A program made the position numbers and the translations under genes. A stretch of DNA of 64,000 nucleotides, from positions 2,604,001-2,668,000 of the forward strand of contig NZ_CP109460.1 of assembly GCF_036227565.1 (NCBI RefSeq). Reading direction: 5' to 3'. The notes beneath the pieces were generated by a model. It ran no database searches. It had not been told where the DNA came from and was given only the letters and a program-made list of their open reading frames with translations. Origin of the DNA: Streptomyces sp. NBC_01454 (GTDB lineage Bacteria > Actinomycetota > Actinomycetes > Streptomycetales > Streptomycetaceae). Every line of letters begins with the position of its first letter. Position 1 is the stretch's first letter. Positions 1-64,000 of the stretch are shown here, piece after piece.

Positions 1-1157
1 GCCTTGTGCTGGGCCGAGCCACCGACGCGGGAGACGGAGATACCCACGTTCAGCGCCGGGCGCTGGCCCGCGTTGAAGAGGTCCGACTCCAGGAAGCACT
101 GGCCGTCGGTGATGGAGATGACGTTGGTCGGGATGAACGCCGACACGTCGTTCGCCTTGGTCTCGACGATCGGCAGACCGGTCATCGAACCGGAACCCAT
201 CTCGTCGGAGAGCTTGGCGCAGCGCTCCAGCAGACGCGAGTGCAGGTAGAAGACGTCGCCCGGGTAGGCCTCACGGCCCGGCGGACGGCGCAGCAGCAGG
301 GACACGGCGCGGTAGGCGTCGGCCTGCTTCGAGAGGTCGTCGAAGATGATCAGGACGTGCTTGCCCTGGTACATCCAGTGCTGGCCGATGGCCGAGCCGG
401 TGTAGGGCGCCAGGTACTTGAAGCCCGCCGGGTCGGACGCCGGGGCGGCGACGATGGTGGTGTACTCCAGGGCGCCGGCCTCCTCCAGCGCACCGCGCAC
501 GGACGCGATGGTGGAGCCCTTCTGGCCGATGGCGACGTAGATGCAGCGGACCTGCTTCTTCGGGTCGCCCGAGCGCCAGTTGTCGCGCTGGTTGATGATC
601 GTGTCGACGGCCAGGGCGGTCTTGCCGGTCTGGCGGTCGCCGATGATCAGCTGACGCTGGCCACGGCCGATCGGCACCATCGAGTCGACGGCCTTGTAGC
701 CGGTCTCCATCGGCTCGTGGACCGACTTACGGACCATGACGCCCGGAGCCTGCAGCTCCAGGGCGCGGCGGCCCTCGGACTCGATCTCGCCGAGGCCGTC
801 GATCGGGTTGCCCAGCGGGTCGACGACGCGGCCGAGGTAGCCCTCGCCCACGGCGACCGAGAGCACCTCACCGGTGCGCTGCACCGGCTGGCCCTGCTCG
901 ATGCCGCTGAACTCACCGAGGATGACCGCACCGATCTCGCGCTCTTCCAGGTTCAGCGCAAGACCGAGGGTGCCGTCCTCGAACTTCAGCAGTTCGTTCG
1001 CCATCGCCGAGGGAAGGCCCTCGACATGCGCGATGCCGTCTCCGGCATCACTGACCGTGCCGACCTCCTCGCGCGAGGCCGCGTCCGGCTTGTACGCCTG
1101 GACGAAGTTCTCCAGCGCGTCCCGGATCTCCTCCGGCCGGATCGTGAGCTCCGCCAT
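1..1157 (-). CDS. atpA: ATP synthase F1 subunit alpha (partial, C-terminus beyond window)
   Basis: Non-catalytic nucleotide-binding alpha subunit of the F1 head of the proton-translocating ATP synthase on the inner face of the membrane. About 385 of the usual ~530 residues lie in the window; the gene runs off the left edge. I read it on the minus strand from an ATG at 1157, giving [15 protein letters not shown]. The beta-barrel segment is followed by a P-loop, GDRQTGKT, at residues ~173-180, and the nucleotide-binding core continues to the edge ([17 protein letters not shown]). A GGAG lies upstream of the start. It is the last visible gene of atpI-B-E-F-H-A; gamma, beta and epsilon are expected beyond the edge. 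A 214-nt gap separates it from atpH. Identity is secure. Confidence 0.97.
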
Positions 1158-1204
1158 CTGGGTTCCCTGCTCTCCTTGTTGGGCCCGAAGTTACTTGCGG
1201 GTGT

Positions 1205-1223
1205 CTGGGGGGCTGTCCCCCAG
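1205..1223 (-). other. stem-loop in the atpH-atpA gap
   Basis: A 7-bp G/C stem (CTGGGGG / CCCCCAG) with a 5-nt loop lies in the 214-nt gap between atpH and atpA. No T-run follows. Since atpA is needed in three copies per complex, an RNA processing or stability role is a possible reading, but this is inference. Confidence 0.35.
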
Positions 1224-1371
1224 GGGGTTTCCGCTTACGGCCCAACTCGGGCCGCCGTCATGCTTGTGCTGGTCCCCGGGGCCTGTTCCGGACCGCAGCC
1301 GGACCTCTCGGTCCGGCCGGCTGGTCCGGCGCCTGGCCGCCGGTTGTGCAGCTCTTGAGTTGGTGGCTGGG

Positions 1372-3067
<1,696 letters not shown>

Positions 3068-3127
3068 TCATTTCACGTACCGGTGGGGGTTGGCCACCGG
3101 ACAGCTGTTGGGCTGGGAGAGGGGTGC

Positions 3128-3940
3128 TCAGTGGTGCTCGGCGAGCGCGCCCTGGACGTAGTTGCAGGCCAGGAGGACGAAGACATACGCCTGGACGGCC
3201 TGGATGAAGAGCTCGAAGGCGGTCATCACGATGGTCATCACGAAGGACGCACCCGCGTAGACGATGCCGATGCCGTTCAGCATGTACCAGCTCGCGATCG
3301 TGAACAGCAGGATCAGCAGGTGACCCGCGAACATGTTCGCGAAGAGCCGGACCGCGTGCGTGAACGGGCGGATGATCAGGTGCTGGAGCAGCTCGAGCAC
3401 CATGATCAGCGGCAACACCCAGCCGAGCGACTTGTCATAGCCGGAGATGTTCTTCAGGCCGCCGACGAAGCCCTGCTTCTTGAACGTCAGGTACATCCAG
3501 AGGACGTAGACGATCAGGGCCATGCCCACCGGGAACGCGATGACCGACGTCACCGGGAACGCCATGACCGGGATGATCGACCAGAGGTTCATCATCCACA
3601 CGAAGAAGAACAGCGAGACCATGAAGGGGACGTACTTGTCGCCCTCCCTTTTCCCCAGCGCGTCATAGACGAGCCCGCGGCGCACAAAGTCGTAGCCCGC
3701 CTCGCCGATCATCTGCAGCTTTCCGGGCACGACCTTGGCCCGGCCGAATGCGGCCCAGAAGAACCCCACCACCACGATCGTGCTGAGGAACGCCAGCAGC
3801 ATCGGCTTGTTGAACTCGTAGCCACCGATGGTGAAGAGGGGTTCGAATACGAACGAATGAAGGCCCGGGGCCTCGAAGCCACACCCCGGAATGAAGAGGT
3901 GGCACTCCGTGTCGAAGGCGAGCATCGTTTCAGCACTCAC
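3128..3940 (-). CDS. atpB: ATP synthase F0 subunit a
   Basis: Stator channel subunit that passes protons to the c-ring. It is a multi-spanning membrane protein of 270 residues carrying the essential Arg in the helix reading AVRLFANMFAGHLLI. The frame is open to 4006, but I chose GTG at 3940 because AAGGAG lies six nucleotides before it and the protein then starts VSAETMLAFDTECHLF. The C-terminus is the usual EAxQAYVF-like helix. It sits between atpI and atpE. Confidence 0.95.
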   Translation of the reverse strand: MSAETMLAFDTECHLFIPGCGFEAPGLHSFVFEPLFTIGGYEFNKPMLLAFLSTIVVVGFFWAAFGRAKVVPGKLQMIGEAGYDFVRRGLVYDALGKREGDKYVPFMVSLFFFVWMMNLWSIIPVMAFPVTSVIAFPVGMALIVYVLWMYLTFKKQGFVGGLKNISGYDKSLGWVLPLIMVLELLQHLIIRPFTHAVRLFANMFAGHLLILLFTIASWYMLNGIGIVYAGASFVMTIVMTAFELFIQAVQAYVFVLLACNYVQGALAEHH

Positions 3941-4204
3941 CGCGGGCTCCTTCAGCGTGGCGCATGGGTACGGCAACCTCGTTGTGTCGGCGCGGCGTTG
4001 AGCCACGGAGCGGCACTGGACTGGTCTTACGGATTAGGGGGCGGCTGGCAGGCGCTGGGCCCGGCCACATCACAGGCATCGGCCGCGAGAACTGCCCGTT
4101 CCAGCGCGTGGAACCCGGGAGCTCAGCCGCCTGCGCCATCTGCGCCGCAGTTGGCACCGGACGATAGCAGGCCCGCTTGTGGGCATTTATCTCGGCCCTA
4201 CGTG

Positions 4205-4642
4205 TCACGTCGGCGACCCCGCCGTCTCCGCCTTCTTCGTCCCGGCGGAGTCGGGTTCCACGTACAGAGTCTTCGCCTTCATATGACCGTGGGTCTGAGC
4301 CGCGATCCATACGAGGGTGGCGCCGAGCAAGGTGAACGCAAATGCCTTGGTGTCGAAGAGTGTTGTGTCCTTGAAGACGATCAGGAACACCAGCACGAAC
4401 AGGATCTGCGTCGTGTAGAGCAGCAGCCCCATCATCTGGAACAGCTGCGGAAGGCTCTTTGCGGTCTTCTGCAGGACCAGCAGACCGGCCCCCATGACGA
4501 GCGCCACCAGCACGGTGCCGACGACGGCGCCGAGCGCTCCTTTCGCGCCTGCGACCGCAACGCTCACAGCAACGGCGACAGCGCCGATGGCGAGCGTGGG
4601 CACAAGGGCGTGAAGGAGTAGTCGGGCGTCATTCGACTGCAT
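4205..4642 (-). CDS. atpI: ATP synthase protein I (AtpI)
   Basis: Small hydrophobic protein of 145 residues with about four predicted membrane spans and a hydrophilic C-terminus, first in the atp operon. AtpI-family proteins assist c-ring assembly and are often dispensable. Start ATG at 4642. Recognition is mainly from position ahead of atpB and hydrophobicity, since the family is poorly conserved. The promoter and a candidate Rex operator lie about 120 nt upstream. Confidence 0.85.
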   Translation of the reverse strand: MQSNDARLLLHALVPTLAIGAVAVAVSVAVAGAKGALGAVVGTVLVALVMGAGLLVLQKTAKSLPQLFQMMGLLLYTTQILFVLVFLIVFKDTTLFDTKAFAFTLLGATLVWIAAQTHGHMKAKTLYVEPDSAGTKKAETAGSPT

Positions 4643-4762
4643 GGCGGCGCTCCGGCAAAGAATGGGGGTGTGTTCGTCAGGGACGAGCGTAGACCCGGCC
4701 TGAGGCGGAACCTGAGGCCCGAGGGCCGTCGCACTAGGGCCCTCCGGCTCTGTCGCCGGGTT

Positions 4763-4780
4763 TCGTGAACGGTATCACAA
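4763..4780 (-). promoter_or_regulatory. Rex-type operator over the -10 of the atp operon promoter
   Basis: On the minus strand the site reads TTGTGA-TACCGT-TCACGA. It differs at one position from the Rex consensus TTGTGAN6TCACAA. The 6-nt spacer TACCGT is itself a good -10 hexamer (TANNNT), so bound Rex would block RNA polymerase. The predicted transcript starts near 4762, leaving ~120 nt of leader before atpI. Rex is an NADH/NAD-sensing repressor of respiratory genes in Streptomyces; its action here is inferred. Confidence 0.65.
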
Positions 4781-4931
4781 ACTATTTGATGAGGTCTTTA
4801 CCTGGTTCGTGTGGACCCTGTCACACCTGAGCGTGAACCTGCGCGTTGGTGCACTGACAGGCCGAATTTTGTCTGGTATAGGGTCAACCCTCCCGATTCC
4901 TGACGCACGTTCGAGCGACAGGACGCCGGGA

Positions 4932-6266
4932 TCAACGGTGACTGTCCGCCCTGCGACGGTCCACGAAGCGTGACCGGTCCCCGATCGCGGTGGCACCGTT
5001 GATGCCCGCCGGGACCGGCTCCCGCTCCTCCGCCGCCCCGGCGGCGGCCTCGGCCTCGGCCTCCGCGGCCGCCCCGGCCGGGTCCACCACCGCGCGGGCG
5101 AGCCGGCGGTAGCGCGGCGGCACCACCCGCTCCGCCCAGCGCGGGGCGCGCGGGGTGAAGCGCGGCAGCAGGAGCAGCACCAGACCGACCGCGCTCAGCA
5201 GCACGATGCCCAGCACGATCCACATGCTGGCGTTGTTCGCGGAGTAGGCGACCGCGCCGAAGGCGATCAGCGCCGACCAGAAGTACATGATCAGCACGGC
5301 CCGGCTGTGCGAGTGGCCGATCTCCAGCAGCCGGTGGTGCAGGTGGCCGCGGTCGGCGGCGAACGGCGACTGGCCCTGCCACGTACGGCGCACGATCGCC
5401 AGGAGCAGGTCGGCGACCGGCACCGCGATGACCGTCAGCGGCAGCAGCAGCGGAATGTAGACGGGCACCATCGCGTGGGTCGCCTCGCGCAGACCGCCGG
5501 CCTTCAGGTTGAGCAGGTCCGGGTCGACCTGGCCGGTCACCGAGACCGCGCCGGCGGCCATCACCAGGCCGATCAGCATCGAACCCGAGTCGCCCATGAA
5601 GATCCGCGCCGGGTGCATGTTGTGCGGCAGGAAGCCCAGGCACATGCCCATCAGAACGACCGAGAACAGCGTTGCGGGCGCGGCCGCCTCGATGCCATAG
5701 CCGAACCACATCCGGTAGGCGTACATGAAGAACGCCGCGGCCGCGATGCACACCATTCCGGAGGCGAGGCCGTCCAGGCCGTCCACGAAGTTCACCGCGT
5801 TGATGGTGATGACGACCAGGGCGACGGTCAGCAGCGTGCCCTGCATCGGCGTCAGCGAGACCGTGCCGACGCCGGGGATCGGGATCCACAGGATCGTCAG
5901 GCCCTGGAGGACCATCACGCCCGCGGCGATCATCTGGCCGCCGAGCTTGACCAGTGCGTCCACGCCCCACTTGTCGTCCAGGACGCCGAGGATCCAGATC
6001 AGCGCGGCGCCGGAGAGCAGCGCCCGTGGCTCGTTGGAGTTCTCGAAGACGCTCTTGAGGTTGGTCAGGTGCGAAGCCACCAGCAGACCGGCGCACAGCC
6101 CGCCGAACATGGCGATCCCACCCAGCCGCGGGGTCGGCTCACGGTGCACGTCACGCGCGCGGATCTCCGGCATCGCACCGGCCGCGATCGCGAACTTCCG
6201 CACCGGCCCCGTCAGCAGGTAGGTCACCGCGGCCGTGACGCACAGCGTCAGCAGGTATTCACGCAC
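4932..6266 (-). CDS. WecA/MraY-family polyprenyl-phosphate GlcNAc-1-phosphate transferase
   Basis: Integral membrane enzyme that moves a sugar-1-phosphate, probably GlcNAc-1-P from UDP-GlcNAc, onto a polyprenyl phosphate to start a cell-wall glycopolymer. Family motifs are all present: LDDKWG, NFVDGLDGLASG, MGDSGS, and the histidine motif GHLHHRLLEIGHSH. About ten membrane spans are predicted. A ~50-residue Ala/Glu-rich cytoplasmic tail follows. I prefer GTG at 6266 (VREYLLTLCVTAAV; 444 aa); ATG at 6278 is the alternative. It lies between the atp operon and glyA, as in other streptomycetes. The exact sugar cannot be read from sequence. Confidence 0.88.
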   Translation of the reverse strand: MREYLLTLCVTAAVTYLLTGPVRKFAIAAGAMPEIRARDVHREPTPRLGGIAMFGGLCAGLLVASHLTNLKSVFENSNEPRALLSGAALIWILGVLDDKWGVDALVKLGGQMIAAGVMVLQGLTILWIPIPGVGTVSLTPMQGTLLTVALVVITINAVNFVDGLDGLASGMVCIAAAAFFMYAYRMWFGYGIEAAAPATLFSVVLMGMCLGFLPHNMHPARIFMGDSGSMLIGLVMAAGAVSVTGQVDPDLLNLKAGGLREATHAMVPVYIPLLLPLTVIAVPVADLLLAIVRRTWQGQSPFAADRGHLHHRLLEIGHSHSRAVLIMYFWSALIAFGAVAYSANNASMWIVLGIVLLSAVGLVLLLLPRFTPRAPRWAERVVPPRYRRLARAVVDPAGAAAEAEAEAAAGAAEEREPVPAGINGATAIGDRSRFVDRRRADSHR

Positions 6267-6389
6267 GGGCTGCCCCATCGGTATAGCTGGCCATCACAGC
6301 CCCACACCCTATGCGTGTCGGGCCCTCAGTCGTGAATGCAGCCGTGAATACAGGGGAAGACGCAGGACACCGGCGAACGGTTCCGGCCG

Positions 6390-7769
6390 TCACCCGTGAT
6401 CGGGATAAGGCGGAAAGGCGCGGACCAAAGCGACAGTCCCCGAGCGGGCCGCGGGGTCCTCCTCCAGCGCCGCCACGATCAGCTTCGCGACCTGCGCCAT
6501 CTCCGCCTCGCCCATGCCCTGGGTGGTCACCGCCGCGGTGCCCAGCCGGATGCCGGTCCGGCCCTGCGCCGGCTCCTCGGCACACGGCAGCGCGCAGGTG
6601 TCCAGGACGATCCCGGCGGCGGCCAGCCGGCCCCGGGCGGTGCGCGCGTCCAGGCCGAGCGGGGCGGTGTCGGTGGTGATCAGATGGGTGTCGGTGCCGC
6701 CGGTGGTGACCGCCAGACCGTGTCCGGCCAGCGCCGCGGCGAGCGCGCGGGCATTGGCCGTGACCTGATGGGCGTACGCGCCGAAGGCGGGCGTGGCGGC
6801 CTCCGCGAAGGCGACGGCCTTGGCGGCGACGGCGTTCATCTGTGCACCGCCCTGGGTGAACGGGAACACCGCCCGGTCGATGCGCTCGGCCAGCTTCGCC
6901 CCGCACAGGATCAGCCCGCCGCGCGGCCCGCGCAGCACCTTGTGTGTGGTTGCGCACACCACATGGGCGTACGGGACGGGGCTGGGAGCCGCTCCCCCGG
7001 CGATCAGGCCGAGCGGATGGGCGACGTCGGCGATCAGATAGGCACCTGTCTCGTCGGCGATGTCCCGGAAGGCGGCGTAGTCGATGTGCCGGGGGTAGGA
7101 GATCGAGCCGCAGACGATGGCCTTGGGGCGGCGGGCGCGGGCCAGCTCGCGGATCGCGTCGTAGTCGAGGAGCCCGGTCTCCTCGTCGACGCCGTAGCCG
7201 GCGAAGTCGAACCAGCGGCCGGAGAAGTTGGCGGGCGAGCCGTGGGTGAGGTGTCCGCCGTGCGGGAGGGACATGGCCAGGACGGTGTCACCGGGGCGCA
7301 GCAGGGCGGCGTAGGCGGCCAGCACGGCCGAAGACCCGGAGTGGGCCTGGACGTTGGCGTGTTCGGCGCCGAACAGGGCCTTGGCGCGTTCCACCGCGAT
7401 CCGCTCGGCGAGGTCGACGATCTCGCAGCCGCCGTGGTGCCGGGCGCCCGGGTAGCCCTCGGCGTATTTGTTGCCCAGAGGGGAGCCGAGGGCGGCGAGT
7501 ACGGCCGGTGAGGTGAAGTTCTCCGCGGCGATCAGTTGCAGTCCGTCGCTCTGCCGGGCGCTCTCGCCGAGCAGGACGCCGGCGATCTCGGGGTCCTGGC
7601 GCAGCAGGGCGGCGAAGTCCGGGGAGCCGGCCGGCCGGGTGACGGCGTCCCGGGCGGCGGCCCGGGCGCGGTCCTCGAGGGTCTCGGAGGGGCCGGCGCC
7701 GGCCTGCCCGGTGGTCCGGGAAGGGGCGGCCGGGGTCTCGCTGCGGGGTGACGCGGTGGTGGCAGGCAT
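6390..7769 (-). CDS. glyA: serine hydroxymethyltransferase
   Basis: PLP enzyme interconverting serine + tetrahydrofolate and glycine + 5,10-methylene-THF. It has 459 residues. SHMT landmarks are AAENFTS, GNKYAEGYPGARHHGG, and the PLP-lysine block TTHKVLRGPRGG. I chose ATG at 7769 because GGAGC lies upstream; the frame is open to 7856. The first ~45 residues are Ala/Pro/Ser-rich and extra to the family, so this is probably the longer actinobacterial paralogue rather than the only glyA in the cell. It lies between the WecA-like gene and the phosphatase-like gene on the same strand. Confidence 0.93.
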   Translation of the reverse strand: MPATTASPRSETPAAPSRTTGQAGAGPSETLEDRARAAARDAVTRPAGSPDFAALLRQDPEIAGVLLGESARQSDGLQLIAAENFTSPAVLAALGSPLGNKYAEGYPGARHHGGCEIVDLAERIAVERAKALFGAEHANVQAHSGSSAVLAAYAALLRPGDTVLAMSLPHGGHLTHGSPANFSGRWFDFAGYGVDEETGLLDYDAIRELARARRPKAIVCGSISYPRHIDYAAFRDIADETGAYLIADVAHPLGLIAGGAAPSPVPYAHVVCATTHKVLRGPRGGLILCGAKLAERIDRAVFPFTQGGAQMNAVAAKAVAFAEAATPAFGAYAHQVTANARALAAALAGHGLAVTTGGTDTHLITTDTAPLGLDARTARGRLAAAGIVLDTCALPCAEEPAQGRTGIRLGTAAVTTQGMGEAEMAQVAKLIVAALEEDPAARSGTVALVRAFPPYPDHG

Positions 7770-7874
7770 CGCTTGCTCCGGGCCTCGTACGGGGACGTAG
7801 TCCCAATGTAGGCGCGGCAGGGCGATCGGGCGCGGTGTGCGGGCCACAGGGGCCATGCGCGCGCCCTGGGGGCG

Positions 7875-8546
7875 TCAGGCCCGTGCCGGGACTCCCGTGA
7901 GGGCGGTGACGACCGGGTCGAGGGCCTGGTTGATCTCGTCGCCGATGGAGCGGAAGAAGGTGACGGGGGCGCCGTAGGGGTCGTAGACCTCGTCGGACTC
8001 CGGGTTCGGCGCCAGCAGCCAGCCGCGCAGCGCCGCCGCGGCGCCGACCAGCGCACGGGCGCGCTCGACCAGCCCGCCGTCCGGCAGGTGCGGGTCGGGC
8101 TCGGGCAGGGTGGCGGGGTCTATGGCCCGCACCAGGCGGTTGAACTCCTTGAGGGTGAAGGTGCGCAGCCCGGCGGAGTGGCCCATCGAGATGACCTGGG
8201 CGCGGTGGTCACGGGTGGCGGTGAGCACCAGGTCGGCGCGGATGACGTGCTCGTCGAGCAGCTCACGGCCGAGGAAGCCGTCCGGGTCGGCGCCGTAGTC
8301 GGTCAGCACGGTCGCGGCGTGGGTCTCCATCGGGGCGCCTTCGTGGCCCCAGGTGCCGGCGCTCTCCACCAGCAGCCCGCCGCTGCGGGCCGCGCCGAGC
8401 CGCAGTTCCAGGGCATGGCGGTGCAGCCGCTCGGTGATCGGTGAGCGGCACACGTTGCCGGTGCTGACGTGGAGAATCCGGAAAACGGATGCGGAGGGGA
8501 GGGAGTCGTCGCCTGGTCCCGCTATGCCACGCCCGAGGGGCGCCAT
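7875..8546 (-). CDS. low-molecular-weight protein-tyrosine phosphatase homologue with Ser in place of the nucleophilic Cys
   Basis: 223 residues with the LMW-PTP fold. The P-loop is CxGNxCRS in the family, but here reads VSTGNVCRSP: Ser28 (codon AGC) occupies the Cys nucleophile position, while Asn31, Arg34 and Ser35 are kept. The general-acid loop (VYDPYG, Asp about residue 188) is also kept. The frame looks intact, so a sequencing error would have to be a substitution. It starts at ATG 8546, overlapping the stop of the tsaC/sua5 gene by one base, so the two are probably coupled. Likely outcomes are a non-catalytic phosphoprotein-binding protein or altered chemistry. Annotation as an active phosphatase would be unsafe. 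Confidence 0.85.
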   Translation of the reverse strand: MAPLGRGIAGPGDDSLPSASVFRILHVSTGNVCRSPITERLHRHALELRLGAARSGGLLVESAGTWGHEGAPMETHAATVLTDYGADPDGFLGRELLDEHVIRADLVLTATRDHRAQVISMGHSAGLRTFTLKEFNRLVRAIDPATLPEPDPHLPDGGLVERARALVGAAAALRGWLLAPNPESDEVYDPYGAPVTFFRSIGDEINQALDPVVTALTGVPARA

Positions 8547-9193
8547 CAATTGGCCACCTCGAGCTCGGGTACCACCTTGCGCAGCTCTTCCGCACTGATC
8601 GCGCCCGCGCGCAGCAGCACCGGGATCTTGCCGGTGACATCGACGATCGAGGACGGCACGGCGGCCGGCGTCGGGCCGCCGTCGAGGTAGACGGAGACCG
8701 AGTCGCCCAGCATCTCCTGTGCGGCGTCGCAGTCCTGCGGGGACGGGTGGCCGGTGAGGTTGGCGCTGGAGACGGCCATCGGGCCGAACTCGGTCAGCAG
8801 CTCGATCGCGACGGGGTGCAGCGGCATCCGCACCGCGACCGTGCCGCGGGTCTCGCCCAGGTCCCAGGTCAGCGACGGCTGGTGCCGGGCGACGAGGGTG
8901 AGCGCGCCGGGCCAGAAGGCGTCGACCAGCTCCCAGGCCTGCTCGGAGAAGTCGGTGACCAGGCCGTGCAGGGTGTTGGGGGACCCGACCAGGACCGGGG
9001 AGGGCATTCCGCGGCCGCGGCCCTTGGCCTCCAGCAGGTCGCCGACGGCCTCGGCGCTGAAGGCGTCCGCGCCGATGCCGTAGACGGTGTCGGTCGGCAG
9101 CACGACCAGCTCACCGCGGCGGACGGCCGAGGCGGCCTCGCGCAGACCGGTGGTGCGGTCGGTCGCGTCGCTGCAGTCGTATCGCCGTGCCAT
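8546..9193 (-). CDS. L-threonylcarbamoyladenylate synthase (TsaC/Sua5/YrdC)
   Basis: Makes threonylcarbamoyl-AMP from threonine, bicarbonate and ATP for the t6A37 modification of ANN-decoding tRNAs. It has 215 residues, a single YrdC domain without the Sua5 C-terminal domain. Motifs are LPTDTVYGIGADA near the N-terminus, KGRGRGMPSPVLV (normally K-R-P rich), VAVRMPLHP and AVSSANLTGHPSP. Start ATG at 9193 has GAGGAGG upstream; the frame is open to 9448 but the extra part looks unrelated. It lies directly after prmC. Confidence 0.93.
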   Translation of the reverse strand: MARRYDCSDATDRTTGLREAASAVRRGELVVLPTDTVYGIGADAFSAEAVGDLLEAKGRGRGMPSPVLVGSPNTLHGLVTDFSEQAWELVDAFWPGALTLVARHQPSLTWDLGETRGTVAVRMPLHPVAIELLTEFGPMAVSSANLTGHPSPQDCDAAQEMLGDSVSVYLDGGPTPAAVPSSIVDVTGKIPVLLRAGAISAEELRKVVPELEVAN

Positions 9194-9260
9194 TACGGGA
9201 CCTCCTCGTGCGAAACGAATACTTCGGATGCGTCGGCCGCCGGCGCCGGGGCGGGACGCG

Positions 9261-10106
9261 TCATGGCGTCGCCCGGCGGGCGGTGGCGAAACGGGGCCTG
9301 TTGTTGAGGTCCGGGTGGTCGGCCGCGTCGGCCCAGCCCCGCTCCTCGGTGAAGATCCACGGAACCTGTCCGCCCTGGGTGTCGGCGTGCTCGATGACGA
9401 CCACGCCGCCGGGCCGCAGCAGGCGGTGTGCGGTCCGCTCGATGCCACGGATGGTGTCCAGGCCGTCCTGGCCCGAGAACAGCGCGAGCTCGGGGTCGTG
9501 GTCGCGGGCCTCGGGTGCGACGTACTCCCACTCGGTCAGCGGGATGTACGGCGGGTTGGAGACGACCAGGTCGACCTGCCCGTCCAGTTCGGGAAGCGCG
9601 GTCAGCGCGTCGCCGTGATGGAGAACGACGCGGGACCCCTCGACGTTCTTGCGGGCGTAGTCCAGGGCCTGCTCGGACAGCTCCACGGCGTGCACCCGCG
9701 AGCGGGGCACCTCCTGTGCCAGGGCCAGCGCGATGGCTCCCGAGCCGGTGCACAGATCGACGATCAGCGGCTCGACGACGTCCATGGCCCGTACGGCGTC
9801 TATCGCCCAGCCGACCACCGACTCGGTCTCCGGGCGGGGCACGAACACCCCTGGCCCGACGGCGAGTTCGAGGTAGCGGAAGAACGCCCGTCCGGTGATG
9901 TGCTGGAGCGGCTCGCGGGCCTCGCGGCGGGCGACGGCCTCCCAGTAGCGGGCGTCGAAGTCCGCGTCCTTGACGTGGTGCAGCTCACCCCGTTTGACGG
10001 CGTGCACGAACGCGGCGAGTTCCTCGGCGTCGAAGCGCGGCGAGGGCACACCGGCGTCGGCCAGCCGCTGGGTGGCCTGGGCCACCTCGGCGAGCAGAAG
10101 GTTCAC
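9261..10106 (-). CDS. prmC: peptide chain release factor N5-glutamine methyltransferase
   Basis: SAM-dependent enzyme that methylates the Gln of the GGQ motif in release factors. It has 281 residues: an N-terminal helical domain (PLQHITGRAFFRYLEL), a SAM-binding motif I (VDLCTGSGAIALALA), and the catalytic NPPY motif near residue 185. GTG start at 10106 has AGGAGGAAGG upstream. It follows prfA, its substrate gene, by 94 nt, a common bacterial arrangement. Confidence 0.96.
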   Translation of the reverse strand: MNLLLAEVAQATQRLADAGVPSPRFDAEELAAFVHAVKRGELHHVKDADFDARYWEAVARREAREPLQHITGRAFFRYLELAVGPGVFVPRPETESVVGWAIDAVRAMDVVEPLIVDLCTGSGAIALALAQEVPRSRVHAVELSEQALDYARKNVEGSRVVLHHGDALTALPELDGQVDLVVSNPPYIPLTEWEYVAPEARDHDPELALFSGQDGLDTIRGIERTAHRLLRPGGVVVIEHADTQGGQVPWIFTEERGWADAADHPDLNNRPRFATARRATP

Positions 10107-10200
10107 GGGGCCTTCCTCCTAGTGCGCTGCGTCTTCGTTGTGCGGTCCGCCGCCGGCCGGGGCCGCGGTCCGCGCCCGGTACGTACCGGCTCGTGCGGGC

Positions 10201-11280
10201 TTACTGGGCGGCGGCGAGCTTGGCGGCCGAGTCGGCGTCGACACAGGCCTGGATGACCGGGTCGAGCTCGCCGTCGAGCACCTGGTCCAAGTTGTACGCC
10301 TTGAAGCCGACCCGGTGGTCCGAGATGCGGTTTTCCGGGAAGTTGTACGTCCGGACGCGCTCGGAGCGGTCGACCGTACGGACCTGGCTGCGCCGGGCGT
10401 CGGACGCCTCGCGCTCGGCCTCCTCCTGGGCGGCGGCCAGCAGCCGGGAACGCAGGATGCGCATCGCCTGCTCCTTGTTCTGGAGCTGGCTCTTCTCGTT
10501 CTGGCAGGAGACCACGATGCCGGTGGGCAGGTGCGTGATACGGACCGCGGAGTCGGTGGTGTTGACGGACTGGCCGCCAGGCCCGGAGGAGCGGTAGACG
10601 TCGATCCGCAGGTCGTTGGCCACGATCTCGACCTCGACCTCCTCGGCCTCGGGCGTGACCAGCACACCGGCCGCGGAGGTGTGGATACGGCCCTGCGACT
10701 CGGTGGCGGGCACCCGCTGGACGCGGTGCACCCCGCCCTCGTACTTCAGCCGCGCCCACACGCCCTGTCCCGGCTCGGTGGCACCACCGCCGCCCTTGGT
10801 CTTCACCGCGACCTGGACGTCCTTGTAGCCGCCGAGGTCGGACTCGTTCGCGTCCAGGATCTCGGTCTTCCAGCCGACCCGCTCGGCGTAGCGCAGATAC
10901 ATCCGCAGCAGATCGCCGGCGAACAGCGCGGACTCCTCGCCGCCCTCGCCGGCCTTGACCTCGAGGATGACGTCCTTGTCGTCGCTGGGGTCGCGCGGGA
11001 CCAGCAGCAGTCGCAGCTTTTCGGTCAGCCGCTCGCGTTGGGCGTCGAGCTCCTTGACCTCATCGGCGAACTCCGGGTCGTCCTGGCTGAGTTCGCGCGC
11101 CGTCTCGATGTCGTCGCCGGTCTGCTTCCAGCCGCGGTAGGTCGTGATGATCGGGGTCAGCTCGGCGTAGCGCTTGTTGAGCCGCATGGCCTCGCGCTGG
11201 TCGGCGTGGACCGCGGGGTCGGCCAGCCGCTTCTCGAGATCGGCGTGCTCGCCGATCAGTTCTTCGACCGCCTCGAACAT
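10201..11280 (-). CDS. prfA: peptide chain release factor 1
   Basis: Class I release factor for UAA and UAG codons. It has 359 residues. The codon-recognition tripeptide is PAT (in [10 protein letters not shown], about residue 190), which marks RF1 rather than RF2, and the peptidyl-hydrolysis motif GPGGQSVN is at ~230. Start ATG at 11280. The downstream neighbour prmC encodes the enzyme that methylates its GGQ. Confidence 0.97.
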
Positions 11281-11335
11281 CGTGGGTTCCTCTGCTGGCT
11301 GTGACTACCGGGGGCCTGGGACGACGCAAACAAAG

Positions 11336-11386
11336 ACGCCGGTCCGGTCACCCCTGAGCAGGGGCGACCGGAGACCGGCGCCTTGA
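11336..11386 (-). terminator. hairpin terminator after rpmE
   Basis: On the minus strand a long G/C-rich hairpin (arms around CGCCGGTCTCCGGTCGCCCCT and its imperfect complement ending ACCGGCGTCTTTG) lies between the rpmE stop and prfA. It would end rpmE transcription or reduce read-through into prfA. Confidence 0.6.
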
Positions 11387-11392
11387 GGGTCG

Positions 11393-11614
11393 CTACTTCT
11401 TGGCAGCGGCGCCCTTGCCGAAGCGGGCCTCGAAGCGGGCCACACGGCCGCCCGTGTCCATGATCTTCTGCTTGCCCGTGTAGAACGGGTGGCACTCGGA
11501 GCAGACGTCGGCGCGGATGGCGCCGCCGGCGACCGTGCTACGGGTGGTGAAGGACGCGCCACAGGTGCAGCTGACCTGGGTCTCGACGTAATCCGGGTGG
11601 ATGTCGCGCTTCAA
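11393..11614 (-). CDS. rpmE: 50S ribosomal protein L31 (zinc-binding type)
   Basis: 73-residue ribosomal protein. It carries the four zinc-ligand cysteines of the C+ form: Cys16 and Cys18 (SCTCG), Cys37 and Cys40 (VCSECH). The start codon is TTG at 11614, fixed by AGGAG six nucleotides upstream and by the conserved MKRDIHP N-terminus. The C-terminus is Lys/Ala-rich. Streptomyces often carry a second, Cys-free L31 elsewhere for zinc limitation; it is not in this window. Confidence 0.96.
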
Positions 11615-11789
11615 GGGGTTCTCCTAGGTTCGGGAGTGCTCCGGGTCGTGTCGCGGGTTGCGTCACGTGAACCGGGGCCGACGGTCCAGTCTGCCAGGAC
11701 TAGCCGCATCTCCCAAAACCGGGGTGAGGCCGCGACTATTCCCGGGACGCTCCCGGAGGCCGCCCGGCCCCCGGAACGACGGCGTCCGG

Positions 11790-12914
11790 CTACTTCACGT
11801 ACCGGTCCGTGCCGCCCTGGTCACCGGCCGAGCCCTTGGTGGCGGACTTGGGGATCTCCTTGTCCTGCTGGAGCGCGTCCCACACGAGCCGGCTCTGCTT
11901 CTCCAGCGGCACCACCCGGTCGGGGTTGGTCTTGTCGTACGTGACCGGCAGCGTCACCATGTTGATGTTGTCCGACCCGATGTTGCCCAGGCTCTTGGCC
12001 AGTCCGGTCAGCTCGCTGACCGAGTTGAGGTCGGTGTCGGTGGTGATGGCCTTGGTGGCCGTGTCGGCGATGTCGTAGAGCTTGGTGGGGTTGGTGAGCA
12101 CCCCGACGTTCTTGACCTGGTTCATCAGGGCCTTCAGGAACGTCTGCTGGAGCTGGATGCGGCCCAGGTCGCTGCCGTCGCCGCCGGGGACGCCGTGCCG
12201 GGTGCGGACCAGGCCGAGCGACTGCTCGCCGTTGAGGGTGTGCTTGCCGGCCGGCAGATGCAGATGGCTGTTGTTGTCGTCGATCGCCTTCTTGGTGGTG
12301 ACGTCCACCCCGCCCAGCGCGTCGATGAGCTTCTTGAAGCCGGTGAAGTCGACCTCGATGAAGTGGTCCATCCGGACCCCGCTGATCGACTCGACGGTCT
12401 TCACGGCGCAGGCCGGGCCGCCGACCTCGAACGCGGTGTTGAACATCGCCCGCTCCTGCCCGGGGACGTCCTTGCCGTTGCTGGTGCAGTCCGGGCGCTT
12501 GATCAGGGTATCGCGCGGGACGCTCACCACGCTGGCCTTCTGGCGGCCCTTGTAGACGTGCACGATCATCGCCGTGTCGGACCGCGCGCCGCCCTCGTCC
12601 TTGCCGTACTCCCCGTTCTTGCCGGCCCGGGAGTCGGAGCCCATCACGAGGATGTCCATCGAGCCGTTGTCGACGTTCTTCGGCCGGTCGTGCCCGAGGG
12701 CGGAGTTGATGTCGACGCCCTTCAGATTGCCGTTGAGCTTGAAGTAGACGTAGCCGAGGCCGGCGCCACCCAGCAGCACGACGCTGACCAGCGTGCACAG
12801 GGTGATGGTCGTTATCCGGCGGCGTCGGGTGGGCCCTTTGCGCCGACGGCCCGTGGCCCGTATGCCGCGGGCACGGCTTTCGGCCGTCTTCGCGGTCCCG
12901 TTGCTGTCCGCCAT
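11790..12914 (-). CDS. LytR-CpsA-Psr (LCP) family glycopolymer ligase
   Basis: Enzyme that attaches lipid-linked glycopolymers (teichoic acid-like) to peptidoglycan on the outer face of the membrane. It has 374 residues: a basic cytoplasmic N-terminus (RATGRRRKGPTRRRR), one membrane span (about 34-56), then the LCP domain with ILVMGSDSR, RSDTAMIVHV, SVPRDT, FTGFKKLIDALGGVDV and the terminal RTRHG-D-GRIQLQQ block. ATG at 12914 is preceded by GAGGAG. It is monocistronic by its flanks. The WecA-like gene nearby could supply a lipid-linked substrate; that link is inference. Confidence 0.93.
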   Translation of the reverse strand: MADSNGTAKTAESRARGIRATGRRRKGPTRRRRITTITLCTLVSVVLLGGAGLGYVYFKLNGNLKGVDINSALGHDRPKNVDNGSMDILVMGSDSRAGKNGEYGKDEGGARSDTAMIVHVYKGRQKASVVSVPRDTLIKRPDCTSNGKDVPGQERAMFNTAFEVGGPACAVKTVESISGVRMDHFIEVDFTGFKKLIDALGGVDVTTKKAIDDNNSHLHLPAGKHTLNGEQSLGLVRTRHGVPGGDGSDLGRIQLQQTFLKALMNQVKNVGVLTNPTKLYDIADTATKAITTDTDLNSVSELTGLAKSLGNIGSDNINMVTLPVTYDKTNPDRVVPLEKQSRLVWDALQQDKEIPKSATKGSAGDQGGTDRYVK

Positions 12915-13035
12915 CTGCTCCTCAGTCCTCGTTCGCTCGGCTGCGCCCCGCCGCCACCGGACAGCGCGCTGTCATGCCCGGTGCGCCCTGTCAGACGGGA
13001 GGTCGACGGGAAGGGTTGCACAGCGAGTCATGAGC

Positions 13036-13050
13036 GCTTTCTTAGAAAGC
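13036..13050. promoter_or_regulatory. palindrome upstream of the LCP gene
   Basis: GCTTTCT-t-AGAAAGC, perfect 7-bp arms. It is relatively A/T-rich against its surroundings, as expected of an operator. No regulator can be named. Confidence 0.4.
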
Positions 13051-13245
13051 CTCGGCGGCCCGATCCGCCCGCCCGGGACCTTCGTCCTTCCCACCTGGGC
13101 TTTCGTCCCGATTTCCGCCCTGGCCGAAACCGCGTGGGTAGCAGTGGATCTGTGCGGAACGTCTCAAACCCGGCACCTGTGGGCCCCGCCGGACAGGGCG
13201 CAGGTCACAGTGCGCCCCTGGGGCCGCCCGGCAGGCGGCGGACAG

Positions 13246-13286
13246 CACGAAGCCCCCCTCGCCGCTCGGGCGAGGGGGGCTTCGTG
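13246..13286 (-). terminator. rho transcription terminator
   Basis: A perfect 16-bp stem (CACGAAGCCCCCCTCG / CGAGGGGGGCTTCGTG) with a 9-nt loop, 27 nt past the rho stop. It has no clear U-tract, as is common in Streptomyces. Confidence 0.85.
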
Positions 13287-13312
13287 GACGGCGCCGGACG
13301 CGCCCGCGGGCG

Positions 13313-15379
13313 TCAGTCGTTGCCGTTGCCCGTGGTCGGCGTCGTCTTCTGGATCTGGAGCAGGAACTCCGCGTTGGACTTCGTCTGCTTCATCTTGTCC
13401 AGCAGCAGCTCGATGGCCTGCTGCTGGTCCAGGGCGTGCAGCACCCGGCGCAGCTTCCACACGACGGCGAGCTCGTCGCTGCCCATGAGGATCTCTTCCT
13501 TACGGGTGCTGGACGCGTCCACGTCCACCGCCGGGAAGATGCGCTTGTCCGAGAGCTTGCGGTCGAGCTTGAGCTCGAGGTTGCCGGTGCCCTTGAACTC
13601 CTCGAAGATCACCTCGTCCATCCGCGAGCCGGTCTCGACCAGCGCGGTGGCCAGGATGGTCAGCGAACCGCCGTCCTCGATGTTGCGCGCCGCACCGAAG
13701 AAGCGCTTCGGCGGGTAGAGCGCGGTCGAGTCGACACCACCGGACAGGATGCGGCCGGAGGCCGGGGCGGCGAGGTTGTACGCACGTCCCAGACGGGTGA
13801 TCGAGTCCAGCAGGACGACCACGTCGTGGCCCAGCTCCACCAGGCGCTTGGCGCGCTCGATGGCCAGCTCCGCGACGGTGGTGTGGTCCTCGGCCGGGCG
13901 GTCGAAGGTCGAGGAGATGACCTCGCCCTTGACCGACCGCTGCATGTCGGTGACCTCTTCGGGACGCTCGTCGACGAGGACGACCATCAGGTGGCACTCG
14001 GGGTTGTTGCGGGTGATCGAGTTGGCGATCGCCTGCATGATCATGGTCTTGCCGGTCTTCGGCGGGGCCACGATCAGACCACGCTGGCCCTTGCCGATCG
14101 GCGTGACCAGATCGATGATCCGGGTCGTCAGACCGCCCGACTCACCCTCCAGACGCAGTCGCTCCTGCGGGTAAAGGGGCGTCAGCTTCCCGAACTCCGG
14201 CCGCCCGCGGCCCTGTTCGGGCGCCACGCTGTTGACCGTGTCGAGACGGACCAGCGCGTTGAACTTCTCGCGCCGCTCGCCGTCCTTGGGCTGGCGGACC
14301 GCGCCGGTGACGTGGTCACCCTTGCGCAGGCCGTTCTTGCGGACCTGGGCGAGCGAGACGTACACGTCGTTCGGGCCCGGCAGGTAGCCGGAGGTCCGGA
14401 TGAACGCGTAGTTGTCGAGGATGTCGAGGATGCCCGCGACGGGGATCAGGACGTCGTCCTCGGTGACCTGCGGCTCGTTGCCGAAGTCCTCGCGGCCGCC
14501 GCGCCGGCCCCGGCGGTCGCGGTAGCGGCCGCGACGGCCCCGGCGGCCGCCCTCGAAGTCGTCGTCGTCGTCATTGCGGCGGTCGCGCTGACGCTGGCCG
14601 CCCTGGCCGCCCTGACCGCCCTGACCGCCCTGGCCACCGTCACCGGCGTCGCCCTTGCGGCGGTCACCGCGGTCGCCGCGGTCCCGCTGGCGCTGGCCGC
14701 GGTCCCCGCGGTCGCCCTTCTGGCCGCGGTCCTGGCGGTCCCCGCGCTCCTGGCGCTCGCCGCTCTTGCCCGGACGGCCCTCGCCGGTCTCCTGGGGGGA
14801 GACCGCGGTGTCGGTCCTGGCCTCGGTCCGGGTCTCGGTCTTCGCCTCGACCTTGGTGTCGGTCTTGAGGTCGCCGGAGACGGCCTCGGGGCTGCCCGCG
14901 GCGGCGGTGGCGCGGCGCCGGCGGCGCTCGCCGGCCGGCTGCTCGTCGCTGACGGGCTGGCCGGGGATGTCGATCTGCTGCTGGGCCCCGGCCTTGTCGG
15001 CGGCCTTGGCGCCCTTGTCGGACGCGGCTGCCTTGCCGGCGGCCTGCTCCGCGCCGCCCTCGCCGGTACGGGCCTTGGAGGTCGTACGGCGCTTGGGCTT
15101 GGTCTCGGTGTCGGCGGACGCGTCGGCCTTGGCACCGGAGCCCGGGCCGGTGGCCTGCTTCTCCTTGATGACCTCGATCAGCTGGCTCTTGCGCATCCGC
15201 GCGGTGCCCTTGATGCCGAGGCCGGAGGCGACCTGCTGCAGCTCTGCCAGGACCATGCCGTCAAGGCCGGTGCCGGAACGGCGGCGCCGCGTGGTTGCAG
15301 GCGCAGCGGGAGCGTCCGTGGCGGGCGCGGTGGCACTGCCATCGGTACGCGCGCCCATCAGATCGGTGGTGTCGCTCAC
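13313..15379 (-). CDS. rho: transcription termination factor Rho with long disordered insert
   Basis: Hexameric RNA-dependent ATPase ending transcription of untranslated RNA. It has 688 residues against ~420 in E. coli. Order: short Ala/Thr-rich start; Rho N-terminal helical domain (~40-75, [20 protein letters not shown]); a ~230-residue low-complexity insert rich in Arg, Asp, Gly, Gln and Lys ([18 protein letters not shown] type repeats); the RNA-binding cold-shock domain from ~310 ([12 protein letters not shown]); and the RecA-type core with P-loop APPKTGKT near 440 and [17 protein letters not shown] start at 15379 has GGAAGGA upstream. The insert is typical of high-GC actinobacterial Rho, where such regions add RNA affinity. 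Confidence 0.96.
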
Positions 15380-15765
15380 GAAGGGTCCTTCCCTGGAGCG
15401 GGCGTCGGCCTGTCTGGCTCGGCGACCGGTTGTGCTGTCCGGCTGGGTCCTTGGTCTGGTGGACCGGGCCGGGGCGGTGGTCCCGCCGGAAATGGCGGAG
15501 AGATCAGTTCATGGCGCCGGCGTGAGGAGATGCAGAGTGGCCATTCACCACGCCGATTCCGGAGCGTGCTCACTCCCGCTCAGGCAATTGCCGGTTGTGA
15601 CAATTGCGCCAAGCAGTTTGGGAGGCTCCCGGAAGAAAGTGGTCCCGATGGGGGACACGAAGCACCGCGCCGCTCAGGCGTCGAGTACTGACTTGAGGTT
15701 AACACTACCGGATCCAACAAACATTCCCCCTCTCCAAGACCGGCAATCGTCGGTCACCTGCGCGC
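15380..15765. other. intergenic: rho leader region
   Basis: 386 nt between thrB and rho. A -10-like TAGTGT lies on the minus strand around 15699-15704, which would give a leader of more than 300 nt. The leader contains an open frame of 65 codons (15376-15573, GTG start) whose TGA overlaps the rho GTG. Its third-position G/C is clearly lower than in real genes here, so I do not list it as a gene. Confidence 0.5.
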
Positions 15766-16683
15766 TCACCCGGCGAGCGGCAGTACGCAGGCGCCCGCCG
15801 CGTCGAGGGCCAGACGGTTCGCCGCCCACCCCTCGCCCGCCAGTGCCGCGACCTTCTCGGCCGCCGCGTCCTCGACCAGCGCGAGCACCGTCGGGCCCGC
15901 ACCGGACACGACTGCGGGGACGCCGTCCGCGCGCAGCCGGTTCACCAGGGCCACGCTCTCCGGCATCGCGGGAGCGCGGTATTCCTGGTGGAGTCGGTCC
16001 TCGGTCGCGGCGAGCAGCAGCTCGGGGCGCCTGGTCAGCGCCTCGACGAGCAGTGCGGCGCGACCGGCGTTGGCCGCGGCGTCCACATGCGGGACGGTGC
16101 GCGGCAGCAGTCCGCGGGCGGTCTCGGTGAGCACCGGCTTTCCGGGCACGAAGACCACCGGAACGATGGAATCGGCGGGATCCATCCGGATCGCGCGTGC
16201 GGTGCCGGAGTCCATCCAGGCGAGCGTGAAACCGCCCAGCAGGCAGGCGGCGACATTGTCGGGGTGGCCCTCGATCTCGGTGGCCAGTTCCAGCAGTGCG
16301 GTGTCGTCGAGCTTTTGCTCGCCGCCTATGGTCACGGCGCGCGCGGCGACGATGCCGGCGCAGATGGCGGCCGAGGAGGACCCGAGGCCACGGCCGTGCG
16401 GAATGCGGTTGGCGCAGACGATTTCCAGGCCGCGCGGCTGTCCGCCGAGCAGGTCGAAGGCGGTGCGCATCGACCGTACGAGCAGATGGCTCTCGTCGCG
16501 GGGCAGGCTGTCGGCGCCCTCACCTGCGATGTCGACATGCAGCCCGGAGTCGGCGACACGCACCACGACATCGTCGTACAGGCCCAGGGAAAGACCCAGG
16601 GCATCGAAGCCGGGACCGAGATTGGCGCTGGTAGCGGGGGTGCGCACCCGGACGGCGGCGGCGCGGAACGCGGGACCGGCCAT
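15766..16683 (-). CDS. thrB: homoserine kinase
   Basis: GHMP-family kinase phosphorylating L-homoserine, the step before threonine synthase. It has 305 residues. Markers are VRVRTPATSANLGPGFDALG at the N-terminus, the ATP-binding GRGLGSSSAAICAGI near residue 100, and the C-terminal VSGAGPTVLAL. The frame is open to 16890, but ATG at 16683 has AAGGAG upstream and starts at the conserved domain edge. Strong tandem hairpins lie before it after thrC, so it probably has its own promoter; a TAGGCT hexamer at 16824-16829 is a candidate -10. Confidence 0.95.
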   Translation of the reverse strand: MAGPAFRAAAVRVRTPATSANLGPGFDALGLSLGLYDDVVVRVADSGLHVDIAGEGADSLPRDESHLLVRSMRTAFDLLGGQPRGLEIVCANRIPHGRGLGSSSAAICAGIVAARAVTIGGEQKLDDTALLELATEIEGHPDNVAACLLGGFTLAWMDSGTARAIRMDPADSIVPVVFVPGKPVLTETARGLLPRTVPHVDAAANAGRAALLVEALTRRPELLLAATEDRLHQEYRAPAMPESVALVNRLRADGVPAVVSGAGPTVLALVEDAAAEKVAALAGEGWAANRLALDAAGACVLPLAG

Positions 16684-16973
16684 CGCTCGATGACTCTCCT
16701 TGATTGATGCTGCGGTACTGCCCCGGAACGCCGCGGCACCGAGGCGCCCGGCCGGCTCATGGGGACCGTTCTGACCTGCCCTGCACACCACTGCGTCATG
16801 CCGTGGGGAGGGGAGTTGCTGCCAGCCTATCGAAGGAAGGTTCTGTCGCGACATAGGGCGCACAGGAGGCGCACGATGCGTGTCGCGCACCGTCCCGTGC
16901 CCCAGCGCCGCTTTCCCTGACCTCTACGGCCTTTTGCTGGCTTTGCTGGCTTTGCACAATGCGCTGTGCGGGA

Positions 16974-17004
16974 GGTGACGGGACGCACGCCGCGTCCCGT
17001 CACC
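16974..17004 (-). terminator. thrC terminator hairpin 1
   Basis: A perfect 13-bp stem GGTGACGGGACGC / GCGTCCCGTCACC with a 5-nt loop, about 40 nt past the thrC stop. Confidence 0.75.
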
Positions 17005-17008
17005 GGAG

Positions 17009-17036
17009 GCCGTACGAACGGGCCAGCCCGTACGGC
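17009..17036 (-). terminator. thrC terminator hairpin 2
   Basis: GCCGTACG / CGTACGGC stem with a G/C-rich loop, directly after the thrC stop (8 nt). Together with the next hairpin it forms a tandem terminator. Confidence 0.6.
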
Positions 17037-17043
17037 GGGTGTC

Positions 17044-18129
17044 CTAGGCGAGGCCGAGGCGCTCGGCGGCGGCGTCCGCGTCGATCGGGACCGTGACCGG
17101 CTGCGGCGCGCCGGCCACCGCCCAGTCCGGGTCCTTGAGTCCGTTGCCGGTGACCGTGCAGACGATGCGCTGGCCGGGGTCGACCTTGCCCTCCTCGGCG
17201 GCCTTGAGCAGACCGGCGACCGACGCGGCCGAGGCGGGCTCCACGAAGACCCCCTCCTGCGCGGCCAACAGGCGGTAGGCGGACAGGATTTGACGGTCGG
17301 TCACGTCATCGATGAAGCCGCCGGACTCGTCCCGCGCCCGCTCGGCGTTCGCCCACGAGGCGGGGTTTCCGATGCGGATCGCGGTGGCGATGGTCGTCGG
17401 GTCCTTGACGACCTCGCCGCGCACGATCGGGGCGCTGCCGGAGGCCTGGAAGCCCCACATGCGCGGAGTGCGGGAGGCGATGCCGTCGGCCGCGTACTCC
17501 TGGTAGCCCCGCCAGTACGCGGTGATGTTGCCGGCGTTTCCGACGGGCAGCACATGGATGTCGGGCGCGTCGGCGAGCATGTCGACGATTTCGAAGGCCG
17601 CGGTCTTCTGGCCCTCGATGCGTACCGGGTTCACGGAGTTCACAAGTGCGACGGGGTAGTTGTCGGAGAGCCGCCGGGCCAGCGTCAGACAGTCGTCGAA
17701 ATTTCCGTCGACCTGGAGGATCTTGGCGCCATGGACCAGGGCCTGGCCCATCTTGCCGAGCGCGATCTTGCCCTGTGGGACGAGCACCGCACAGACCATG
17801 CCCGCGCGGACCGCGTAGGCCGCGGCCGAGGCGGAGGTGTTGCCCGTGGAGGCACAGATGACCGCCTTGGCGCCCTCCTCCTTGGCGCGGGTGATGGCCA
17901 TCGTCATGCCGCGGTCCTTGAAGGAGCCGGTGGGGTTGGCACCCTCGACCTTGAGGTACACCTCACACCCGGTGCGCTCGGAGAGGACCTGGGCCGGTAC
18001 GAGGGGTGTGCCGCCCTCCCGGAGGGTGACGACCTCGGTCGTGTCGCTGACCGGGAGCCGGTCGCGGTATTCCTCGATGATCCCGCGCCACTGACTGCTC
18101 GTCGTGGACACGGTGGAATTGGCTGACAT
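17044..18129 (-). CDS. thrC: threonine synthase
   Basis: PLP enzyme converting O-phosphohomoserine to threonine. It has 361 residues. The PLP lysine lies in [12 protein letters not shown] near residue 69; other family blocks are [26 protein letters not shown] and [11 protein letters not shown] near the C-terminus. ATG at 18129 has AGAGGA upstream. Eight nucleotides separate it from hom, so hom and thrC are co-transcribed. Confidence 0.96.
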
Positions 18130-18137
18130 GGGTTCCT

Positions 18138-19430
18138 CTACTCCCCTTCGACCCGCATGATGCTGGCGACACCGCGGACGGTGTCGAGCTCGCGCAGTGC
18201 CACGACGGTCGACGACAGGGCCGCGTCCGCCGCCCGGTGGGTGACGATGACGAGCGATGCCTCGCCGTCCTTGCCCTGCTGACGGACCGTATCGATCGAT
18301 ACGCCGTGTTCGGCGAAGATGGTCGCGACCTGCGCGAGTACACCGGGCTTGTCGGCCACGTCGAGACTGATGTGGTACCGCGTGATGACCGCGCCCATGG
18401 GGCTGACGGGCAGCCGTGTGTAGGCGGACTCGCCGGGCCCGGTGGTGCCGGAGAGCTTGTTGCGGCAGACCGCCACGAGGTCGCCGAGGACCGCGGAGGC
18501 GGTCGGCGAACCGCCGGCGCCGGGCCCGTAGAACATCAGCTGACCGGCCGCGTCGGCCTCGATGAAGACCGCGTTGTACGCCTCACGGACGGAGGCGAGC
18601 GGATGCGTCAGCGGAATCATCGCCGGGTGCACCCGCGCGGTGACCGACGCGCCGTCCGCGGCCCGCTCGCAGATCGCCAGCAGCTTGACCGTGCACCCCA
18701 TCCGCTTGGCGGAGGCGATATCGGCCGCGGTGACCTCGGTGAGGCCCTCGCGGTGCACATCGTCGATGGTCACCCGGGTGTGGAAGGCGATACCGGCCAG
18801 GATCGCGGCCTTGGCGGCGGCGTCGAAGCCCTCGACATCGGCGGTCGGGTCGGCCTCGGCGTAGCCCAGCGCGGTGGCCTCGTCCAGCGCCTCGCTGTAG
18901 CCCGCGCCGGTCGAATCCATCTTGTCGAGAATGAAATTGGTGGTGCCGTTGACGATGCCGAGCACCCGGTTGACCTTGTCGCCGGCCAGCGACTCGCGCA
19001 GCGGCCGCACCAGCGGGATCGCGCCGGCGACGGCGGCCTCGTAGTAGAGATCCGCGCCGTTGGCCTCGGCCGCCGCGTGCAGCGCCGCGCCGTCCGCCGC
19101 GACCAGTGCCTTGTTGGCGGAGACCACGCTCGCGCCGTGCTCGAAGGCGGTGGTGATGAGCGTGCGGGCCGGCTCGATACCGCCGATCACCTCGATCACG
19201 ACATCAATGTCGCCGCGTTTGACCAGCGCGGTGGCGTCGGTGGTGACCAGCTCGGCCGGGACACCCTCGCGCACCCGGTCCGGGCGGCGTACGGCGATCC
19301 CGGCGAGCTCCACGGGCGCGCCGATGCGGGCGGCGAGGTCGTCGGCGTGCGTCGTCATGATGCGCGCCACCTCTGAGCCGACAACTCCACAGCCCAGGAG
19401 CGCCACCTTCAACGGACGCGTACGCATCAT
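18138..19430 (-). CDS. hom: homoserine dehydrogenase
   Basis: NAD(P)-dependent reduction of aspartate semialdehyde to homoserine, the branch point to Thr and Met. It has 430 residues: Rossmann motif [14 protein letters not shown], catalytic-domain blocks [11 protein letters not shown] and [18 protein letters not shown], and a C-terminal ACT domain ([19 protein letters not shown]) that usually gives threonine feedback. I place the start at the first of two adjacent ATGs (19430 or 19427) behind GCAGGGG; the frame is open to 19448. thrC follows by 8 nt. Confidence 0.96.
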
Positions 19431-19567
19431 TCGACCCCTGCTTCTCATCGATCAGCGATTATCGGCTTGCTCATGCACCAGTCTCACGCACCGGACGGCG
19501 ATTTCCGTCCGTCGTCCGGATGCCGAGACATTTATTTCATCCCGGGCCGGGGCCCGGCGATCCGGCC

Positions 19568-20959
19568 CTAGCCGACGTCCAGCCGCAGGAGATCTTCCTC
19601 CGTCTCCCGCCGGACGATCACCCTGGCCGCACCGTTCCTGACAGCTACGACCGGCGGCCGCAGCGAGTGGTTGTAGTTGCTCGCCATGGAACGGCAGTAC
19701 GCACCGGTGGCCGGCACCGCGAGCAGGTCCCCGGGCGCCACATCGGCGGGCAGGAAGGCGTCGCGCACGACGATGTCCCCGCTCTCGCAGTGCTTGCCGA
19801 CCACCCGCGACAGCATCGGCTCGGCGCTGGAGGTCCGCGAGACCAGGGCCACGCTGTACTCCGCGTCGTAGAGCGCGGTGCGGATGTTGTCCGACATCCC
19901 GCCGTCCACGGACACATACGTCCGCAGGCCCTCCAGCTCCTTGACCGTGCCGACCTCGTACAGCGTGAACGCCGTCGGCCCCACGATCGCCCGGCCCGGC
20001 TCGACCGACAGCCGCGGCACCGCGAGCCCCGCCGCCTCGCACTCACGGCGCACGATGTCGCCCAGCGCCACCGCGATCTCGTGCGGCTCGCGCGGGTCGT
20101 CGTCCGAGGTGTAGGCGATGCCGAGGCCGCCGCCCAGATCGATCTCGGGCAGCTCGATGCCGTGCTCGTCGCGCACTTCGGTCAGCAATTGCACGACACG
20201 GCGGGCGGACACTTCAAATCCGGCCATGTCGAAGATCTGCGACCCGATGTGGCTGTGAATTCCGATGAGTTCCAGCCCGTCCAGCTTGAGCGCGCGCCGT
20301 ACGGCCTCGGCCGCCTGGCCGCCCGCCAGCGCGATGCCGAACTTCTGGTCCTCGTGCGCGGTCGCGATGAATTCGTGGGTGTGCGCCTCGACACCGACCG
20401 TGACCCGGATCTGCACCCGCTGGCGCCTGCCCAGCCGCTCCGCGATGTGCGCGACCCGGACGATCTCCTGGAACGAGTCGAGCACGATCCGCCCGACCCC
20501 CGCCTCCACGGCCCGGGTGATCTCCTCGGTGCTCTTGTTGTTGCCGTGCAGCGCGATCCGCTCGGCCGGCATGCCCGCCGCCAGCGCCGTGGCCAGCTCA
20601 CCGCCGGAGCAGACGTCGAGATGCAGCCCTTCCTCGTTCAGCCACCGCACGATCGCCCGCGACAGGAAGGCCTTCCCGGCGTAGAACACGTCCGCGTCCG
20701 CCCCGAAGGCGTCCTTCCAGGCCCGGCAGCGCGCCCGGAAGTCGTCCTCGTCCAGGAAGTAGGCCGGCGTACCGAACTCCTCGGCGAGCGCGGTGACGTC
20801 CAGCCCGCCGACGGTCACGACGCCGTCGGCATTGCGCCGGACCGTACGGGACCAGACGCGCGGGTCCAGAGAGTTGAGATCGGCGGGCGGCCCGGCGTAG
20901 TGCCCTTCGGGCAACACATCGGCGTGCCGGGGCCCTGCGGGATGCGCGGAACGACTCAT
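19568..20959 (-). CDS. lysA: diaminopimelate decarboxylase
   Basis: PLP fold-III enzyme, last step of lysine synthesis (meso-DAP to L-Lys). It has 463 residues. The PLP lysine is in FYAGKAFLS near residue 91; the phosphate loop and HIGSQI motif and the dimer-interface block [10 protein letters not shown] and CESGDIV are present. ATG at 20959 lies 25 nt after the nrtL stop, and hom follows 137 nt after the lysA stop, forming an aspartate-family cluster. Confidence 0.96.
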
Positions 20960-20984
20960 AGCGGAGAGATCCCCTCAAAATGGT

Positions 20985-22172
20985 TCAGAGGTATTCGGGA
21001 GCGGAGATGCCGAGCAGACGCAGGCCGTTGGCGAGCACCGTCCCGCCGGCTTCGGCAAGCGCCAGCCGGGCCCGGTGCACGGCCAAGGGTTTGTGCTCCC
21101 CGGCGGGCAGTGGCGGAAAGACGTCGTGCCAGCGGAAGTACGCGTCCGCCGTCGCCTCCAGATGCCGCACCACCCGGTCCGGCGCCCGCAGCCGCGCGGC
21201 GGCCTCGATGACGGAGGGATAGGTGGCGAGAAGCGTGAGGAACCCCTGAAGGGCGCGGTCGGGGGCGTCCGGCACCTGGGCCCCTTCGCCGGATGCGGGC
21301 CGTCGCGACACCGCATCCGGGACACCTGAAGCGCCCTCGGTCACGGAACGCCCCACGTCCCCCGGCTCCCCCGAAAATCCCAGCTCACCCGCGTTCCGCA
21401 CCAGCGCCCGGACCCGGGCATGCGCGTACTGCACCCGGAACCGCGGATTGCTCTCCCGCTGCACGGGCCGCTCCGGCAGCCGCACCGGATCGTGCGCGGC
21501 CGGCCGCAACAGCACCCAGCGCGCTTCGTCGGAGCCCAGGCGGTTGAGGAGGGCCGGGAGGTCGGCGGGGTCGGCGGGGTCGAGGGGGGCGACGGGGCCG
21601 CGGGCGTCGTTCGGCGGGGCGGAGACGGGGTGGGAGTCGGTCCGGGCCGGAACTCCGGCCGCCGCGTCGATTCGCGCGAGGGCCTCGGCCACCACTGCCT
21701 CGCGGGCACCGGCGGCGGCGCCTCGGGGGGCGGCCACGGGGCCGGGGCGGGTCGAGGAATCGGCGGCGGAAGCGGCAACACCAGCGGCCGCGGCAGTCCG
21801 GGGGCTCCCGGCGGTGCCGCTGCTGACACTCCGGTCCCCGTATCCGTCGCCCTGCGCCAGCACCTGCCGCACCAGGGCGACCTGCGCATCGTCCCCCAGC
21901 GTGAAATTCAGGAACCCCGGCCCGGCGATCTCGACCCGGGCGATCCCGGGGCTCCCGGCCAGCCGCTTCCGCAGAATCTCGGCCACCTCGCGGGCCGGCC
22001 GGCCCGCCGGCTTGGCGAGCTGCAGCGCGACATTGGAGGCGTAGTCCCCACATCCGGGCCGCGGCGGCGGCTGCACCACGATCCGCGCCGGCACGGTCAC
22101 GGAGAGCTCCTGCTCCTCCACCGCGCCACGCACGGAGCGCAGGACGGTACGGGAGAGCTCAGCGGGGGTCAC
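20985..22172 (-). CDS. nrtL: ArgS-related anticodon-binding protein (NrtL-type) without catalytic domain
   Basis: 395 residues made of the two tRNA-contacting ends of arginyl-tRNA synthetase. Residues ~1-90 match the N-terminal additional domain (RPGCGDYASNVALQLAK, GPGFLNFTL). Residues ~240-395 match the DALR anticodon-binding domain (NPRFRVQYAHARVRALVRNA ... PEYL). Between them is a ~150-residue Ala/Pro/Gly-rich linker with no HIGH or KMSKS motif, so it cannot charge tRNA. The start is GTG at 22172, supported by a TACGCT -10 six nucleotides before it (leaderless). It sits 25 nt upstream of lysA and 0.95 kb from tRNA-Arg. Role unknown. Confidence 0.85.
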   Translation of the reverse strand: MTPAELSRTVLRSVRGAVEEQELSVTVPARIVVQPPPRPGCGDYASNVALQLAKPAGRPAREVAEILRKRLAGSPGIARVEIAGPGFLNFTLGDDAQVALVRQVLAQGDGYGDRSVSSGTAGSPRTAAAAGVAASAADSSTRPGPVAAPRGAAAGAREAVVAEALARIDAAAGVPARTDSHPVSAPPNDARGPVAPLDPADPADLPALLNRLGSDEARWVLLRPAAHDPVRLPERPVQRESNPRFRVQYAHARVRALVRNAGELGFSGEPGDVGRSVTEGASGVPDAVSRRPASGEGAQVPDAPDRALQGFLTLLATYPSVIEAAARLRAPDRVVRHLEATADAYFRWHDVFPPLPAGEHKPLAVHRARLALAEAGGTVLANGLRLLGISAPEYL

Positions 22173-22178
22173 AGGACA

Positions 22179-22184
22179 AGCGTA
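22179..22184 (-). promoter_or_regulatory. -10 element of leaderless nrtL
   Basis: TACGCT on the minus strand ends exactly 6 nt before the GTG start. There is no SD sequence. The -35 match is weak. Confidence 0.5.
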
Positions 22185-22371
22185 TGGGAGACCGGGGGTA
22201 CCCATGCGACCCGGTTTCGCCCTGTGGACAGTCGGCATGCCGATACGCACAGCGATACGAGGTCGAACCGATCAGCGTGCGGGGCCGCTCAGCGGTTCAT
22301 CAGTGGTTCAGCGGTAGGTGCACCGGTCAGCGGCCGGCGGACGGACCAGGGCGCCTCTCCCGCCACGTCCC

Positions 22372-22893
22372 CTACTCCCCACCCGCGTCCACCATGCCCA
22401 CCCCACCGGACGTCGCGACCCCACCGGACGAAGCACCACGCTCCGCCACTCCCCCGCCCCCGTCGCTTTCCCCGTCCTCGTCGTCGGCACCGCCCTCGGG
22501 CCCGCGCTGTCGCTGCCGTCCCTCGCGCACCAGCTTCCCCACGGTCCGCACCAGGTCCGCCGGCTCGAACGGCTTCGCCAGAAACGCGTCCACCCCCACC
22601 GACTCCCCGTTGTCCACCTCGCCTTGGGTACACGCACTGACGATGGCGATGGGGATGTCCCACGTCCGCGGATCGGCGCGCAACCGCGCCGCGGTGTGCA
22701 GACCGTTGAGTCGCGGCATCACGACGTCAAGGGTCACGACATCAGGTCTCACGTGGTGCACGACATCCAGACACTCGGCACCATCAGCCGCGGTCACGAC
22801 CTCGAAGCCCTCCAGCTCGAGATTGACCCTGATCAACTGCCGGATCACCTTGTTGTCATCGACTACAAGGATCCGACCGGACAAGCCAGGCAC
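22372..22893 (-). CDS. single-domain response regulator (receiver only)
   Basis: 173 residues: a receiver domain over ~1-122 followed by a Gly/Glu/Asp-rich disordered tail. The acidic pair is in VVDDNKVIR, the phosphoacceptor Asp in VTLDVVMPRLNG and the conserved Lys in FLAKPFEPADL. No output domain and no adjacent kinase. GTG start at 22893 is fixed by TAGTCT six nucleotides upstream, so the transcript is probably leaderless. It lies between nrtL and tRNA-Arg. It may act through protein contacts or as a phosphorelay node. Confidence 0.9.
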   Translation of the reverse strand: MPGLSGRILVVDDNKVIRQLIRVNLELEGFEVVTAADGAECLDVVHHVRPDVVTLDVVMPRLNGLHTAARLRADPRTWDIPIAIVSACTQGEVDNGESVGVDAFLAKPFEPADLVRTVGKLVREGRQRQRGPEGGADDEDGESDGGGGVAERGASSGGVATSGGVGMVDAGGE

Positions 22894-22899
22894 ACCATG

Positions 22900-22905
22900 A
22901 GACTA
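22900..22905 (-). promoter_or_regulatory. -10 element of the leaderless receiver gene
   Basis: TAGTCT on the minus strand, 6 nt before the GTG start. Confidence 0.5.
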
Positions 22906-23089
22906 GGACCCCACCTGCGACTGCGTCCCGGTTTTCCCCACTTCCGCCCCCGTGTGAGGGACCTTTCCCCGACCACCACCGCCACTCGCCACCCATGCGC
23001 TAGGAACCGGGGAATCCCTCTCCCACCCCCCGCCGACTCCCTCCCCCGCCACCCGCGAAACCTGTTCATGAACACCCCATCAGAGCTGG

Positions 23090-23095
23090 TAGGGT
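23090..23095 (+). promoter_or_regulatory. -10 element of the tRNA-Arg promoter
   Basis: TAGGGT, 31 nt before the mature tRNA 5' end, giving a start near 23102 and a ~25-nt leader. The -35 region (around TTCATGAA) is a poor match. Confidence 0.5.
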
Positions 23096-23126
23096 TCTAC
23101 CCGTCGCCGCACAAACCGGCGACAAC

Positions 23127-23198
23127 GCCCCCGTAGCTCAGGGGATAGAGCAACGGCCTCCGGAGCCGTGTGCGCAGGTTCGAATCCTGCCGGGGGCA
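23127..23198 (+). tRNA. tRNA-Arg (anticodon CCG)
   Basis: A 72-nt cloverleaf: acceptor GCCCCCG / CGGGGGC with discriminator A, D arm GCTCAGGGGATAGAGC, anticodon stem ACGGC/GCCGT with loop CTCCGGA (anticodon CCG, reads CGG), T arm with GGTTCGAATCC. CCA is not encoded. The plus strand differs from the neighbouring minus-strand genes. Confidence 0.97.
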
Positions 23199-23252
23199 CT
23201 CCAGCAAGAGCAGTGTGAAACACCCGCTGACCTGCTGAAGTGCCAGACTTCG

Positions 23253-23285
23253 AGAGCCGGACCCAGTCCCACTGGGTCCGGCTCT
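23253..23285. terminator. terminator after tRNA-Arg
   Basis: A perfect 15-bp stem AGAGCCGGACCCAGT / ACTGGGTCCGGCTCT with a CCC loop, followed by TTTGT on the plus strand. It is placed 55 nt past the tRNA. Confidence 0.85.
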
Positions 23286-23871
23286 TTGTCGTTCCCTCGC
23301 CGTCGGTCGCGAGTGAGGGGCGAGCCCGGTCCCGCCAGAGGGCCATGGCGAAGCCGCCCGGAACGAAGAATCCGCCCGGAACGAAGAATCCGCCCGGAAC
23401 GAAGAAGACAGAGCAATCGGTGTCAGCGTTTTTGAAACGATCAGGGAATCAACCGGGCGCATCGTTCACGAGATCGGATACGACCAGAGCTCTACCTGAA
23501 CCTCCCCAGCTTTGACCGCTGCACAGGCGACTTGGTGGCCACGCAGGTGCCCGAGCGATGGATGACCGGTGGGGACTCGACTCACCCCGTTTTTTTCGGC
23601 GATCGAATTGCTTCCTTCGCAGCTGGAAAACGGGACGTGGCGAAGCCTTTCCCCGCACGGCATTTTCAGGTGCGGGCCGCCGTGTGCGGTATGCCGTAAG
23701 TCGCAATGCAACTCGACTCGCCCGGAATGAGGGGGAGTCGAGCTGGAAGGTGCGGGCCGGGAGCGAGGGACGGCGAGGCTTCCGTCGCCGGCGTCGCATC
23801 AACACAGCGACCGGGCACCGGGCTCGGCGGCCGTACGCCCGGTCGGAGCGGAAGAGGAGATTCCGTTGGGG
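23286..23871. other. gene-poor region between tRNA-Arg and the P450
   Basis: About 590 nt with no credible gene. Composition is visibly less G/C-rich, with runs such as GTTTTTTTCGG, and no consistent codon bias. It holds a 3 x 18-bp tandem repeat (23354-23407) and a small inverted repeat CTCGACTC ... GAGTCGAG near 23714-23745. The tRNA-flanking position and composition could reflect an old integration scar, but no integrase or duplicated tRNA end was seen. Confidence 0.5.
23354..23407. repeat. three tandem copies of an 18-bp unit
   Basis: CCGCCCGGAACGAAGAAT is present twice exactly and a third time with only the last base changed. It can be read on the plus strand as PPGTKN repeats and on the minus strand as SSFRAD repeats; neither frame looks like a gene. 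Confidence 0.85.
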
Positions 23872-25158
23872 TCAGCCGTCCAACCGCACCGGCAGCGACT
23901 CGATGCCGTAGACGATGGATAGTTTGCGGAATTCGAGGTCCTCCGGCTTGGCGGCCAGGCGCATGTGGGGGAAGCGGCGTACCAGGGCGGGGTAGGCGGC
24001 GCGGAGTTCCATGCGGGCGAGTTCGGCGCCCACGCAGCGGTGGATGCCGTAGCCGAAGGCGAGGTGGGAGGGGACGTTGCGGGAGGGGTCGAACCGTTCC
24101 ATGTCCGGGCCGATTTTTCCGTCGCGGTCCGCGCCGCTCAGTGAGCACAGCACCACATCTCCGGCGGTGATCTGGACACCGCCGATTTCCAGGTCCTCGC
24201 GGGCGAAGCGCGGGAAGGCGACCTGTACGACGGTCAGGTAGCGGAGGAGTTCCTCGACGTAGCGGTCGACGACGTCGTCACCGTCGTTCAGGGCCGCGAA
24301 GTGCTTGGGGTCCTGGAGGAGGACCAGGGCGCCGAGGGCCAGCATGCTGGCGGTGGTTTCGAAGCCGCCGGTCAGGACGCCGTCGGCGAGGCCCGCCAGC
24401 TCTTCGTCGCTGACCGAGTCGCCGTGTTCCTTCACGATCATCCCGAGCAGACCGTCACCCGGGTTTTCACGCTGCTTCTTGACGATGTCCCGGAAATAGG
24501 AAAGGGATTCCGATATGGCACCGAAGGAGGCATTGGCTCCGCTGAAAAGGTCGAAGCGGGCGGCGCTGAGGCGCTCGAAGTCGGCGCGGTCCTCGTAAGG
24601 GACGCCGAGGAGTTCGCAAATGACGAGGGAGGGGATGGGCAGGGCGAAAGAGTGGACGATGTCGACCGGGTCGCCGTCCTTGCCCGCCTTTTCCATGGCG
24701 TCGAGCTGCTCCTCGACGATCTCGTGGATGCGGGGGGTGAGCCTGCTGAGCCGGCGCATGGTGAATTCGGGCGTCAGGAGGCGCCGGAGGCGGGTGTGCA
24801 CCGGCGGGTCGGCGAATCCCAGCCCGCCGGGGTTCTGTTCGGCACCCGCGCCGGCCTTGCCGACGAGGTTGGTGAAGTCCGAACTGAAGGCATTGGCCTT
24901 TCCCAGTACCGCCTTGACCTCGTCGTAGCCGGTGACCAGCCAGACGTTGGCGGCTATGGGCACGGGAAGCCTGCTGACGGGCTCCGCCTCCCGGACGGCC
25001 GCCAAATCGCCCACGGGGTCGAGACCATCGCGCCGCAATGGCATCAGGACGGACTCGGGCAAGAAAGACATTCGAGACAGGTCGAATCCCTTCCTGCGCG
25101 TTCTCGCCAGATACATACGGCCGGCCCAGGCGATGATCCGGGAACGGAGAGTCGTCAT
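23872..25158 (-). CDS. cytochrome P450
   Basis: Heme monooxygenase, 428 residues, a usual length for soluble bacterial P450s. Motifs: I-helix GGFETTAS (acid-alcohol pair E-T), K-helix ExxR in EELLR, and the heme loop FGYGIHRCVGAEL with the thiolate Cys near residue 375. No ferredoxin, reductase or pathway gene is adjacent, so redox partners must come from elsewhere and the substrate is unknown. Start ATG at 25158 has no clear SD. It is preceded by a long gene-poor region and followed by the tRNA-side gap. Confidence 0.93.
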   Translation of the reverse strand: MTTLRSRIIAWAGRMYLARTRRKGFDLSRMSFLPESVLMPLRRDGLDPVGDLAAVREAEPVSRLPVPIAANVWLVTGYDEVKAVLGKANAFSSDFTNLVGKAGAGAEQNPGGLGFADPPVHTRLRRLLTPEFTMRRLSRLTPRIHEIVEEQLDAMEKAGKDGDPVDIVHSFALPIPSLVICELLGVPYEDRADFERLSAARFDLFSGANASFGAISESLSYFRDIVKKQRENPGDGLLGMIVKEHGDSVSDEELAGLADGVLTGGFETTASMLALGALVLLQDPKHFAALNDGDDVVDRYVEELLRYLTVVQVAFPRFAREDLEIGGVQITAGDVVLCSLSGADRDGKIGPDMERFDPSRNVPSHLAFGYGIHRCVGAELARMELRAAYPALVRRFPHMRLAAKPEDLEFRKLSIVYGIESLPVRLDG

Positions 25159-25280
25159 GACGCTAATACTGCCTTTCGTCGAGGGGGACGGTCACCCGCG
25201 CTCCACGGCCCACAACAGGCGGGACGGCACGGGACCTCCACTCGGCGTGCACGGGTGTGACGTACGCCATAGCCCCTCGC

Positions 25281-25403
25281 TCACGGTGGTCGTGGCTCAG
25301 GTCCATGCCATCGACCGATGTCTTCGGTCATCCGCATCAGCGTGACGAGCTCGGCCTCGGCCTTCTTCTTCTCTTCGGTCTGGACGAGTTTACAAAGTGC
25401 CAT
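25281..25403 (-). CDS. possible 40-residue charged peptide, unknown
   Basis: ATG at 25403 to TGA at 25281, bounded upstream by an in-frame stop. The middle (TEEKKKAEAELVTLMRMTED) is strongly amphipathic and charged, and its codons are G/C-ending, as in real genes, whereas both ends are not. No SD is evident. It could be a small helical protein or the remnant of a larger gene. I do not recognise a family. Confidence 0.25.
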   Translation of the reverse strand: MALCKLVQTEEKKKAEAELVTLMRMTEDIGRWHGPEPRPP

Positions 25404-25479
25404 TGGACGCGTTCACGGAACAACCCGGAATGCCCCTGAGTCACCCCGGGACGGCCCCTGATTCTCCCCTGATGTGCCC

Positions 25480-25584
25480 CATGACCCCTCGGCCATGACC
25501 GAGGGTCGATGACCGACGGCCGATGACCGACGGCTCATGGCCGACGACCGACGACTGATGGCTGATGGCTGATGGCTGATGGCC
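25480..25584. repeat. tandem repeat with 7/14-bp period
   Basis: Six imperfect 14-bp units (for example GATGACCGACGGCC, GATGACCGACGGCT) run from 25480 to 25563 and pass into 7-bp units (GATGGCT, GATGGCT, GATGGCC) up to 25584. The fixed phase over 105 bp shows it arose by tandem duplication. Confidence 0.8.
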
Positions 25585-25797
25585 GCAGCGTCGGGCCCCA
25601 GCACTGGCCCCTCGGACCCGCAGTCCTGCACCTCCCTGCACCCCCGCCGGCCTGGCGCACGCGCCTGCGTCACCTCCGGGCGGCTCAACCGCGCTCCGGC
25701 GGCGGCCAGTTGGAGGGCCCCTCCGCGCCCTGGGAAGCACCTCCCGGCCCAGCGGCAGCCTCAGCATCCCTACCCACCCGTTACACACCGTGACGAG

Positions 25798-25826
25798 TTG
25801 CGTACCATCCGGTGCCTCTCTAGCGT
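25798..25826 (+). promoter_or_regulatory. promoter TTGCGT-17-TAGCGT
   Basis: A -35-like TTGCGT and -10 TAGCGT with an ideal 17-bp spacer. The start would be near 25833, leaving about 200 nt of leader before the SH3-domain gene. Confidence 0.5.
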
Positions 25827-26034
25827 GAAAGGAGAAGCGAGGCAGTCGGCAGGGCGCGTTGCGGGAGCGTGGCGCGTGGCAGGCAGGAGCCGCACTCGCT
25901 GCCGGGGAAGGGTGCGATGAGCACCGCCGGCGGGGCACAGGCCCCGGCCCGTCCGTCAGGTGACGCCCGGTGACATCACTCGATCCACCCCGCAGGGACT
26001 CCCCTGAGGCTCTCCCCTTCGCAGGAGGAAGCGC

Positions 26035-26394
26035 ATGTTTCCGAAGCCGAAGACCGGCCTGGCCGGTGCGTTCGCCCTGTGCGTGCTGTCCGGTGCGCTG
26101 AGCGGGGCCGTCGTGGCAGGTCCGGTGCAGGCGGCCGACGGCGATGACAGCCTCGCCCCGTACGAGGCGCATATCGTCGCCAGGGCGGGGGTGGTGCTGC
26201 GTACGGGGCCGAGCAACGAGTACCGCGCGGTGGGCTCGAAGGGCTATGGGGCGGTGGTGGGGATCGTCTGCAGGCTCAACGGGCAGAAGATCGAGGGCAA
26301 CCGGGTCTGGTACAAGCTCAGCGACTCCTCGTACGTCTGGTCCTCGGAGCGCCACATCGTGCGTGTCGGGGAGGAGCCGCCCCGCTGGTGCTGA
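26035..26394 (+). CDS. secreted SH3-like domain protein
   Basis: 119 residues. There is a Sec signal peptide (about 1-33, basic start, hydrophobic core, AxA-type end GPVQAAD) and then one bacterial SH3 (SH3b) domain: ARAGVVLRTGPSNEYRAVGSKGYGAVV ... WYKLSDSSYVWSSERHIV is interrupted only by a short loop. Such domains often bind cell-wall peptide. The start ATG at 26035 has AGGAGGAA upstream. No enzyme domain is attached. It lies upstream of the SEDS/PBP pair on the same strand. Confidence 0.85.
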   Translation: MFPKPKTGLAGAFALCVLSGALSGAVVAGPVQAADGDDSLAPYEAHIVARAGVVLRTGPSNEYRAVGSKGYGAVVGIVCRLNGQKIEGNRVWYKLSDSSYVWSSERHIVRVGEEPPRWC

Positions 26395-26536
26395 GGCGCC
26401 CGGACGGAGCGCATGGGGCGCCCCTGGGGCATCCCCGGTCCCGGTGTCCGGGGCGTGCGGCGGTGTGGGCGCCCCGGACGCCACGGACGCCCCGGACGCC
26501 GTATCCGACATAACGGAAATAGCGGCCGCCGCTTGC

Positions 26537-26542
26537 TACGTT
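26537..26542 (+). promoter_or_regulatory. -10 element of the leaderless SEDS gene
   Basis: TACGTT ends 7 nt before the ATG at 26550. No SD is present. Confidence 0.45.
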
Positions 26543-26549
26543 GCCAGGC

Positions 26550-28253
26550 ATGACGGCAATGGCAAGGGCGGCCGCCGCGCGCCCGTTGGACACTCCCCCA
26601 CCGTTGCCGCTACTGCCCAGGCGACGCGGCGTCGAACTGGCCCTCCTGGCCGGCGCCGTGCTCATCAGCGTCTGCGGGTACGTCGTCGTGGGGCTCGCCC
26701 GGTGGCATGCGCTGCCGGGCGGTGCGCTGCGGTACGGCGCGGGGCTCGGCGGGCTCGCGCTGCTGGCGCATCTCGCCGTCCGCTTCCGCGCGCCGTACGC
26801 CGATCCGCTGCTGCTGCCCACCGCGGTGCTGCTCAACGGGCTCGGGCTGGTGCTGATCTTCCGGCTCGATCTGGACACCCCGGCGGACCACGCCGCGCCC
26901 ACCCAGCTCATGTGGTCGACGGTCGGTTTCGTGCTCTTCATCGCGGTGGTGGTGCTGCTGGACGACCACCGGAGGCTGCAGCGCCACGCCGCCCGCTGTG
27001 CGGGGCTCGCGCTGCTGCTCATGGCCTCGCCGATCCTCTTCCCCGCCGTCAACGGGGCGAAGATCTGGATCCGGCTCGCCGGATTCTCCATTCAGCCGGG
27101 TGAGTTCGCCAAGGTATTGATCACCGTCTTCTTCGCGGCCTACCTTGCGGCCAACCGCGGCGTGCTGGCGCGCACCGGGCGCAGTATGGGGCGGCTGCAG
27201 CTGCCGGCCGGCCGGGTGCTCGGGCCGGTCGTGGCGATCTGGCTGGTCAGCGTGGCCGTGCTGGTCCTCGAACGCGATCTGGGGACCTCGCTGCTGTTCT
27301 TCGGGATCTTTGTCGTGCTGCTGTACGTGGCCACCGGGCGGACCGGCTGGATCGCGGTCGGGCTGCTTCTGGCGGGCATCGGGGCGGCCGCCGTCGGCAC
27401 GCTGGAGCCGCATGTGCACGGCCGGGTCGAGGACTGGCAGCATCCGTTCGCCGGTATCGCGGCGGGCCAGGGGCCCGGTCAGCTCGCCCAGTCGCTGTTC
27501 GCGTTCGCGGCCGGCGGGATGTTCGGCACCGGCCTCGGCCAGGGGCACTCGTATCTGATCGGCTTCGCCATGAAGTCCGACTTCATTCTGGCGACGCTCG
27601 GCGAGGAGCTCGGGCTGGCCGGGCTGACCGCGCTGTTCCTGCTGTACGCGCTGCTGGTGGCCCGCGGCTACCGGGCCGCGCTCGGTCTGCGGGACGCGTT
27701 CGGCAGCCTGCTGGCCGTGGGCCTCGCGGCGCTGCCCGCCCTCCAGGTCTTCGTCATCGCGGGCGGGGTGATGGGGCTGATCCCGCTGACGGGGATGGCG
27801 ATGCCGTTTCTCGCGCAGGGCGGGTCCTCCGTCGTCACCAACTGGATCATCGTCGCGCTGCTGCTGCGGATCAGTAACCGGGCGCGGATGCCGAGGGAGG
27901 AGGAGAGCGGCGCGGAGGGCGACGCCGGGGCGGGGAGCCCGGAGGCCGGGGCGGGGAGGGCGGCGGCGGGGCTTCCGGCGGACCCGGCCGGCAGCCGGCC
28001 GGCCGACGAGGCGGCGGCGCACGGCGGGAGCGGGGCGGGGAGCCTGGCCGGGCGGGACAGCCTGTTCGGGGCGGGCAGCTGGGTGGTGGGCTTCCTGAAA
28101 CCGACCGGTTCCCCGGCCCGGAGCCGGCCCCCGTCGGCCCCGTCGGCCCCGTCCTCCCCTTCGTCCGCACCGGCCCTGCCCCCCGCACCGGCCGCCCCCG
28201 CTGCACCGGCCGCCCCCGCCGATGACGCCTCCGCCCCGGAGGCCGGCCGGTGA
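26550..28253 (+). CDS. SEDS-family peptidoglycan glycosyltransferase (FtsW/RodA/SpoVE type)
   Basis: Multi-spanning polymerase that builds glycan strands from lipid II. It has 567 residues with about ten membrane spans. SEDS blocks include FAKVLITVFFAAYL, LVLERDLGTSLLFFGIF (with the catalytic Asp), the extracellular loop with WQHPFAGIAAGQGPGQLAQS, SDFILATLGEELGLAG and TGMAMPFLAQGGSS. After residue ~440 there is a ~125-residue cytoplasmic tail very rich in Ala, Pro, Gly and Ser. The start at ATG 26550 is preferred over TTG 26541. Its stop overlaps the next gene by 4 bp (GTGA), pairing it with a class B PBP. The lack of division-cluster neighbours suggests a paralogue of FtsW/RodA for sporulation or growth. 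Confidence 0.93.
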   Translation: MTAMARAAAARPLDTPPPLPLLPRRRGVELALLAGAVLISVCGYVVVGLARWHALPGGALRYGAGLGGLALLAHLAVRFRAPYADPLLLPTAVLLNGLGLVLIFRLDLDTPADHAAPTQLMWSTVGFVLFIAVVVLLDDHRRLQRHAARCAGLALLLMASPILFPAVNGAKIWIRLAGFSIQPGEFAKVLITVFFAAYLAANRGVLARTGRSMGRLQLPAGRVLGPVVAIWLVSVAVLVLERDLGTSLLFFGIFVVLLYVATGRTGWIAVGLLLAGIGAAAVGTLEPHVHGRVEDWQHPFAGIAAGQGPGQLAQSLFAFAAGGMFGTGLGQGHSYLIGFAMKSDFILATLGEELGLAGLTALFLLYALLVARGYRAALGLRDAFGSLLAVGLAALPALQVFVIAGGVMGLIPLTGMAMPFLAQGGSSVVTNWIIVALLLRISNRARMPREEESGAEGDAGAGSPEAGAGRAAAGLPADPAGSRPADEAAAHGGSGAGSLAGRDSLFGAGSWVVGFLKPTGSPARSRPPSAPSAPSSPSSAPALPPAPAAPAAPAAPADDASAPEAGR

Positions 28254-29704
28254 TCCGCTGTATCCGGCACACCGCCGCCTTCTCGTTTCTGCTGCTCGTC
28301 GCGCTGCTGGTCAACGCGGCCCGGGTGCAGATCTTCGAGACCGGGCACTACGGCACCAGCCCGGCGAACCGTCGCACCTCGATCGCCCGTTACGCGCAGC
28401 CGCGCGGCGCCCTGCTCGTCGCGGGCCGGCCGGTGACCGGTTCCCGGGACAGCGGCGGGCGGCTGCGCTACGAGCGCAGCTACACCGAGGGCCCGCTGTA
28501 CGCACCGGTCACCGGCTACTCCTCGCAGATCTACGGGACCTCGCTGCTGGAGAGCGCCGAGGACGGCGTGCTCTCCGGCGCCGACGACCGGCTCGCCACC
28601 TTCCCCTGGTGGGACCGTCTCACCGGCACCCACCGGCCGGGCGGCATCGTCCACACCACCATCAACCCCCGGATGCAGCGCGCGGCGTTCGAGGGCCTCG
28701 GGGACAAGAAGGGCGCGGTGGCCGCCATCGAGCCGCAGACCGGCAGAGTGCTGGCGCTGGTCAGTACGCCGTCGTACGACCCGGGTGAGCTGTCCGGCAA
28801 CGGCAGGGCGGCCGGCGCGGCCTGGCGCCGGCTGAACGGTGCCGAGCGGCGGCCGATGCTCAACCGGGCCCTGTGGGAGACCTATCCGCCCGGCTCCACC
28901 TTCAAGGTCGTCACCGCGGCGGCCGCGCTGGAGAGCGGCAAGGTCACCGATATCGACGCCCCGACGGATTCCCCCGACCCCTATCCGCTGCCCGGCACCG
29001 CCACCCGGCTCGGCAATGCCGCCAAGGGGTGTGCCGACGCCCCGCTCAAGGATGCCTTCCGGGCCTCCTGTAACACCGTCTTCGCGCGGCTGGGCGCCGA
29101 GGTCGGGCTGCGCGGCATGGCCGACACCGCCCGGAAGTTCGGCTTCAACGACCGCCGGCTGCGGATCCCCTCGCCCGTGGCGCCGAGCAACTTCGACACC
29201 CGGATGGATCCCTCGCAGGTCGCGCTGTCCGCCATCGGCCAGTACGACACCGCCGCCACACCGCTCCAGATGGCGATGGTCTCGGCGGTGGTCGCCAACG
29301 GGGGCCGGCTGGCGCCGCCGTACCTCGTCGACAAGGTGACCGACGCCCGGGGGTTCCTGGTCGAGGGCGGCCCGCGCCCGGCCACCCGCCAGGTGATCGG
29401 CCCGGTCACGGCCCAGCTGCTCCAGGAGATGATGGTCGATGTCGTCGCGCACGGCAGCGGCCGGCACGCCGCCGTCAAGGGCGTCACGGTCGGCGGCAAG
29501 ACGGGCACCGCGCAGCACGGCGTGCACAACGAGGGCATGCCCTACGCCTGGTTCATCTCCTGGGCGCGGGCGAGGGACAGCTATGAGCCGGCCGTCGCAG
29601 TGGCCGTGGTGGTCGAGGACGCGGCCGCCGACCGCGCGGACATCAGCGGCGGCGGGAGTGCGGCGCCGATCGCACAGGCGGTGATGGCGGCGGCGCTGGG
29701 ATGA
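28250..29704 (+). CDS. class B penicillin-binding protein (transpeptidase)
   Basis: Cross-links peptidoglycan outside the membrane. It has 484 residues: an N-terminal anchor (~6-24), an N-terminal dimerisation-type region, and a transpeptidase domain with the three active-site motifs SxxK (GSTFK, Ser near 215), SxN (SCN near 273) and KTG (GGKTGTAQ near 416). The start is GTG at 28250, overlapping the SEDS stop, so the two are made together as a SEDS-bPBP polymerase/cross-linker pair. Confidence 0.95.
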   Translation: MIRCIRHTAAFSFLLLVALLVNAARVQIFETGHYGTSPANRRTSIARYAQPRGALLVAGRPVTGSRDSGGRLRYERSYTEGPLYAPVTGYSSQIYGTSLLESAEDGVLSGADDRLATFPWWDRLTGTHRPGGIVHTTINPRMQRAAFEGLGDKKGAVAAIEPQTGRVLALVSTPSYDPGELSGNGRAAGAAWRRLNGAERRPMLNRALWETYPPGSTFKVVTAAAALESGKVTDIDAPTDSPDPYPLPGTATRLGNAAKGCADAPLKDAFRASCNTVFARLGAEVGLRGMADTARKFGFNDRRLRIPSPVAPSNFDTRMDPSQVALSAIGQYDTAATPLQMAMVSAVVANGGRLAPPYLVDKVTDARGFLVEGGPRPATRQVIGPVTAQLLQEMMVDVVAHGSGRHAAVKGVTVGGKTGTAQHGVHNEGMPYAWFISWARARDSYEPAVAVAVVVEDAAADRADISGGGSAAPIAQAVMAAALG

Positions 29705-29867
29705 GGTCCGCCGGCGGGACGGACGGGGCGGACGGGGCGGCTGCCCGGCGGTGCCCGGCCGGGCGGGACTCGGCCGGTGTGCGGCCCGGCGCGAGGTGGC
29801 ACCGTGCCCGTGAGCCGGCCGGCGGACCCGCCTTCACCCGGCCCCGCCGCCGGGTCACAATGGCCGT

Positions 29868-30353
29868 ATGGCTGATGCGATCCCGCCCATGGAACCGGCT
29901 CCGCCCCCGATGCTGTCCCTGGCCGAGGTGGAGGCGCTGGCCCGGCGGGTGCACTCCGGCCAGACCGACAAGGCCGGCCGCCCCTATGCCGAGCATCTGG
30001 CCGCGGTCGCGGCGGGCGTACGGGAGCGGGGCGGCAGCGAGGAGCAGATCGCCGCGGCCTGGCTGCACGACGCCATCGAGGACGGGGCGCTGAGCCGTGC
30101 GTGGCTGGCCGGTGCGGCGCTGAGCCAGGCGGTCAAGGCGATGATCCTGGCGGTCACCAAGTGGGCGGACGAACCGCTCGAGGAGTACACCGCGCGCATT
30201 CTGGCCACCCCCGGGGCGCTGCTGATCAAGGAGTCGGATCTCGCGCACAACGCCGATCCGGAGCGGCTGGCCGTGCTGGACGCACCGACCCGGCAGCGGC
30301 TGACGGAGAAGTACGCACGGGTGCGGGCCCTGCTGGGGCTGACCGGGCCGTAA
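29868..30353 (+). CDS. HD-domain hydrolase resembling single-domain SpoT/Mesh1 (p)ppGpp hydrolases
   Basis: 161 residues. The order of motifs matches the hydrolase half of RelA/SpoT: KAGRPYAEHL, WLHDAIED (HDxxED, residues ~65-72), VTKWADE and KESDLAHNAD. No synthetase, TGS or ACT domain is present, so it would be a small alarmone hydrolase; other nucleotides are also possible substrates. ATG at 29868 follows CACAAT by 6 nt, suggesting a leaderless message. It stands alone between the PBP and an ABC ATPase. Confidence 0.8.
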   Translation: MADAIPPMEPAPPPMLSLAEVEALARRVHSGQTDKAGRPYAEHLAAVAAGVRERGGSEEQIAAAWLHDAIEDGALSRAWLAGAALSQAVKAMILAVTKWADEPLEEYTARILATPGALLIKESDLAHNADPERLAVLDAPTRQRLTEKYARVRALLGLTGP

Positions 30354-30421
30354 CCGCCCCCGGGCCCGGCCCCGGGGGTCCACACATCGGACACCGCCCG
30401 CAGAAAGGTGTCATACGCAGC

Positions 30422-30427
30422 TAGTCT
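30422..30427 (+). promoter_or_regulatory. -10 element of the leaderless ABC ATPase gene
   Basis: TAGTCT, exactly 6 nt before the ATG at 30434. No SD is present. Confidence 0.5.
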
Positions 30428-30433
30428 GCGGCG

Positions 30434-31291
30434 ATGACCACTCCGCAGCCTTCGCCGTCCCCGGAGCCCGCGCCGTGCGCACCGCCGCCGGCCCCGGGAG
30501 CCGCCCGCGTGATCGCCGCCCTGGAGGGCGTCGGCGTCCGCCGCCACACCACGGGGCAGGTCATCCTCGACGCCGTCGACTGGACCGTACGGTCCGGCGA
30601 GCACTGGGCGCTGCTCGGCGCGAACGGCGCCGGCAAGACCACCGTGCTGCGCCTCGTCGGGGCGCTGATGTTCCCCACCGTCGGCACCGTCGAGGTGCTC
30701 GGCCACCGGCTCGGCTCGGTGGACGTGCGCGAACTGCGCGCCGCGATCGGCCTGGTCTCCGGCGCGCAGAAGGTCCCGCAGGACGCGACCGGCCACACCG
30801 TCGTGCTGACCGGGGCGACCGGCACCGTGCAGCCGCTGTGGCGGAAGTACGACGGGGCCACCCGTGAGCGCGCCCATGAGCTGCTCGCCGAGCTGGACTG
30901 CAAGGAGCTGGCGGACCGGCCGTACGGGGTGTGCTCGGGCGGCCAGCGGGCCCGGATCCTGATCGCCCGCGCGCTGATGGCCGAGCCCCGGCTGCTGCTG
31001 CTCGACGAGCCGTTCAACGCGCTCGACCTGCCCTCCCGCGAGGATCTGATCGACGCGCTGCACCGGCTGGCCGCGGGGCGGCCGGAGCTGCCGACGGTGA
31101 CGGTCACCCATCACCTGGAGGAGCTGTCCCCGGCCATCGGCCACGCCCTGCTGCTGCGCGAGGGCCGGGTGCAGGCGCGCGGCCCGGTGGACGAGGTGCT
31201 GACCGGGGCGCGGATGACGGCCTGCTTCGGCCGGCCGATCGAGGTCTCACGGCACGAGGGGCGATGGCTGGCGCGGTCGGGGAAGCGCTGA
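30434..31291 (+). CDS. ABC-type ATPase, orphan
   Basis: 285 residues with one nucleotide-binding domain. Walker A is GANGAGKT (~60-67), signature is CSGGQRARILIARAL (~167), Walker B LLLLDEPF (~187) and the switch His in TVTHHLEE. The first 30 residues are Pro/Ala-rich. No permease or binding protein is adjacent. The C-terminal shape (GPVDEVLTGARMTACFG) resembles molybdate/ModF-like and iron-type importer ATPases, but the substrate cannot be assigned. Confidence 0.88.
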   Translation: MTTPQPSPSPEPAPCAPPPAPGAARVIAALEGVGVRRHTTGQVILDAVDWTVRSGEHWALLGANGAGKTTVLRLVGALMFPTVGTVEVLGHRLGSVDVRELRAAIGLVSGAQKVPQDATGHTVVLTGATGTVQPLWRKYDGATRERAHELLAELDCKELADRPYGVCSGGQRARILIARALMAEPRLLLLDEPFNALDLPSREDLIDALHRLAAGRPELPTVTVTHHLEELSPAIGHALLLREGRVQARGPVDEVLTGARMTACFGRPIEVSRHEGRWLARSGKR

Positions 31292-31370
31292 GTTCCTGAT
31301 CCGGGGCGGGGCGTGCCGGCCGGTGACAGGGGACCGACCGGCCGGCCCTGTCCCGCCGGCACCTGCCCGG

Positions 31371-31442
31371 CCGGTCAGTCCCGTGCCGCCGGTCAGTCCT
31401 GCGCCGCCGGTCAGTCCCCTGCCGCCGGTCAGTCCTGCGCCG
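31371..31442. repeat. four tandem 18-bp units across the 3' end of the ferritin-like gene
   Basis: Units: CCGGTCAGTCCCGTGCCG, CCGGTCAGTCCTGCGCCG, CCGGTCAGTCCCCTGCCG, CCGGTCAGTCCTGCGCCG. The last unit contains the stop codon of the gene at 31429; since 18 is a multiple of three, each unit repeats that stop in frame. Confidence 0.85.
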
Positions 31443-32538
31443 CCCCCTCCGCGATGGCCGCCGCGACCTCGGCCGTACGGGCCTGTTCCTCGGCCGCGAA
31501 GCGCTCGGCGTCCAGCTTCTCGGCGAGTTCCTCGTCCTCGGCCATCAGCAGATCGAGGTTGGAGTCGCCCATCTCGAAGACGCCCATGTCCACATAGGCG
31601 CGCTGCAGGCGCTCGCCCCACAGCCCGATGTCCTTGACGCAGGGCACGATGCGGCTGAACAGCAGCTTCCGGAAGAGGTGCAGGAATTCGGAGTTCTCGG
31701 TGAATTCGGCGGCCTCTTTCGGCGGAATGCCGAAGTTCTCCAGGACTTCCAGTCCGCGCAGCCGGTCGCGCATCAAGTAGCAGCCCTCGATGACGAATTC
31801 CTCGCGTTCGCGCAGTTCGGCGTCGGTCAGCTGCTTGTAGTAATCGCGCAGCGCCATGCGTCCGAAGGCGACATGCCGTGCCTCGTCCTGCATGACATAG
31901 GCGAGGATCTGCTGGGGCAGCGGTTTGGTGGTGGTGTCGCGGATCATTCCGAAAGCGGCCAACGCGAGGCCCTCGATCAGCACCTGCATACCGAGGTACG
32001 GCATGTCCCAGCGGGAATCCTTCAGGGTGTCGGACAACAGCGCCTGGAGATTGTCGTTGATCGGGTAGAGCATCCCGATCTTTTCCGTCAGGAAGCGGCT
32101 GTAGATCTCGGCGTGCCGCGCCTCGTCCATGGTCTGGGTGGCGGAATAGAACTTCGCGTCGAGGTCCGGGACGGATTCGACGATCCGGGCCGCGCAGACC
32201 ATCGCGCCCTGCTCACCGTGGAGAAACTGGCTGAACTGCCAGGAGGTGTAGTGCCGGCGCAGATCGCCACGGTCCTTCTCGGTCATTTTGTCCCAGTACC
32301 TGGTTCCGTACAGGGACATGGACTCGTCCGGGGTGCCGAGCGGGTCCTGGGGGTCGACCTCCAGGCCCCAGTCGATCCGCAAAGTGGCGTCCCACTGCTT
32401 GTCCTTGCCCTTCTGGTAGAGCGCGAGCAGCCGGTCGCGTCCGTCGTCGTAGTCCCAGCTGAAGCGGGCCGCGCCGGAGGCGGGCACCTTCCACACGGGG
32501 TCGCCTGGGCCTTGCACATAGAGGTCTCGGGTCGACAC
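31429..32538 (-). CDS. ferritin-like diiron protein
   Basis: 369 residues of mostly helical ferritin-like fold. Two DEARH metal-binding motifs occur (about residues 138 and 219), each paired with earlier Glu residues (FLHGEQGAM; VLIEGLALAAFG), the pattern of a carboxylate-bridged diiron site as in R2-like and AurF-like oxygenases. The C-terminal 40 residues are Glu/Ala-rich. ATG at 32538 has GGAGG upstream. It is divergent from the AurF-like gene, with 166 nt between. The substrate is unknown. Confidence 0.82.
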   Translation of the reverse strand: MSTRDLYVQGPGDPVWKVPASGAARFSWDYDDGRDRLLALYQKGKDKQWDATLRIDWGLEVDPQDPLGTPDESMSLYGTRYWDKMTEKDRGDLRRHYTSWQFSQFLHGEQGAMVCAARIVESVPDLDAKFYSATQTMDEARHAEIYSRFLTEKIGMLYPINDNLQALLSDTLKDSRWDMPYLGMQVLIEGLALAAFGMIRDTTTKPLPQQILAYVMQDEARHVAFGRMALRDYYKQLTDAELREREEFVIEGCYLMRDRLRGLEVLENFGIPPKEAAEFTENSEFLHLFRKLLFSRIVPCVKDIGLWGERLQRAYVDMGVFEMGDSNLDLLMAEDEELAEKLDAERFAAEEQARTAEVAAAIAEGAAQD

Positions 32539-32641
32539 GGACGCCTCCTCGGCTCGCCAAACGCCTTGTCACGGGCGGTCGTTGGCAGGCTCACACGTTT
32601 CTTACCGGCGGGTCAATAAGTCGTGCACGAGGGATTGACGA

Positions 32642-32655
32642 GCTTGCTGACAAGC
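32642..32655. promoter_or_regulatory. inverted repeat in the divergent diiron promoter region
   Basis: GCTTG-ctga-CAAGC, immediately after a -35-like TTGACG, in the 166-nt gap between the two diiron genes. It could be an operator, for instance for the TetR regulator encoded downstream. Confidence 0.35.
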
Positions 32656-32704
32656 AGTCTCATAAGAGTGAACGCGGGTAACCCAGGAGCGAGGTAGCCA
32701 CACC

Positions 32705-33652
32705 ATGACGAGCGCGCCCACCGACATGACCGTGACGGACACCGAGGTCCTGCGGGACGCCCTAGGTCTGCTCAAGGACCGGGAACAGGTCGCCGAGCGG
32801 CTGCTCGACTCCTCCGCGCGGCACTCCTTCGACCCCGACTCCGAACTCGACTGGGACGCGCCCCTCGAGGAGGGCAAGTGGTTCTGGCCGCCGGAACTGG
32901 TCTCGCTCTACGACACCCCGCTGTGGCGGAAGATGTCCCTGGAGCAGCAGCAGGACCTCGCCCGGCACGAGGCCGCCTCGCTCGCCTCGCTGGGCATCTG
33001 GTTCGAGATCATCCTGATGCAGCTGCTGGTGCGGCACATCTACGACAAGCCGGTGACCAGCGCGCACGTCCGCTACGCCCTCACCGAGATCGCCGATGAG
33101 TGCCGGCACTCCAAGATGTTCGCCCGCATGATCCACAAGGGCGGCACCCCCGCGTACCCGGTCTCGCGGGTGCACCACAACCTGGCCCGTGTCCTCAAGA
33201 CGGTCTCCACCACCCCGGGTTCGTTCGCCTGCACCCTGCTCGGCGAGGAGATCCTGGACTGGATGCAGCGGCTGACCTTCCCGGACGAGCGGGTGCAGCC
33301 GATCGTGCGCGGGGTGACCCGCATCCATGTCGTCGAGGAGGCCCGGCATGTGCGCTACGCCCGTGAGGAACTGCGCCGCCAGATGATCACCGCGCCGCGC
33401 TGGGAGCGGGAGTTGACCCGCGTCAGCTCCGGCGAGGCGGCCCGGGTCTTCTCCCTCGCCTTCGTCAACCCGGACGTCTACCCCCACGTCGGTCTGGACC
33501 GGCGCGAGGCGCTCGCCCAGGTGAAGGCCAGCGGCCACCGCCGTGAGGTGATGCAGTCCGGCGCGAAGCGGCTGACCGACTTCCTGGACGACATCGGCGT
33601 ACTGCGTGGCATGGGCCGCAGGTTGTGGCGCCGCTCAGGGCTGCTGGCCTGA
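32705..33652 (+). CDS. AurF-family diiron oxygenase
   Basis: 315 residues. AurF and relatives are non-heme diiron enzymes that N-oxygenate arylamines. The motifs ADECRHSKMF (~128) and VEEARHVRYA (~210), with the helix-borne Glu residues before them, match the ExxH-type diiron ligands of the family. ATG at 32705 lies behind GAGCGAGG. It is divergent to the ferritin-like gene and followed by a TetR regulator. No arylamine synthesis gene is visible, so the native substrate is unknown. Confidence 0.85.
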   Translation: MTSAPTDMTVTDTEVLRDALGLLKDREQVAERLLDSSARHSFDPDSELDWDAPLEEGKWFWPPELVSLYDTPLWRKMSLEQQQDLARHEAASLASLGIWFEIILMQLLVRHIYDKPVTSAHVRYALTEIADECRHSKMFARMIHKGGTPAYPVSRVHHNLARVLKTVSTTPGSFACTLLGEEILDWMQRLTFPDERVQPIVRGVTRIHVVEEARHVRYAREELRRQMITAPRWERELTRVSSGEAARVFSLAFVNPDVYPHVGLDRREALAQVKASGHRREVMQSGAKRLTDFLDDIGVLRGMGRRLWRRSGLLA

Positions 33653-33669
33653 AGGATCCTTGTGAACCG

Positions 33670-33719
33670 ACCAGTAACCGAGCGCCTGTCCGAAGCGGAA
33701 TCCGAGGCGGTTACGCTGC
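33670..33719. promoter_or_regulatory. tetR promoter with inverted repeat GTAACCG...CGGTTAC
   Basis: A 7-bp inverted repeat (GTAACCG at 33673-33679, CGGTTAC at ~33708-33714) flanks the promoter of the TetR gene and touches its -10 (TACGCT, 33712-33717, 7 nt before the ATG at 33725). GTAACC also occurs before the AurF-like start (near 32684). An autoregulatory operator is plausible. Confidence 0.4.
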
Positions 33720-33724
33720 TGTTC

Positions 33725-34465
33725 ATGAACGGCAGCGGCACCGCCCCAGCAGTACCCCGACCCGCCTATCGCAGGCTGAGCGTCGAGCAGCGCCGCAGCC
33801 AGCTACTCACCGCCGCCCTGGGCCTGTTCGCCCAGCGCGCCCCGGAGGACGTCTCGCTGGACGACGTGGCCAACGCGGCCGAGGTCTCGCGGCCGCTCGT
33901 CTACCGCTACTTCCCCGGCGGCAAGCAGCAGTTGTACGAGGCCGCGCTGCGCAGCGCGGCCGACATGCTGGAGCGCTGCTTCGCCGAGCCGGAGAGCGGG
34001 CCGCTCACCCAGCGGCTGTCGTGCGCGCTGGACCGCTATCTGGCGTTCGTCGACGAACACGACGCGGGCTTCAGCGCGCTGCTCCAGGGCGGCAGCGTCG
34101 TGGAGACCGCCCGCACCAGCGCGATCGTGGACGAGGTGCGGCGGGCCGCGGCCGACCAGATCCTGCGGCATCTGGGCGAGCCCGAGCCGGGCCTGCGGCT
34201 GCGGATGACCGTGCGCATGTGGATCACGGCCGTCGAGGGCGCCTCGCTGATCTGGCTCGACGAGGACAAGCAGCCGGGCCTCGACGAGCTGCGGGACTGG
34301 CTGGTCGACCACTTCATCGCCCTGCTGACCGCCACCGCCGCCCGGGATCCGCAGACCGCCCGGGTGACCCGGGCGGCGCTGAAGCTGGAGGCCGCCGACG
34401 GCCCGGCCGGCGGACTGGCGCGCCGTCTGCTGCCCGTGGTGAGCGACGCCACGCATCTGCTGTGA
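33725..34465 (+). CDS. TetR-family transcriptional regulator
   Basis: 246 residues. The N-terminal helix-turn-helix reads LLTAALGLFAQRAPEDVSLDD then VANAAEVSRPLVYRYFPGGK, a standard TetR DNA-binding domain; the C-terminal helical domain would bind a ligand. A GTG at 33662 would add 21 residues, but the TACGCT promoter element lies inside that extension, so I prefer ATG 33725. It follows the AurF-like gene by 72 nt, and probably controls the diiron genes and itself. Confidence 0.9.
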   Translation: MNGSGTAPAVPRPAYRRLSVEQRRSQLLTAALGLFAQRAPEDVSLDDVANAAEVSRPLVYRYFPGGKQQLYEAALRSAADMLERCFAEPESGPLTQRLSCALDRYLAFVDEHDAGFSALLQGGSVVETARTSAIVDEVRRAAADQILRHLGEPEPGLRLRMTVRMWITAVEGASLIWLDEDKQPGLDELRDWLVDHFIALLTATAARDPQTARVTRAALKLEAADGPAGGLARRLLPVVSDATHLL

Positions 34466-34489
34466 GCTGCCGCCCCGCGGCGGCGGTGG

Positions 34490-34495
34490 GAGACT
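34490..34495 (+). promoter_or_regulatory. -10-like element before the 88-residue protein gene
   Basis: GAGACT, 6 nt before the GTG start at 34502. It keeps only the A2 and T6 of TANNNT. Confidence 0.3.
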
Positions 34496-34501
34496 GACGG
34501 C

Positions 34502-34768
34502 GTGCGAAGCGAGAACACCCCGTTCGTCGGCGGGCCGCTGGACGGCCGGGTACTGCCCGTGCTGGTCGGCATGACCGGGCAGCCGCCGAAGACCTACGAG
34601 GTCCCGGTGCCGGACGACGGCCAGGGTCCGCCGCGGCGGTATGTCTACCGGCGTGTGCCGGGGCGGGTGGGCCGGCTGGGGCTGCCGAGCGGGTGGCGCT
34701 ACGAGTACGACCCGGAAGGCAAGACCTCCGGCGGCAGGCCCCGGTGGCCCTGGCGCAAGCCCCGCTGA
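34502..34768 (+). CDS. small conserved-type protein, unknown function
   Basis: 88 residues from a GTG start, basic and Pro/Gly/Arg-rich, with no signal peptide or membrane segment. It opens NTPFVGGPLDGRVLPVLVG and ends in an Arg/Lys/Trp-rich tail (RPRWPWRKPR). Codon bias is that of a real gene. I do not recognise the family. It lies between the TetR gene and the convergent flavoprotein gene. Confidence 0.65.
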   Translation: MRSENTPFVGGPLDGRVLPVLVGMTGQPPKTYEVPVPDDGQGPPRRYVYRRVPGRVGRLGLPSGWRYEYDPEGKTSGGRPRWPWRKPR

Positions 34769-34810
34769 GGCGGTGCACCCCCACGGACCGGGAGCACACC
34801 GCCGCAGGGA

Positions 34811-36064
34811 TCAGCCCGTCAGCGACGCCAGGTAGGCGTTCGCCTTCTCCGGCTCGTAGAAGAAGTTCTCGAAGTCGGACGGGTCGTCGAAGCCGTTGGC
34901 GAAGCGGTCCGCGATGGGCTGGAGCTGGCCGGCCGCGCCGATGATGTTCAAGATGTGCTCCGGCGGCGGGGCCAGCATCGCGTTGGTCCACTTGGTGACG
35001 TGCCGGGCGGTGTTCCAGTACCGCTCGAAGGTGGCCTGCATCCAGTCCTCGTCGAACGGCCGGTCGCCGTGCTCGACGATGGAGGCCAGGTAGGACGCGG
35101 CGCACTTGGCGGCGGAGTTCGAGCCCTGGCCGGTGATCGGGTCGTTGGCGACCACGACATCCGCGACGCCGAGGACCAGACCGCCGGAGGGCAGCCGGCC
35201 GACGGGGTTGCGCACGGTGGGTGCGTAGCGGCCGGCCAGGGTGCCGTTGGCGTCGGTCAGTTCGGCCTTGGTGGCGCGGGCGTACTCCCAGGGCAGGAAC
35301 GTCTTCATCAGTTCCAGCGTGACGGCGAGGTGCTCCTGGGGGTCCTTGACGCCCTGGAAGGCGTCCAGCGGACCGCCGGGTATGCCCTCCCAGAAGAGGA
35401 TGTCGGCGCGGCCGGAGGTGGTGAGCGTCGGCATGACGAACAGCTCGCCGACGCCGGGCACCAGGTTGCAGCGCACCGCCTCGAAGTCGGGGTGCTCGGG
35501 GCGCGGGCCCATGCCGTGCACATAGGAGACGGCGAGCGCGCGCTGCGGGGCGTCGTAGGGGGAACGCGCGGCGTTGCGGCCGAACATGGACACCAGCTCG
35601 CCCTTGCCGGCCGAGACCAGCGTCAGGTCGTAGCGGCCGGCGAAGAAGTCCAGGTCGGAGACGGCCGCCCCGTGGATGACGAGCTGCCCGCCGCGCTGGG
35701 CGAAGGTCTCCATCCAGCCGGCCATCTTCACCCGCTGGTCGACGGACTGGGCGTAGCCGTCGAGCCGGCCGACCCAGTCGATGGCGCGCTGCGAGCCCTC
35801 GGGCGACTCGTGGCTGCCGGGGGCGGCGACCGAGACACCGAGGCCCTCGATGCGCGGGGCCTGGCTCTCCCAGAAGTTGATCTGCAGGTCGCGCTCGTGC
35901 TGGAGCGCGGTGTGGAACATGCACTGGGTCGACATCACGCGCCCCGCGCGGATCTCATCGGCGGTGCGGTTGGACATGAGGGTGACCTCATAGCCCTGGG
36001 ACTGGAGGCCGAGGGCCAGCTGGAGACCGGACTGGCCGGCCCCGATGATGAGTATTTTCCGCAT
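34811..36064 (-). CDS. styrene/indole monooxygenase-like FAD protein
   Basis: 417 residues. The N-terminal Rossmann motif is LIIGAGQSGLQLALGLQSQG and the second FAD region is VADVVVANDPITGQGSNSAA, the arrangement of StyA/IndA-type group E flavoprotein monooxygenases, which epoxidise or hydroxylate aromatic alkenes using FADH2 from a separate reductase. No StyB-like reductase is in the window. ATG at 36064 lies 93 nt after the cvnD stop on the same strand, so it may be part of the conservon transcript. Confidence 0.85.
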   Translation of the reverse strand: MRKILIIGAGQSGLQLALGLQSQGYEVTLMSNRTADEIRAGRVMSTQCMFHTALQHERDLQINFWESQAPRIEGLGVSVAAPGSHESPEGSQRAIDWVGRLDGYAQSVDQRVKMAGWMETFAQRGGQLVIHGAAVSDLDFFAGRYDLTLVSAGKGELVSMFGRNAARSPYDAPQRALAVSYVHGMGPRPEHPDFEAVRCNLVPGVGELFVMPTLTTSGRADILFWEGIPGGPLDAFQGVKDPQEHLAVTLELMKTFLPWEYARATKAELTDANGTLAGRYAPTVRNPVGRLPSGGLVLGVADVVVANDPITGQGSNSAAKCAASYLASIVEHGDRPFDEDWMQATFERYWNTARHVTKWTNAMLAPPPEHILNIIGAAGQLQPIADRFANGFDDPSDFENFFYEPEKANAYLASLTG

Positions 36065-36157
36065 GGCGGCACTCTTCTCTGCTACTGCGGGTGTTCGGGG
36101 GTGAAGTGGGGGGGGTGGCAGACCGCCGCCGGCGGGGAGCGGACTCCTGCGGCGGCG

Positions 36158-36832
36158 TTACTCGGGGGCGCTCTCCAGGGCGTGGCCGACCAGCGCCAGC
36201 AGTGCCTGGATGACCGTGGTCCGCCGGCGCGCGTCCATGATCACCACGGGCACGTGCGACGGGACGGTCAGCGCGTCGCGGACGTCCTCCGCGTCGTAGG
36301 AGTCGGTCCCCTCGAAGTGGTTGACCGCGACGACATAGGGCAGTCCGCAGCTCTCGAAGTAGTCCAGCGCCGGGAAACAGTCCTCCAGACGGCGGGTGTC
36401 GGCCATCACGATCGCACCGATCGCCCCGCGCACCAGGTCGTCCCACATGAACCAGAAGCGCTGCTGTCCGGGCGTGCCGAACAGATACAGCACCAGCTCC
36501 TGGTCGAGGGTGATCCGCCCGAAGTCCATCGCGACCGTGGTCGTGGTCTTCTCCGGGGTGGCGGTCAGATCGTCGGTCTCCTCGCTGGCCTGGGTCATCA
36601 CCGCCTCGGTCTGGAGCGGGGTGATCTCCGAGACCGATCCGACGAACGTGGTCTTGCCGACGCCGAAGCCGCCCGCCACCACGATCTTGGTGGCGATCGG
36701 CGCCTGCGCACGGTCCGTCTGCCAGCTCTGCAGCCCCGCGTCGGCGGCCGTGGCCGCCGGGTCGGCCTGACCCACGGATCCGGTGGTCGCCGCCGGCCCG
36801 GCCGATATCGTGTCAGAGCCTGTGAAGTCCAC
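36158..36832 (-). CDS. cvnD: conservon small GTPase (CvnD)
   Basis: 224 residues. Ras-like GTP-binding protein of the conservon, related to MglA. The P-loop is GGFGVGKTTFVGS; the switch region has FGTPGQQRFWFMW and the base motif is AVNHFEG (NKxD variant with H). A ~45-residue disordered N-terminus precedes. The start overlaps cvnC by 20 bp. It is predicted to act downstream of CvnA as a membrane-associated signalling module. Confidence 0.92.
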   Translation of the reverse strand: MDFTGSDTISAGPAATTGSVGQADPAATAADAGLQSWQTDRAQAPIATKIVVAGGFGVGKTTFVGSVSEITPLQTEAVMTQASEETDDLTATPEKTTTTVAMDFGRITLDQELVLYLFGTPGQQRFWFMWDDLVRGAIGAIVMADTRRLEDCFPALDYFESCGLPYVVAVNHFEGTDSYDAEDVRDALTVPSHVPVVIMDARRRTTVIQALLALVGHALESAPE

Positions 36833-37211
36833 TCAGCACCCTTTCGAGCAGCGCGCGGTCGGGCCGGCCGGAGCCGTGCCCGGTGCCGTAGACGCGAATC
36901 TTTCCCTGGTCGGCGAGGTCGCTGAGCAGCACCCGGACCACGCCCAGCGGCATCTTGAGGAGCGCGGAGATCTCGGCGACCGAGCGCATCCGGCGGCAGA
37001 TCTCGACGATCGCCCGCATCTCCGGCATCACACGGTCACCCCAGCCCCCGGAGGTGAGTTCGCGGCGCTCCTCGGGCGCCTCCAGTGCGGCCACGAAGGT
37101 CTCGACCAGCAGCACATGGCCGAATCGCGTCCGGCCGCCGGTGAGCGAATACGGCCGCACGCGCGAGGGTTTCCGGTCCCCGCCGCGCACGGGGAGTTTG
37201 GGAGTACTCAC
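36813..37211 (-). CDS. cvnC: conservon DUF742 protein (CvnC)
   Basis: 132 residues of the DUF742 family: RPYSLTGGRT near the start and a winged-helix-like core (CRRMRSVAEISALLKMPLGV, then VLLSDLADQGKI). It always sits between the roadblock protein and the GTPase in conservons. The start overlaps the cvnB stop by 4 bp. Confidence 0.92.
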   Translation of the reverse strand: MSTPKLPVRGGDRKPSRVRPYSLTGGRTRFGHVLLVETFVAALEAPEERRELTSGGWGDRVMPEMRAIVEICRRMRSVAEISALLKMPLGVVRVLLSDLADQGKIRVYGTGHGSGRPDRALLERVLSGLHRL

Positions 37212-37702
37212 TTGGCGTTCTCCATCGACTTGCGCAATTCACTGCGGAGTTCGGGGGTGAGGACATGTCCGGCCCGGCCGACGAACAGCGCCATGTGGTA
37301 GGCGATGACGTTCATGTCGCAGTCGGGGGTGGCATGCACGCCGAGCAGCGACCCGTCGCTGATCGACATGACGAACAGACTGCCCTCGTCCATCGTGATC
37401 ATCGTCTGCTTGACCGCCCCGCCCTCCATCAGCTTCGCGGCGCCGTTGGTGAGGCTGCCGAGGCCGGAGACGATGGTGGCCAGATCCGCGCTGGAGCCCC
37501 GCGGCCCGTCACGCTCGCCCGGCTGTGCCGCCTCGTCCGTGCGGTCGGGGTCGGAGGACAGCAGCAGCAGACCGTCGGAGGAGACCACCGCCACCGAGCG
37601 GATGCCCGGCACCTCGTCCACCAGGTTCGTCAACAGCCAGTGCAGATTCTGTGCCTGGCTGCTCAGGCCTTGTCCGTAAGCAGTGGGCGCTTGCGCGTTC
37701 AA
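37208..37702 (-). CDS. cvnB: conservon roadblock/LC7 protein (CvnB)
   Basis: 164 residues of roadblock/LC7 fold (LLTNLVDEVPGIRSVAVVSSD ... with GSLLGVHATPDCDMNVIAY near the C-terminus). Such proteins regulate the partner GTPase, by analogy with MglB-MglA. A short extra acidic loop (DPDRTDEAAQPGERDGPRG) lies at ~50-70. It overlaps cvnA by 4 bp and cvnC by 4 bp, so translation is coupled. Confidence 0.92.
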   Translation of the reverse strand: MNAQAPTAYGQGLSSQAQNLHWLLTNLVDEVPGIRSVAVVSSDGLLLLSSDPDRTDEAAQPGERDGPRGSSADLATIVSGLGSLTNGAAKLMEGGAVKQTMITMDEGSLFVMSISDGSLLGVHATPDCDMNVIAYHMALFVGRAGHVLTPELRSELRKSMENAK

Positions 37703-40698
37703 TCGCGTGCCTCCTCGACAACGTGGCTCTCTCCCGGGGCCCCCGCTCCGTCGGTCTCCGTCTGTGGGATGGTCTGCTCCGTTGTACGTTCCGCGATTTC
37801 GGCCTCGACGTCACGCCGGCCGACTCGCGCCCCCGCCTGGAATCCGCCGAGCCGGCGCCGCAGCGCCTCGGCGTTTGCCGCACCGCTCTTGCGCGGTGCG
37901 GCGGGCGCCTGCTGCTGCGCCACGACCTTGGGCGTGCGCTTGGGCAGCCCGGTGGCCGTCCGCCGCTTCCCCGAGGGGGCGGCGGCAGTCTCTGGATCGG
38001 CCGGTTCGCCGGCCTCCGGCGCGTCGGCGGGCGGCGCCTCGGCGTCGGGGCCGGGGGCCGGGTCGGGACCGGGGGCCGGGACGGAAGGCGCCGGGTCCGG
38101 GCGCCCCTCGTCCTCGGCCGGGAGGTGGTCACCGGTGCCATGGGTGGTGGCGGCGTACGGTCCGGGCGACCGCGGGCCGTACGGGCTCGGTTCCGACGGG
38201 GAGTAGGTGGTCGGGCCGGACGGCTGCGGCTCGGGCGCCGGTTCCTCCGGGCCGCCGAGCCCGGCGGCGTCGATCGCCCGCTCCGCGGCGGCGACGAACG
38301 GGTCGTCGCCGGGTGCCGGCGCCGGGGTGTCCTCCTCGCGGGGCTCCGGCGCGGCCGGGGGGCCGTCGGACCGCTCGGTGTCGGCGGCCGGGCCCCGGTC
38401 GTCCCGGGCCGGGGACGCGGGGGCCGCAGCCTGCGCCGCCGGTTCCGGGCGCGCCACCCGCGCCGGCAGCGCGTTGGAGTTCGCCTCGGCGACCGAGCCG
38501 GGCAGCCCCGGGGAGTGCGCCAGGTCCGGCGACGCGGAGGCCGGGGGGCCCGACGGCGCCGGGCGGGTGGGCAGGATCGAGCCGGGCAGCACGATGACGG
38601 CGGTGACCCCGCCGTGCTTGGCGTCCCGCAGCTGGACCCGGACACCGTGCCGGGCGGCCAGCCGCACCACGACGTACAACCCCAGGCCCAGCGCCTCGTC
38701 GATGGTCTCCGAGGACGAGGCGGCCTCGACGTCGCAGAGCCGCTCGTTGAGCTCGGCCATCCGCTCCGAGGTCATCCCGATGCCCTCGTCCTCGACGGAG
38801 AGCATCACCTCGCCGCTCTCCAGCAGCCAGCCGGACAGCTCGACATGGGCGTTCGGCGGGGAGAACGCGGTGGCGTTCTCCAGAAGTTCGGCGACCAGGT
38901 GGCTGAGGTCGTCCGCGGCGAACCCGGCGACCTGGGAGTGCGGCGGCAGCGACTGGATGCGCACCCGCTCGTAGCGCTCGATCTCGCTGATCGCGGCGCG
39001 CAGCACGTCCAGCAGCGGCACCGCCCCCTGGTGGTTGGTGCTGTGCTGCTCCGCGCCCGCCAGCACGAGGAGGTTCTCGCTGTTGCGGCGCATCCGCGCG
39101 GCGAAGTGGTCCAGCTTGAAGAGGGTTTCCAGCCGCTCGGGGTCCTGCTCGCTCTCCTCCAGCGACTCGATGACGCCGAGCTGGCGCTCCACGAGGCCCA
39201 GGGTGCGCAGCGAGAGGTTGACGAACCGGCCGTGCACACCGCTGTGCAGGGCGGCCAGCCGCTCGGTGAGATCGGCGATCTCCTCCCTGAGCGTCTCGCC
39301 CTGCTCCTGGAGCACCTCGCGCTCGGCGACCAGCCGCTGCCGGCCGCCGATCAGCCGCTTGCGCTCGCCCTCCAGCTCGGAGGTGCGCCGCGCCAGCTCG
39401 CCGACCTGGGCATGCAGCGCGTTGACGGACCCCACGGCGGCGGCGAATTCGTCGTTGCGGCCCTTGTAGGCGAGGGGCTCCTCGTGCGCGGGGTCGGCGG
39501 CCAGCCGCTTGGCGCCGATCCGCAGCGCCGCGAGCGGCTGGGTCAGCGAGCGGGCCGCCCAGACGCCGGCGCCGACGGCCAGCAGCAGGCACAGACCCTC
39601 CAGCCCGATGCGGATCTCCAGCTCCGTCACCGCGTCGTCGCGCAGCGCGCCGAGCCGCTGGACGTCCGCCGTGGCCATGGCGGACTCGACGCCGCGCATC
39701 AGCCCGACACGGGTGGTGAGGGTGCTGCGCACCCGCGGGCGGCTGAGCCGCAGATCGGCCGCGTCCAGCCGGGGCTGGTCGGTCAGCCGGGTCAGATAGC
39801 GCTCGGCGTCGGTGACGTCCGCGCCGTTGACGGTGCTGCCGTAGCGGTCGCGGGCGCGCGCGCTCGCGGCCTGCTCGAAATCGCCCAGCGCGCCCTGGGC
39901 GCGGGTGTGGGCGACCTGGGCGAGGGCGGTCAGCCGGGGCTGGCTGCCGCCCGCGTCGAGCGCGGCCAGCAGCAGGGCACGGGTGCCGGCGGCCTGTTCG
40001 GTGGCGCGGCCCAGCGCGGGCAGTGCGCGCAGGTCGGCGTCGGCGGCGTCCGCGCGGGCGGGCAGCCCGCGGGCGATGTTGTCGCTGATCGCGCCGAGCG
40101 CCTGGAGCGTCCGGGTGTAGGCGCCGTAGATCTGGTCGGCCGAGGCGGTCCGGGACAGCGCCTTTTGACGGGTCTGCGGGAGGGCGGCCAGCAGCTTGGC
40201 GGCGGTGGCGTAGACGGTGGTGTCGCCCGAGGCGTCCCGGGCCTCGGTGCGCAGGTCGTCGATCTGCCGGTCCACCTGGTCGCGCTGGGCCCGGGTGGCC
40301 GTGGCCGCCGCGCTCCCGGCGCCGGTCGCCGCGGCGCCGCGGTGACCGGCGGCGTAGGCGGTCATCCCGTCACGTTCGTCGGCGAGGGAGTGCGCCAGGG
40401 CGATGGCGCGGACGTTCAGCTGGGCCAGATCGACCAGTTGCTGGCTGCTGGTGGCGTCGTCGGCCGTCGCCGTGAGGCCGGGGGCGCCGGCGCCGAGGAC
40501 CGCGGCGGCCACGACGGCCACCGCCCCGACGAGCCGGTTGCGCACCCGCGCAGGACGGCGTCCCGGGCCGCCCTCGCCGCCGTCGGCCGTGCTCGCACCC
40601 TTACCAGGAGCCGAGCCCGTGCCCGCGCTCGAACCGGCCGGTGATCCCGGCTTCCCTGCGCCGCCCCGAAGCCGCATCTTCCGCACCGCTGCTCGCAT
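37699..40698 (-). CDS. cvnA: conservon sensor-kinase-like membrane protein (CvnA)
   Basis: 999 residues. After a basic, Gly-rich N-terminus and a membrane segment (RLVGAVAVVAAAVLGAGAP) there is a large extracytoplasmic helical region resembling the nitrate/nitrite-sensing (NIT) domain, a second membrane span, HAMP (~380-430), a coiled coil and a histidine-kinase-type ATPase domain (~600-740: LVAELLENATAFSPPNAHVE, DEGIGMTSERM, GLGLYVVVRLAARHGV). The last ~260 residues are Pro/Ala/Glu-rich. The start is uncertain: the frame is open to 40920; ATG 40698 is chosen near the membrane segment. First gene of cvnA-B-C-D. Confidence 0.9.
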   Translation of the reverse strand: MRAAVRKMRLRGGAGKPGSPAGSSAGTGSAPGKGASTADGGEGGPGRRPARVRNRLVGAVAVVAAAVLGAGAPGLTATADDATSSQQLVDLAQLNVRAIALAHSLADERDGMTAYAAGHRGAAATGAGSAAATATRAQRDQVDRQIDDLRTEARDASGDTTVYATAAKLLAALPQTRQKALSRTASADQIYGAYTRTLQALGAISDNIARGLPARADAADADLRALPALGRATEQAAGTRALLLAALDAGGSQPRLTALAQVAHTRAQGALGDFEQAASARARDRYGSTVNGADVTDAERYLTRLTDQPRLDAADLRLSRPRVRSTLTTRVGLMRGVESAMATADVQRLGALRDDAVTELEIRIGLEGLCLLLAVGAGVWAARSLTQPLAALRIGAKRLAADPAHEEPLAYKGRNDEFAAAVGSVNALHAQVGELARRTSELEGERKRLIGGRQRLVAEREVLQEQGETLREEIADLTERLAALHSGVHGRFVNLSLRTLGLVERQLGVIESLEESEQDPERLETLFKLDHFAARMRRNSENLLVLAGAEQHSTNHQGAVPLLDVLRAAISEIERYERVRIQSLPPHSQVAGFAADDLSHLVAELLENATAFSPPNAHVELSGWLLESGEVMLSVEDEGIGMTSERMAELNERLCDVEAASSSETIDEALGLGLYVVVRLAARHGVRVQLRDAKHGGVTAVIVLPGSILPTRPAPSGPPASASPDLAHSPGLPGSVAEANSNALPARVARPEPAAQAAAPASPARDDRGPAADTERSDGPPAAPEPREEDTPAPAPGDDPFVAAAERAIDAAGLGGPEEPAPEPQPSGPTTYSPSEPSPYGPRSPGPYAATTHGTGDHLPAEDEGRPDPAPSVPAPGPDPAPGPDAEAPPADAPEAGEPADPETAAAPSGKRRTATGLPKRTPKVVAQQQAPAAPRKSGAANAEALRRRLGGFQAGARVGRRDVEAEIAERTTEQTIPQTETDGAGAPGESHVVEEARD

Positions 40699-41164
40699 TC
40701 CTGTCTCGCCTGCTCGCGCCCTGTGGCGTCGCGGACCCGGCTCGCTCTCCGCTCGCGGGGCGGGGCGGATCTGCGCGAAAACCGCAGCAACGCACACGTC
40801 CGCGAGGGGAAGCAGCCCGGCTCTGCGCGTCGCGACGAGCGTCCTGGCCCAGCCCCATGATCCGGGCAACGACCATTCCACCGGCGCCGCGCAGTGGCTC
40901 GGCAACACATGCCCGGCCACCTGAACGAGTGAACATCAATCGGAGTTTGGCCATCAACTTCCGCGCGCGAAGGTTTTCGGCCGCAACCCTGCGCAACCCC
41001 CGGACGGGTTTGGAGATGCGTCCGGGTCCTGGCAGGATGCGCGCCCGCATGCCGCCGGGCCGTGGTCCACACGATCCCTGCACATCTGTGGTGTTCCCGT
41101 ACCGGCGCGGCCGTCCGCGTCAGCCCGCCGGGGCCCCGTGACGCCCTCCGGCAGACTGGCGGCC
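40699..41164. other. intergenic region between cvnA and the PP2C gene
   Basis: 466 nt upstream of two divergent genes. It probably holds the conservon promoter. An imperfect 20-bp palindrome (AACTT-CGCGCGCG-AAGGTT type) lies at 40956-40975. No gene is recognised, although long frames are open because of GC content. Confidence 0.5.
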
Positions 41165-42010
41165 ATGCACCTCGCACTCGCCACCGAGCCGGGCGACCCC
41201 CAACACCCAAATGAGGACTACGCGTCGGTAGCCGTTCCTGCCTCCGGCCAGGGCGGGGTCCTGGTCCTGCTGGACGGCGTGACACCACCGGAGGAGGACC
41301 ACGACTGTGTGCACACGGTGCCGTGGTTCACCGCGCGACTGGGCGGCGCAATGCTCGAACTGTCGGTTTCACACCCGGATATGACGCTCCCGAAGGCACT
41401 TGCCGCGGCCATCTCCCGGACGGCCGATATGCACCGCACCTCCTGTGACCTTTCTCACGCCCGCACTCCGCAGGCAACCGTGGTCGCCGCGCGGTGGTCC
41501 GAACACACCGTCGAGCATCTCGTCCTGTCCGATTCGGTGCTCCTCCTGGAGCGGACGGACGGCTCGGTGCTGCCGGTGCTCGACCCCCGGCTGGACGAAC
41601 TGCCGCCCGCGGTGCGGGAGCTGCGGGCGGCCGTACGGGCGCTGCCGCGCGGCTCGGCGGAACGGGCCGCCGCGGGGCGGGAGTACGGCCGGGCGGTCGA
41701 GGCGCTGCGCAACGCCGAGGGCGGCTTCTTCACCGCGGCCGCCGACCCCTCGGTGGCCGCCCGTGCGGTCACCGGCACCACCCCGCGCTCCGCCGTCCGT
41801 TCCCTGACCGCCCTCAGCGACGGCGCGAGCCGCTGGGTGGAGGTCTTCCGGGAGGGCTCCTGGGCCGACTGCGTGGCCCTGGTGGCCGGGCAAGGCCCCC
41901 AGTCGCTGATCGACCGGGTCCGCGCGGCGGAGGCGGCGGACCCCGCGGGCGCGGCGTATCCGCGCGGCAAGGCGCGTGACGACGCGGCGGTGATTTTTGT
42001 GGCGCCGTGA
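41165..42010 (+). CDS. PP2C-like phosphatase domain protein
   Basis: 281 residues. PP2C-type metal-binding motifs occur in order: HPNEDYASV, LVLLDGVTPP, LSDSVLLLERTDG, TALSDGASRW and ARDDAAVIFVA. The fold is that of PPM Ser/Thr phosphatases, but the DGxx and SDG motifs vary, so activity is not assured. ATG at 41165 is preferred over GTG 41138 since CAGACT, a -10-like hexamer, lies 7 nt before it. It is divergent from cvnA. Confidence 0.8.
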   Translation: MHLALATEPGDPQHPNEDYASVAVPASGQGGVLVLLDGVTPPEEDHDCVHTVPWFTARLGGAMLELSVSHPDMTLPKALAAAISRTADMHRTSCDLSHARTPQATVVAARWSEHTVEHLVLSDSVLLLERTDGSVLPVLDPRLDELPPAVRELRAAVRALPRGSAERAAAGREYGRAVEALRNAEGGFFTAAADPSVAARAVTGTTPRSAVRSLTALSDGASRWVEVFREGSWADCVALVAGQGPQSLIDRVRAAEAADPAGAAYPRGKARDDAAVIFVAP

Positions 42011-42099
42011 CAAATCACCGGCGGGCGGGGCATTTCTTCCACCGCCACGGCGCGCCGCCTCGACGGCCGCGGACCGGCGCCGGGGCGGCGGCCCCGCGG

Positions 42100-42603
42100 C
42101 TATACCTCGTCGCCCTCCTGCTCGGCGTTCAGCCGGTGCAGCAGGCGGGCGAGTTCGGCGACCTCGCCGCGGTCCCAGGAGGCCAGGCGGCGGGCGTAGC
42201 GGGCGCGGCGGCCGGTGCGGACGCGGGTGAAGCGGGCGTGGCCCTCGTCGGTGAGGCGTACCAGGACCGCACGGCCGTCGGCCGGGTCCGGTTCGCGGGC
42301 GACCAGCCCGAGCTTCTCCAGGGCGTGCAGCTGGCGGCTCATGGTGGCCTTGCCGACGCCGAAGAAGCCGGCGAGGTCGGTGGCGCGCTGGGCGCCGGCA
42401 TCGGCCAGCCGGAAAAGGAGACCGTAGGCGGCGGGTTCCAGATCGGGATGCACCTCTCGTGCCAGTTCGCCGGAAGAGGCACGGGCCCGGCGGAGAAATA
42501 CCGCCAATTCGCGTTCCAGGGCGAGAAATACGTGGTCCACCCCGACCGGTTCGCCCTCCGCCATCGCCCCGTCGGCTCCGGTGTTGTGCACGTCAGCGCC
42601 CAT
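42100..42603 (-). CDS. MarR-family transcriptional regulator
   Basis: 167 residues. A winged helix with ATDLAGFFGVGKATMSRQLHALEKLGLV and the wing DPADGRAVLVRLTDEG is diagnostic of MarR. The start ATG at 42603 has GCGGAAGA upstream; the frame is open to 42714. Its target is unknown; the divergent GH25 lysozyme gene 281 nt away is the nearest candidate. Confidence 0.9.
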   Translation of the reverse strand: MGADVHNTGADGAMAEGEPVGVDHVFLALERELAVFLRRARASSGELAREVHPDLEPAAYGLLFRLADAGAQRATDLAGFFGVGKATMSRQLHALEKLGLVAREPDPADGRAVLVRLTDEGHARFTRVRTGRRARYARRLASWDRGEVAELARLLHRLNAEQEGDEV

Positions 42604-42884
42604 TCTTCCGCTTTCCCTCACCTGAAAGTTTCCGCCTTCGGCGGCTGAAGCCGCAGCTCGGCCAGTATTTCGCAGGATTAGACCAACGGCAGCCCGCGCA
42701 CCCTCTTTTGGCACACCGGTCTACGCGCGTACCGTCATTTCCGGTATGGCCGTACCCTTCGGCCCCGGATGCCGGCGGGTCCGCCGCGCGTCCCGCACGC
42801 CGCACCCCCCCTGTGTCCGCATGCCCGGTCATGCCGTCGGCTCTTCCCCCCTCAGCTCATCCACCGAGATCTTCGGAGGCACGT

Positions 42885-43787
42885 ATGTCCGTGCTCAGAT
42901 CCGGCTCCCCCCACCGACCCGCCCGCTCCCCGGCGACCGTGCCCGGGGTCCCCCTCTCCTTGCTCTCCCTGTTCTCCCTGCGCTCCCTGCTCTCCCTGCT
43001 GTCCCTCCTCGCGCTCCTCCTGAGCCTCGCCGGTACCGCGGACGCCGCGGGCGTCCGGCGCGCGCCCGAACCCCGCCACCCAGGCCAGGACTGGGCCGGC
43101 TCCCAGATCGCCCGGCACGAGGGCACCTCGGCCGGCACCCCGCCCGCGGCCTCGCCCACCGCGGCCGTCGAAGGGGTGGACGTCAGCAGCCACAACGGGA
43201 GCGTCTCCTGGTCCACGCTCTGGAACAGCGGCGTCCGCTTCGCCTATGTGAAGGCGACGGAGTCCACCAGCTACACCAATCCGTCCTTCGCCCAGCAGTA
43301 CAACGGGTCCTACAACGCCGGGATGATCCGCGGCGCGTACCACTTCGCCACCCCCGACACCTCCAGCGGCGCCGCGCAGGCCACCTACTTCGCCGGCCAC
43401 GGCGGCGGCTGGTCCAAGGACGGCAGGACACTGCCCGGCGCGCTTGACATGGAGTACAACCCCTACGGGTCCACGTGTTACGGGCTGACCCCGGCCGGGC
43501 TGGTCAACTGGATGAAGGACTGGTTCGCGACCTACAAGGCGCGCACCGGACGCGACGCCGTCCTCTACACCTCCACCGGCTGGTGGAAGCAGTGCACCGG
43601 CAACTCCACGGCCTTCGGCGCCGTCCACCCGCTGTGGATCCCGCGCTACGGCTCCTCGGTCGGCGAACTCCCGGCCGGCTGGGGCTTCCACACCCTCTGG
43701 CAGTACACCTCCTCCGGCCCGACGGTCGGTGACCACAACCGCTTCAACGGCTCGCTGGACCGCCTCAAGGCCCTCGCCAACGGCTGA
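42885..43787 (+). CDS. secreted GH25 lysozyme (N-acetylmuramidase)
   Basis: 300 residues. A signal peptide with an unusually long Leu/Ser core (LLSLFSLRSLLSLLSLLALL) ends at about residue 46. The GH25 domain starts at GVDVSSHNGSVSW (Asp near 98) and holds the catalytic DxE in GALDMEYNPYG (near 187) and YTSTGWW. It hydrolyses the MurNAc-GlcNAc bond of peptidoglycan; Streptomyces members can also act on O-acetylated walls. ATG at 42885 is preceded by GGAGG. No wall-binding domain is attached. Confidence 0.95.
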   Translation: MSVLRSGSPHRPARSPATVPGVPLSLLSLFSLRSLLSLLSLLALLLSLAGTADAAGVRRAPEPRHPGQDWAGSQIARHEGTSAGTPPAASPTAAVEGVDVSSHNGSVSWSTLWNSGVRFAYVKATESTSYTNPSFAQQYNGSYNAGMIRGAYHFATPDTSSGAAQATYFAGHGGGWSKDGRTLPGALDMEYNPYGSTCYGLTPAGLVNWMKDWFATYKARTGRDAVLYTSTGWWKQCTGNSTAFGAVHPLWIPRYGSSVGELPAGWGFHTLWQYTSSGPTVGDHNRFNGSLDRLKALANG

Positions 43788-43801
43788 GGCCCCCCCCGCG
43801 G

Positions 43802-43838
43802 GCCGGCCCGTGCTCCCCTCACGGAAGCACGGGCCGGC
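43802..43838. terminator. bidirectional terminator between the GH25 gene and lon
   Basis: A perfect 13-bp stem GCCGGCCCGTGCT / AGCACGGGCCGGC with an 11-nt loop, lying between convergent genes. Confidence 0.85.
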
Positions 43839-43859
43839 TCCGGTGCCGGGCCGCGACGG

Positions 43860-46358
43860 TCAGGCCGCGACCGGGACCTGTGGCGCGGCGCCGTTCGACG
43901 CCGGGGTCAGCGCCAGCTGGAGCACCTGGCGGACGTCCGCGACAGGGTGGACCTCCAGGGCATCGAGGATCTCGGCGGGGACGTCGTCCAGGTCCGGTGC
44001 GTTGCGCTGGGGGATGACGACGGTGGTGATCCCCGCACGGTGCGCCGCCAGCAGCTTCTGCTTGATGCCGCCGACCGGCAGCACCCGCCCGGTCAGCGAG
44101 ACCTCACCGGTCATCGCCACGTCCGGCCGGACCTGCCGGCCCGACAGCAGCGAGGCCAGGGCCGTCGTCATCGTCACGCCCGCGCTCGGGCCGTCCTTGG
44201 GCACGGCGCCCGCCGGTACGTGCAGATGCACGCCGCGCTCCTTCAGATCGGCGACCGGCAGCTCCAGTTCCGCCCCGTGGGAGCGCAGGAACGACAGCGC
44301 GATGTGCGCGGACTCCTTCATGACGTCACCGAGCTGGCCGGTCAGCTGGAGCCCGGACGCACCGGTCTCCGGGTCGGCGAGCGAGGCCTCCACATAGAGC
44401 ACGTCACCGCCGGCGCCGGTGACCGCGAGACCGGTGACCACGCCGGGCACCGCGGTGCGCCGCTCGGACGGGTCCTGCGCCGACTCGGGGGTGTGGTGCG
44501 GTCGCCCGATCAGTGGGCGCAGCTGCTCCGCGTCCACCGTGAACGGCAGCTCCTGCTCGCCGAGTTCGTGCCGGGCGGCGATCTTGCGCAGCAGCCTGGC
44601 GACCGCCCGCTCCAGATTCCGTACGCCCGCCTCGCGGGTGTACTCGCCGGCCAGCTTGCGCAGCGCGCCGTCCTCCAGCGTCACCTCGCCGGGCTCCAGA
44701 CCGGCCCGCTCCAGCTGGCGCGGCAGCAGGTGGTCGCGGGCGATGACGACCTTCTCGTCCTCGGTGTAGCCGTCCAGGCGGACCAGCTCCATCCGGTCGA
44801 GCAGCGCCTCGGGGATGGCGTCGAGGACATTGGCGGTGGCCAGGAAGACCACATCGCTGAGGTCGAGTTCCACCTCCAGGTAGTGGTCGCGGAAGGTGTG
44901 GTTCTGCGCCGGGTCCAGGACCTCCAGGAGGGCGGCGGCCGGGTCGCCCCGGAAGTCGGAGCCCACCTTGTCGATCTCGTCGAGCAGCACCACCGGGTTC
45001 ATCGACCCGGCTTCCTTGATGGCCCGGACGATCCGGCCGGGCAGCGCGCCGACATAGGTGCGGCGGTGGCCGCGGATCTCCGCCTCGTCGCGGACGCCGC
45101 CGAGCGCGACCCGGACGAACGTGCGGCCCATGGCGCGCGCGACGGACTCACCGAGCGAGGTCTTGCCGACACCGGGCGGCCCGACGAGCGCCAGCACGGC
45201 GCCGCCCGCCCGTCGCCCACCACCGCCCTTGCCCGAATCGCTGCGCGGTGCCCCCTTCGATGGCCCTCCGACCAGCCCGAAGCCGCGCTCGGCCCGGCGC
45301 TTGCGGACGGCCAGATATTCGGTGATCCGCTCCTTGACGTCCTCCAGGCCCGCGTGGTCGGCGTCCAGGACCTCCTTGGCGCCGGCGATGTCGTAGGCGT
45401 CCTCGGTGCGTGCGTTCCAGGGGAGTTCGAGGACGGTGTCGAGCCAGGTGCGGATCCAGGAGCCCTCGGGGCTCTGGTCGCTGGACCGCTCCAGCTTGTC
45501 GACCTCCTTCAGGGCGGCCTTGCGGACGTCCTCGGGCAGGTCGGCGGCCTCGACGCGGGCGCGGTAGTCGTCGCCCTCGTCCGCCGGATCGCCGTTGAGC
45601 CCGGCGAGTTCCTTGCGGACCGCTTCCAGCTGCCGCCGCAGCAGGAACTCCCGCTGCTGCTTGTCGACGCCCTCCTGGACGTCCTTGGCGATGGACTCGG
45701 CGACATCCTGCTCGGCGAGATGCTCCCGCAGCAGCTCGGTGGCGAGCTTCAGCCGCGCCACCGGATCGGTGGTCTCCAGCAGCCGGACCTTCTGTTCGGT
45801 GGTCAGGAACGGCGAGTAGCCGGAGTTGTCGGCCAGCGTCGACACGTCCTCGATCTGCTGGACGCGGTCGACGACCTGCCAGGCGCCGCGCTTGCGCAGC
45901 CAGCTGGTGGCCAGCGCCTTGTATTCCGTGACGAGTTCGCTCACCGCACCCGGATAGGAGCCTCCCCTGCTCGAACGGGGTGGAGAGCTCGGGGAAGGGT
46001 CGGGGACCGTCTCCTCGACGGTCGTGCCCTCCACCCAGAGCGCGGCGCCGGGGCCGGTCGTGCCGGAGCCGATCCGCACCCGGCCCAGGCCCCGGATCAG
46101 TGCCCCGGGGTCGCCGTCGGACAGCCGGCCGACCTGCTCGATCCGCCCGAGGGTGCCGATGCCCGCGTAGGTCCCGTCGACGCGGGGCACAAGCAGCACC
46201 CGCGGTTTGTTGCCCGAGGAGGCGGCGGCCTGGGCGGCCTCCACCGCGGCGCGGACCTCCGCGTCGGACAGGTCCAGGGGCACCACCATGCCGGGGAGCA
46301 CGACCTCGTCATCGAGGGGCAGCACGGGCAGAGTGAGCGAGGTGGAAGTCGAAGCCAT
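43860..46358 (-). CDS. lon: ATP-dependent protease Lon
   Basis: AAA+ serine protease degrading misfolded and regulatory proteins. It has 832 residues: N-terminal substrate domain (LPVLPLDDEVVLPGMVVPL), helical linker, AAA+ core with GPPGVGKTS near 394 and LLDEIDKVGSD, and the protease domain with the Ser-Lys dyad (PKDGPSAGVTM near 724, GGIKQKLLAAHRAG near 765). There is a Gly/Lys-rich insert just before Walker A. The start ATG at 46358 has AAGGGGAG three nucleotides upstream; the frame is open to 46457. A HAIR operator overlaps the promoter region. Confidence 0.96.
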   Translation of the reverse strand: MASTSTSLTLPVLPLDDEVVLPGMVVPLDLSDAEVRAAVEAAQAAASSGNKPRVLLVPRVDGTYAGIGTLGRIEQVGRLSDGDPGALIRGLGRVRIGSGTTGPGAALWVEGTTVEETVPDPSPSSPPRSSRGGSYPGAVSELVTEYKALATSWLRKRGAWQVVDRVQQIEDVSTLADNSGYSPFLTTEQKVRLLETTDPVARLKLATELLREHLAEQDVAESIAKDVQEGVDKQQREFLLRRQLEAVRKELAGLNGDPADEGDDYRARVEAADLPEDVRKAALKEVDKLERSSDQSPEGSWIRTWLDTVLELPWNARTEDAYDIAGAKEVLDADHAGLEDVKERITEYLAVRKRRAERGFGLVGGPSKGAPRSDSGKGGGGRRAGGAVLALVGPPGVGKTSLGESVARAMGRTFVRVALGGVRDEAEIRGHRRTYVGALPGRIVRAIKEAGSMNPVVLLDEIDKVGSDFRGDPAAALLEVLDPAQNHTFRDHYLEVELDLSDVVFLATANVLDAIPEALLDRMELVRLDGYTEDEKVVIARDHLLPRQLERAGLEPGEVTLEDGALRKLAGEYTREAGVRNLERAVARLLRKIAARHELGEQELPFTVDAEQLRPLIGRPHHTPESAQDPSERRTAVPGVVTGLAVTGAGGDVLYVEASLADPETGASGLQLTGQLGDVMKESAHIALSFLRSHGAELELPVADLKERGVHLHVPAGAVPKDGPSAGVTMTTALASLLSGRQVRPDVAMTGEVSLTGRVLPVGGIKQKLLAAHRAGITTVVIPQRNAPDLDDVPAEILDALEVHPVADVRQVLQLALTPASNGAAPQVPVAA

Positions 46359-46379
46359 GATCTCCCCTTCGGCAAGCAA

Positions 46380-46400
46380 GTTGAGCTTTTCCCACTCAAT
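46380..46400 (-). promoter_or_regulatory. HAIR operator (HspR-binding) upstream of lon
   Basis: On the plus strand TTGAGC-N7-ACTCAA (46381-46399), one mismatch from the HAIR core TTGAGT-N7-ACTCAA. It lies only 22 nt before the lon ATG, over the expected transcription start. HspR is the heat-shock repressor known to control lon, dnaK and clpB in Streptomyces. Confidence 0.8.
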
Positions 46401-46497
46401 GCCGGGGAGCCCGGAGATGTTCCCCCATGCGCGTTCGCTGTGAGCGATCAGGGGCACCCGGCGCCGGGCGGTGGCCCGCCGGGGCGCCGGCCCGCGG

Positions 46498-47331
46498 CTA
46501 CCAGTGGGCGGGGCGGGTCAGGGACGGCGGCAGCGTGGTGGCGGCGTCGCCCCGGGCCGCGTCGATCTGCGCCTGGGTGAGGAACAGGGCACCCGTGAGG
46601 TCGGCGCCGGCGAGCCGGGCGTCCCGCAGATCGGCGCCGATCAGGTCCGCCGTGCGCAGATCGGCGCCCGTGAGGTCGGCGGCGATCAGGCAGGCCCCGC
46701 GGAGGCAGGCGCCCCGCAGGTCGGCCCCCTTGAGGCGGGCGCCCATCAGATCGGCGCCCCGCCGCTGCTTCTTGCGCCCCGGGACCGCGGCCCGGACCAG
46801 TTCGCTGGTGCGCAGCAGCAGGGCGTTGACCTCGCCCCGGTGGGCCGGCACGTCCAGCGCCATCAGCTCCCGGGCGCTGCCGCGGGTCAGGCCCCCGGTC
46901 TTCTCCCGCGCGGCCCGGAGTTCGGCGTGGACCGGCTGGGCCGCCGGCAGGGTCAGCGCCTCGGACAGGTACCACAGCAGCTCGTGCAACTGCCGCATGA
47001 CGGGGAAGACGTCGAACATCTGCCGGGCGGTCCCCGGGGCGCTCCGCCAGTCCCGTCCGCCGAAGGTGACCTGGGAGACCTTCTGCCCGGCACCGAAGCA
47101 GTCGAAGACGGTGCAGCCGCTGAAGCCACGGTCCCGCAGCTGGGAGTGGATGCCGCAGCGGAAGTCCGTTCGGAGGTTCGGGCAGGGCCGGCCGGCGTCC
47201 TTGTCGAGGGCGAAGTCCGCCGAGGCCGCGAACGGCAGCGCGACACAGCACAGCCCGAAGCAGCTGGCGCAGTCGGACCGCAGACCGGGATCGGCGGTGT
47301 CGGGAACCGGGGACTCGTGGGGAGAGGACAA
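46498..47331 (-). CDS. CxxCxxxCC-domain / pentapeptide-repeat protein
   Basis: 277 residues. The N-terminal half begins with CASCFGLCC (Cys 21, 24, 28 and 29), the signature of the YkgJ-type zinc/iron-chelating family, followed by further Cys residues (GRPCPNL, FRCGIH, GCTVFDC). The C-terminal third is a pentapeptide-repeat beta-helix (ADLxx units: ADLMGARLKGADLRGACLRG on to ADLTGALF). The frame is open far upstream, but homology begins near here; I chose TTG at 47331, behind AGGAG with a long spacer. Function unknown; pentapeptide helices often mimic DNA or bind partners. Confidence 0.75.
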   Translation of the reverse strand: MSSPHESPVPDTADPGLRSDCASCFGLCCVALPFAASADFALDKDAGRPCPNLRTDFRCGIHSQLRDRGFSGCTVFDCFGAGQKVSQVTFGGRDWRSAPGTARQMFDVFPVMRQLHELLWYLSEALTLPAAQPVHAELRAAREKTGGLTRGSARELMALDVPAHRGEVNALLLRTSELVRAAVPGRKKQRRGADLMGARLKGADLRGACLRGACLIAADLTGADLRTADLIGADLRDARLAGADLTGALFLTQAQIDAARGDAATTLPPSLTRPAHW

Positions 47332-47490
47332 GGCGCGTGCACTCCTGCGGCCGGCGGGCACGGCCCGGGGCCGCGCACGGAAGGGACGCCCATTCTCCCA
47401 AGCGCCACGGGGGCGCCGCGGCCAGGCGGTCGGGTGTGCCGCCGCCGGGCAACAGCGTGCCGGGCGGCGGGCGTTGTCAGTGGTCGGCCC

Positions 47491-47496
47491 TAGCCT
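47491..47496 (+). promoter_or_regulatory. -10 element of the leaderless DUF1877 gene
   Basis: TAGCCT, exactly 6 nt before the ATG at 47503. No SD is present. Confidence 0.5.
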
Positions 47497-47502
47497 CGTC
47501 CC

Positions 47503-48006
47503 ATGAGCATGATCGGAGAGTACGCACGTGTCACACCTGCCGAACTCGACCGCGCCCTCGGCGATCCCGAGTGGGCGCTGACGCTGGTCAGCGCCCGGCG
47601 GGAGGCGGAGGCCGACGCGTGCCCGCAGCCGGCGTCGGCGCGCTGCCTGGACATCGACAAGGCCTGGGACGCCCTGGGATTCCTGCTGCGCCGCGCGGGC
47701 TTCCCGGTGGACATCGTCCATGGCGAGGAACCCGTCCCGGGCGCCGACGACTGGGGCTACGGCCCGCCCCGCTATCTCACCCCCGAGCAGGTGCAAAAGG
47801 CCGCCGCGGCGCTGGCGGAGATATCCGGTGACGGGCTGACGGCCGGTGTCGGCCCGGCCGACCTCGCCAAGGCGGAGGTGTACCCGACGATCGTCTGGGA
47901 GCGGGGCGAGCCGCTGGACTATGTGCGCGAGTATTACGAGCTGTTGCGGCCGTTCCTGTGCGCGGCGGCGGAGCAGGGGGACGGTGTGCTCATGTGGCTC
48001 GGATAG
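47503..48006 (+). CDS. DUF1877 (YfbM-like) family protein
   Basis: 167 residues, soluble. Family markers are MSMIGEYARVTPAELD, CLDIDKAWDALGFLLRR, PPRYLTPEQVQKAAAAL and the terminal EYYELLRPFLCAAAEQG. The family has an alpha/beta fold of unknown function, seen in E. coli YfbM. It reads divergently from the pentapeptide protein gene. Confidence 0.85.
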   Translation: MSMIGEYARVTPAELDRALGDPEWALTLVSARREAEADACPQPASARCLDIDKAWDALGFLLRRAGFPVDIVHGEEPVPGADDWGYGPPRYLTPEQVQKAAAALAEISGDGLTAGVGPADLAKAEVYPTIVWERGEPLDYVREYYELLRPFLCAAAEQGDGVLMWLG

Positions 48007-48078
48007 CGGCGCGGGCCACTCGGGCGTCAGGGCGCGTGGCGCCGCGTCGCGTCCTGCCTCACGCCCCGTCATGACTGC

Positions 48079-48084
48079 TACCTT
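48079..48084 (+). promoter_or_regulatory. -10 element of a leaderless membrane-protein gene
   Basis: TACCTT, exactly 6 nt before the ATG at 48091. Confidence 0.5.
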
Positions 48085-48090
48085 CGCCGC

Positions 48091-48642
48091 ATGGTGCAGC
48101 GGATGTCCGGAGTTTTCATCGGCGCATTCTTCGGCACGGTCTTCGTGGTCGCCAATGCGCACGCCCCGCTGAATCCGGTGCTCGGCATCGCCCTGCGGGT
48201 GCTCGCGGTGCTCACCTTCGCCGGACTGCTGGCGCTCGCCGTGCGGGCCGGGCGCCTCGGGCGGACCGCGACGGAGGGCCCCGAGCTGCCCCGGGCCGAC
48301 TGGTTCCGGGGGAAGTTCGCGTTCGTCGTGGGGGCCGAGGCGGCGCTGCTGATCGGCGGGAATCTCGCGCTGCGGGAGGGCGGCGCGCCCCAGGAGACCA
48401 CCGTGGCCTGGATCGCGCTGATCGTCGGCCTGCATTTCCTCGCGCTGACGGCGGTCTGGAAGCGGCGCAGCATCGCCGTCCCCGGCGCCGCGCTGACCGC
48501 GCTCGGTGTGGCCGGGCTGGGCATGGCGGCGACCTCCGCCGTGGTGTGGGTACCGTTCGTCAGCGGTGTGCTGTCGGGTGTGGCGCTGCTGGGCGGCTGC
48601 GCCTACGCCATCACCCATACGTACCGGTCGGCGCGGCCGTGA
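48091..48642 (+). CDS. membrane protein, unknown
   Basis: 183 residues with about five predicted membrane spans and short loops; one cytoplasmic loop is charged (RAGRLGRTATEGPELPRADW). No catalytic motif is seen and I do not recognise a family. Codon use is typical. It is convergent with the rhomboid-like gene, 28 nt apart. Confidence 0.75.
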   Translation: MVQRMSGVFIGAFFGTVFVVANAHAPLNPVLGIALRVLAVLTFAGLLALAVRAGRLGRTATEGPELPRADWFRGKFAFVVGAEAALLIGGNLALREGGAPQETTVAWIALIVGLHFLALTAVWKRRSIAVPGAALTALGVAGLGMAATSAVVWVPFVSGVLSGVALLGGCAYAITHTYRSARP

Positions 48643-48670
48643 GGCCGTGAGACCGCCGGCCCGGTGAGCC

Positions 48671-49555
48671 TCAGGACGGGCCCGCGCCCTGCAGTGCGGG
48701 CCGGCCCAGGTCGCCGAGGAGCGGGGCGGGCCGGGCGTGGTGGGTGCGCCAGTGGCGCAGCAGCGGCCAGGCGGCGACGCCCAGGGTGAGCGAGAGCAGA
48801 TGGCCCCAGTCGGTCAGCGGGTCGGCGTAGGCGAGCAGATCGGTCACCGCCAGGTAGCCGACGCCGGCCAGCAGCGGCCAGCGCAGCCAGGCCGGCAGCA
48901 GGCCCGCCAGGGCTCCTATGCAGGTCATCACGCCGAAGCTGATGCCGTAGTCGAGGCGGTGCAGGGAGCTCTCGGGCAGCCGGCCGGCGGCGACGGAGAA
49001 GGCGACGGGCAGTTCGGTGGCGAGGGTGGCCACCGCATGGCCGCCGAAGAAGACGGCGGCGGTGCGCAGTGCGCCCAGCCGCCGCTCCAGCGCCGTCAGG
49101 ACGAAGAGGAAGCCGAGGGCGTAAGCGGAGGTCATCCCGCCGGCGATCCACAGGGCGCTGGCGACCAGCACCATCAGCGGGGAGCGCGCGAGATGCGCGA
49201 CGTCCGTGCTGGAGCCCTGCAGCAGATCGGAGACCAGCCCCGGGTCGCCGTACTCGGCGAACAGCGAGGTGGCCACGAGCAGCACGGCGTACCCGAAGGT
49301 GAAGGGGGTGCCGGCGGGGGTGGGCAGCAGCCGCCAGGGTCGCCACCGCATGCCGGGCGTCCCGCCCGGACGGGCCGTGGCCCGCTGTGTCGCGGCCTCC
49401 CGGGCCGCGGCCGCCTGACCGCCGCGCTGCCGGGGGATCCCCGGCAGCAGGCCCGGCCCCCCGTCCGGGCCGGTGCCCGCCTGCGGAGTGCGCCCCGGGT
49501 CATCGGCCGGCGCGCGCCCGGCCCGCATTCTGTCGGCGGTTCCCAGCCAGCTCAC
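48671..49555 (-). CDS. rhomboid-like membrane protein
   Basis: 294 residues: a ~85-residue Pro/Gly/Ala/Arg-rich cytoplasmic N-terminus and then about six membrane spans. The order of a possible Ser in DYGISFGVMT and a His in TDWGHLLSL resembles a rhomboid Ser-His dyad, but the GxSG motif is altered (GISFG), so protease activity is doubtful. GTG at 49555 (VSWLGTADRM) with GGAAGGGG upstream is the likely start; an ATG at 49528 is an alternative. Confidence 0.7.
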   Translation of the reverse strand: MSWLGTADRMRAGRAPADDPGRTPQAGTGPDGGPGLLPGIPRQRGGQAAAAREAATQRATARPGGTPGMRWRPWRLLPTPAGTPFTFGYAVLLVATSLFAEYGDPGLVSDLLQGSSTDVAHLARSPLMVLVASALWIAGGMTSAYALGFLFVLTALERRLGALRTAAVFFGGHAVATLATELPVAFSVAAGRLPESSLHRLDYGISFGVMTCIGALAGLLPAWLRWPLLAGVGYLAVTDLLAYADPLTDWGHLLSLTLGVAAWPLLRHWRTHHARPAPLLGDLGRPALQGAGPS

Positions 49556-49690
49556 GGTCCGAGGCCCCTTCCGTCCATGGCGCTTGCGGTGAGGCACGCC
49601 CGTGTTGCCCGGCCGTGATCCCTCTGCCCTGCTCAACGTTCCGGACCAGCGTGCATGCTCAACCCATGAGGAAGCTGTGCGAGTGACATC

Positions 49691-49702
49691 CCTCACGTGA
49701 GG
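49691..49702. promoter_or_regulatory. perfect palindrome CCTCACGTGAGG in a divergent promoter region
   Basis: A 12-bp perfect palindrome, inside a wider GTGAC...GTCAC arrangement, in the 240-nt gap between the rhomboid-like and the spermidine-synthase-like genes. Confidence 0.4.
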
Positions 49703-49795
49703 CAACCGTCACCGCGGGCGCCACGTTCGCGCCGATCATGGCGGACACCCCCGAAACGATGGACCGGCCCGGCTGATATTGGCCACCATGTCGTC

Positions 49796-50560
49796 ATGTC
49801 TCCCGTTACTCCCGCGCAGACCCCGGACGGGCACCCCGCGGCCCCGTTCACGCTCGACCGCCGCTTAGGCCCCCACGGAGAGGTGGTGCTGCGGCGGCGC
49901 GGCGCGGCCCCCGCCGATCCGAGAACGGGCGGGTCCGCGGCGCCCGTTGAGCCCGTGATCTACGAAATCATCGCCAACGGCTGCTTCCTGATGGACACCT
50001 CCGACGGCCGCTCCGAACGGCTGCTGGTCGACGCCGCGCTGGCCGCGCTGCCGGCCGGACGCCTCCGGCCCTCCGTGCTGATCGGCGGCCTCGGCGTCGG
50101 CTTCTCCCTGGCGCGCGCGGCCCGGCAGCCGCGCTGGGGCCGGATCGTCGTGGTCGAGCGCGAGGAGGCGGTCATCGACTGGCACCGCACGGGCCCGCTG
50201 TCGGCCGTCTCGGCGGACGCGCTGGCCGACCCGCGCGCCGAGATCCTGCACACCGACCTCGTCGCCCATCTGCGTACGGGGGCGGATCAAGAGACCTACG
50301 ACGCCCTGTGTTTGGACATCGACAACGGCCCCGACTGGACCGTCACCGAGGACAACGGCAGCCTCTACTCCCCCGCCGGACTCGCCGCCTGCCGCGACTG
50401 CCTGACACCCGGCGGAGTGCTCGCCGTCTGGTCCGCGCGGCCCTCCCCGGCATTCGAGGAAGCCCTGCGAAATGCCGGATTCAACGGGGTACATACGGAA
50501 GAGATCCCCGTTGTCCGAGGCGTCCCCGACGTGGTCCATCTTGCGAGGAAGGGCGCGTAG
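49796..50560 (+). CDS. spermidine synthase-like methyltransferase-fold protein
   Basis: 254 residues with a Rossmann SAM-binding fold: SVLIGGLGVGFSLARA (motif I), VVVEREEAVIDWH (acidic motif II) and the YDALCLDIDNGPDW segment that matches the catalytic region of polyamine synthases. Such stand-alone members often lack proven aminopropyl transfer. ATG at 49796 is chosen; the frame is open to 49697. It precedes the two-component genes by 74 nt. Confidence 0.8.
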   Translation: MSPVTPAQTPDGHPAAPFTLDRRLGPHGEVVLRRRGAAPADPRTGGSAAPVEPVIYEIIANGCFLMDTSDGRSERLLVDAALAALPAGRLRPSVLIGGLGVGFSLARAARQPRWGRIVVVEREEAVIDWHRTGPLSAVSADALADPRAEILHTDLVAHLRTGADQETYDALCLDIDNGPDWTVTEDNGSLYSPAGLAACRDCLTPGGVLAVWSARPSPAFEEALRNAGFNGVHTEEIPVVRGVPDVVHLARKGA

Positions 50561-50634
50561 CCGACAGTCACACCATGCCCGTACGCTGCTGCCCAGCAAG
50601 ACGCGACCACGCAGGGGCAATGCAGGGGCGGGCG

Positions 50635-51375
50635 ATGGACCAGACTCAGACAACGCAGGGCGGCGCCACCGCTGCCACGCCGGGTGCCCAGCGCCGGGTG
50701 CTGGTCGTGGAGGACGACCCGACGATCGTCGAGGCCATCGCGGCCCGGCTGCGCGCCGAGGGCTTCCAGGTCCAGACGGCCACCGACGGCCCGGCCGCGG
50801 TGGACACCGCCGAGGCCTGGCAGCCCGATCTGCTGGTCCTCGACGTGATGCTGCCGGGCTTCGACGGCCTGGAGGTGTGCCGCCGGGTCCAGGCCCAGCG
50901 CCCGGTGCCGGTGATGATGCTCACGGCCCGGGACGACGAGACCGACATGCTGGTCGGCCTCGGTGTCGGCGCCGACGACTACATGACCAAGCCGTTCTCG
51001 ATGCGCGAGCTGGCCGCCCGGGTGCATGTCCTGCTGCGCCGGGTCGAGCGCGCCGCGCTGGCCGCGCACACCCCGCGCAGCGGCATCCTGCGGCTGGGCG
51101 AGCTGGAGGTCGACCACGCCCAGCGCCGGGTCCGGGTGCGCGGCGCGGACGTCCATCTGACGCCCACCGAGTTCGATCTGCTGGTCTGCCTGGCGAACAC
51201 CCCGCGCGCGGTGCTCTCCCGTGAGCAGCTGCTGGCCGAGGTGTGGGACTGGGCGGACGCCTCCGGGACCCGCACGGTCGACAGCCACATCAAGGCGCTG
51301 CGCCGCAAGATCGGAGCCGAGCGGATCCGTACGGTCCACGGCGTCGGCTACGCCCTGGAGACCCCGGCCGCATGA
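50635..51375 (+). CDS. OmpR-family response regulator
   Basis: 246 residues: an N-terminal Gln/Thr-rich leader, receiver domain (VLVVEDDPTIVEAI, phosphoacceptor Asp near 68 in LVLDVMLPGFDGLEV, Lys in YMTKPFSMREL) and a C-terminal winged helix (LTPTEFDLLVCLANTPRAV, DSHIKALRRKIG). ATG 50635 has GGGGCGGG upstream. It overlaps its kinase gene by 4 bp (ATGA). Confidence 0.95.
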   Translation: MDQTQTTQGGATAATPGAQRRVLVVEDDPTIVEAIAARLRAEGFQVQTATDGPAAVDTAEAWQPDLLVLDVMLPGFDGLEVCRRVQAQRPVPVMMLTARDDETDMLVGLGVGADDYMTKPFSMRELAARVHVLLRRVERAALAAHTPRSGILRLGELEVDHAQRRVRVRGADVHLTPTEFDLLVCLANTPRAVLSREQLLAEVWDWADASGTRTVDSHIKALRRKIGAERIRTVHGVGYALETPAA

Positions 51376-52496
51376 CGCGGTGGTGGCGAACGCCCCTGAG
51401 CCGGCTGTGGCAGCGGGTCTGGGAGGGGCTGCGCCCGCTGGACCCGTACCGCTCCGTCAAGGCCGCGCTCGGGGCGCTGGTCAGCGTCTCGGTGATCATC
51501 ACCACACTGCTGGTGTTCGTCGCGATGCACTCCGCGACCGAGCTGCGGGTGATCACGATCTTCTCGGTCATCGCCTCGCTGCTGATCACCCAGTTCGTGG
51601 CCAACAGCCTGACCGCGCCGCTCGACGAGATGACGGATGTCACCCGCTCGATGGCGCACGGCAACTACAGCCGCCGGGTCCGCTCCGAGCGCCGTGACGA
51701 GTTCGGCGACCTGGCCGACGCCTTCAACCGCATGGCGGCCGACCTGGAGGCGGTGGACACCCACCGCAAGGAACTGGTGGCCAATGTCTCGCACGAGCTG
51801 CGCACCCCCATCGCCGCGCTGCGCGCCGTCCTGGAGAACGTCGTCGACGGGGTCAGCGAGCCCGACCCCGAGACGATGCGCACGGCGCTGCAGCAGACCG
51901 AGCGGCTGGGCCGCCTGGTCGAGCACCTCCTCGACCTCTCCCGGCTGGACAACGGCGTGGTGCCGCTGCACGCCCGGCGCTTCGAGGTCTGGCCGTATCT
52001 GTCCGGGGTGCTCAAGGAGGCCAACATGAGCCGCGGCGCCTCCACGCTCTCCGGGCATGCGGGCTCGGGCACCCACACCCGTACGGACGTCCATCTGCAC
52101 CTCGACGTCTCACCCCCGGAGCTGACCGCGCACGCGGACGCCGAGCGGCTGCACCAGGTCGTGGCCAATCTCATCGACAACGCGATCAAGCACAGCCCCC
52201 GGCACGGCCGGGTCACGGTGCACGCGCGGCGCGGGGAGGGGCCTCAGAGCCTGGAGCTGGACGTGCAGGACGAAGGGCCCGGCATCCCCGAGTCGGAGCG
52301 CTACCGGGTCTTCGAGCGCTTCAATCGCGGCGGCCCGGCCCCCTCGGGCCCCGGCTCCGACGGCGGTACGGGCCTGGGCCTGGCCATCGCGCGCTGGGCG
52401 GTGGATCTGCACGGCGGACGCATCCGCGTGGCCGAATCACCACGTGGTTGCCGGATCCGGGTCACTCTTCCGGGGCTGGAGTCAGCTCGAGGCTGA
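51372..52496 (+). CDS. sensor histidine kinase
   Basis: 374 residues, membrane-bound: one or two membrane segments (~30-80) with almost no extracytoplasmic loop, a HAMP domain, the H-box VANVSHELRTPIAALRA (His near 140), N-box NLIDNAIKHSP, and G boxes DEGPGIPE and GTGLGLAIARW. The short sensor suggests it reads the membrane or an intramembrane partner. The partner is the adjacent response regulator. The pair lies upstream of kgd, on the same strand. Confidence 0.95.
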   Translation: MTRWWRTPLSRLWQRVWEGLRPLDPYRSVKAALGALVSVSVIITTLLVFVAMHSATELRVITIFSVIASLLITQFVANSLTAPLDEMTDVTRSMAHGNYSRRVRSERRDEFGDLADAFNRMAADLEAVDTHRKELVANVSHELRTPIAALRAVLENVVDGVSEPDPETMRTALQQTERLGRLVEHLLDLSRLDNGVVPLHARRFEVWPYLSGVLKEANMSRGASTLSGHAGSGTHTRTDVHLHLDVSPPELTAHADAERLHQVVANLIDNAIKHSPRHGRVTVHARRGEGPQSLELDVQDEGPGIPESERYRVFERFNRGGPAPSGPGSDGGTGLGLAIARWAVDLHGGRIRVAESPRGCRIRVTLPGLESARG

Positions 52497-52733
52497 CGAC
52501 CGCTGACGTAGGGTCGGTAGTGGAAGCGCTCCTTCAGGGGTGCTGCGGCGATGCTGCCTACCCGCACACAGGCAAACTCCGTGTGTTTCCCGCCAAGTCC
52601 TGCTCCGAAACCCGTCCGGGAATGTGACGTACGCGACGAGTGCCCCTCCCAGCCTGCATCCAGGGTCACAACAGGCGTAGCCTTTATTCCCGCTGTCCAC
52701 CACCTTAGGAAGCGGAAGAGGGCGGTTGCCGCC

Positions 52734-55700
52734 GTGTCGCTACAGTCCCCCAACAGCTCGAGCATCTCGACCGACCGCGAGGGGCAGGGAAAGAACCCTG
52801 CCGCCGCGTTCGGTCCCAATGAGTGGCTCGTCGACGAGATCTACCAGCAGTACCTCCAGGACCCGAACTCGGTAGACCGAGCCTGGTGGGACTTCTTCGC
52901 CGACTACAAGCCGGGCGGTGCCACCGCGCCGAGCCAGCCGGCGGAGGGCTCTGCCTCCGCTCCGGCCGCCCCGGCTCCGTCGTCCCCGGCAGCGCCCCCC
53001 GCCGCCGCGCCGAAGCCCTCCACCGCCGAGCCGGCCACCCCGGCGGAGCCCGCCGCGAGCGCTCCGGCGCCCGCCCGGCCGGCGCCGGCCAAGAGCACCC
53101 CGGCCGCGAGCGCGCCGGCCAAGCCGGCCGCGAAGCCGGCGGCCGCGCCGTCCGCCGAGGTCACGGGCGGTCCCGAGTTCGTCACGCTGCGCGGCCCGTC
53201 GGCCGCCGTTGCGAAGAACATGAACGCCTCCCTGGAGCTGCCGACGGCCACGTCCGTCCGTGCGATCCCGGTGAAGCTGCTCTTCGACAACCGCATCGTG
53301 ATCAACAACCACCTCAAGCGCGCCCGGGGCGGGAAGGTCTCCTTCACCCACCTCATCGGGTACGCGATGGTGCAGGCCCTCAAGGCCATGCCGTCGATGA
53401 ACTACTCCTTCGCGCTGAAGGACGGCAAGCCGACGCTGGTCAAGCCCGAGCACGTCAACCTCGGTCTGGCCATCGACCTGGTGAAGCCGAACGGTGATCG
53501 CCAGCTCGTCGTCGCCGCCATCAAGAAGGCCGAGACGCTGACCTTCTTCGAGTTCTGGCAGGCCTACGAGGACATCGTCCGCCGGGCCCGCGACAACAAG
53601 CTGACGATGGACGACTTCACCGGCGTCACCGCATCGCTGACGAACCCGGGCGGCATCGGCACGGTCCACTCCGTGCCGCGGCTGATGCCCGGCCAGTCCA
53701 TGATCATGGGCGTCGGCTCGATGGACTACCCGGCGGAGTTCCAGGGCACCTCGCAGGACGCCCTGAACAAGCTCGGTGTCGCCAAGGTCATGACGCTGAC
53801 CAGCACCTATGACCACCGCGTGATCCAGGGCGCCGCCTCCGGCGAGTTCCTGCGGATCATGAACCAGCTGCTGCTGGGCGAGAAGGACTTCTTCGACGAC
53901 ATCTTCAAGTCGCTGCGGATCCCCTACGAGCCGGTCCGCTGGCTCAAGGACATCGACGCCTCGCACGACGACGACGTCACCAAGGCCGCGCGGGTCTTCG
54001 AGCTGATCCACTCCTACCGGGTCCGCGGCCACGTCATGGCCGACACCGACCCGCTGGAGTACCACCAGCGCAAGCACCCCGACCTCGACATCACCGAGCA
54101 CGGTCTCACCCTGTGGGACCTGGAGCGCGAGTTCGCGGTCGGCGGCTTCTCCGGCAAGTCCATGATGAAGCTGCGCGACATCCTGGGCGTCCTGCGGGAC
54201 TCGTACTGCCGCACCACCGGCATCGAGTTCATGCACATCCAGGACCCCAAGCAGCGCCAGTGGATCCAGGACCGGGTCGAGCGTTCGCACAAGTCGCCCG
54301 AGCGCGAGGAGCAGCTGCGCATCCTGCGCCGGCTGAACTCCGCCGAGGCGTTCGAGACGTTCCTGCAGACGAAGTACGTCGGCCAGAAGCGCTTCTCGCT
54401 GGAGGGCGGCGAGTCCGTCATCCCGCTGCTGGACGCGGTCATCGACTCCGCGGCCGAGTCGCGCCTGGACGAGGTCGTCATCGGCATGGCCCACCGCGGC
54501 CGCCTCAACGTCCTCGCCAACATCGTCGGCAAGTCCTACGCGCAGATCTTCCGGGAGTTCGAGGGCAACCTCGACCCGAAGTCGATGCACGGCTCCGGCG
54601 ACGTGAAGTACCACCTGGGCCAGGAGGGCGTCTTCACCGGTCTGGACGGCGAGCAGATCAAGGTCTCGCTGGCCGCGAACCCCTCCCACCTGGAGGCCGT
54701 CGACCCGATCGTCGAGGGCATCGCGCGCGCCAAGCAGGACCTCATCAACAAGGGCGGCACGGACTTCACCGTCCTGCCGATCCAGCTGCACGGTGACGCG
54801 GCGTTCGCCGGCCAGGGTGTGGTCGCCGAGACGCTGAACATGTCCCAGCTGCGCGGCTACCGCACCGGTGGCACGGTGCACGTGGTCATCAACAACCAGG
54901 TCGGCTTCACCGCCGCCCCGGAGTCGTCGCGTTCGTCCATGTACGCCACCGACGTGGCCCGCATGATCGAGGCGCCGATCTTCCACGTCAACGGTGACGA
55001 CCCCGAGGCCGTCGTCCGCGTGGCCCGTCTGGCCTTCGAGTTCCGCCAGGCGTTCAACAAGGACGTGGTCATCGACCTCATCTGCTACCGCCGCCGCGGT
55101 CACAACGAGTCGGACAACCCGGCCTTCACCCAGCCGCTGATGTACGACCTGATCGACAAGAAGCGCTCGGTGCGCAAGCTCTACACCGAGTCCCTCATCG
55201 GTCGCGGCGACATCACCCTCGAAGAGGCCGAGCAGGCGCTGCAGGACTTCCAGGGCCAGCTGGAGAAGGTCTTCACCGAGGTCCGTGACGCCACGACGAC
55301 GCCGGCCGCCCCCGAGGTGCCGCAGCCGAAGGCCGAGTTCCCGGTCTACGTCGACACCGCGATCTCCCAGGAGGTCGTCAAGCGGATCGCCGAGTCGCAG
55401 GTCAACATCCCCGAGCGGGTCACCGTCCACCCGCGTCTGCTGCCCCAGCTGCAGCGCCGCGCGGCCCAGGTCGAGGACGACACCATCGACTGGGGCATGG
55501 GCGAGACCCTCGCCATCGGTTCGCTGCTGATGGAGGGCACCCCGGTCCGGCTCGCCGGCCAGGACTCCCGCCGCGGCACCTTCGGCCAGCGCCACGCGGT
55601 GCTGATCGACCGCGCGACCGGCGACGACTACACGCCGCTGCTCTACCTCTCCGAGGACCAGGCCCGCTTCAACGTCTACGACTCGCTGCTGAGCGAGTAC

Positions 55701-56534
55701 GCGGCGATGGGCTTCGAGTACGGCTACTCCCTGGCCCGCCCGGAGGCGCTGGTCATGTGGGAGGCGCAGTTCGGTGACTTCGTCAACGGCGCCCAGACGG
55801 TCGTCGACGAGTTCATCTCCTCGGCGGAGCAGAAGTGGGGCCAGACCTCCGGTGTGACCCTGCTGCTCCCGCACGGCTACGAGGGCCAGGGCCCGGACCA
55901 CTCCTCGGCCCGGATCGAGCGCTTCCTGCAGCTGTGCGCGCAGAACAACATGACGGTCGCCGCGCCGACGCTGCCGTCGAACTACTTCCACCTGCTGCGC
56001 TGGCAGGTCCACAACCCGCACCACAAGCCGCTGGTCGTCTTCACCCCGAAGTCGATGCTGCGTCTGAAGGCCGCGGCGTCGAAGGCGGAAGAGTTCACCA
56101 CGGGCGGCTTCCGCCCCGTCATCGGTGACTCCACGGTCAAGGCCGAGGACGTCCGCAAGGTCATCTTCTGCTCCGGCAAGGTCTACTACGACCTGGAGGC
56201 CGAGCGGGACAAGCGCGGCGCGACCGACACGGCGATTGTCCGTATCGAGCGGCTCTACCCGCTTCCCGGCAAGGAGCTCCAGGCGGAGATCGCCAAGTTC
56301 CCGAACGCCGAGAAGTACCTGTGGACCCAGGAAGAGCCGGCGAACCAGGGTGCGTGGCCGTTCCTCGGCCTCAACCTGATCGACCACCTCGACCTGGCCG
56401 TCGGCGCCGATGTGCCGCACGGCGAGCGGCTGCGCCGGATCTCCCGGCCGCACTCCTCGTCGCCGGCCGTCGGTTCCGCCAAGCGCCACCAGGCGGAGCA
56501 GGCACAGCTGGTCGCGGAGGCCTTCGACGCCTGA
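52734..56534 (+). CDS. kgd: multifunctional 2-oxoglutarate decarboxylase/dehydrogenase (Kgd type)
   Basis: 1266 residues. It acts at the 2-oxoglutarate node of the TCA cycle. N-terminal ~40 residues ([18 protein letters not shown]) are followed by a Pro/Ala linker (~65-145), an E2o-like acyltransferase domain with the catalytic His in TYDHRVIQG (near 360) and the thiamine-diphosphate E1o domains ([32 protein letters not shown]). No lipoyl domain is present, as in mycobacterial Kgd. GTG at 52734 is chosen by similarity to the family start; the frame is open to 52551. Confidence 0.95.
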
Positions 56535-56566
56535 GTCGGCAGGCCGCCGGGGTGACCGGTGGAACA

Positions 56567-56605
56567 GCGGAAGGGCCCGTCCCCGGTGGGGGCGGGCCCT
56601 TCCGC
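56567..56605 (+). terminator. kgd terminator
   Basis: GCGGAAGGGCCCG / CGGGCCCTTCCGC, a 13-bp perfect stem, 33 nt past the kgd stop and 34 nt before the convergent fxsT stop; probably works in both directions. Confidence 0.85.
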
Positions 56606-56638
56606 ATGCCCGGGGGCGGGGCCCCGTTGCGGCGTCCG

Positions 56639-59600
56639 TCAGACGGGCTGCGGTTCGAAGTCCCAGTACGGGCGGCGGCGGCGCCGGGCGGAGAGGGTGT
56701 GCGGGTGCTCGGCGCCCAGCGTCTCGGAGAGCTGCCCGATGGCCTCCTGTTCCAGCTTGGCCGCCTCCTGGCCGCGGCGCAGCGCCCGCAGGTCCTCGGC
56801 CAGCGCCGTCATCGCGGACAGCGTCAGCGGATGGGCGTCCCCCAGCGTCGCCTTGGCGCGCCGCAGGGTGACCCGGCCCAGCTCCACCGCGCCCTCCTCG
56901 TCGTCCACCCGGCTGCGGGCCGCGCCGGCGTTCAGCGCACAGCCCAGCGTCCAGGGGTGGTCGGGGCCCATCGCCTCGGTCATCCCGCCGAGGGCGGCTT
57001 CCGCGAGGTCCAGCGCCTCGGCCTGGTCCCCGAACTCGCCGCGGACCAGCCCGACGTTGCCCAGCGTGCCGACGGTGTAGGGGTGGCGCTCGCCGGCCAG
57101 CGCGCGATAGCGCTCGGCGACCTCCTCGGCCAGGTCGCGGGCGTGCCCCAGATCGCCGTGCTCGCGCAGGAAGGTGGCGTGGTCCGCGCGCACCATCAGC
57201 GTCTCGGGATGGCGGGGACCCTGCACCCGGCGGGAGCGTTCGACGAGGTCGGCCAGCAGGGTGGCGGCGCGGGTGACCTCACCGGAGCGGCGCAGGCACA
57301 GCGCGAGGTTGTGTTCGGCGCGCAGCGTCTGCGGCGTGTGCGGGCCCATCACCTGCAGATGCAGCCGGGCGTTGAGCTCCTGGCTGGAGGCGGCGTCGCG
57401 GTAGCGGCCGAGCAGCCGCAGGGTGCGGGCGTGCGCGGTGCCCGCGTTGAGCGTCAGATGGTGCCGGGCGCGCAGTTCCCGCTCCCGGAAGGCGAGCACC
57501 TCGCGATGCGTGACCAGCGCCGCTTCGTACCGGCCGAGCAGGGCCAGGACATTGCCGAGGTTGTGCCGCGAGGACAGGGTGCGGGGGGCCTCCGGGCCGA
57601 GGAGTTCGGTGTAGGCCCGCCAGACGGCGTCGAAGAGGTCATAGGCCTGCGCGTAGGAGCCCAGCGCCATCAGCGTGCCGGCCAGGCCGTCCTGGGCCCG
57701 CAGCAGATCGGCGTCGGAGGGGCCGCGTTCGGTGGCGAGCTGGTCGACGACGGCGCTGCCGACGGCCTCGGCCTCGCGGTAGCGGCCGAGCCTGCGCAGC
57801 ATGTTGGCGTGCTGGTGGGTGAGGACGAGCATGGTGCGCTGGGTGGCGGCCAGCCGGGTGCGCCAGCGGGACATGAACTGTTCGCACAGTCGCAGGCCCA
57901 TGCGGTATTCGCCGCGGACCCGCAGATATTCGACGCAGTTGAGCAGCAGCTGCTGGACGGCCGGTTCGGGGCTGTCGAGGACGCCGGCCGGCTCCAGATG
58001 CGGGATCAGCTCGGCGTAGCGCTCCCAGCAGCGGGTGTCGGAGGGGTTCTGCGGGTCGGCGGTGACCAGCACCCGGCAGGCCGTCGCGGACATCTGGTCG
58101 CGCTCGTCCTCGGACATGTCGCTGCGCAGGAACCGGTGGTAGAGCCGGTGCATCAGCGCGGTCTCGACGGCCGGGTCGGCGTCCTCGGAGACCTGGTAGT
58201 CCAGGCGTACGGCGGTGGACTCGGTCAGCCGGCGCAGCGCGGTGTTCCAGCTGATCGGCTCGGCGGCCAGATCGGCGAGGTGTTCGGGCAGGTCGCCGCG
58301 GCGGGCCTGGGCGAGCATCGGGACGGGGATGGTGTCCGGGGCGAAGAACGCGAAGAGCTTGAGGAGTTCGACCGCCGCGGGGCTGCGCTCGCGCAGCGTG
58401 TTGAGCGTTATGGCCCAGCTGGTCTGGAAGGCCATGGGGTAGTCGGAGGAGATCCGGATGCCGACGAGGCTGGGCTCGCCGCGGCGGATCAGCTCGATGT
58501 ACTCCTTGGGCGACATCGGGTTGGCGTCGAGCCAGGCGGCGGTCTGGGCGAGCAGCAGTGGCAGGTCCTGGACGGCGTCGGAGAGCAGATCGGCTTCCAT
58601 CGGGGTCAGCCGTGGTGCGCGCCGCCGCGCGTAGGCGACGCTCTCGGCGCGGTCGAAGGGCAGCACCTCGGTCTCCTGGGCGCTGCCGGAGCCCGACCAG
58701 TCGCGGGTGAGGGTGGTGATCAGGACGTGTCCCCGGCCGTCGGGGACCAGATCCTCGATCTGCTCCATGTCGTCGGCGCTGTCGAAGATCAGCAGCCAGC
58801 GGCGGTAGGGGCGGCCGACGCGGAGCGCCTCGTGGACGGCGCGGATGCGGTCGCCCAGCTCCCGGCCGACGGGCAGGCCGAGGCGGGTGGCGAGTTCGGC
58901 GAGCTGTTCGCGGGCGGCGCCGCGGTTGGTGGCGCTGATCCACCACACCACGTCGTAGTCGTTGCCGAAGCGGTGGGCGTACTCGGCGGCGATCTGGCTC
59001 TTGCCGACGCCGGAGGTGCCGTACAGCGCGAGCCGGGTCTCCAGCGGCGGGCCCGAGCCCGTCTGGGAGCCGGCCAGCTTGCCGTGCAGCTCCTCGAGCA
59101 CGCCGTCGCGGCCGGTGAAGCGGTTGTTGCGGCGTGGGATGTTCCACACCTCGGGAGGGTTGTTCGGGAAGCGGGGGGCTCCGGGCTCGTCCTCGTCCAC
59201 GGGGCGGTGCGGCGCCCCGATGCCCAGCCGTTGCAGCACCCGGCGGTTGGCCTCGCGCGCGTCCAGGTCGCGCAGGTCGGCGGGGCGCAGCAGGGAGGCC
59301 GTGGCGGGCAGGCTCTGGGTGGCCACGCTCACCGCGGCGAACCGGTCGGCGTGCGGGGCCACCACTTCGCGCAGCGCGGCCGTCCACTCCTCCGGCGTCT
59401 TGGGGCCCAGCCGGAAGTACCAGTCGTCCAGCACGATCAGCAGCCGGCCCTCGGCCTCCAGCAGCCCGGACAGCTCGGCCACCAGCGCGGTGTCGGCGCG
59501 CGGGTCCCAGCGCAGCAGGGTGGTGCCGTGGCCCTGCTGTTCCAGCTGGTGGGAGATCCACGCGGCCCAGGGCCGGGTGAAGCCGGCGTAGCTGATGGTG

Positions 59601-59707
59601 ATGTGCGCGCTGGAGCCGTCAGGACCGGAGGAGCCCGAAGAATGAGAGCCCGAACCCGAAGAACCCGAAGAACCAGAAGAACCAGAAGAAGTGGCCTGAC
59701 CGACCAT
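56639..59707 (-). CDS. fxsT: FxSxx system TIR / NB-ARC / TPR protein (FxsT-like)
   Basis: 1022 residues. A Ser/Gly-only linker (residues ~7-32) precedes a TIR-like domain (~34-120: ITISYAGFTRPWAAWISHQLE, LLIVLDDWYF), then an NB-ARC ATPase (~190-480; P-loop GTSGVGKSQIAAEYA near 234, LLIFDSADD) and ~12 tetratricopeptide repeats to the C-terminus (NLGNVLALLGRYEAAL). This is the large accessory protein of FxSxx-COOH peptide loci. ATG at 59707 has GGGAG upstream. Its role in peptide maturation or signalling is unknown. Confidence 0.85.
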   Translation of the reverse strand: MVGQATSSGSSGSSGSSGSGSHSSGSSGPDGSSAHITISYAGFTRPWAAWISHQLEQQGHGTTLLRWDPRADTALVAELSGLLEAEGRLLIVLDDWYFRLGPKTPEEWTAALREVVAPHADRFAAVSVATQSLPATASLLRPADLRDLDAREANRRVLQRLGIGAPHRPVDEDEPGAPRFPNNPPEVWNIPRRNNRFTGRDGVLEELHGKLAGSQTGSGPPLETRLALYGTSGVGKSQIAAEYAHRFGNDYDVVWWISATNRGAAREQLAELATRLGLPVGRELGDRIRAVHEALRVGRPYRRWLLIFDSADDMEQIEDLVPDGRGHVLITTLTRDWSGSGSAQETEVLPFDRAESVAYARRRAPRLTPMEADLLSDAVQDLPLLLAQTAAWLDANPMSPKEYIELIRRGEPSLVGIRISSDYPMAFQTSWAITLNTLRERSPAAVELLKLFAFFAPDTIPVPMLAQARRGDLPEHLADLAAEPISWNTALRRLTESTAVRLDYQVSEDADPAVETALMHRLYHRFLRSDMSEDERDQMSATACRVLVTADPQNPSDTRCWERYAELIPHLEPAGVLDSPEPAVQQLLLNCVEYLRVRGEYRMGLRLCEQFMSRWRTRLAATQRTMLVLTHQHANMLRRLGRYREAEAVGSAVVDQLATERGPSDADLLRAQDGLAGTLMALGSYAQAYDLFDAVWRAYTELLGPEAPRTLSSRHNLGNVLALLGRYEAALVTHREVLAFRERELRARHHLTLNAGTAHARTLRLLGRYRDAASSQELNARLHLQVMGPHTPQTLRAEHNLALCLRRSGEVTRAATLLADLVERSRRVQGPRHPETLMVRADHATFLREHGDLGHARDLAEEVAERYRALAGERHPYTVGTLGNVGLVRGEFGDQAEALDLAEAALGGMTEAMGPDHPWTLGCALNAGAARSRVDDEEGAVELGRVTLRRAKATLGDAHPLTLSAMTALAEDLRALRRGQEAAKLEQEAIGQLSETLGAEHPHTLSARRRRRPYWDFEPQPV

Positions 59708-59819
59708 GCGACCGTCTCCCTGGGATGCGATGGTGCGCGCGTGCGCAGGCTGTTTCCCCGGGCACGCCCTGGCTTTTTGGCACGATAGCCCAAGTGTCCC
59801 TCCTGGTGGCGACAGTGCG

Positions 59820-61094
59820 TCAGGTCATATGGGGGTGCCGCCAGTTGGGCGTGATCGCGGTCTTCAGACGAGCTGCGATGTGCCGGATGAGGCGTTCCAG
59901 GTCGGGGCAGTAGACGGAGGGGTTGGTGAATCCGCTGCCGTCCGCGCGGTAGCGGTGCGCGTAGTTGCCGCCGCCGCAGACCTCCACCAGGGCGCAGGTG
60001 CGGCACTGTGCGCCCAGGCCGTCCCGGCCGGTGCGGCGGGCGGCCATGCCGGGGTGTGCCAGGGCCTGGTCGAAGGTGTGGTGGAAGACGTCGAGGCCGG
60101 TGGCCGCGGCGCCCTCGTAGGCGGATTTGAGCGAGTCCACCTGTTCGATGGCGCCGTCGGTGTCCACGATCACGGCGACGACCGGGGAGAGGCCGACCGC
60201 CTCGCTGGAGCCGGGGCGGCCCAGGAGCAGGCCGAGGATCTCGGTGAAGACCCGCACCCGGGGTGCGGGGCCGCCGTCCCACCACAGGTCGAAGACGGCG
60301 CACAGCCAGTCGCCGTACGGGGTGCGGCCGGTGGGGCCCGCGCCGCTTCCGGTGGCGGCGGGGGGAGGGCTGGACCAGTTGGCGTGCGGGAGGAGGAAGT
60401 CGAGCATCGGGGGGTCCAGGGCGCGCAGCGAGCCGTAGACCTCGGCGGGGTCGGCGGTGATGTCGATGGTGCACAGGATGCCGGCGTACACCCCGGGACG
60501 GTCGTGGAGCAGGCGCGCGGCGCGGGAGACCGCGGGCCAGGAGGGCCGGCCCGCGTGGTCGACCCGGCGGTGGTTGAGGGCGGGGGTGCCGCCGTCGAGG
60601 CTGAGGCCGAGCCGGAACCCGGCGGCGCCGAGGGTGTCGAGGATCTCCGGGGTCAGCAGGGTGCCGTTGGTCTGGACGCCGAAGTCGGCGGCGCAGCCGG
60701 CGGGCAGCGCGGCGCGGATCGCGGCGGCCTGTTCCAGGAGCGGGCCGGGGCCGGTGAGCAGCGGCTCCCCGCCGTGCAGATCGATCCGGACCGCGCGCAG
60801 CCGGTGGGTGCGGGCGTGTTCGGCGATGCGGCGGGCGGTCTGCCGGACGGTCGCCGCCGGGACGGCCGGCGGGCGGGTACGCCAGCTGCGGTCGGGGCCG
60901 GCGTAGATGTAGCAGTAGGTGCAGGCGAGGTTGCAGCGGCTGTGGACCTTCAGGACGAACTGCCGGAAGGGCACCACGGTGGTCCGGCCGCTCGTCTCCC
61001 CCGCCACGGCGTCGCCCCCTGCCTCGTCCCCTCGGCCCCCTCGTCCCCTCCTCGACGGGTGGCCCGCCCAACTCCCGCCCGTCGTCTGATACAT
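59820..61094 (-). CDS. fxsB: radical SAM/SPASM maturase (FxsB family)
   Basis: 424 residues. The [4Fe-4S] radical SAM motif is CNLACTYC (~50-57, with an aromatic YIYAGPD next), and the C-terminal SPASM cluster has CRTCALVEVCGGGNYAHRY (~362-380) and a later Cys in YCPDLERL. FxsB-type enzymes are three-residue cyclophane-forming enzymes acting on precursor C-termini. ATG 61094 is chosen, with GGAG close upstream; TTG at 61133 is possible. It lies 87 nt after the precursor gene. Confidence 0.88.
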   Translation of the reverse strand: MYQTTGGSWAGHPSRRGRGGRGDEAGGDAVAGETSGRTTVVPFRQFVLKVHSRCNLACTYCYIYAGPDRSWRTRPPAVPAATVRQTARRIAEHARTHRLRAVRIDLHGGEPLLTGPGPLLEQAAAIRAALPAGCAADFGVQTNGTLLTPEILDTLGAAGFRLGLSLDGGTPALNHRRVDHAGRPSWPAVSRAARLLHDRPGVYAGILCTIDITADPAEVYGSLRALDPPMLDFLLPHANWSSPPPAATGSGAGPTGRTPYGDWLCAVFDLWWDGGPAPRVRVFTEILGLLLGRPGSSEAVGLSPVVAVIVDTDGAIEQVDSLKSAYEGAAATGLDVFHHTFDQALAHPGMAARRTGRDGLGAQCRTCALVEVCGGGNYAHRYRADGSGFTNPSVYCPDLERLIRHIAARLKTAITPNWRHPHMT

Positions 61095-61181
61095 GGCTCC
61101 GCCGCCGATCGAGGAACCGAGTGCCCCCGGCAACTGGCCGGTTCCCTTGCACGTTTGCCCAAAAACAACCGTCCCTGATCG

Positions 61182-61400
61182 TCAATGCACGGCTATTTCC
61201 GGGCCGTCCTCGTAGTACGCCACGGCGTCCTGTGCCGACGGCCAGTTGCGCAGCAGCAGCGCCGCCACCTCCGCCAGCACCGCGTGGTCCGTCCGCGCGG
61301 CCAGAACGCCCACGTCAACCCCGGCGAAGTCCGGCAGCCGCTCGGCCGACGGCCCGGGCGGGGCGGCCACCGCCGGTTCGGTGCGGGGGATTGTCGCCAC
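61182..61400 (-). CDS. fxsA: FxSxx-type RiPP precursor with non-canonical C-terminus
   Basis: 72 residues. The leader resembles FxSxx precursors (LPDFAGVDVGVLAARTDHAV then LAEVAALLLRN). The expected terminal F-x-S-x-x is missing; the protein ends YYEDGPEIAVH. Cross-linkable triplets YYE or YED (Tyr62/Tyr63 to Glu64/Asp65) are the best candidates for a cyclophane. The start GTG at 61400 is set by AGAGGAG six nucleotides upstream, shorter than the 92-codon open frame. It precedes fxsB and fxsT in one transcript. Confidence 0.8.
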   Translation of the reverse strand: MATIPRTEPAVAAPPGPSAERLPDFAGVDVGVLAARTDHAVLAEVAALLLRNWPSAQDAVAYYEDGPEIAVH

Positions 61401-61508
61401 GCTGTTCTCCTCTGGGCCGGCTGGACGGGTGTGTTCCCGGACTCCCGTCCGCAGAAACACGTGTGCTGAGGGGCGGTCGGGCCGCCCCCGACGGGCCGCC
61501 GGGTGCGG

Positions 61509-64000
61509 TCAGGCGGCGGATTCGAGGGCACGCATCCGGGCGCGGGTGCGCTGGGCCTCGGGGCCGGTGTCCTCGCCGGCCCGCTGCCACTGCTCCCAGC
61601 TCTCGCGGTAGGCGTGCAGCGCGGAGCGGGAGCCCGCGGTGACCTCCAGGACCTCGCCGCGGCGGTGGTGGGCGCGGGCGGCCAGCAGGGCGCTGCCGGC
61701 GCGCCGGGCGGCCGCGGCGGCCCGGCGGTAGCAGGCGGCGGCGCGGTCATGGCGCTCCCGGGAGTCGAAGCGGCGGTCCAGCAGCAGCTGGACGTCGCCC
61801 ACTTCGAGCCAGGCCTCGGCCGACACCGCGGGCGGTACGTCCGCGCCGCGGGCGGCCAGCTCCAGGATCCAGTCGGCCTCGTGCAGATCGGCGAGCGAGG
61901 GCTGGCGTTCGTGGCGCAGCCGCAGGGCGCGGCCGAACAGCAGCCGGTGGTTGCCGAGGTCGGGGTCCTGCGGGGCGGCCCGGCCCAGCACCTCGCGCAG
62001 CACGTGCACCGCCTCGTTGGCCAGCCGCTTGCCCGGCCCGTCGGCCGGCTCCAGCCGGGCCCTCAGCAGCAGCGCCGCACCGCGCTCGGCGAGCAGCGCG
62101 CTGTGCTCGGGCGAATCGGGGGTGGCCAGCCGGAGCGCGGCGGCCAGCGCGGCGATGGCGGCGTCCAGGGCGGGCAGGGCGCCGGTGCGGGCGTGCACCG
62201 CGCGCTGGGCGGCGGCGGTACGGCGCAGGCTGTCCGCCTCCAGGGCCCGGTCGTCGAGGGCATGGGCCATCGCCCGGGCGCGTTCGAGGGTCGGCAGCAC
62301 CGAGGGCGCTCCCGCGCCGCCGTGCAGCTGGCGGGCCGCCGCCAGCTCGAGCAGCGTCCCGCACACCAGCCGGTCGGCGGCGCTGCCGCGGCGGCGCAGC
62401 AGGACGACGGCGGCATCGAGGTCGTCGGCGGCCCGGACGGCGAGCGCCTCGGCGGCGCGGGGGGCCGCGCGAGGCCCGCGGGCGGCCCGGCGGGCCTGGT
62501 CGAGCAGGACGCCGCCGCGGGCGGCGTAGACCTCGCCGGGCACCTCCTCGCCGCTGGGCCACCGGTCGAGAAGGGTGGTCAGGGAGCACTCCGCCTCGTC
62601 GAGGGGGTCGGGGTCCGGCACGGCGGCCGGGTCCGCGGCCGCGCCGGGTGCGGGGGCCGGTGCGGGCAGGGCGGCCAGCCGGCGCAGTACCTCGGTGCGC
62701 AGCACCATGCTCTCCAGGACGCGGGGGTCGAGCAGGCTCATCAGCCCGCAGGCGGTGTGCAGATGGCGGGCCGCGTCGGCCAGTGCGATGCGCTCCTCGT
62801 CGGGTGTGCCGTCGGCCCGGCGCTCCTGGGCGCGGGCATGGCCGACCCGGCCCAGCACGATCAGCGCCCGGGTGCGTTCGGCCTCCCGGCCGGCGGTGAC
62901 GTCCTCCTCGCCGCCGGCGGACGGCTCGCCCGCCGTGGCCCGTTCCGCGGCGCGCACCGCCCGTTCGGCCTCCTCCAGGGCGTCCGGCTGGCCCCATCTC
63001 ACCCAGGCGTGCAGCAGCGCGCGGGCGAGGTCCGTACCGGCCTCGGGCAGGCGGGCGGCGGCGGCGCGCAGCAGCCGGACCGCCTCGATCAGGTCCCGGA
63101 CGGTGCGGTCCTGTTCGTAGCGCTCCAGGAGGGCGGCGCCTTCCGCGGCGGGGCCGTCGCAGACGTACGGGCTGGGAGCGGGCGGGCGCAGCGCCGGTTC
63201 GAAGCGGCGCAGCACCCGTTCGGAGACCCGGGCGAAGGGTTCGGGCACCGCGCGCCGGCCGGTCTCGGGCTCGCGGCCGCTGCCGGAGAGCATGGCGACG
63301 GCGACGGCCGGGAAGTTGCGGGCGCTGCGGCCGAAGGTGCGCTCGATGTAGAGCGAGCAGTGCTTGAGGACCAGGGCGGCCTCGCCCGCGCTGAGCCGGC
63401 CGAGGAGTTCGTCGCGCACCCCGGGCGCGAAGTCGTACCACGGGCCGCTCATCCCGGCCTGCTCCCCCGACTGCCGCTCCTGCGGCGGGAGTTGCGTGAC
63501 CAGGCCGCTGAGCAGCACCTCGGCCAGCTCGGCCGGGCCGGTCTGCGGCAGCATCGCCCGCTGGACCAGCTGGATGACGGGCAGCGCGAGCGGGACGGCG
63601 GACAGATGCACGGCGAGCAGCCGGGCGGCCGGCGAGGCCTGCTGGTCGAACTCGCGGACCATCCGGGCCGGTGCGGCGCGCCCGGTGACGGGCGGCGGGC
63701 CGGCGGGGAGGCCGGCGCCGTGGTCGGCCCGTACGACGCAGGCGGCGCCGCGCAGTGCGAGACCGGCGTCGGCGGCGGCGAGCCGGGCCCAGGAGCCGAG
63801 GGCGGAGGGGGTGGCGGAGAGGACCGGGACGGCGCGTTCGCGGGGCGCGGCGGCGGCGCCGGGCACCGCGGGGGGCCGCCGGCGGCGGGCCGGGCGGAAG
63901 TCGAGGGCCTGGTAGGAGCCCTGGCGGCGGACGAGGGTGCCGGCGACGGCGGGCAGCAGGGTGCGCGCCCACATCCGCTGCGGCAGCGGCTGGACGACGG
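61509..64000 (-). CDS. SAV_2336-like protein (partial, N-terminus beyond window)
   Basis: At least 830 residues; the frame stays open to the right edge (reading VVQPLPQRMWARTLLPAVAG), so the ATG at 63974 is probably internal. The block LSAVPLALPVIQLVQRAMLPQ ... YDFAPGVRDELLGRLSAGEA ... YIERTFGRSARNFPAVAVAML matches the SAV_2336-type domain. The rest is helical, Ala/Arg-rich, TPR-like (DEAECSLTTLLDRWPSGEEV and many similar units). It ends 108 nt before fxsA, as the first gene of the locus in view. Its function is not established. Confidence 0.75.
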   Translation of the reverse strand, partial: VVQPLPQRMWARTLLPAVAGTLVRRQGSYQALDFRPARRRRPPAVPGAAAAPRERAVPVLSATPSALGSWARLAAADAGLALRGAACVVRADHGAGLPAGPPPVTGRAAPARMVREFDQQASPAARLLAVHLSAVPLALPVIQLVQRAMLPQTGPAELAEVLLSGLVTQLPPQERQSGEQAGMSGPWYDFAPGVRDELLGRLSAGEAALVLKHCSLYIERTFGRSARNFPAVAVAMLSGSGREPETGRRAVPEPFARVSERVLRRFEPALRPPAPSPYVCDGPAAEGAALLERYEQDRTVRDLIEAVRLLRAAAARLPEAGTDLARALLHAWVRWGQPDALEEAERAVRAAERATAGEPSAGGEEDVTAGREAERTRALIVLGRVGHARAQERRADGTPDEERIALADAARHLHTACGLMSLLDPRVLESMVLRTEVLRRLAALPAPAPAPGAAADPAAVPDPDPLDEAECSLTTLLDRWPSGEEVPGEVYAARGGVLLDQARRAARGPRAAPRAAEALAVRAADDLDAAVVLLRRRGSAADRLVCGTLLELAAARQLHGGAGAPSVLPTLERARAMAHALDDRALEADSLRRTAAAQRAVHARTGALPALDAAIAALAAALRLATPDSPEHSALLAERGAALLLRARLEPADGPGKRLANEAVHVLREVLGRAAPQDPDLGNHRLLFGRALRLRHERQPSLADLHEADWILELAARGADVPPAVSAEAWLEVGDVQLLLDRRFDSRERHDRAAACYRRAAAAARRAGSALLAARAHHRRGEVLEVTAGSRSALHAYRESWEQWQRAGEDTGPEAQRTRARMRALESAA

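Follow-up and report, generated by a model that had tools for sequence, protein, structure and literature searches.

The window analyzed here is a stretch of 64,000 nucleotides in which a small gene on the minus strand (positions 61182 to 61400) encodes a peptide of 72 amino acids from a GTG start codon at 61400, with the sequence AGAGGAG directly 5' of the GTG. An earlier note on this DNA had given the same coordinates, correctly, and had left the strand unstated. The translation is VATIPRTEPAVAAPPGPSAERLPDFAGVDVGVLAARTDHAVLAEVAALLLRNWPSAQDAVAYYEDGPEIAVH and the C-terminus is VAYYEDGPEIAVH, with the tail read as YYEDGPEIAVH. The peptide is made up of a leader motif (LPDFAGVDV...HAVLAEV), a core VAYYED, and a variable 7-residue tail, GPEIAVH. 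The C-terminal F-x-S-x-x of FxSxx-COOH peptides is absent from YYEDGPEIAVH. A nearby ORF with a C-terminal FxS would have counted against the earlier note, and between 55001 and 64000 we found on neither strand a stop-terminated frame of at least 25 amino acids ending in F-x-S plus 0 to 4 residues. The plus strand of 61182 to 61400 is also open, for 73 codons, and would give a different, Arg-rich product.

The precursor gene is followed on the same strand by genes for an FxsB-family radical SAM/SPASM maturase (59820 to 61133, minus strand) and an FxsT-like protein (56639 to 59707, minus strand), which is the order that had been proposed for a precursor lacking FxS. The maturase matches TIGR04269 with 437.5 bits (cut-off 370). 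Its ORF of 437 amino acids opens with TTG, although an ATG at residue 14 (position 61094) is a plausible real start; the frame is uninterrupted and the CX3CX2C motif is present as CNLACTYC. The family matches agree with the earlier assignment of the precursor to the FxsA type and of its maturase to the FxsB type, the leader being FxsA-like and the FxsB gene adjoining. The FxsT-like protein scores 864.8 bits against NF040586 (cut-off 300) and has the architecture TIR_2, NB-ARC/AAA, TPRs (Pfam TIR_2, NB-ARC, TPR_12). When the whole genome was searched, a single FxsB exceeded the TIGR04269 cut-off; two more matches fell under it, and no second FxsB over the cut-off was found. The same genome searched with the precursor gave one strong match, to the precursor itself, and six weak ones with E values of 0.5 to 0.9, and no second precursor copy was found. 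Downstream of the FxsT gene, on the plus strand (52551 to 56534), lies an ORF of 1327 amino acids for a putative 2-oxoglutarate dehydrogenase fusion.

On the other side of the precursor, the minus-strand segment 61509 to 64000 encodes the C-terminal part of a SAV_2336-type protein of 1138 amino acids, whose gene extends past the end of the window. The full-length protein matches NF041121 (SAV_2336_NTERM) with 413.6 bits (cut-off 200), while the portion inside the window alone scores 187.8 bits, under the cut-off. Pfam returned no match for this protein, neither to vWA nor to TPRs. Beyond this gene, on the same strand, are an AAA ATPase of 351 amino acids, a VMAP protein of 719 amino acids, and a frame that carries Trypco1. 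The ATPase matches AAA_5 with 29.6 bits (cut-off 22) and bpMoxR with 21.4 bits, under the cut-off of 27; the 719-residue protein, also upstream, matches VMAP-C with 132.9 bits (cut-off 27) and Trypsin_2 with 54.9 bits (cut-off 27.6).

In most of its parts this arrangement agrees with the VMAP-ternary conflict systems, complete with peptide module, that are described in PMC7159879. There the FxSxx-type peptide is said to come with a radical SAM/SPASM enzyme, a vWA-TPR protein and a separate TIR-AP-ATPase, and a zincin-like metallopeptidase is named as the core of the peptide module. Our locus shares with the systems so described an AAA ATPase, a VMAP-C protein with a trypsin domain and a SAV_2336-type protein, as well as the peptide, the radical SAM/SPASM enzyme and a separate TIR/NB-ARC/TPR protein downstream. 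By comparison, the SAV_2336-type protein would be the vWA component of the published system. Two differences stand out: the zincin-like peptidase belongs to the published system, whereas no TIGR04267 match was found in the genome studied here, and the YxD tail falls outside the four tail types given in the VMAP section of that paper.

In the NCBIfam collection the precursor has a single match at E ≤ 1, to NF041709, 'YxD-tail cyclophane-containing RiPP peptide', and none to an FxSxx model. The NF041709 match (81.1 bits, cut-off 55, E value 4e-23) spans all 47 positions of the model. Relatives of the precursor form 28 protein clusters at E ≤ 1e-3, with 60–97% identity in the alignment; one of them, P0006, carries no source, as is listed for proteins encoded in the window. 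NCBI names are available for 23 of the 28 clusters, 21 being called YxD-tail cyclophane-containing RiPP peptide and two hypothetical protein. A chance ORF was ruled out by the model match, the 28 homologous clusters and the conservation in the alignment. Matches over the NF041709 cut-off occurred in 19 of 394 genomes sampled from the family and in 16 of 391 sampled from the order; these samples overlap.

The chemistry of the class has also been described. According to the passages on YxdB (WP_226048651.1) in a 2024 review (PMC11002830), this enzyme forms a link from C3 of Tyr to the beta-carbon of Asp, a result that the review credits to Sugiyama et al. 2022. Our precursor is like the YxD-tail peptides and the YxdB triceptides in the full model match, the conserved Tyr-x-Asp and the adjoining FxsB-family enzyme, and we found no feature that separates it from them, YxdB being compared through the review's description. 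Since there is both a curated model and a published account of YxdB, the class and its Tyr-Asp chemistry are already described; by its sequence, the precursor is a member of that class, and the observation is largely ordinary.

Two registers had been put forward for the linkage, Tyr63-x-Asp65 and Tyr62-x-Glu64. The codons concerned, for residues 61–67 (A-Y-Y-E-D-G-P), occupy 61200 to 61220 on the minus strand. Tyr63 and Asp65 are invariant in all 29 aligned sequences, while Tyr62 and Glu64 vary (FYDD in P0022, YYDD in P0028), as do the sequence and length of the tail after YxD. The expectation that the YYED segment would be conserved is thus borne out for Tyr63 and Asp65 and not for Tyr62 and Glu64. 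Because the first pair is invariant and the second is not, the link at this locus is likely Tyr63-x-Asp65, predicted to join the Tyr63 ring to the Asp65 beta-carbon. The Tyr-based three-residue cyclophane suggested earlier remains the best prediction, the tail being conserved and following the FxsB clade.

A link one residue upstream, from Tyr62 to Glu64, is very improbable, even though conservation of both residues reaches at least 90% in close homologues and Tyr is kept at position 62 in ten YHxD relatives. Position 62 is Phe in P0022, and in four FxsB-paired relatives it is non-aromatic, with S, E, R and D once each (L032, L063, L065 and L026). Position 64 is Asp in P0022 and P0028, and in two of the 47 ring-x-Asp/Asn precursors discussed below (L026 and L063) it is Gly, which has no beta-carbon. 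A 62–64 link cannot be general across these precursors, and of the two proposed registers Tyr63-x-Asp65 is favored.

The proposal that the FxsB family has here a new core class started from a precursor without FxS, and it could appeal to the lack of any FxSxx model match beside the YxD one; its novelty is contradicted by the existence of the curated NF041709, by the YxD-tail names on 21 of 23 relatives and by the YxdB chemistry as the review recounts it, so that we give the proposal next to no weight. That the precursor has decayed, with a degenerate core and an unmodified tail, would suit the missing FxS and the variable residues after YED, but is scarcely credible given a Tyr63 and Asp65 that never change in the 29 sequences and an adjoining FxsB whose frame is intact and retains CX3CX2C.

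The reading that we hold with considerable confidence is that of a described YxD-tail RiPP precursor, with a predicted Tyr63-Asp65 cyclophane, in an operon of the VMAP-ternary conflict type. The leader (LPDF...HxxLxxV) would dock in FxsB, whose radical SAM cluster would generate a 5'-deoxyadenosyl radical able to abstract hydrogen at the Asp65 beta-carbon. Joining of the resulting Asp65 carbon radical to C3 of the Tyr63 ring would give the three-residue cyclophane, with a loss of 2 Da. The peptide may then act as an effector or signal within the operon, its partners being the MoxR-like AAA protein, the VMAP protein with its trypsin-like domain, the putative SAV_2336-type vWA component and the TIR-NB-ARC-TPR protein. 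The odd tail would accordingly be that of a recognized triceptide class, in which the link here probably takes the register Tyr63-x-Asp65.

To place the enzyme among its relatives we built a tree of 70 FxsBs. The input was 77 loci, all with an FxsB match and hand-picked from the matches in the family and order samples. Eight loci (L016, L022, L025 and L042–L046) were omitted as duplicates of refetched stretches, and three loci contributed two FxsBs each. Also dropped were L015, whose FxsB fell short of 300 amino acids once truncated at its first stop, and L035, whose FxsB match lies in two pieces that were not joined. L035 is an FxS-type locus, and the split reflects either a sequencing error or a broken gene. 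With tail classes assigned by eye, one branch, with support values of 100/98 and recovered in every one of 200 bootstrap trees, separates 23 FxsBs from 47 others. The partners of the 23 have FxS-like tails (F-x-S in 16, F-x-N in 6 and F-x-A in 1), and those of the 47 have ring-x-Asp/Asn tails. The motif alone separates the two sides less cleanly, as two YFEN tails in the ring-x-Asp clade are also F-x-N. The tree has no outgroup and is rooted at its midpoint, so it gives no direction of change between FxS and ring-x-Asp and lends no support to the loss of an FxS core supposed in the earlier note.

Tail type follows FxsB phylogeny. The co-variation with FxsB that had been anticipated holds to the extent that tail type tracks the FxsB clade, but the relation is an association only, since there is one event on the tree and no repeated co-variation.

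The two branches also differ in a neighboring gene. In 39 genomes, hand-picked from those with a known tail, we surveyed the flanking genes of 24 ring-x-Asp and 15 FxS-like loci. All 15 FxS-like genomes have a TIGR04267 (mod_HExxH) match no more than 2.8 kb from the precursor, and none of the 24 ring-x-Asp genomes has one at the locus. Nine of the latter have a match elsewhere, the shortest distance to one on the same contig being 157 kb (G112). A profile search of the genome studied here for TIGR04267 gave no match, and the gap between FxsB and FxsT (59707–59820 of the window) holds no HExxH gene. The remaining flanking genes are common to both sides. Of the 24 ring-x-Asp genomes 21 have SAV_2336 within 4.1 kb, as do 14 of the 15 FxS-like ones, the exceptions being G298, G330, G338 and G133 (on another contig in the last). 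For FxsT, at least 23 of 24 and at least 14 of 15 genomes have a match within the same distance; the exceptions among the matches listed are G338 (nearest at 6.6 kb) and G133 (other contig), and with 18 candidates scored per genome a missing FxsT is weak evidence.

The FxSxx-COOH/FxsB systems are like ours in leader pattern, FxsB family, upstream SAV_2336-type gene and downstream FxsT at nearly all loci checked. They differ in the tail, F-x-S/N/A versus Y-x-D in the window precursor, in an FxsB that lies across one well-supported branch from that of the window, and in the HExxH gene, present there and absent here. The HExxH split coincides with that one branch of the FxsB tree and so likewise counts as one event. 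We infer an extra processing step on FxS products that would be missing for YxD products; HExxH absence sets apart two branches of the conflict-system peptide module.

As the YxD class is known and the observation ordinary as stated, the interest that is left lies in this missing gene and in the His and Phe ring variants. The 47 ring-x-Asp/Asn precursors with an FxsB in the tree divide at position 63 into 33 with Tyr, 10 with His and 4 with Phe; at position 65, 45 have Asp, and the two with Asn have YFEN tails. The His-type precursors end in YHED or YHDD (L018, L020, L021, L024, L027, L028, L030 and L049–L051). Six of the ten exceed the NF041709 cut-off (L018, L020, L021, L024 and, at L049 and L050, the His-type module); the other four, L027, L028, L030 and the His-type module of L051, fall under it. 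With His in 10 of 47 and Phe in 4 of 47 at the ring position, the name 'YxD' fits neither the whole clade nor all that it labels.

Three changes on the FxsB tree are needed to account for His at position 63, at least two of them forced by well-supported branches. A single origin of the His tails was rejected by an AU test (p = 0.003), for a group named post hoc, after the first tree had been viewed, and including long branches such as L051. His at this position probably arose more than once, as far as the FxsB sequences tell. One may tentatively suppose, at slightly worse than even chances, that within one FxsB clade the register stayed fixed (ring at i, Asp/Asn at i+2) as the ring residue switched among Tyr, His and Phe. 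If so, YHED/YHDD-type precursors would carry a predicted His-Asp cyclophane, and the product of the ring-x-Asp clade would miss whatever the HExxH enzyme does. The clade offers a natural series of Tyr, His and Phe rings and of Asp and Asn acceptors, bearing on ring selection by a cyclophane synthase. In the portions of the literature reached through class and enzyme names, rather than through the motif, we met no mention of His-x-Asp tails of this clade.

Three loci (L049, L050 and L051) carry two precursor-FxsB pairs each, about 4.7 kb apart with an FxsT gene between them. One pair is His-type (YHED/YHDD) and the other Tyr-type, with an FYED tail, each with its own FxsB. The precursor L064, from G418, has tandem cores, AYFSDAP and AYFADTP, possibly giving two Phe-x-Asp cyclophanes. 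The two YFEN tails belong to L085 and L086, where Phe-x-Asn replaces Tyr-x-Asp and the FxsB lies within the ring-x-Asp clade.
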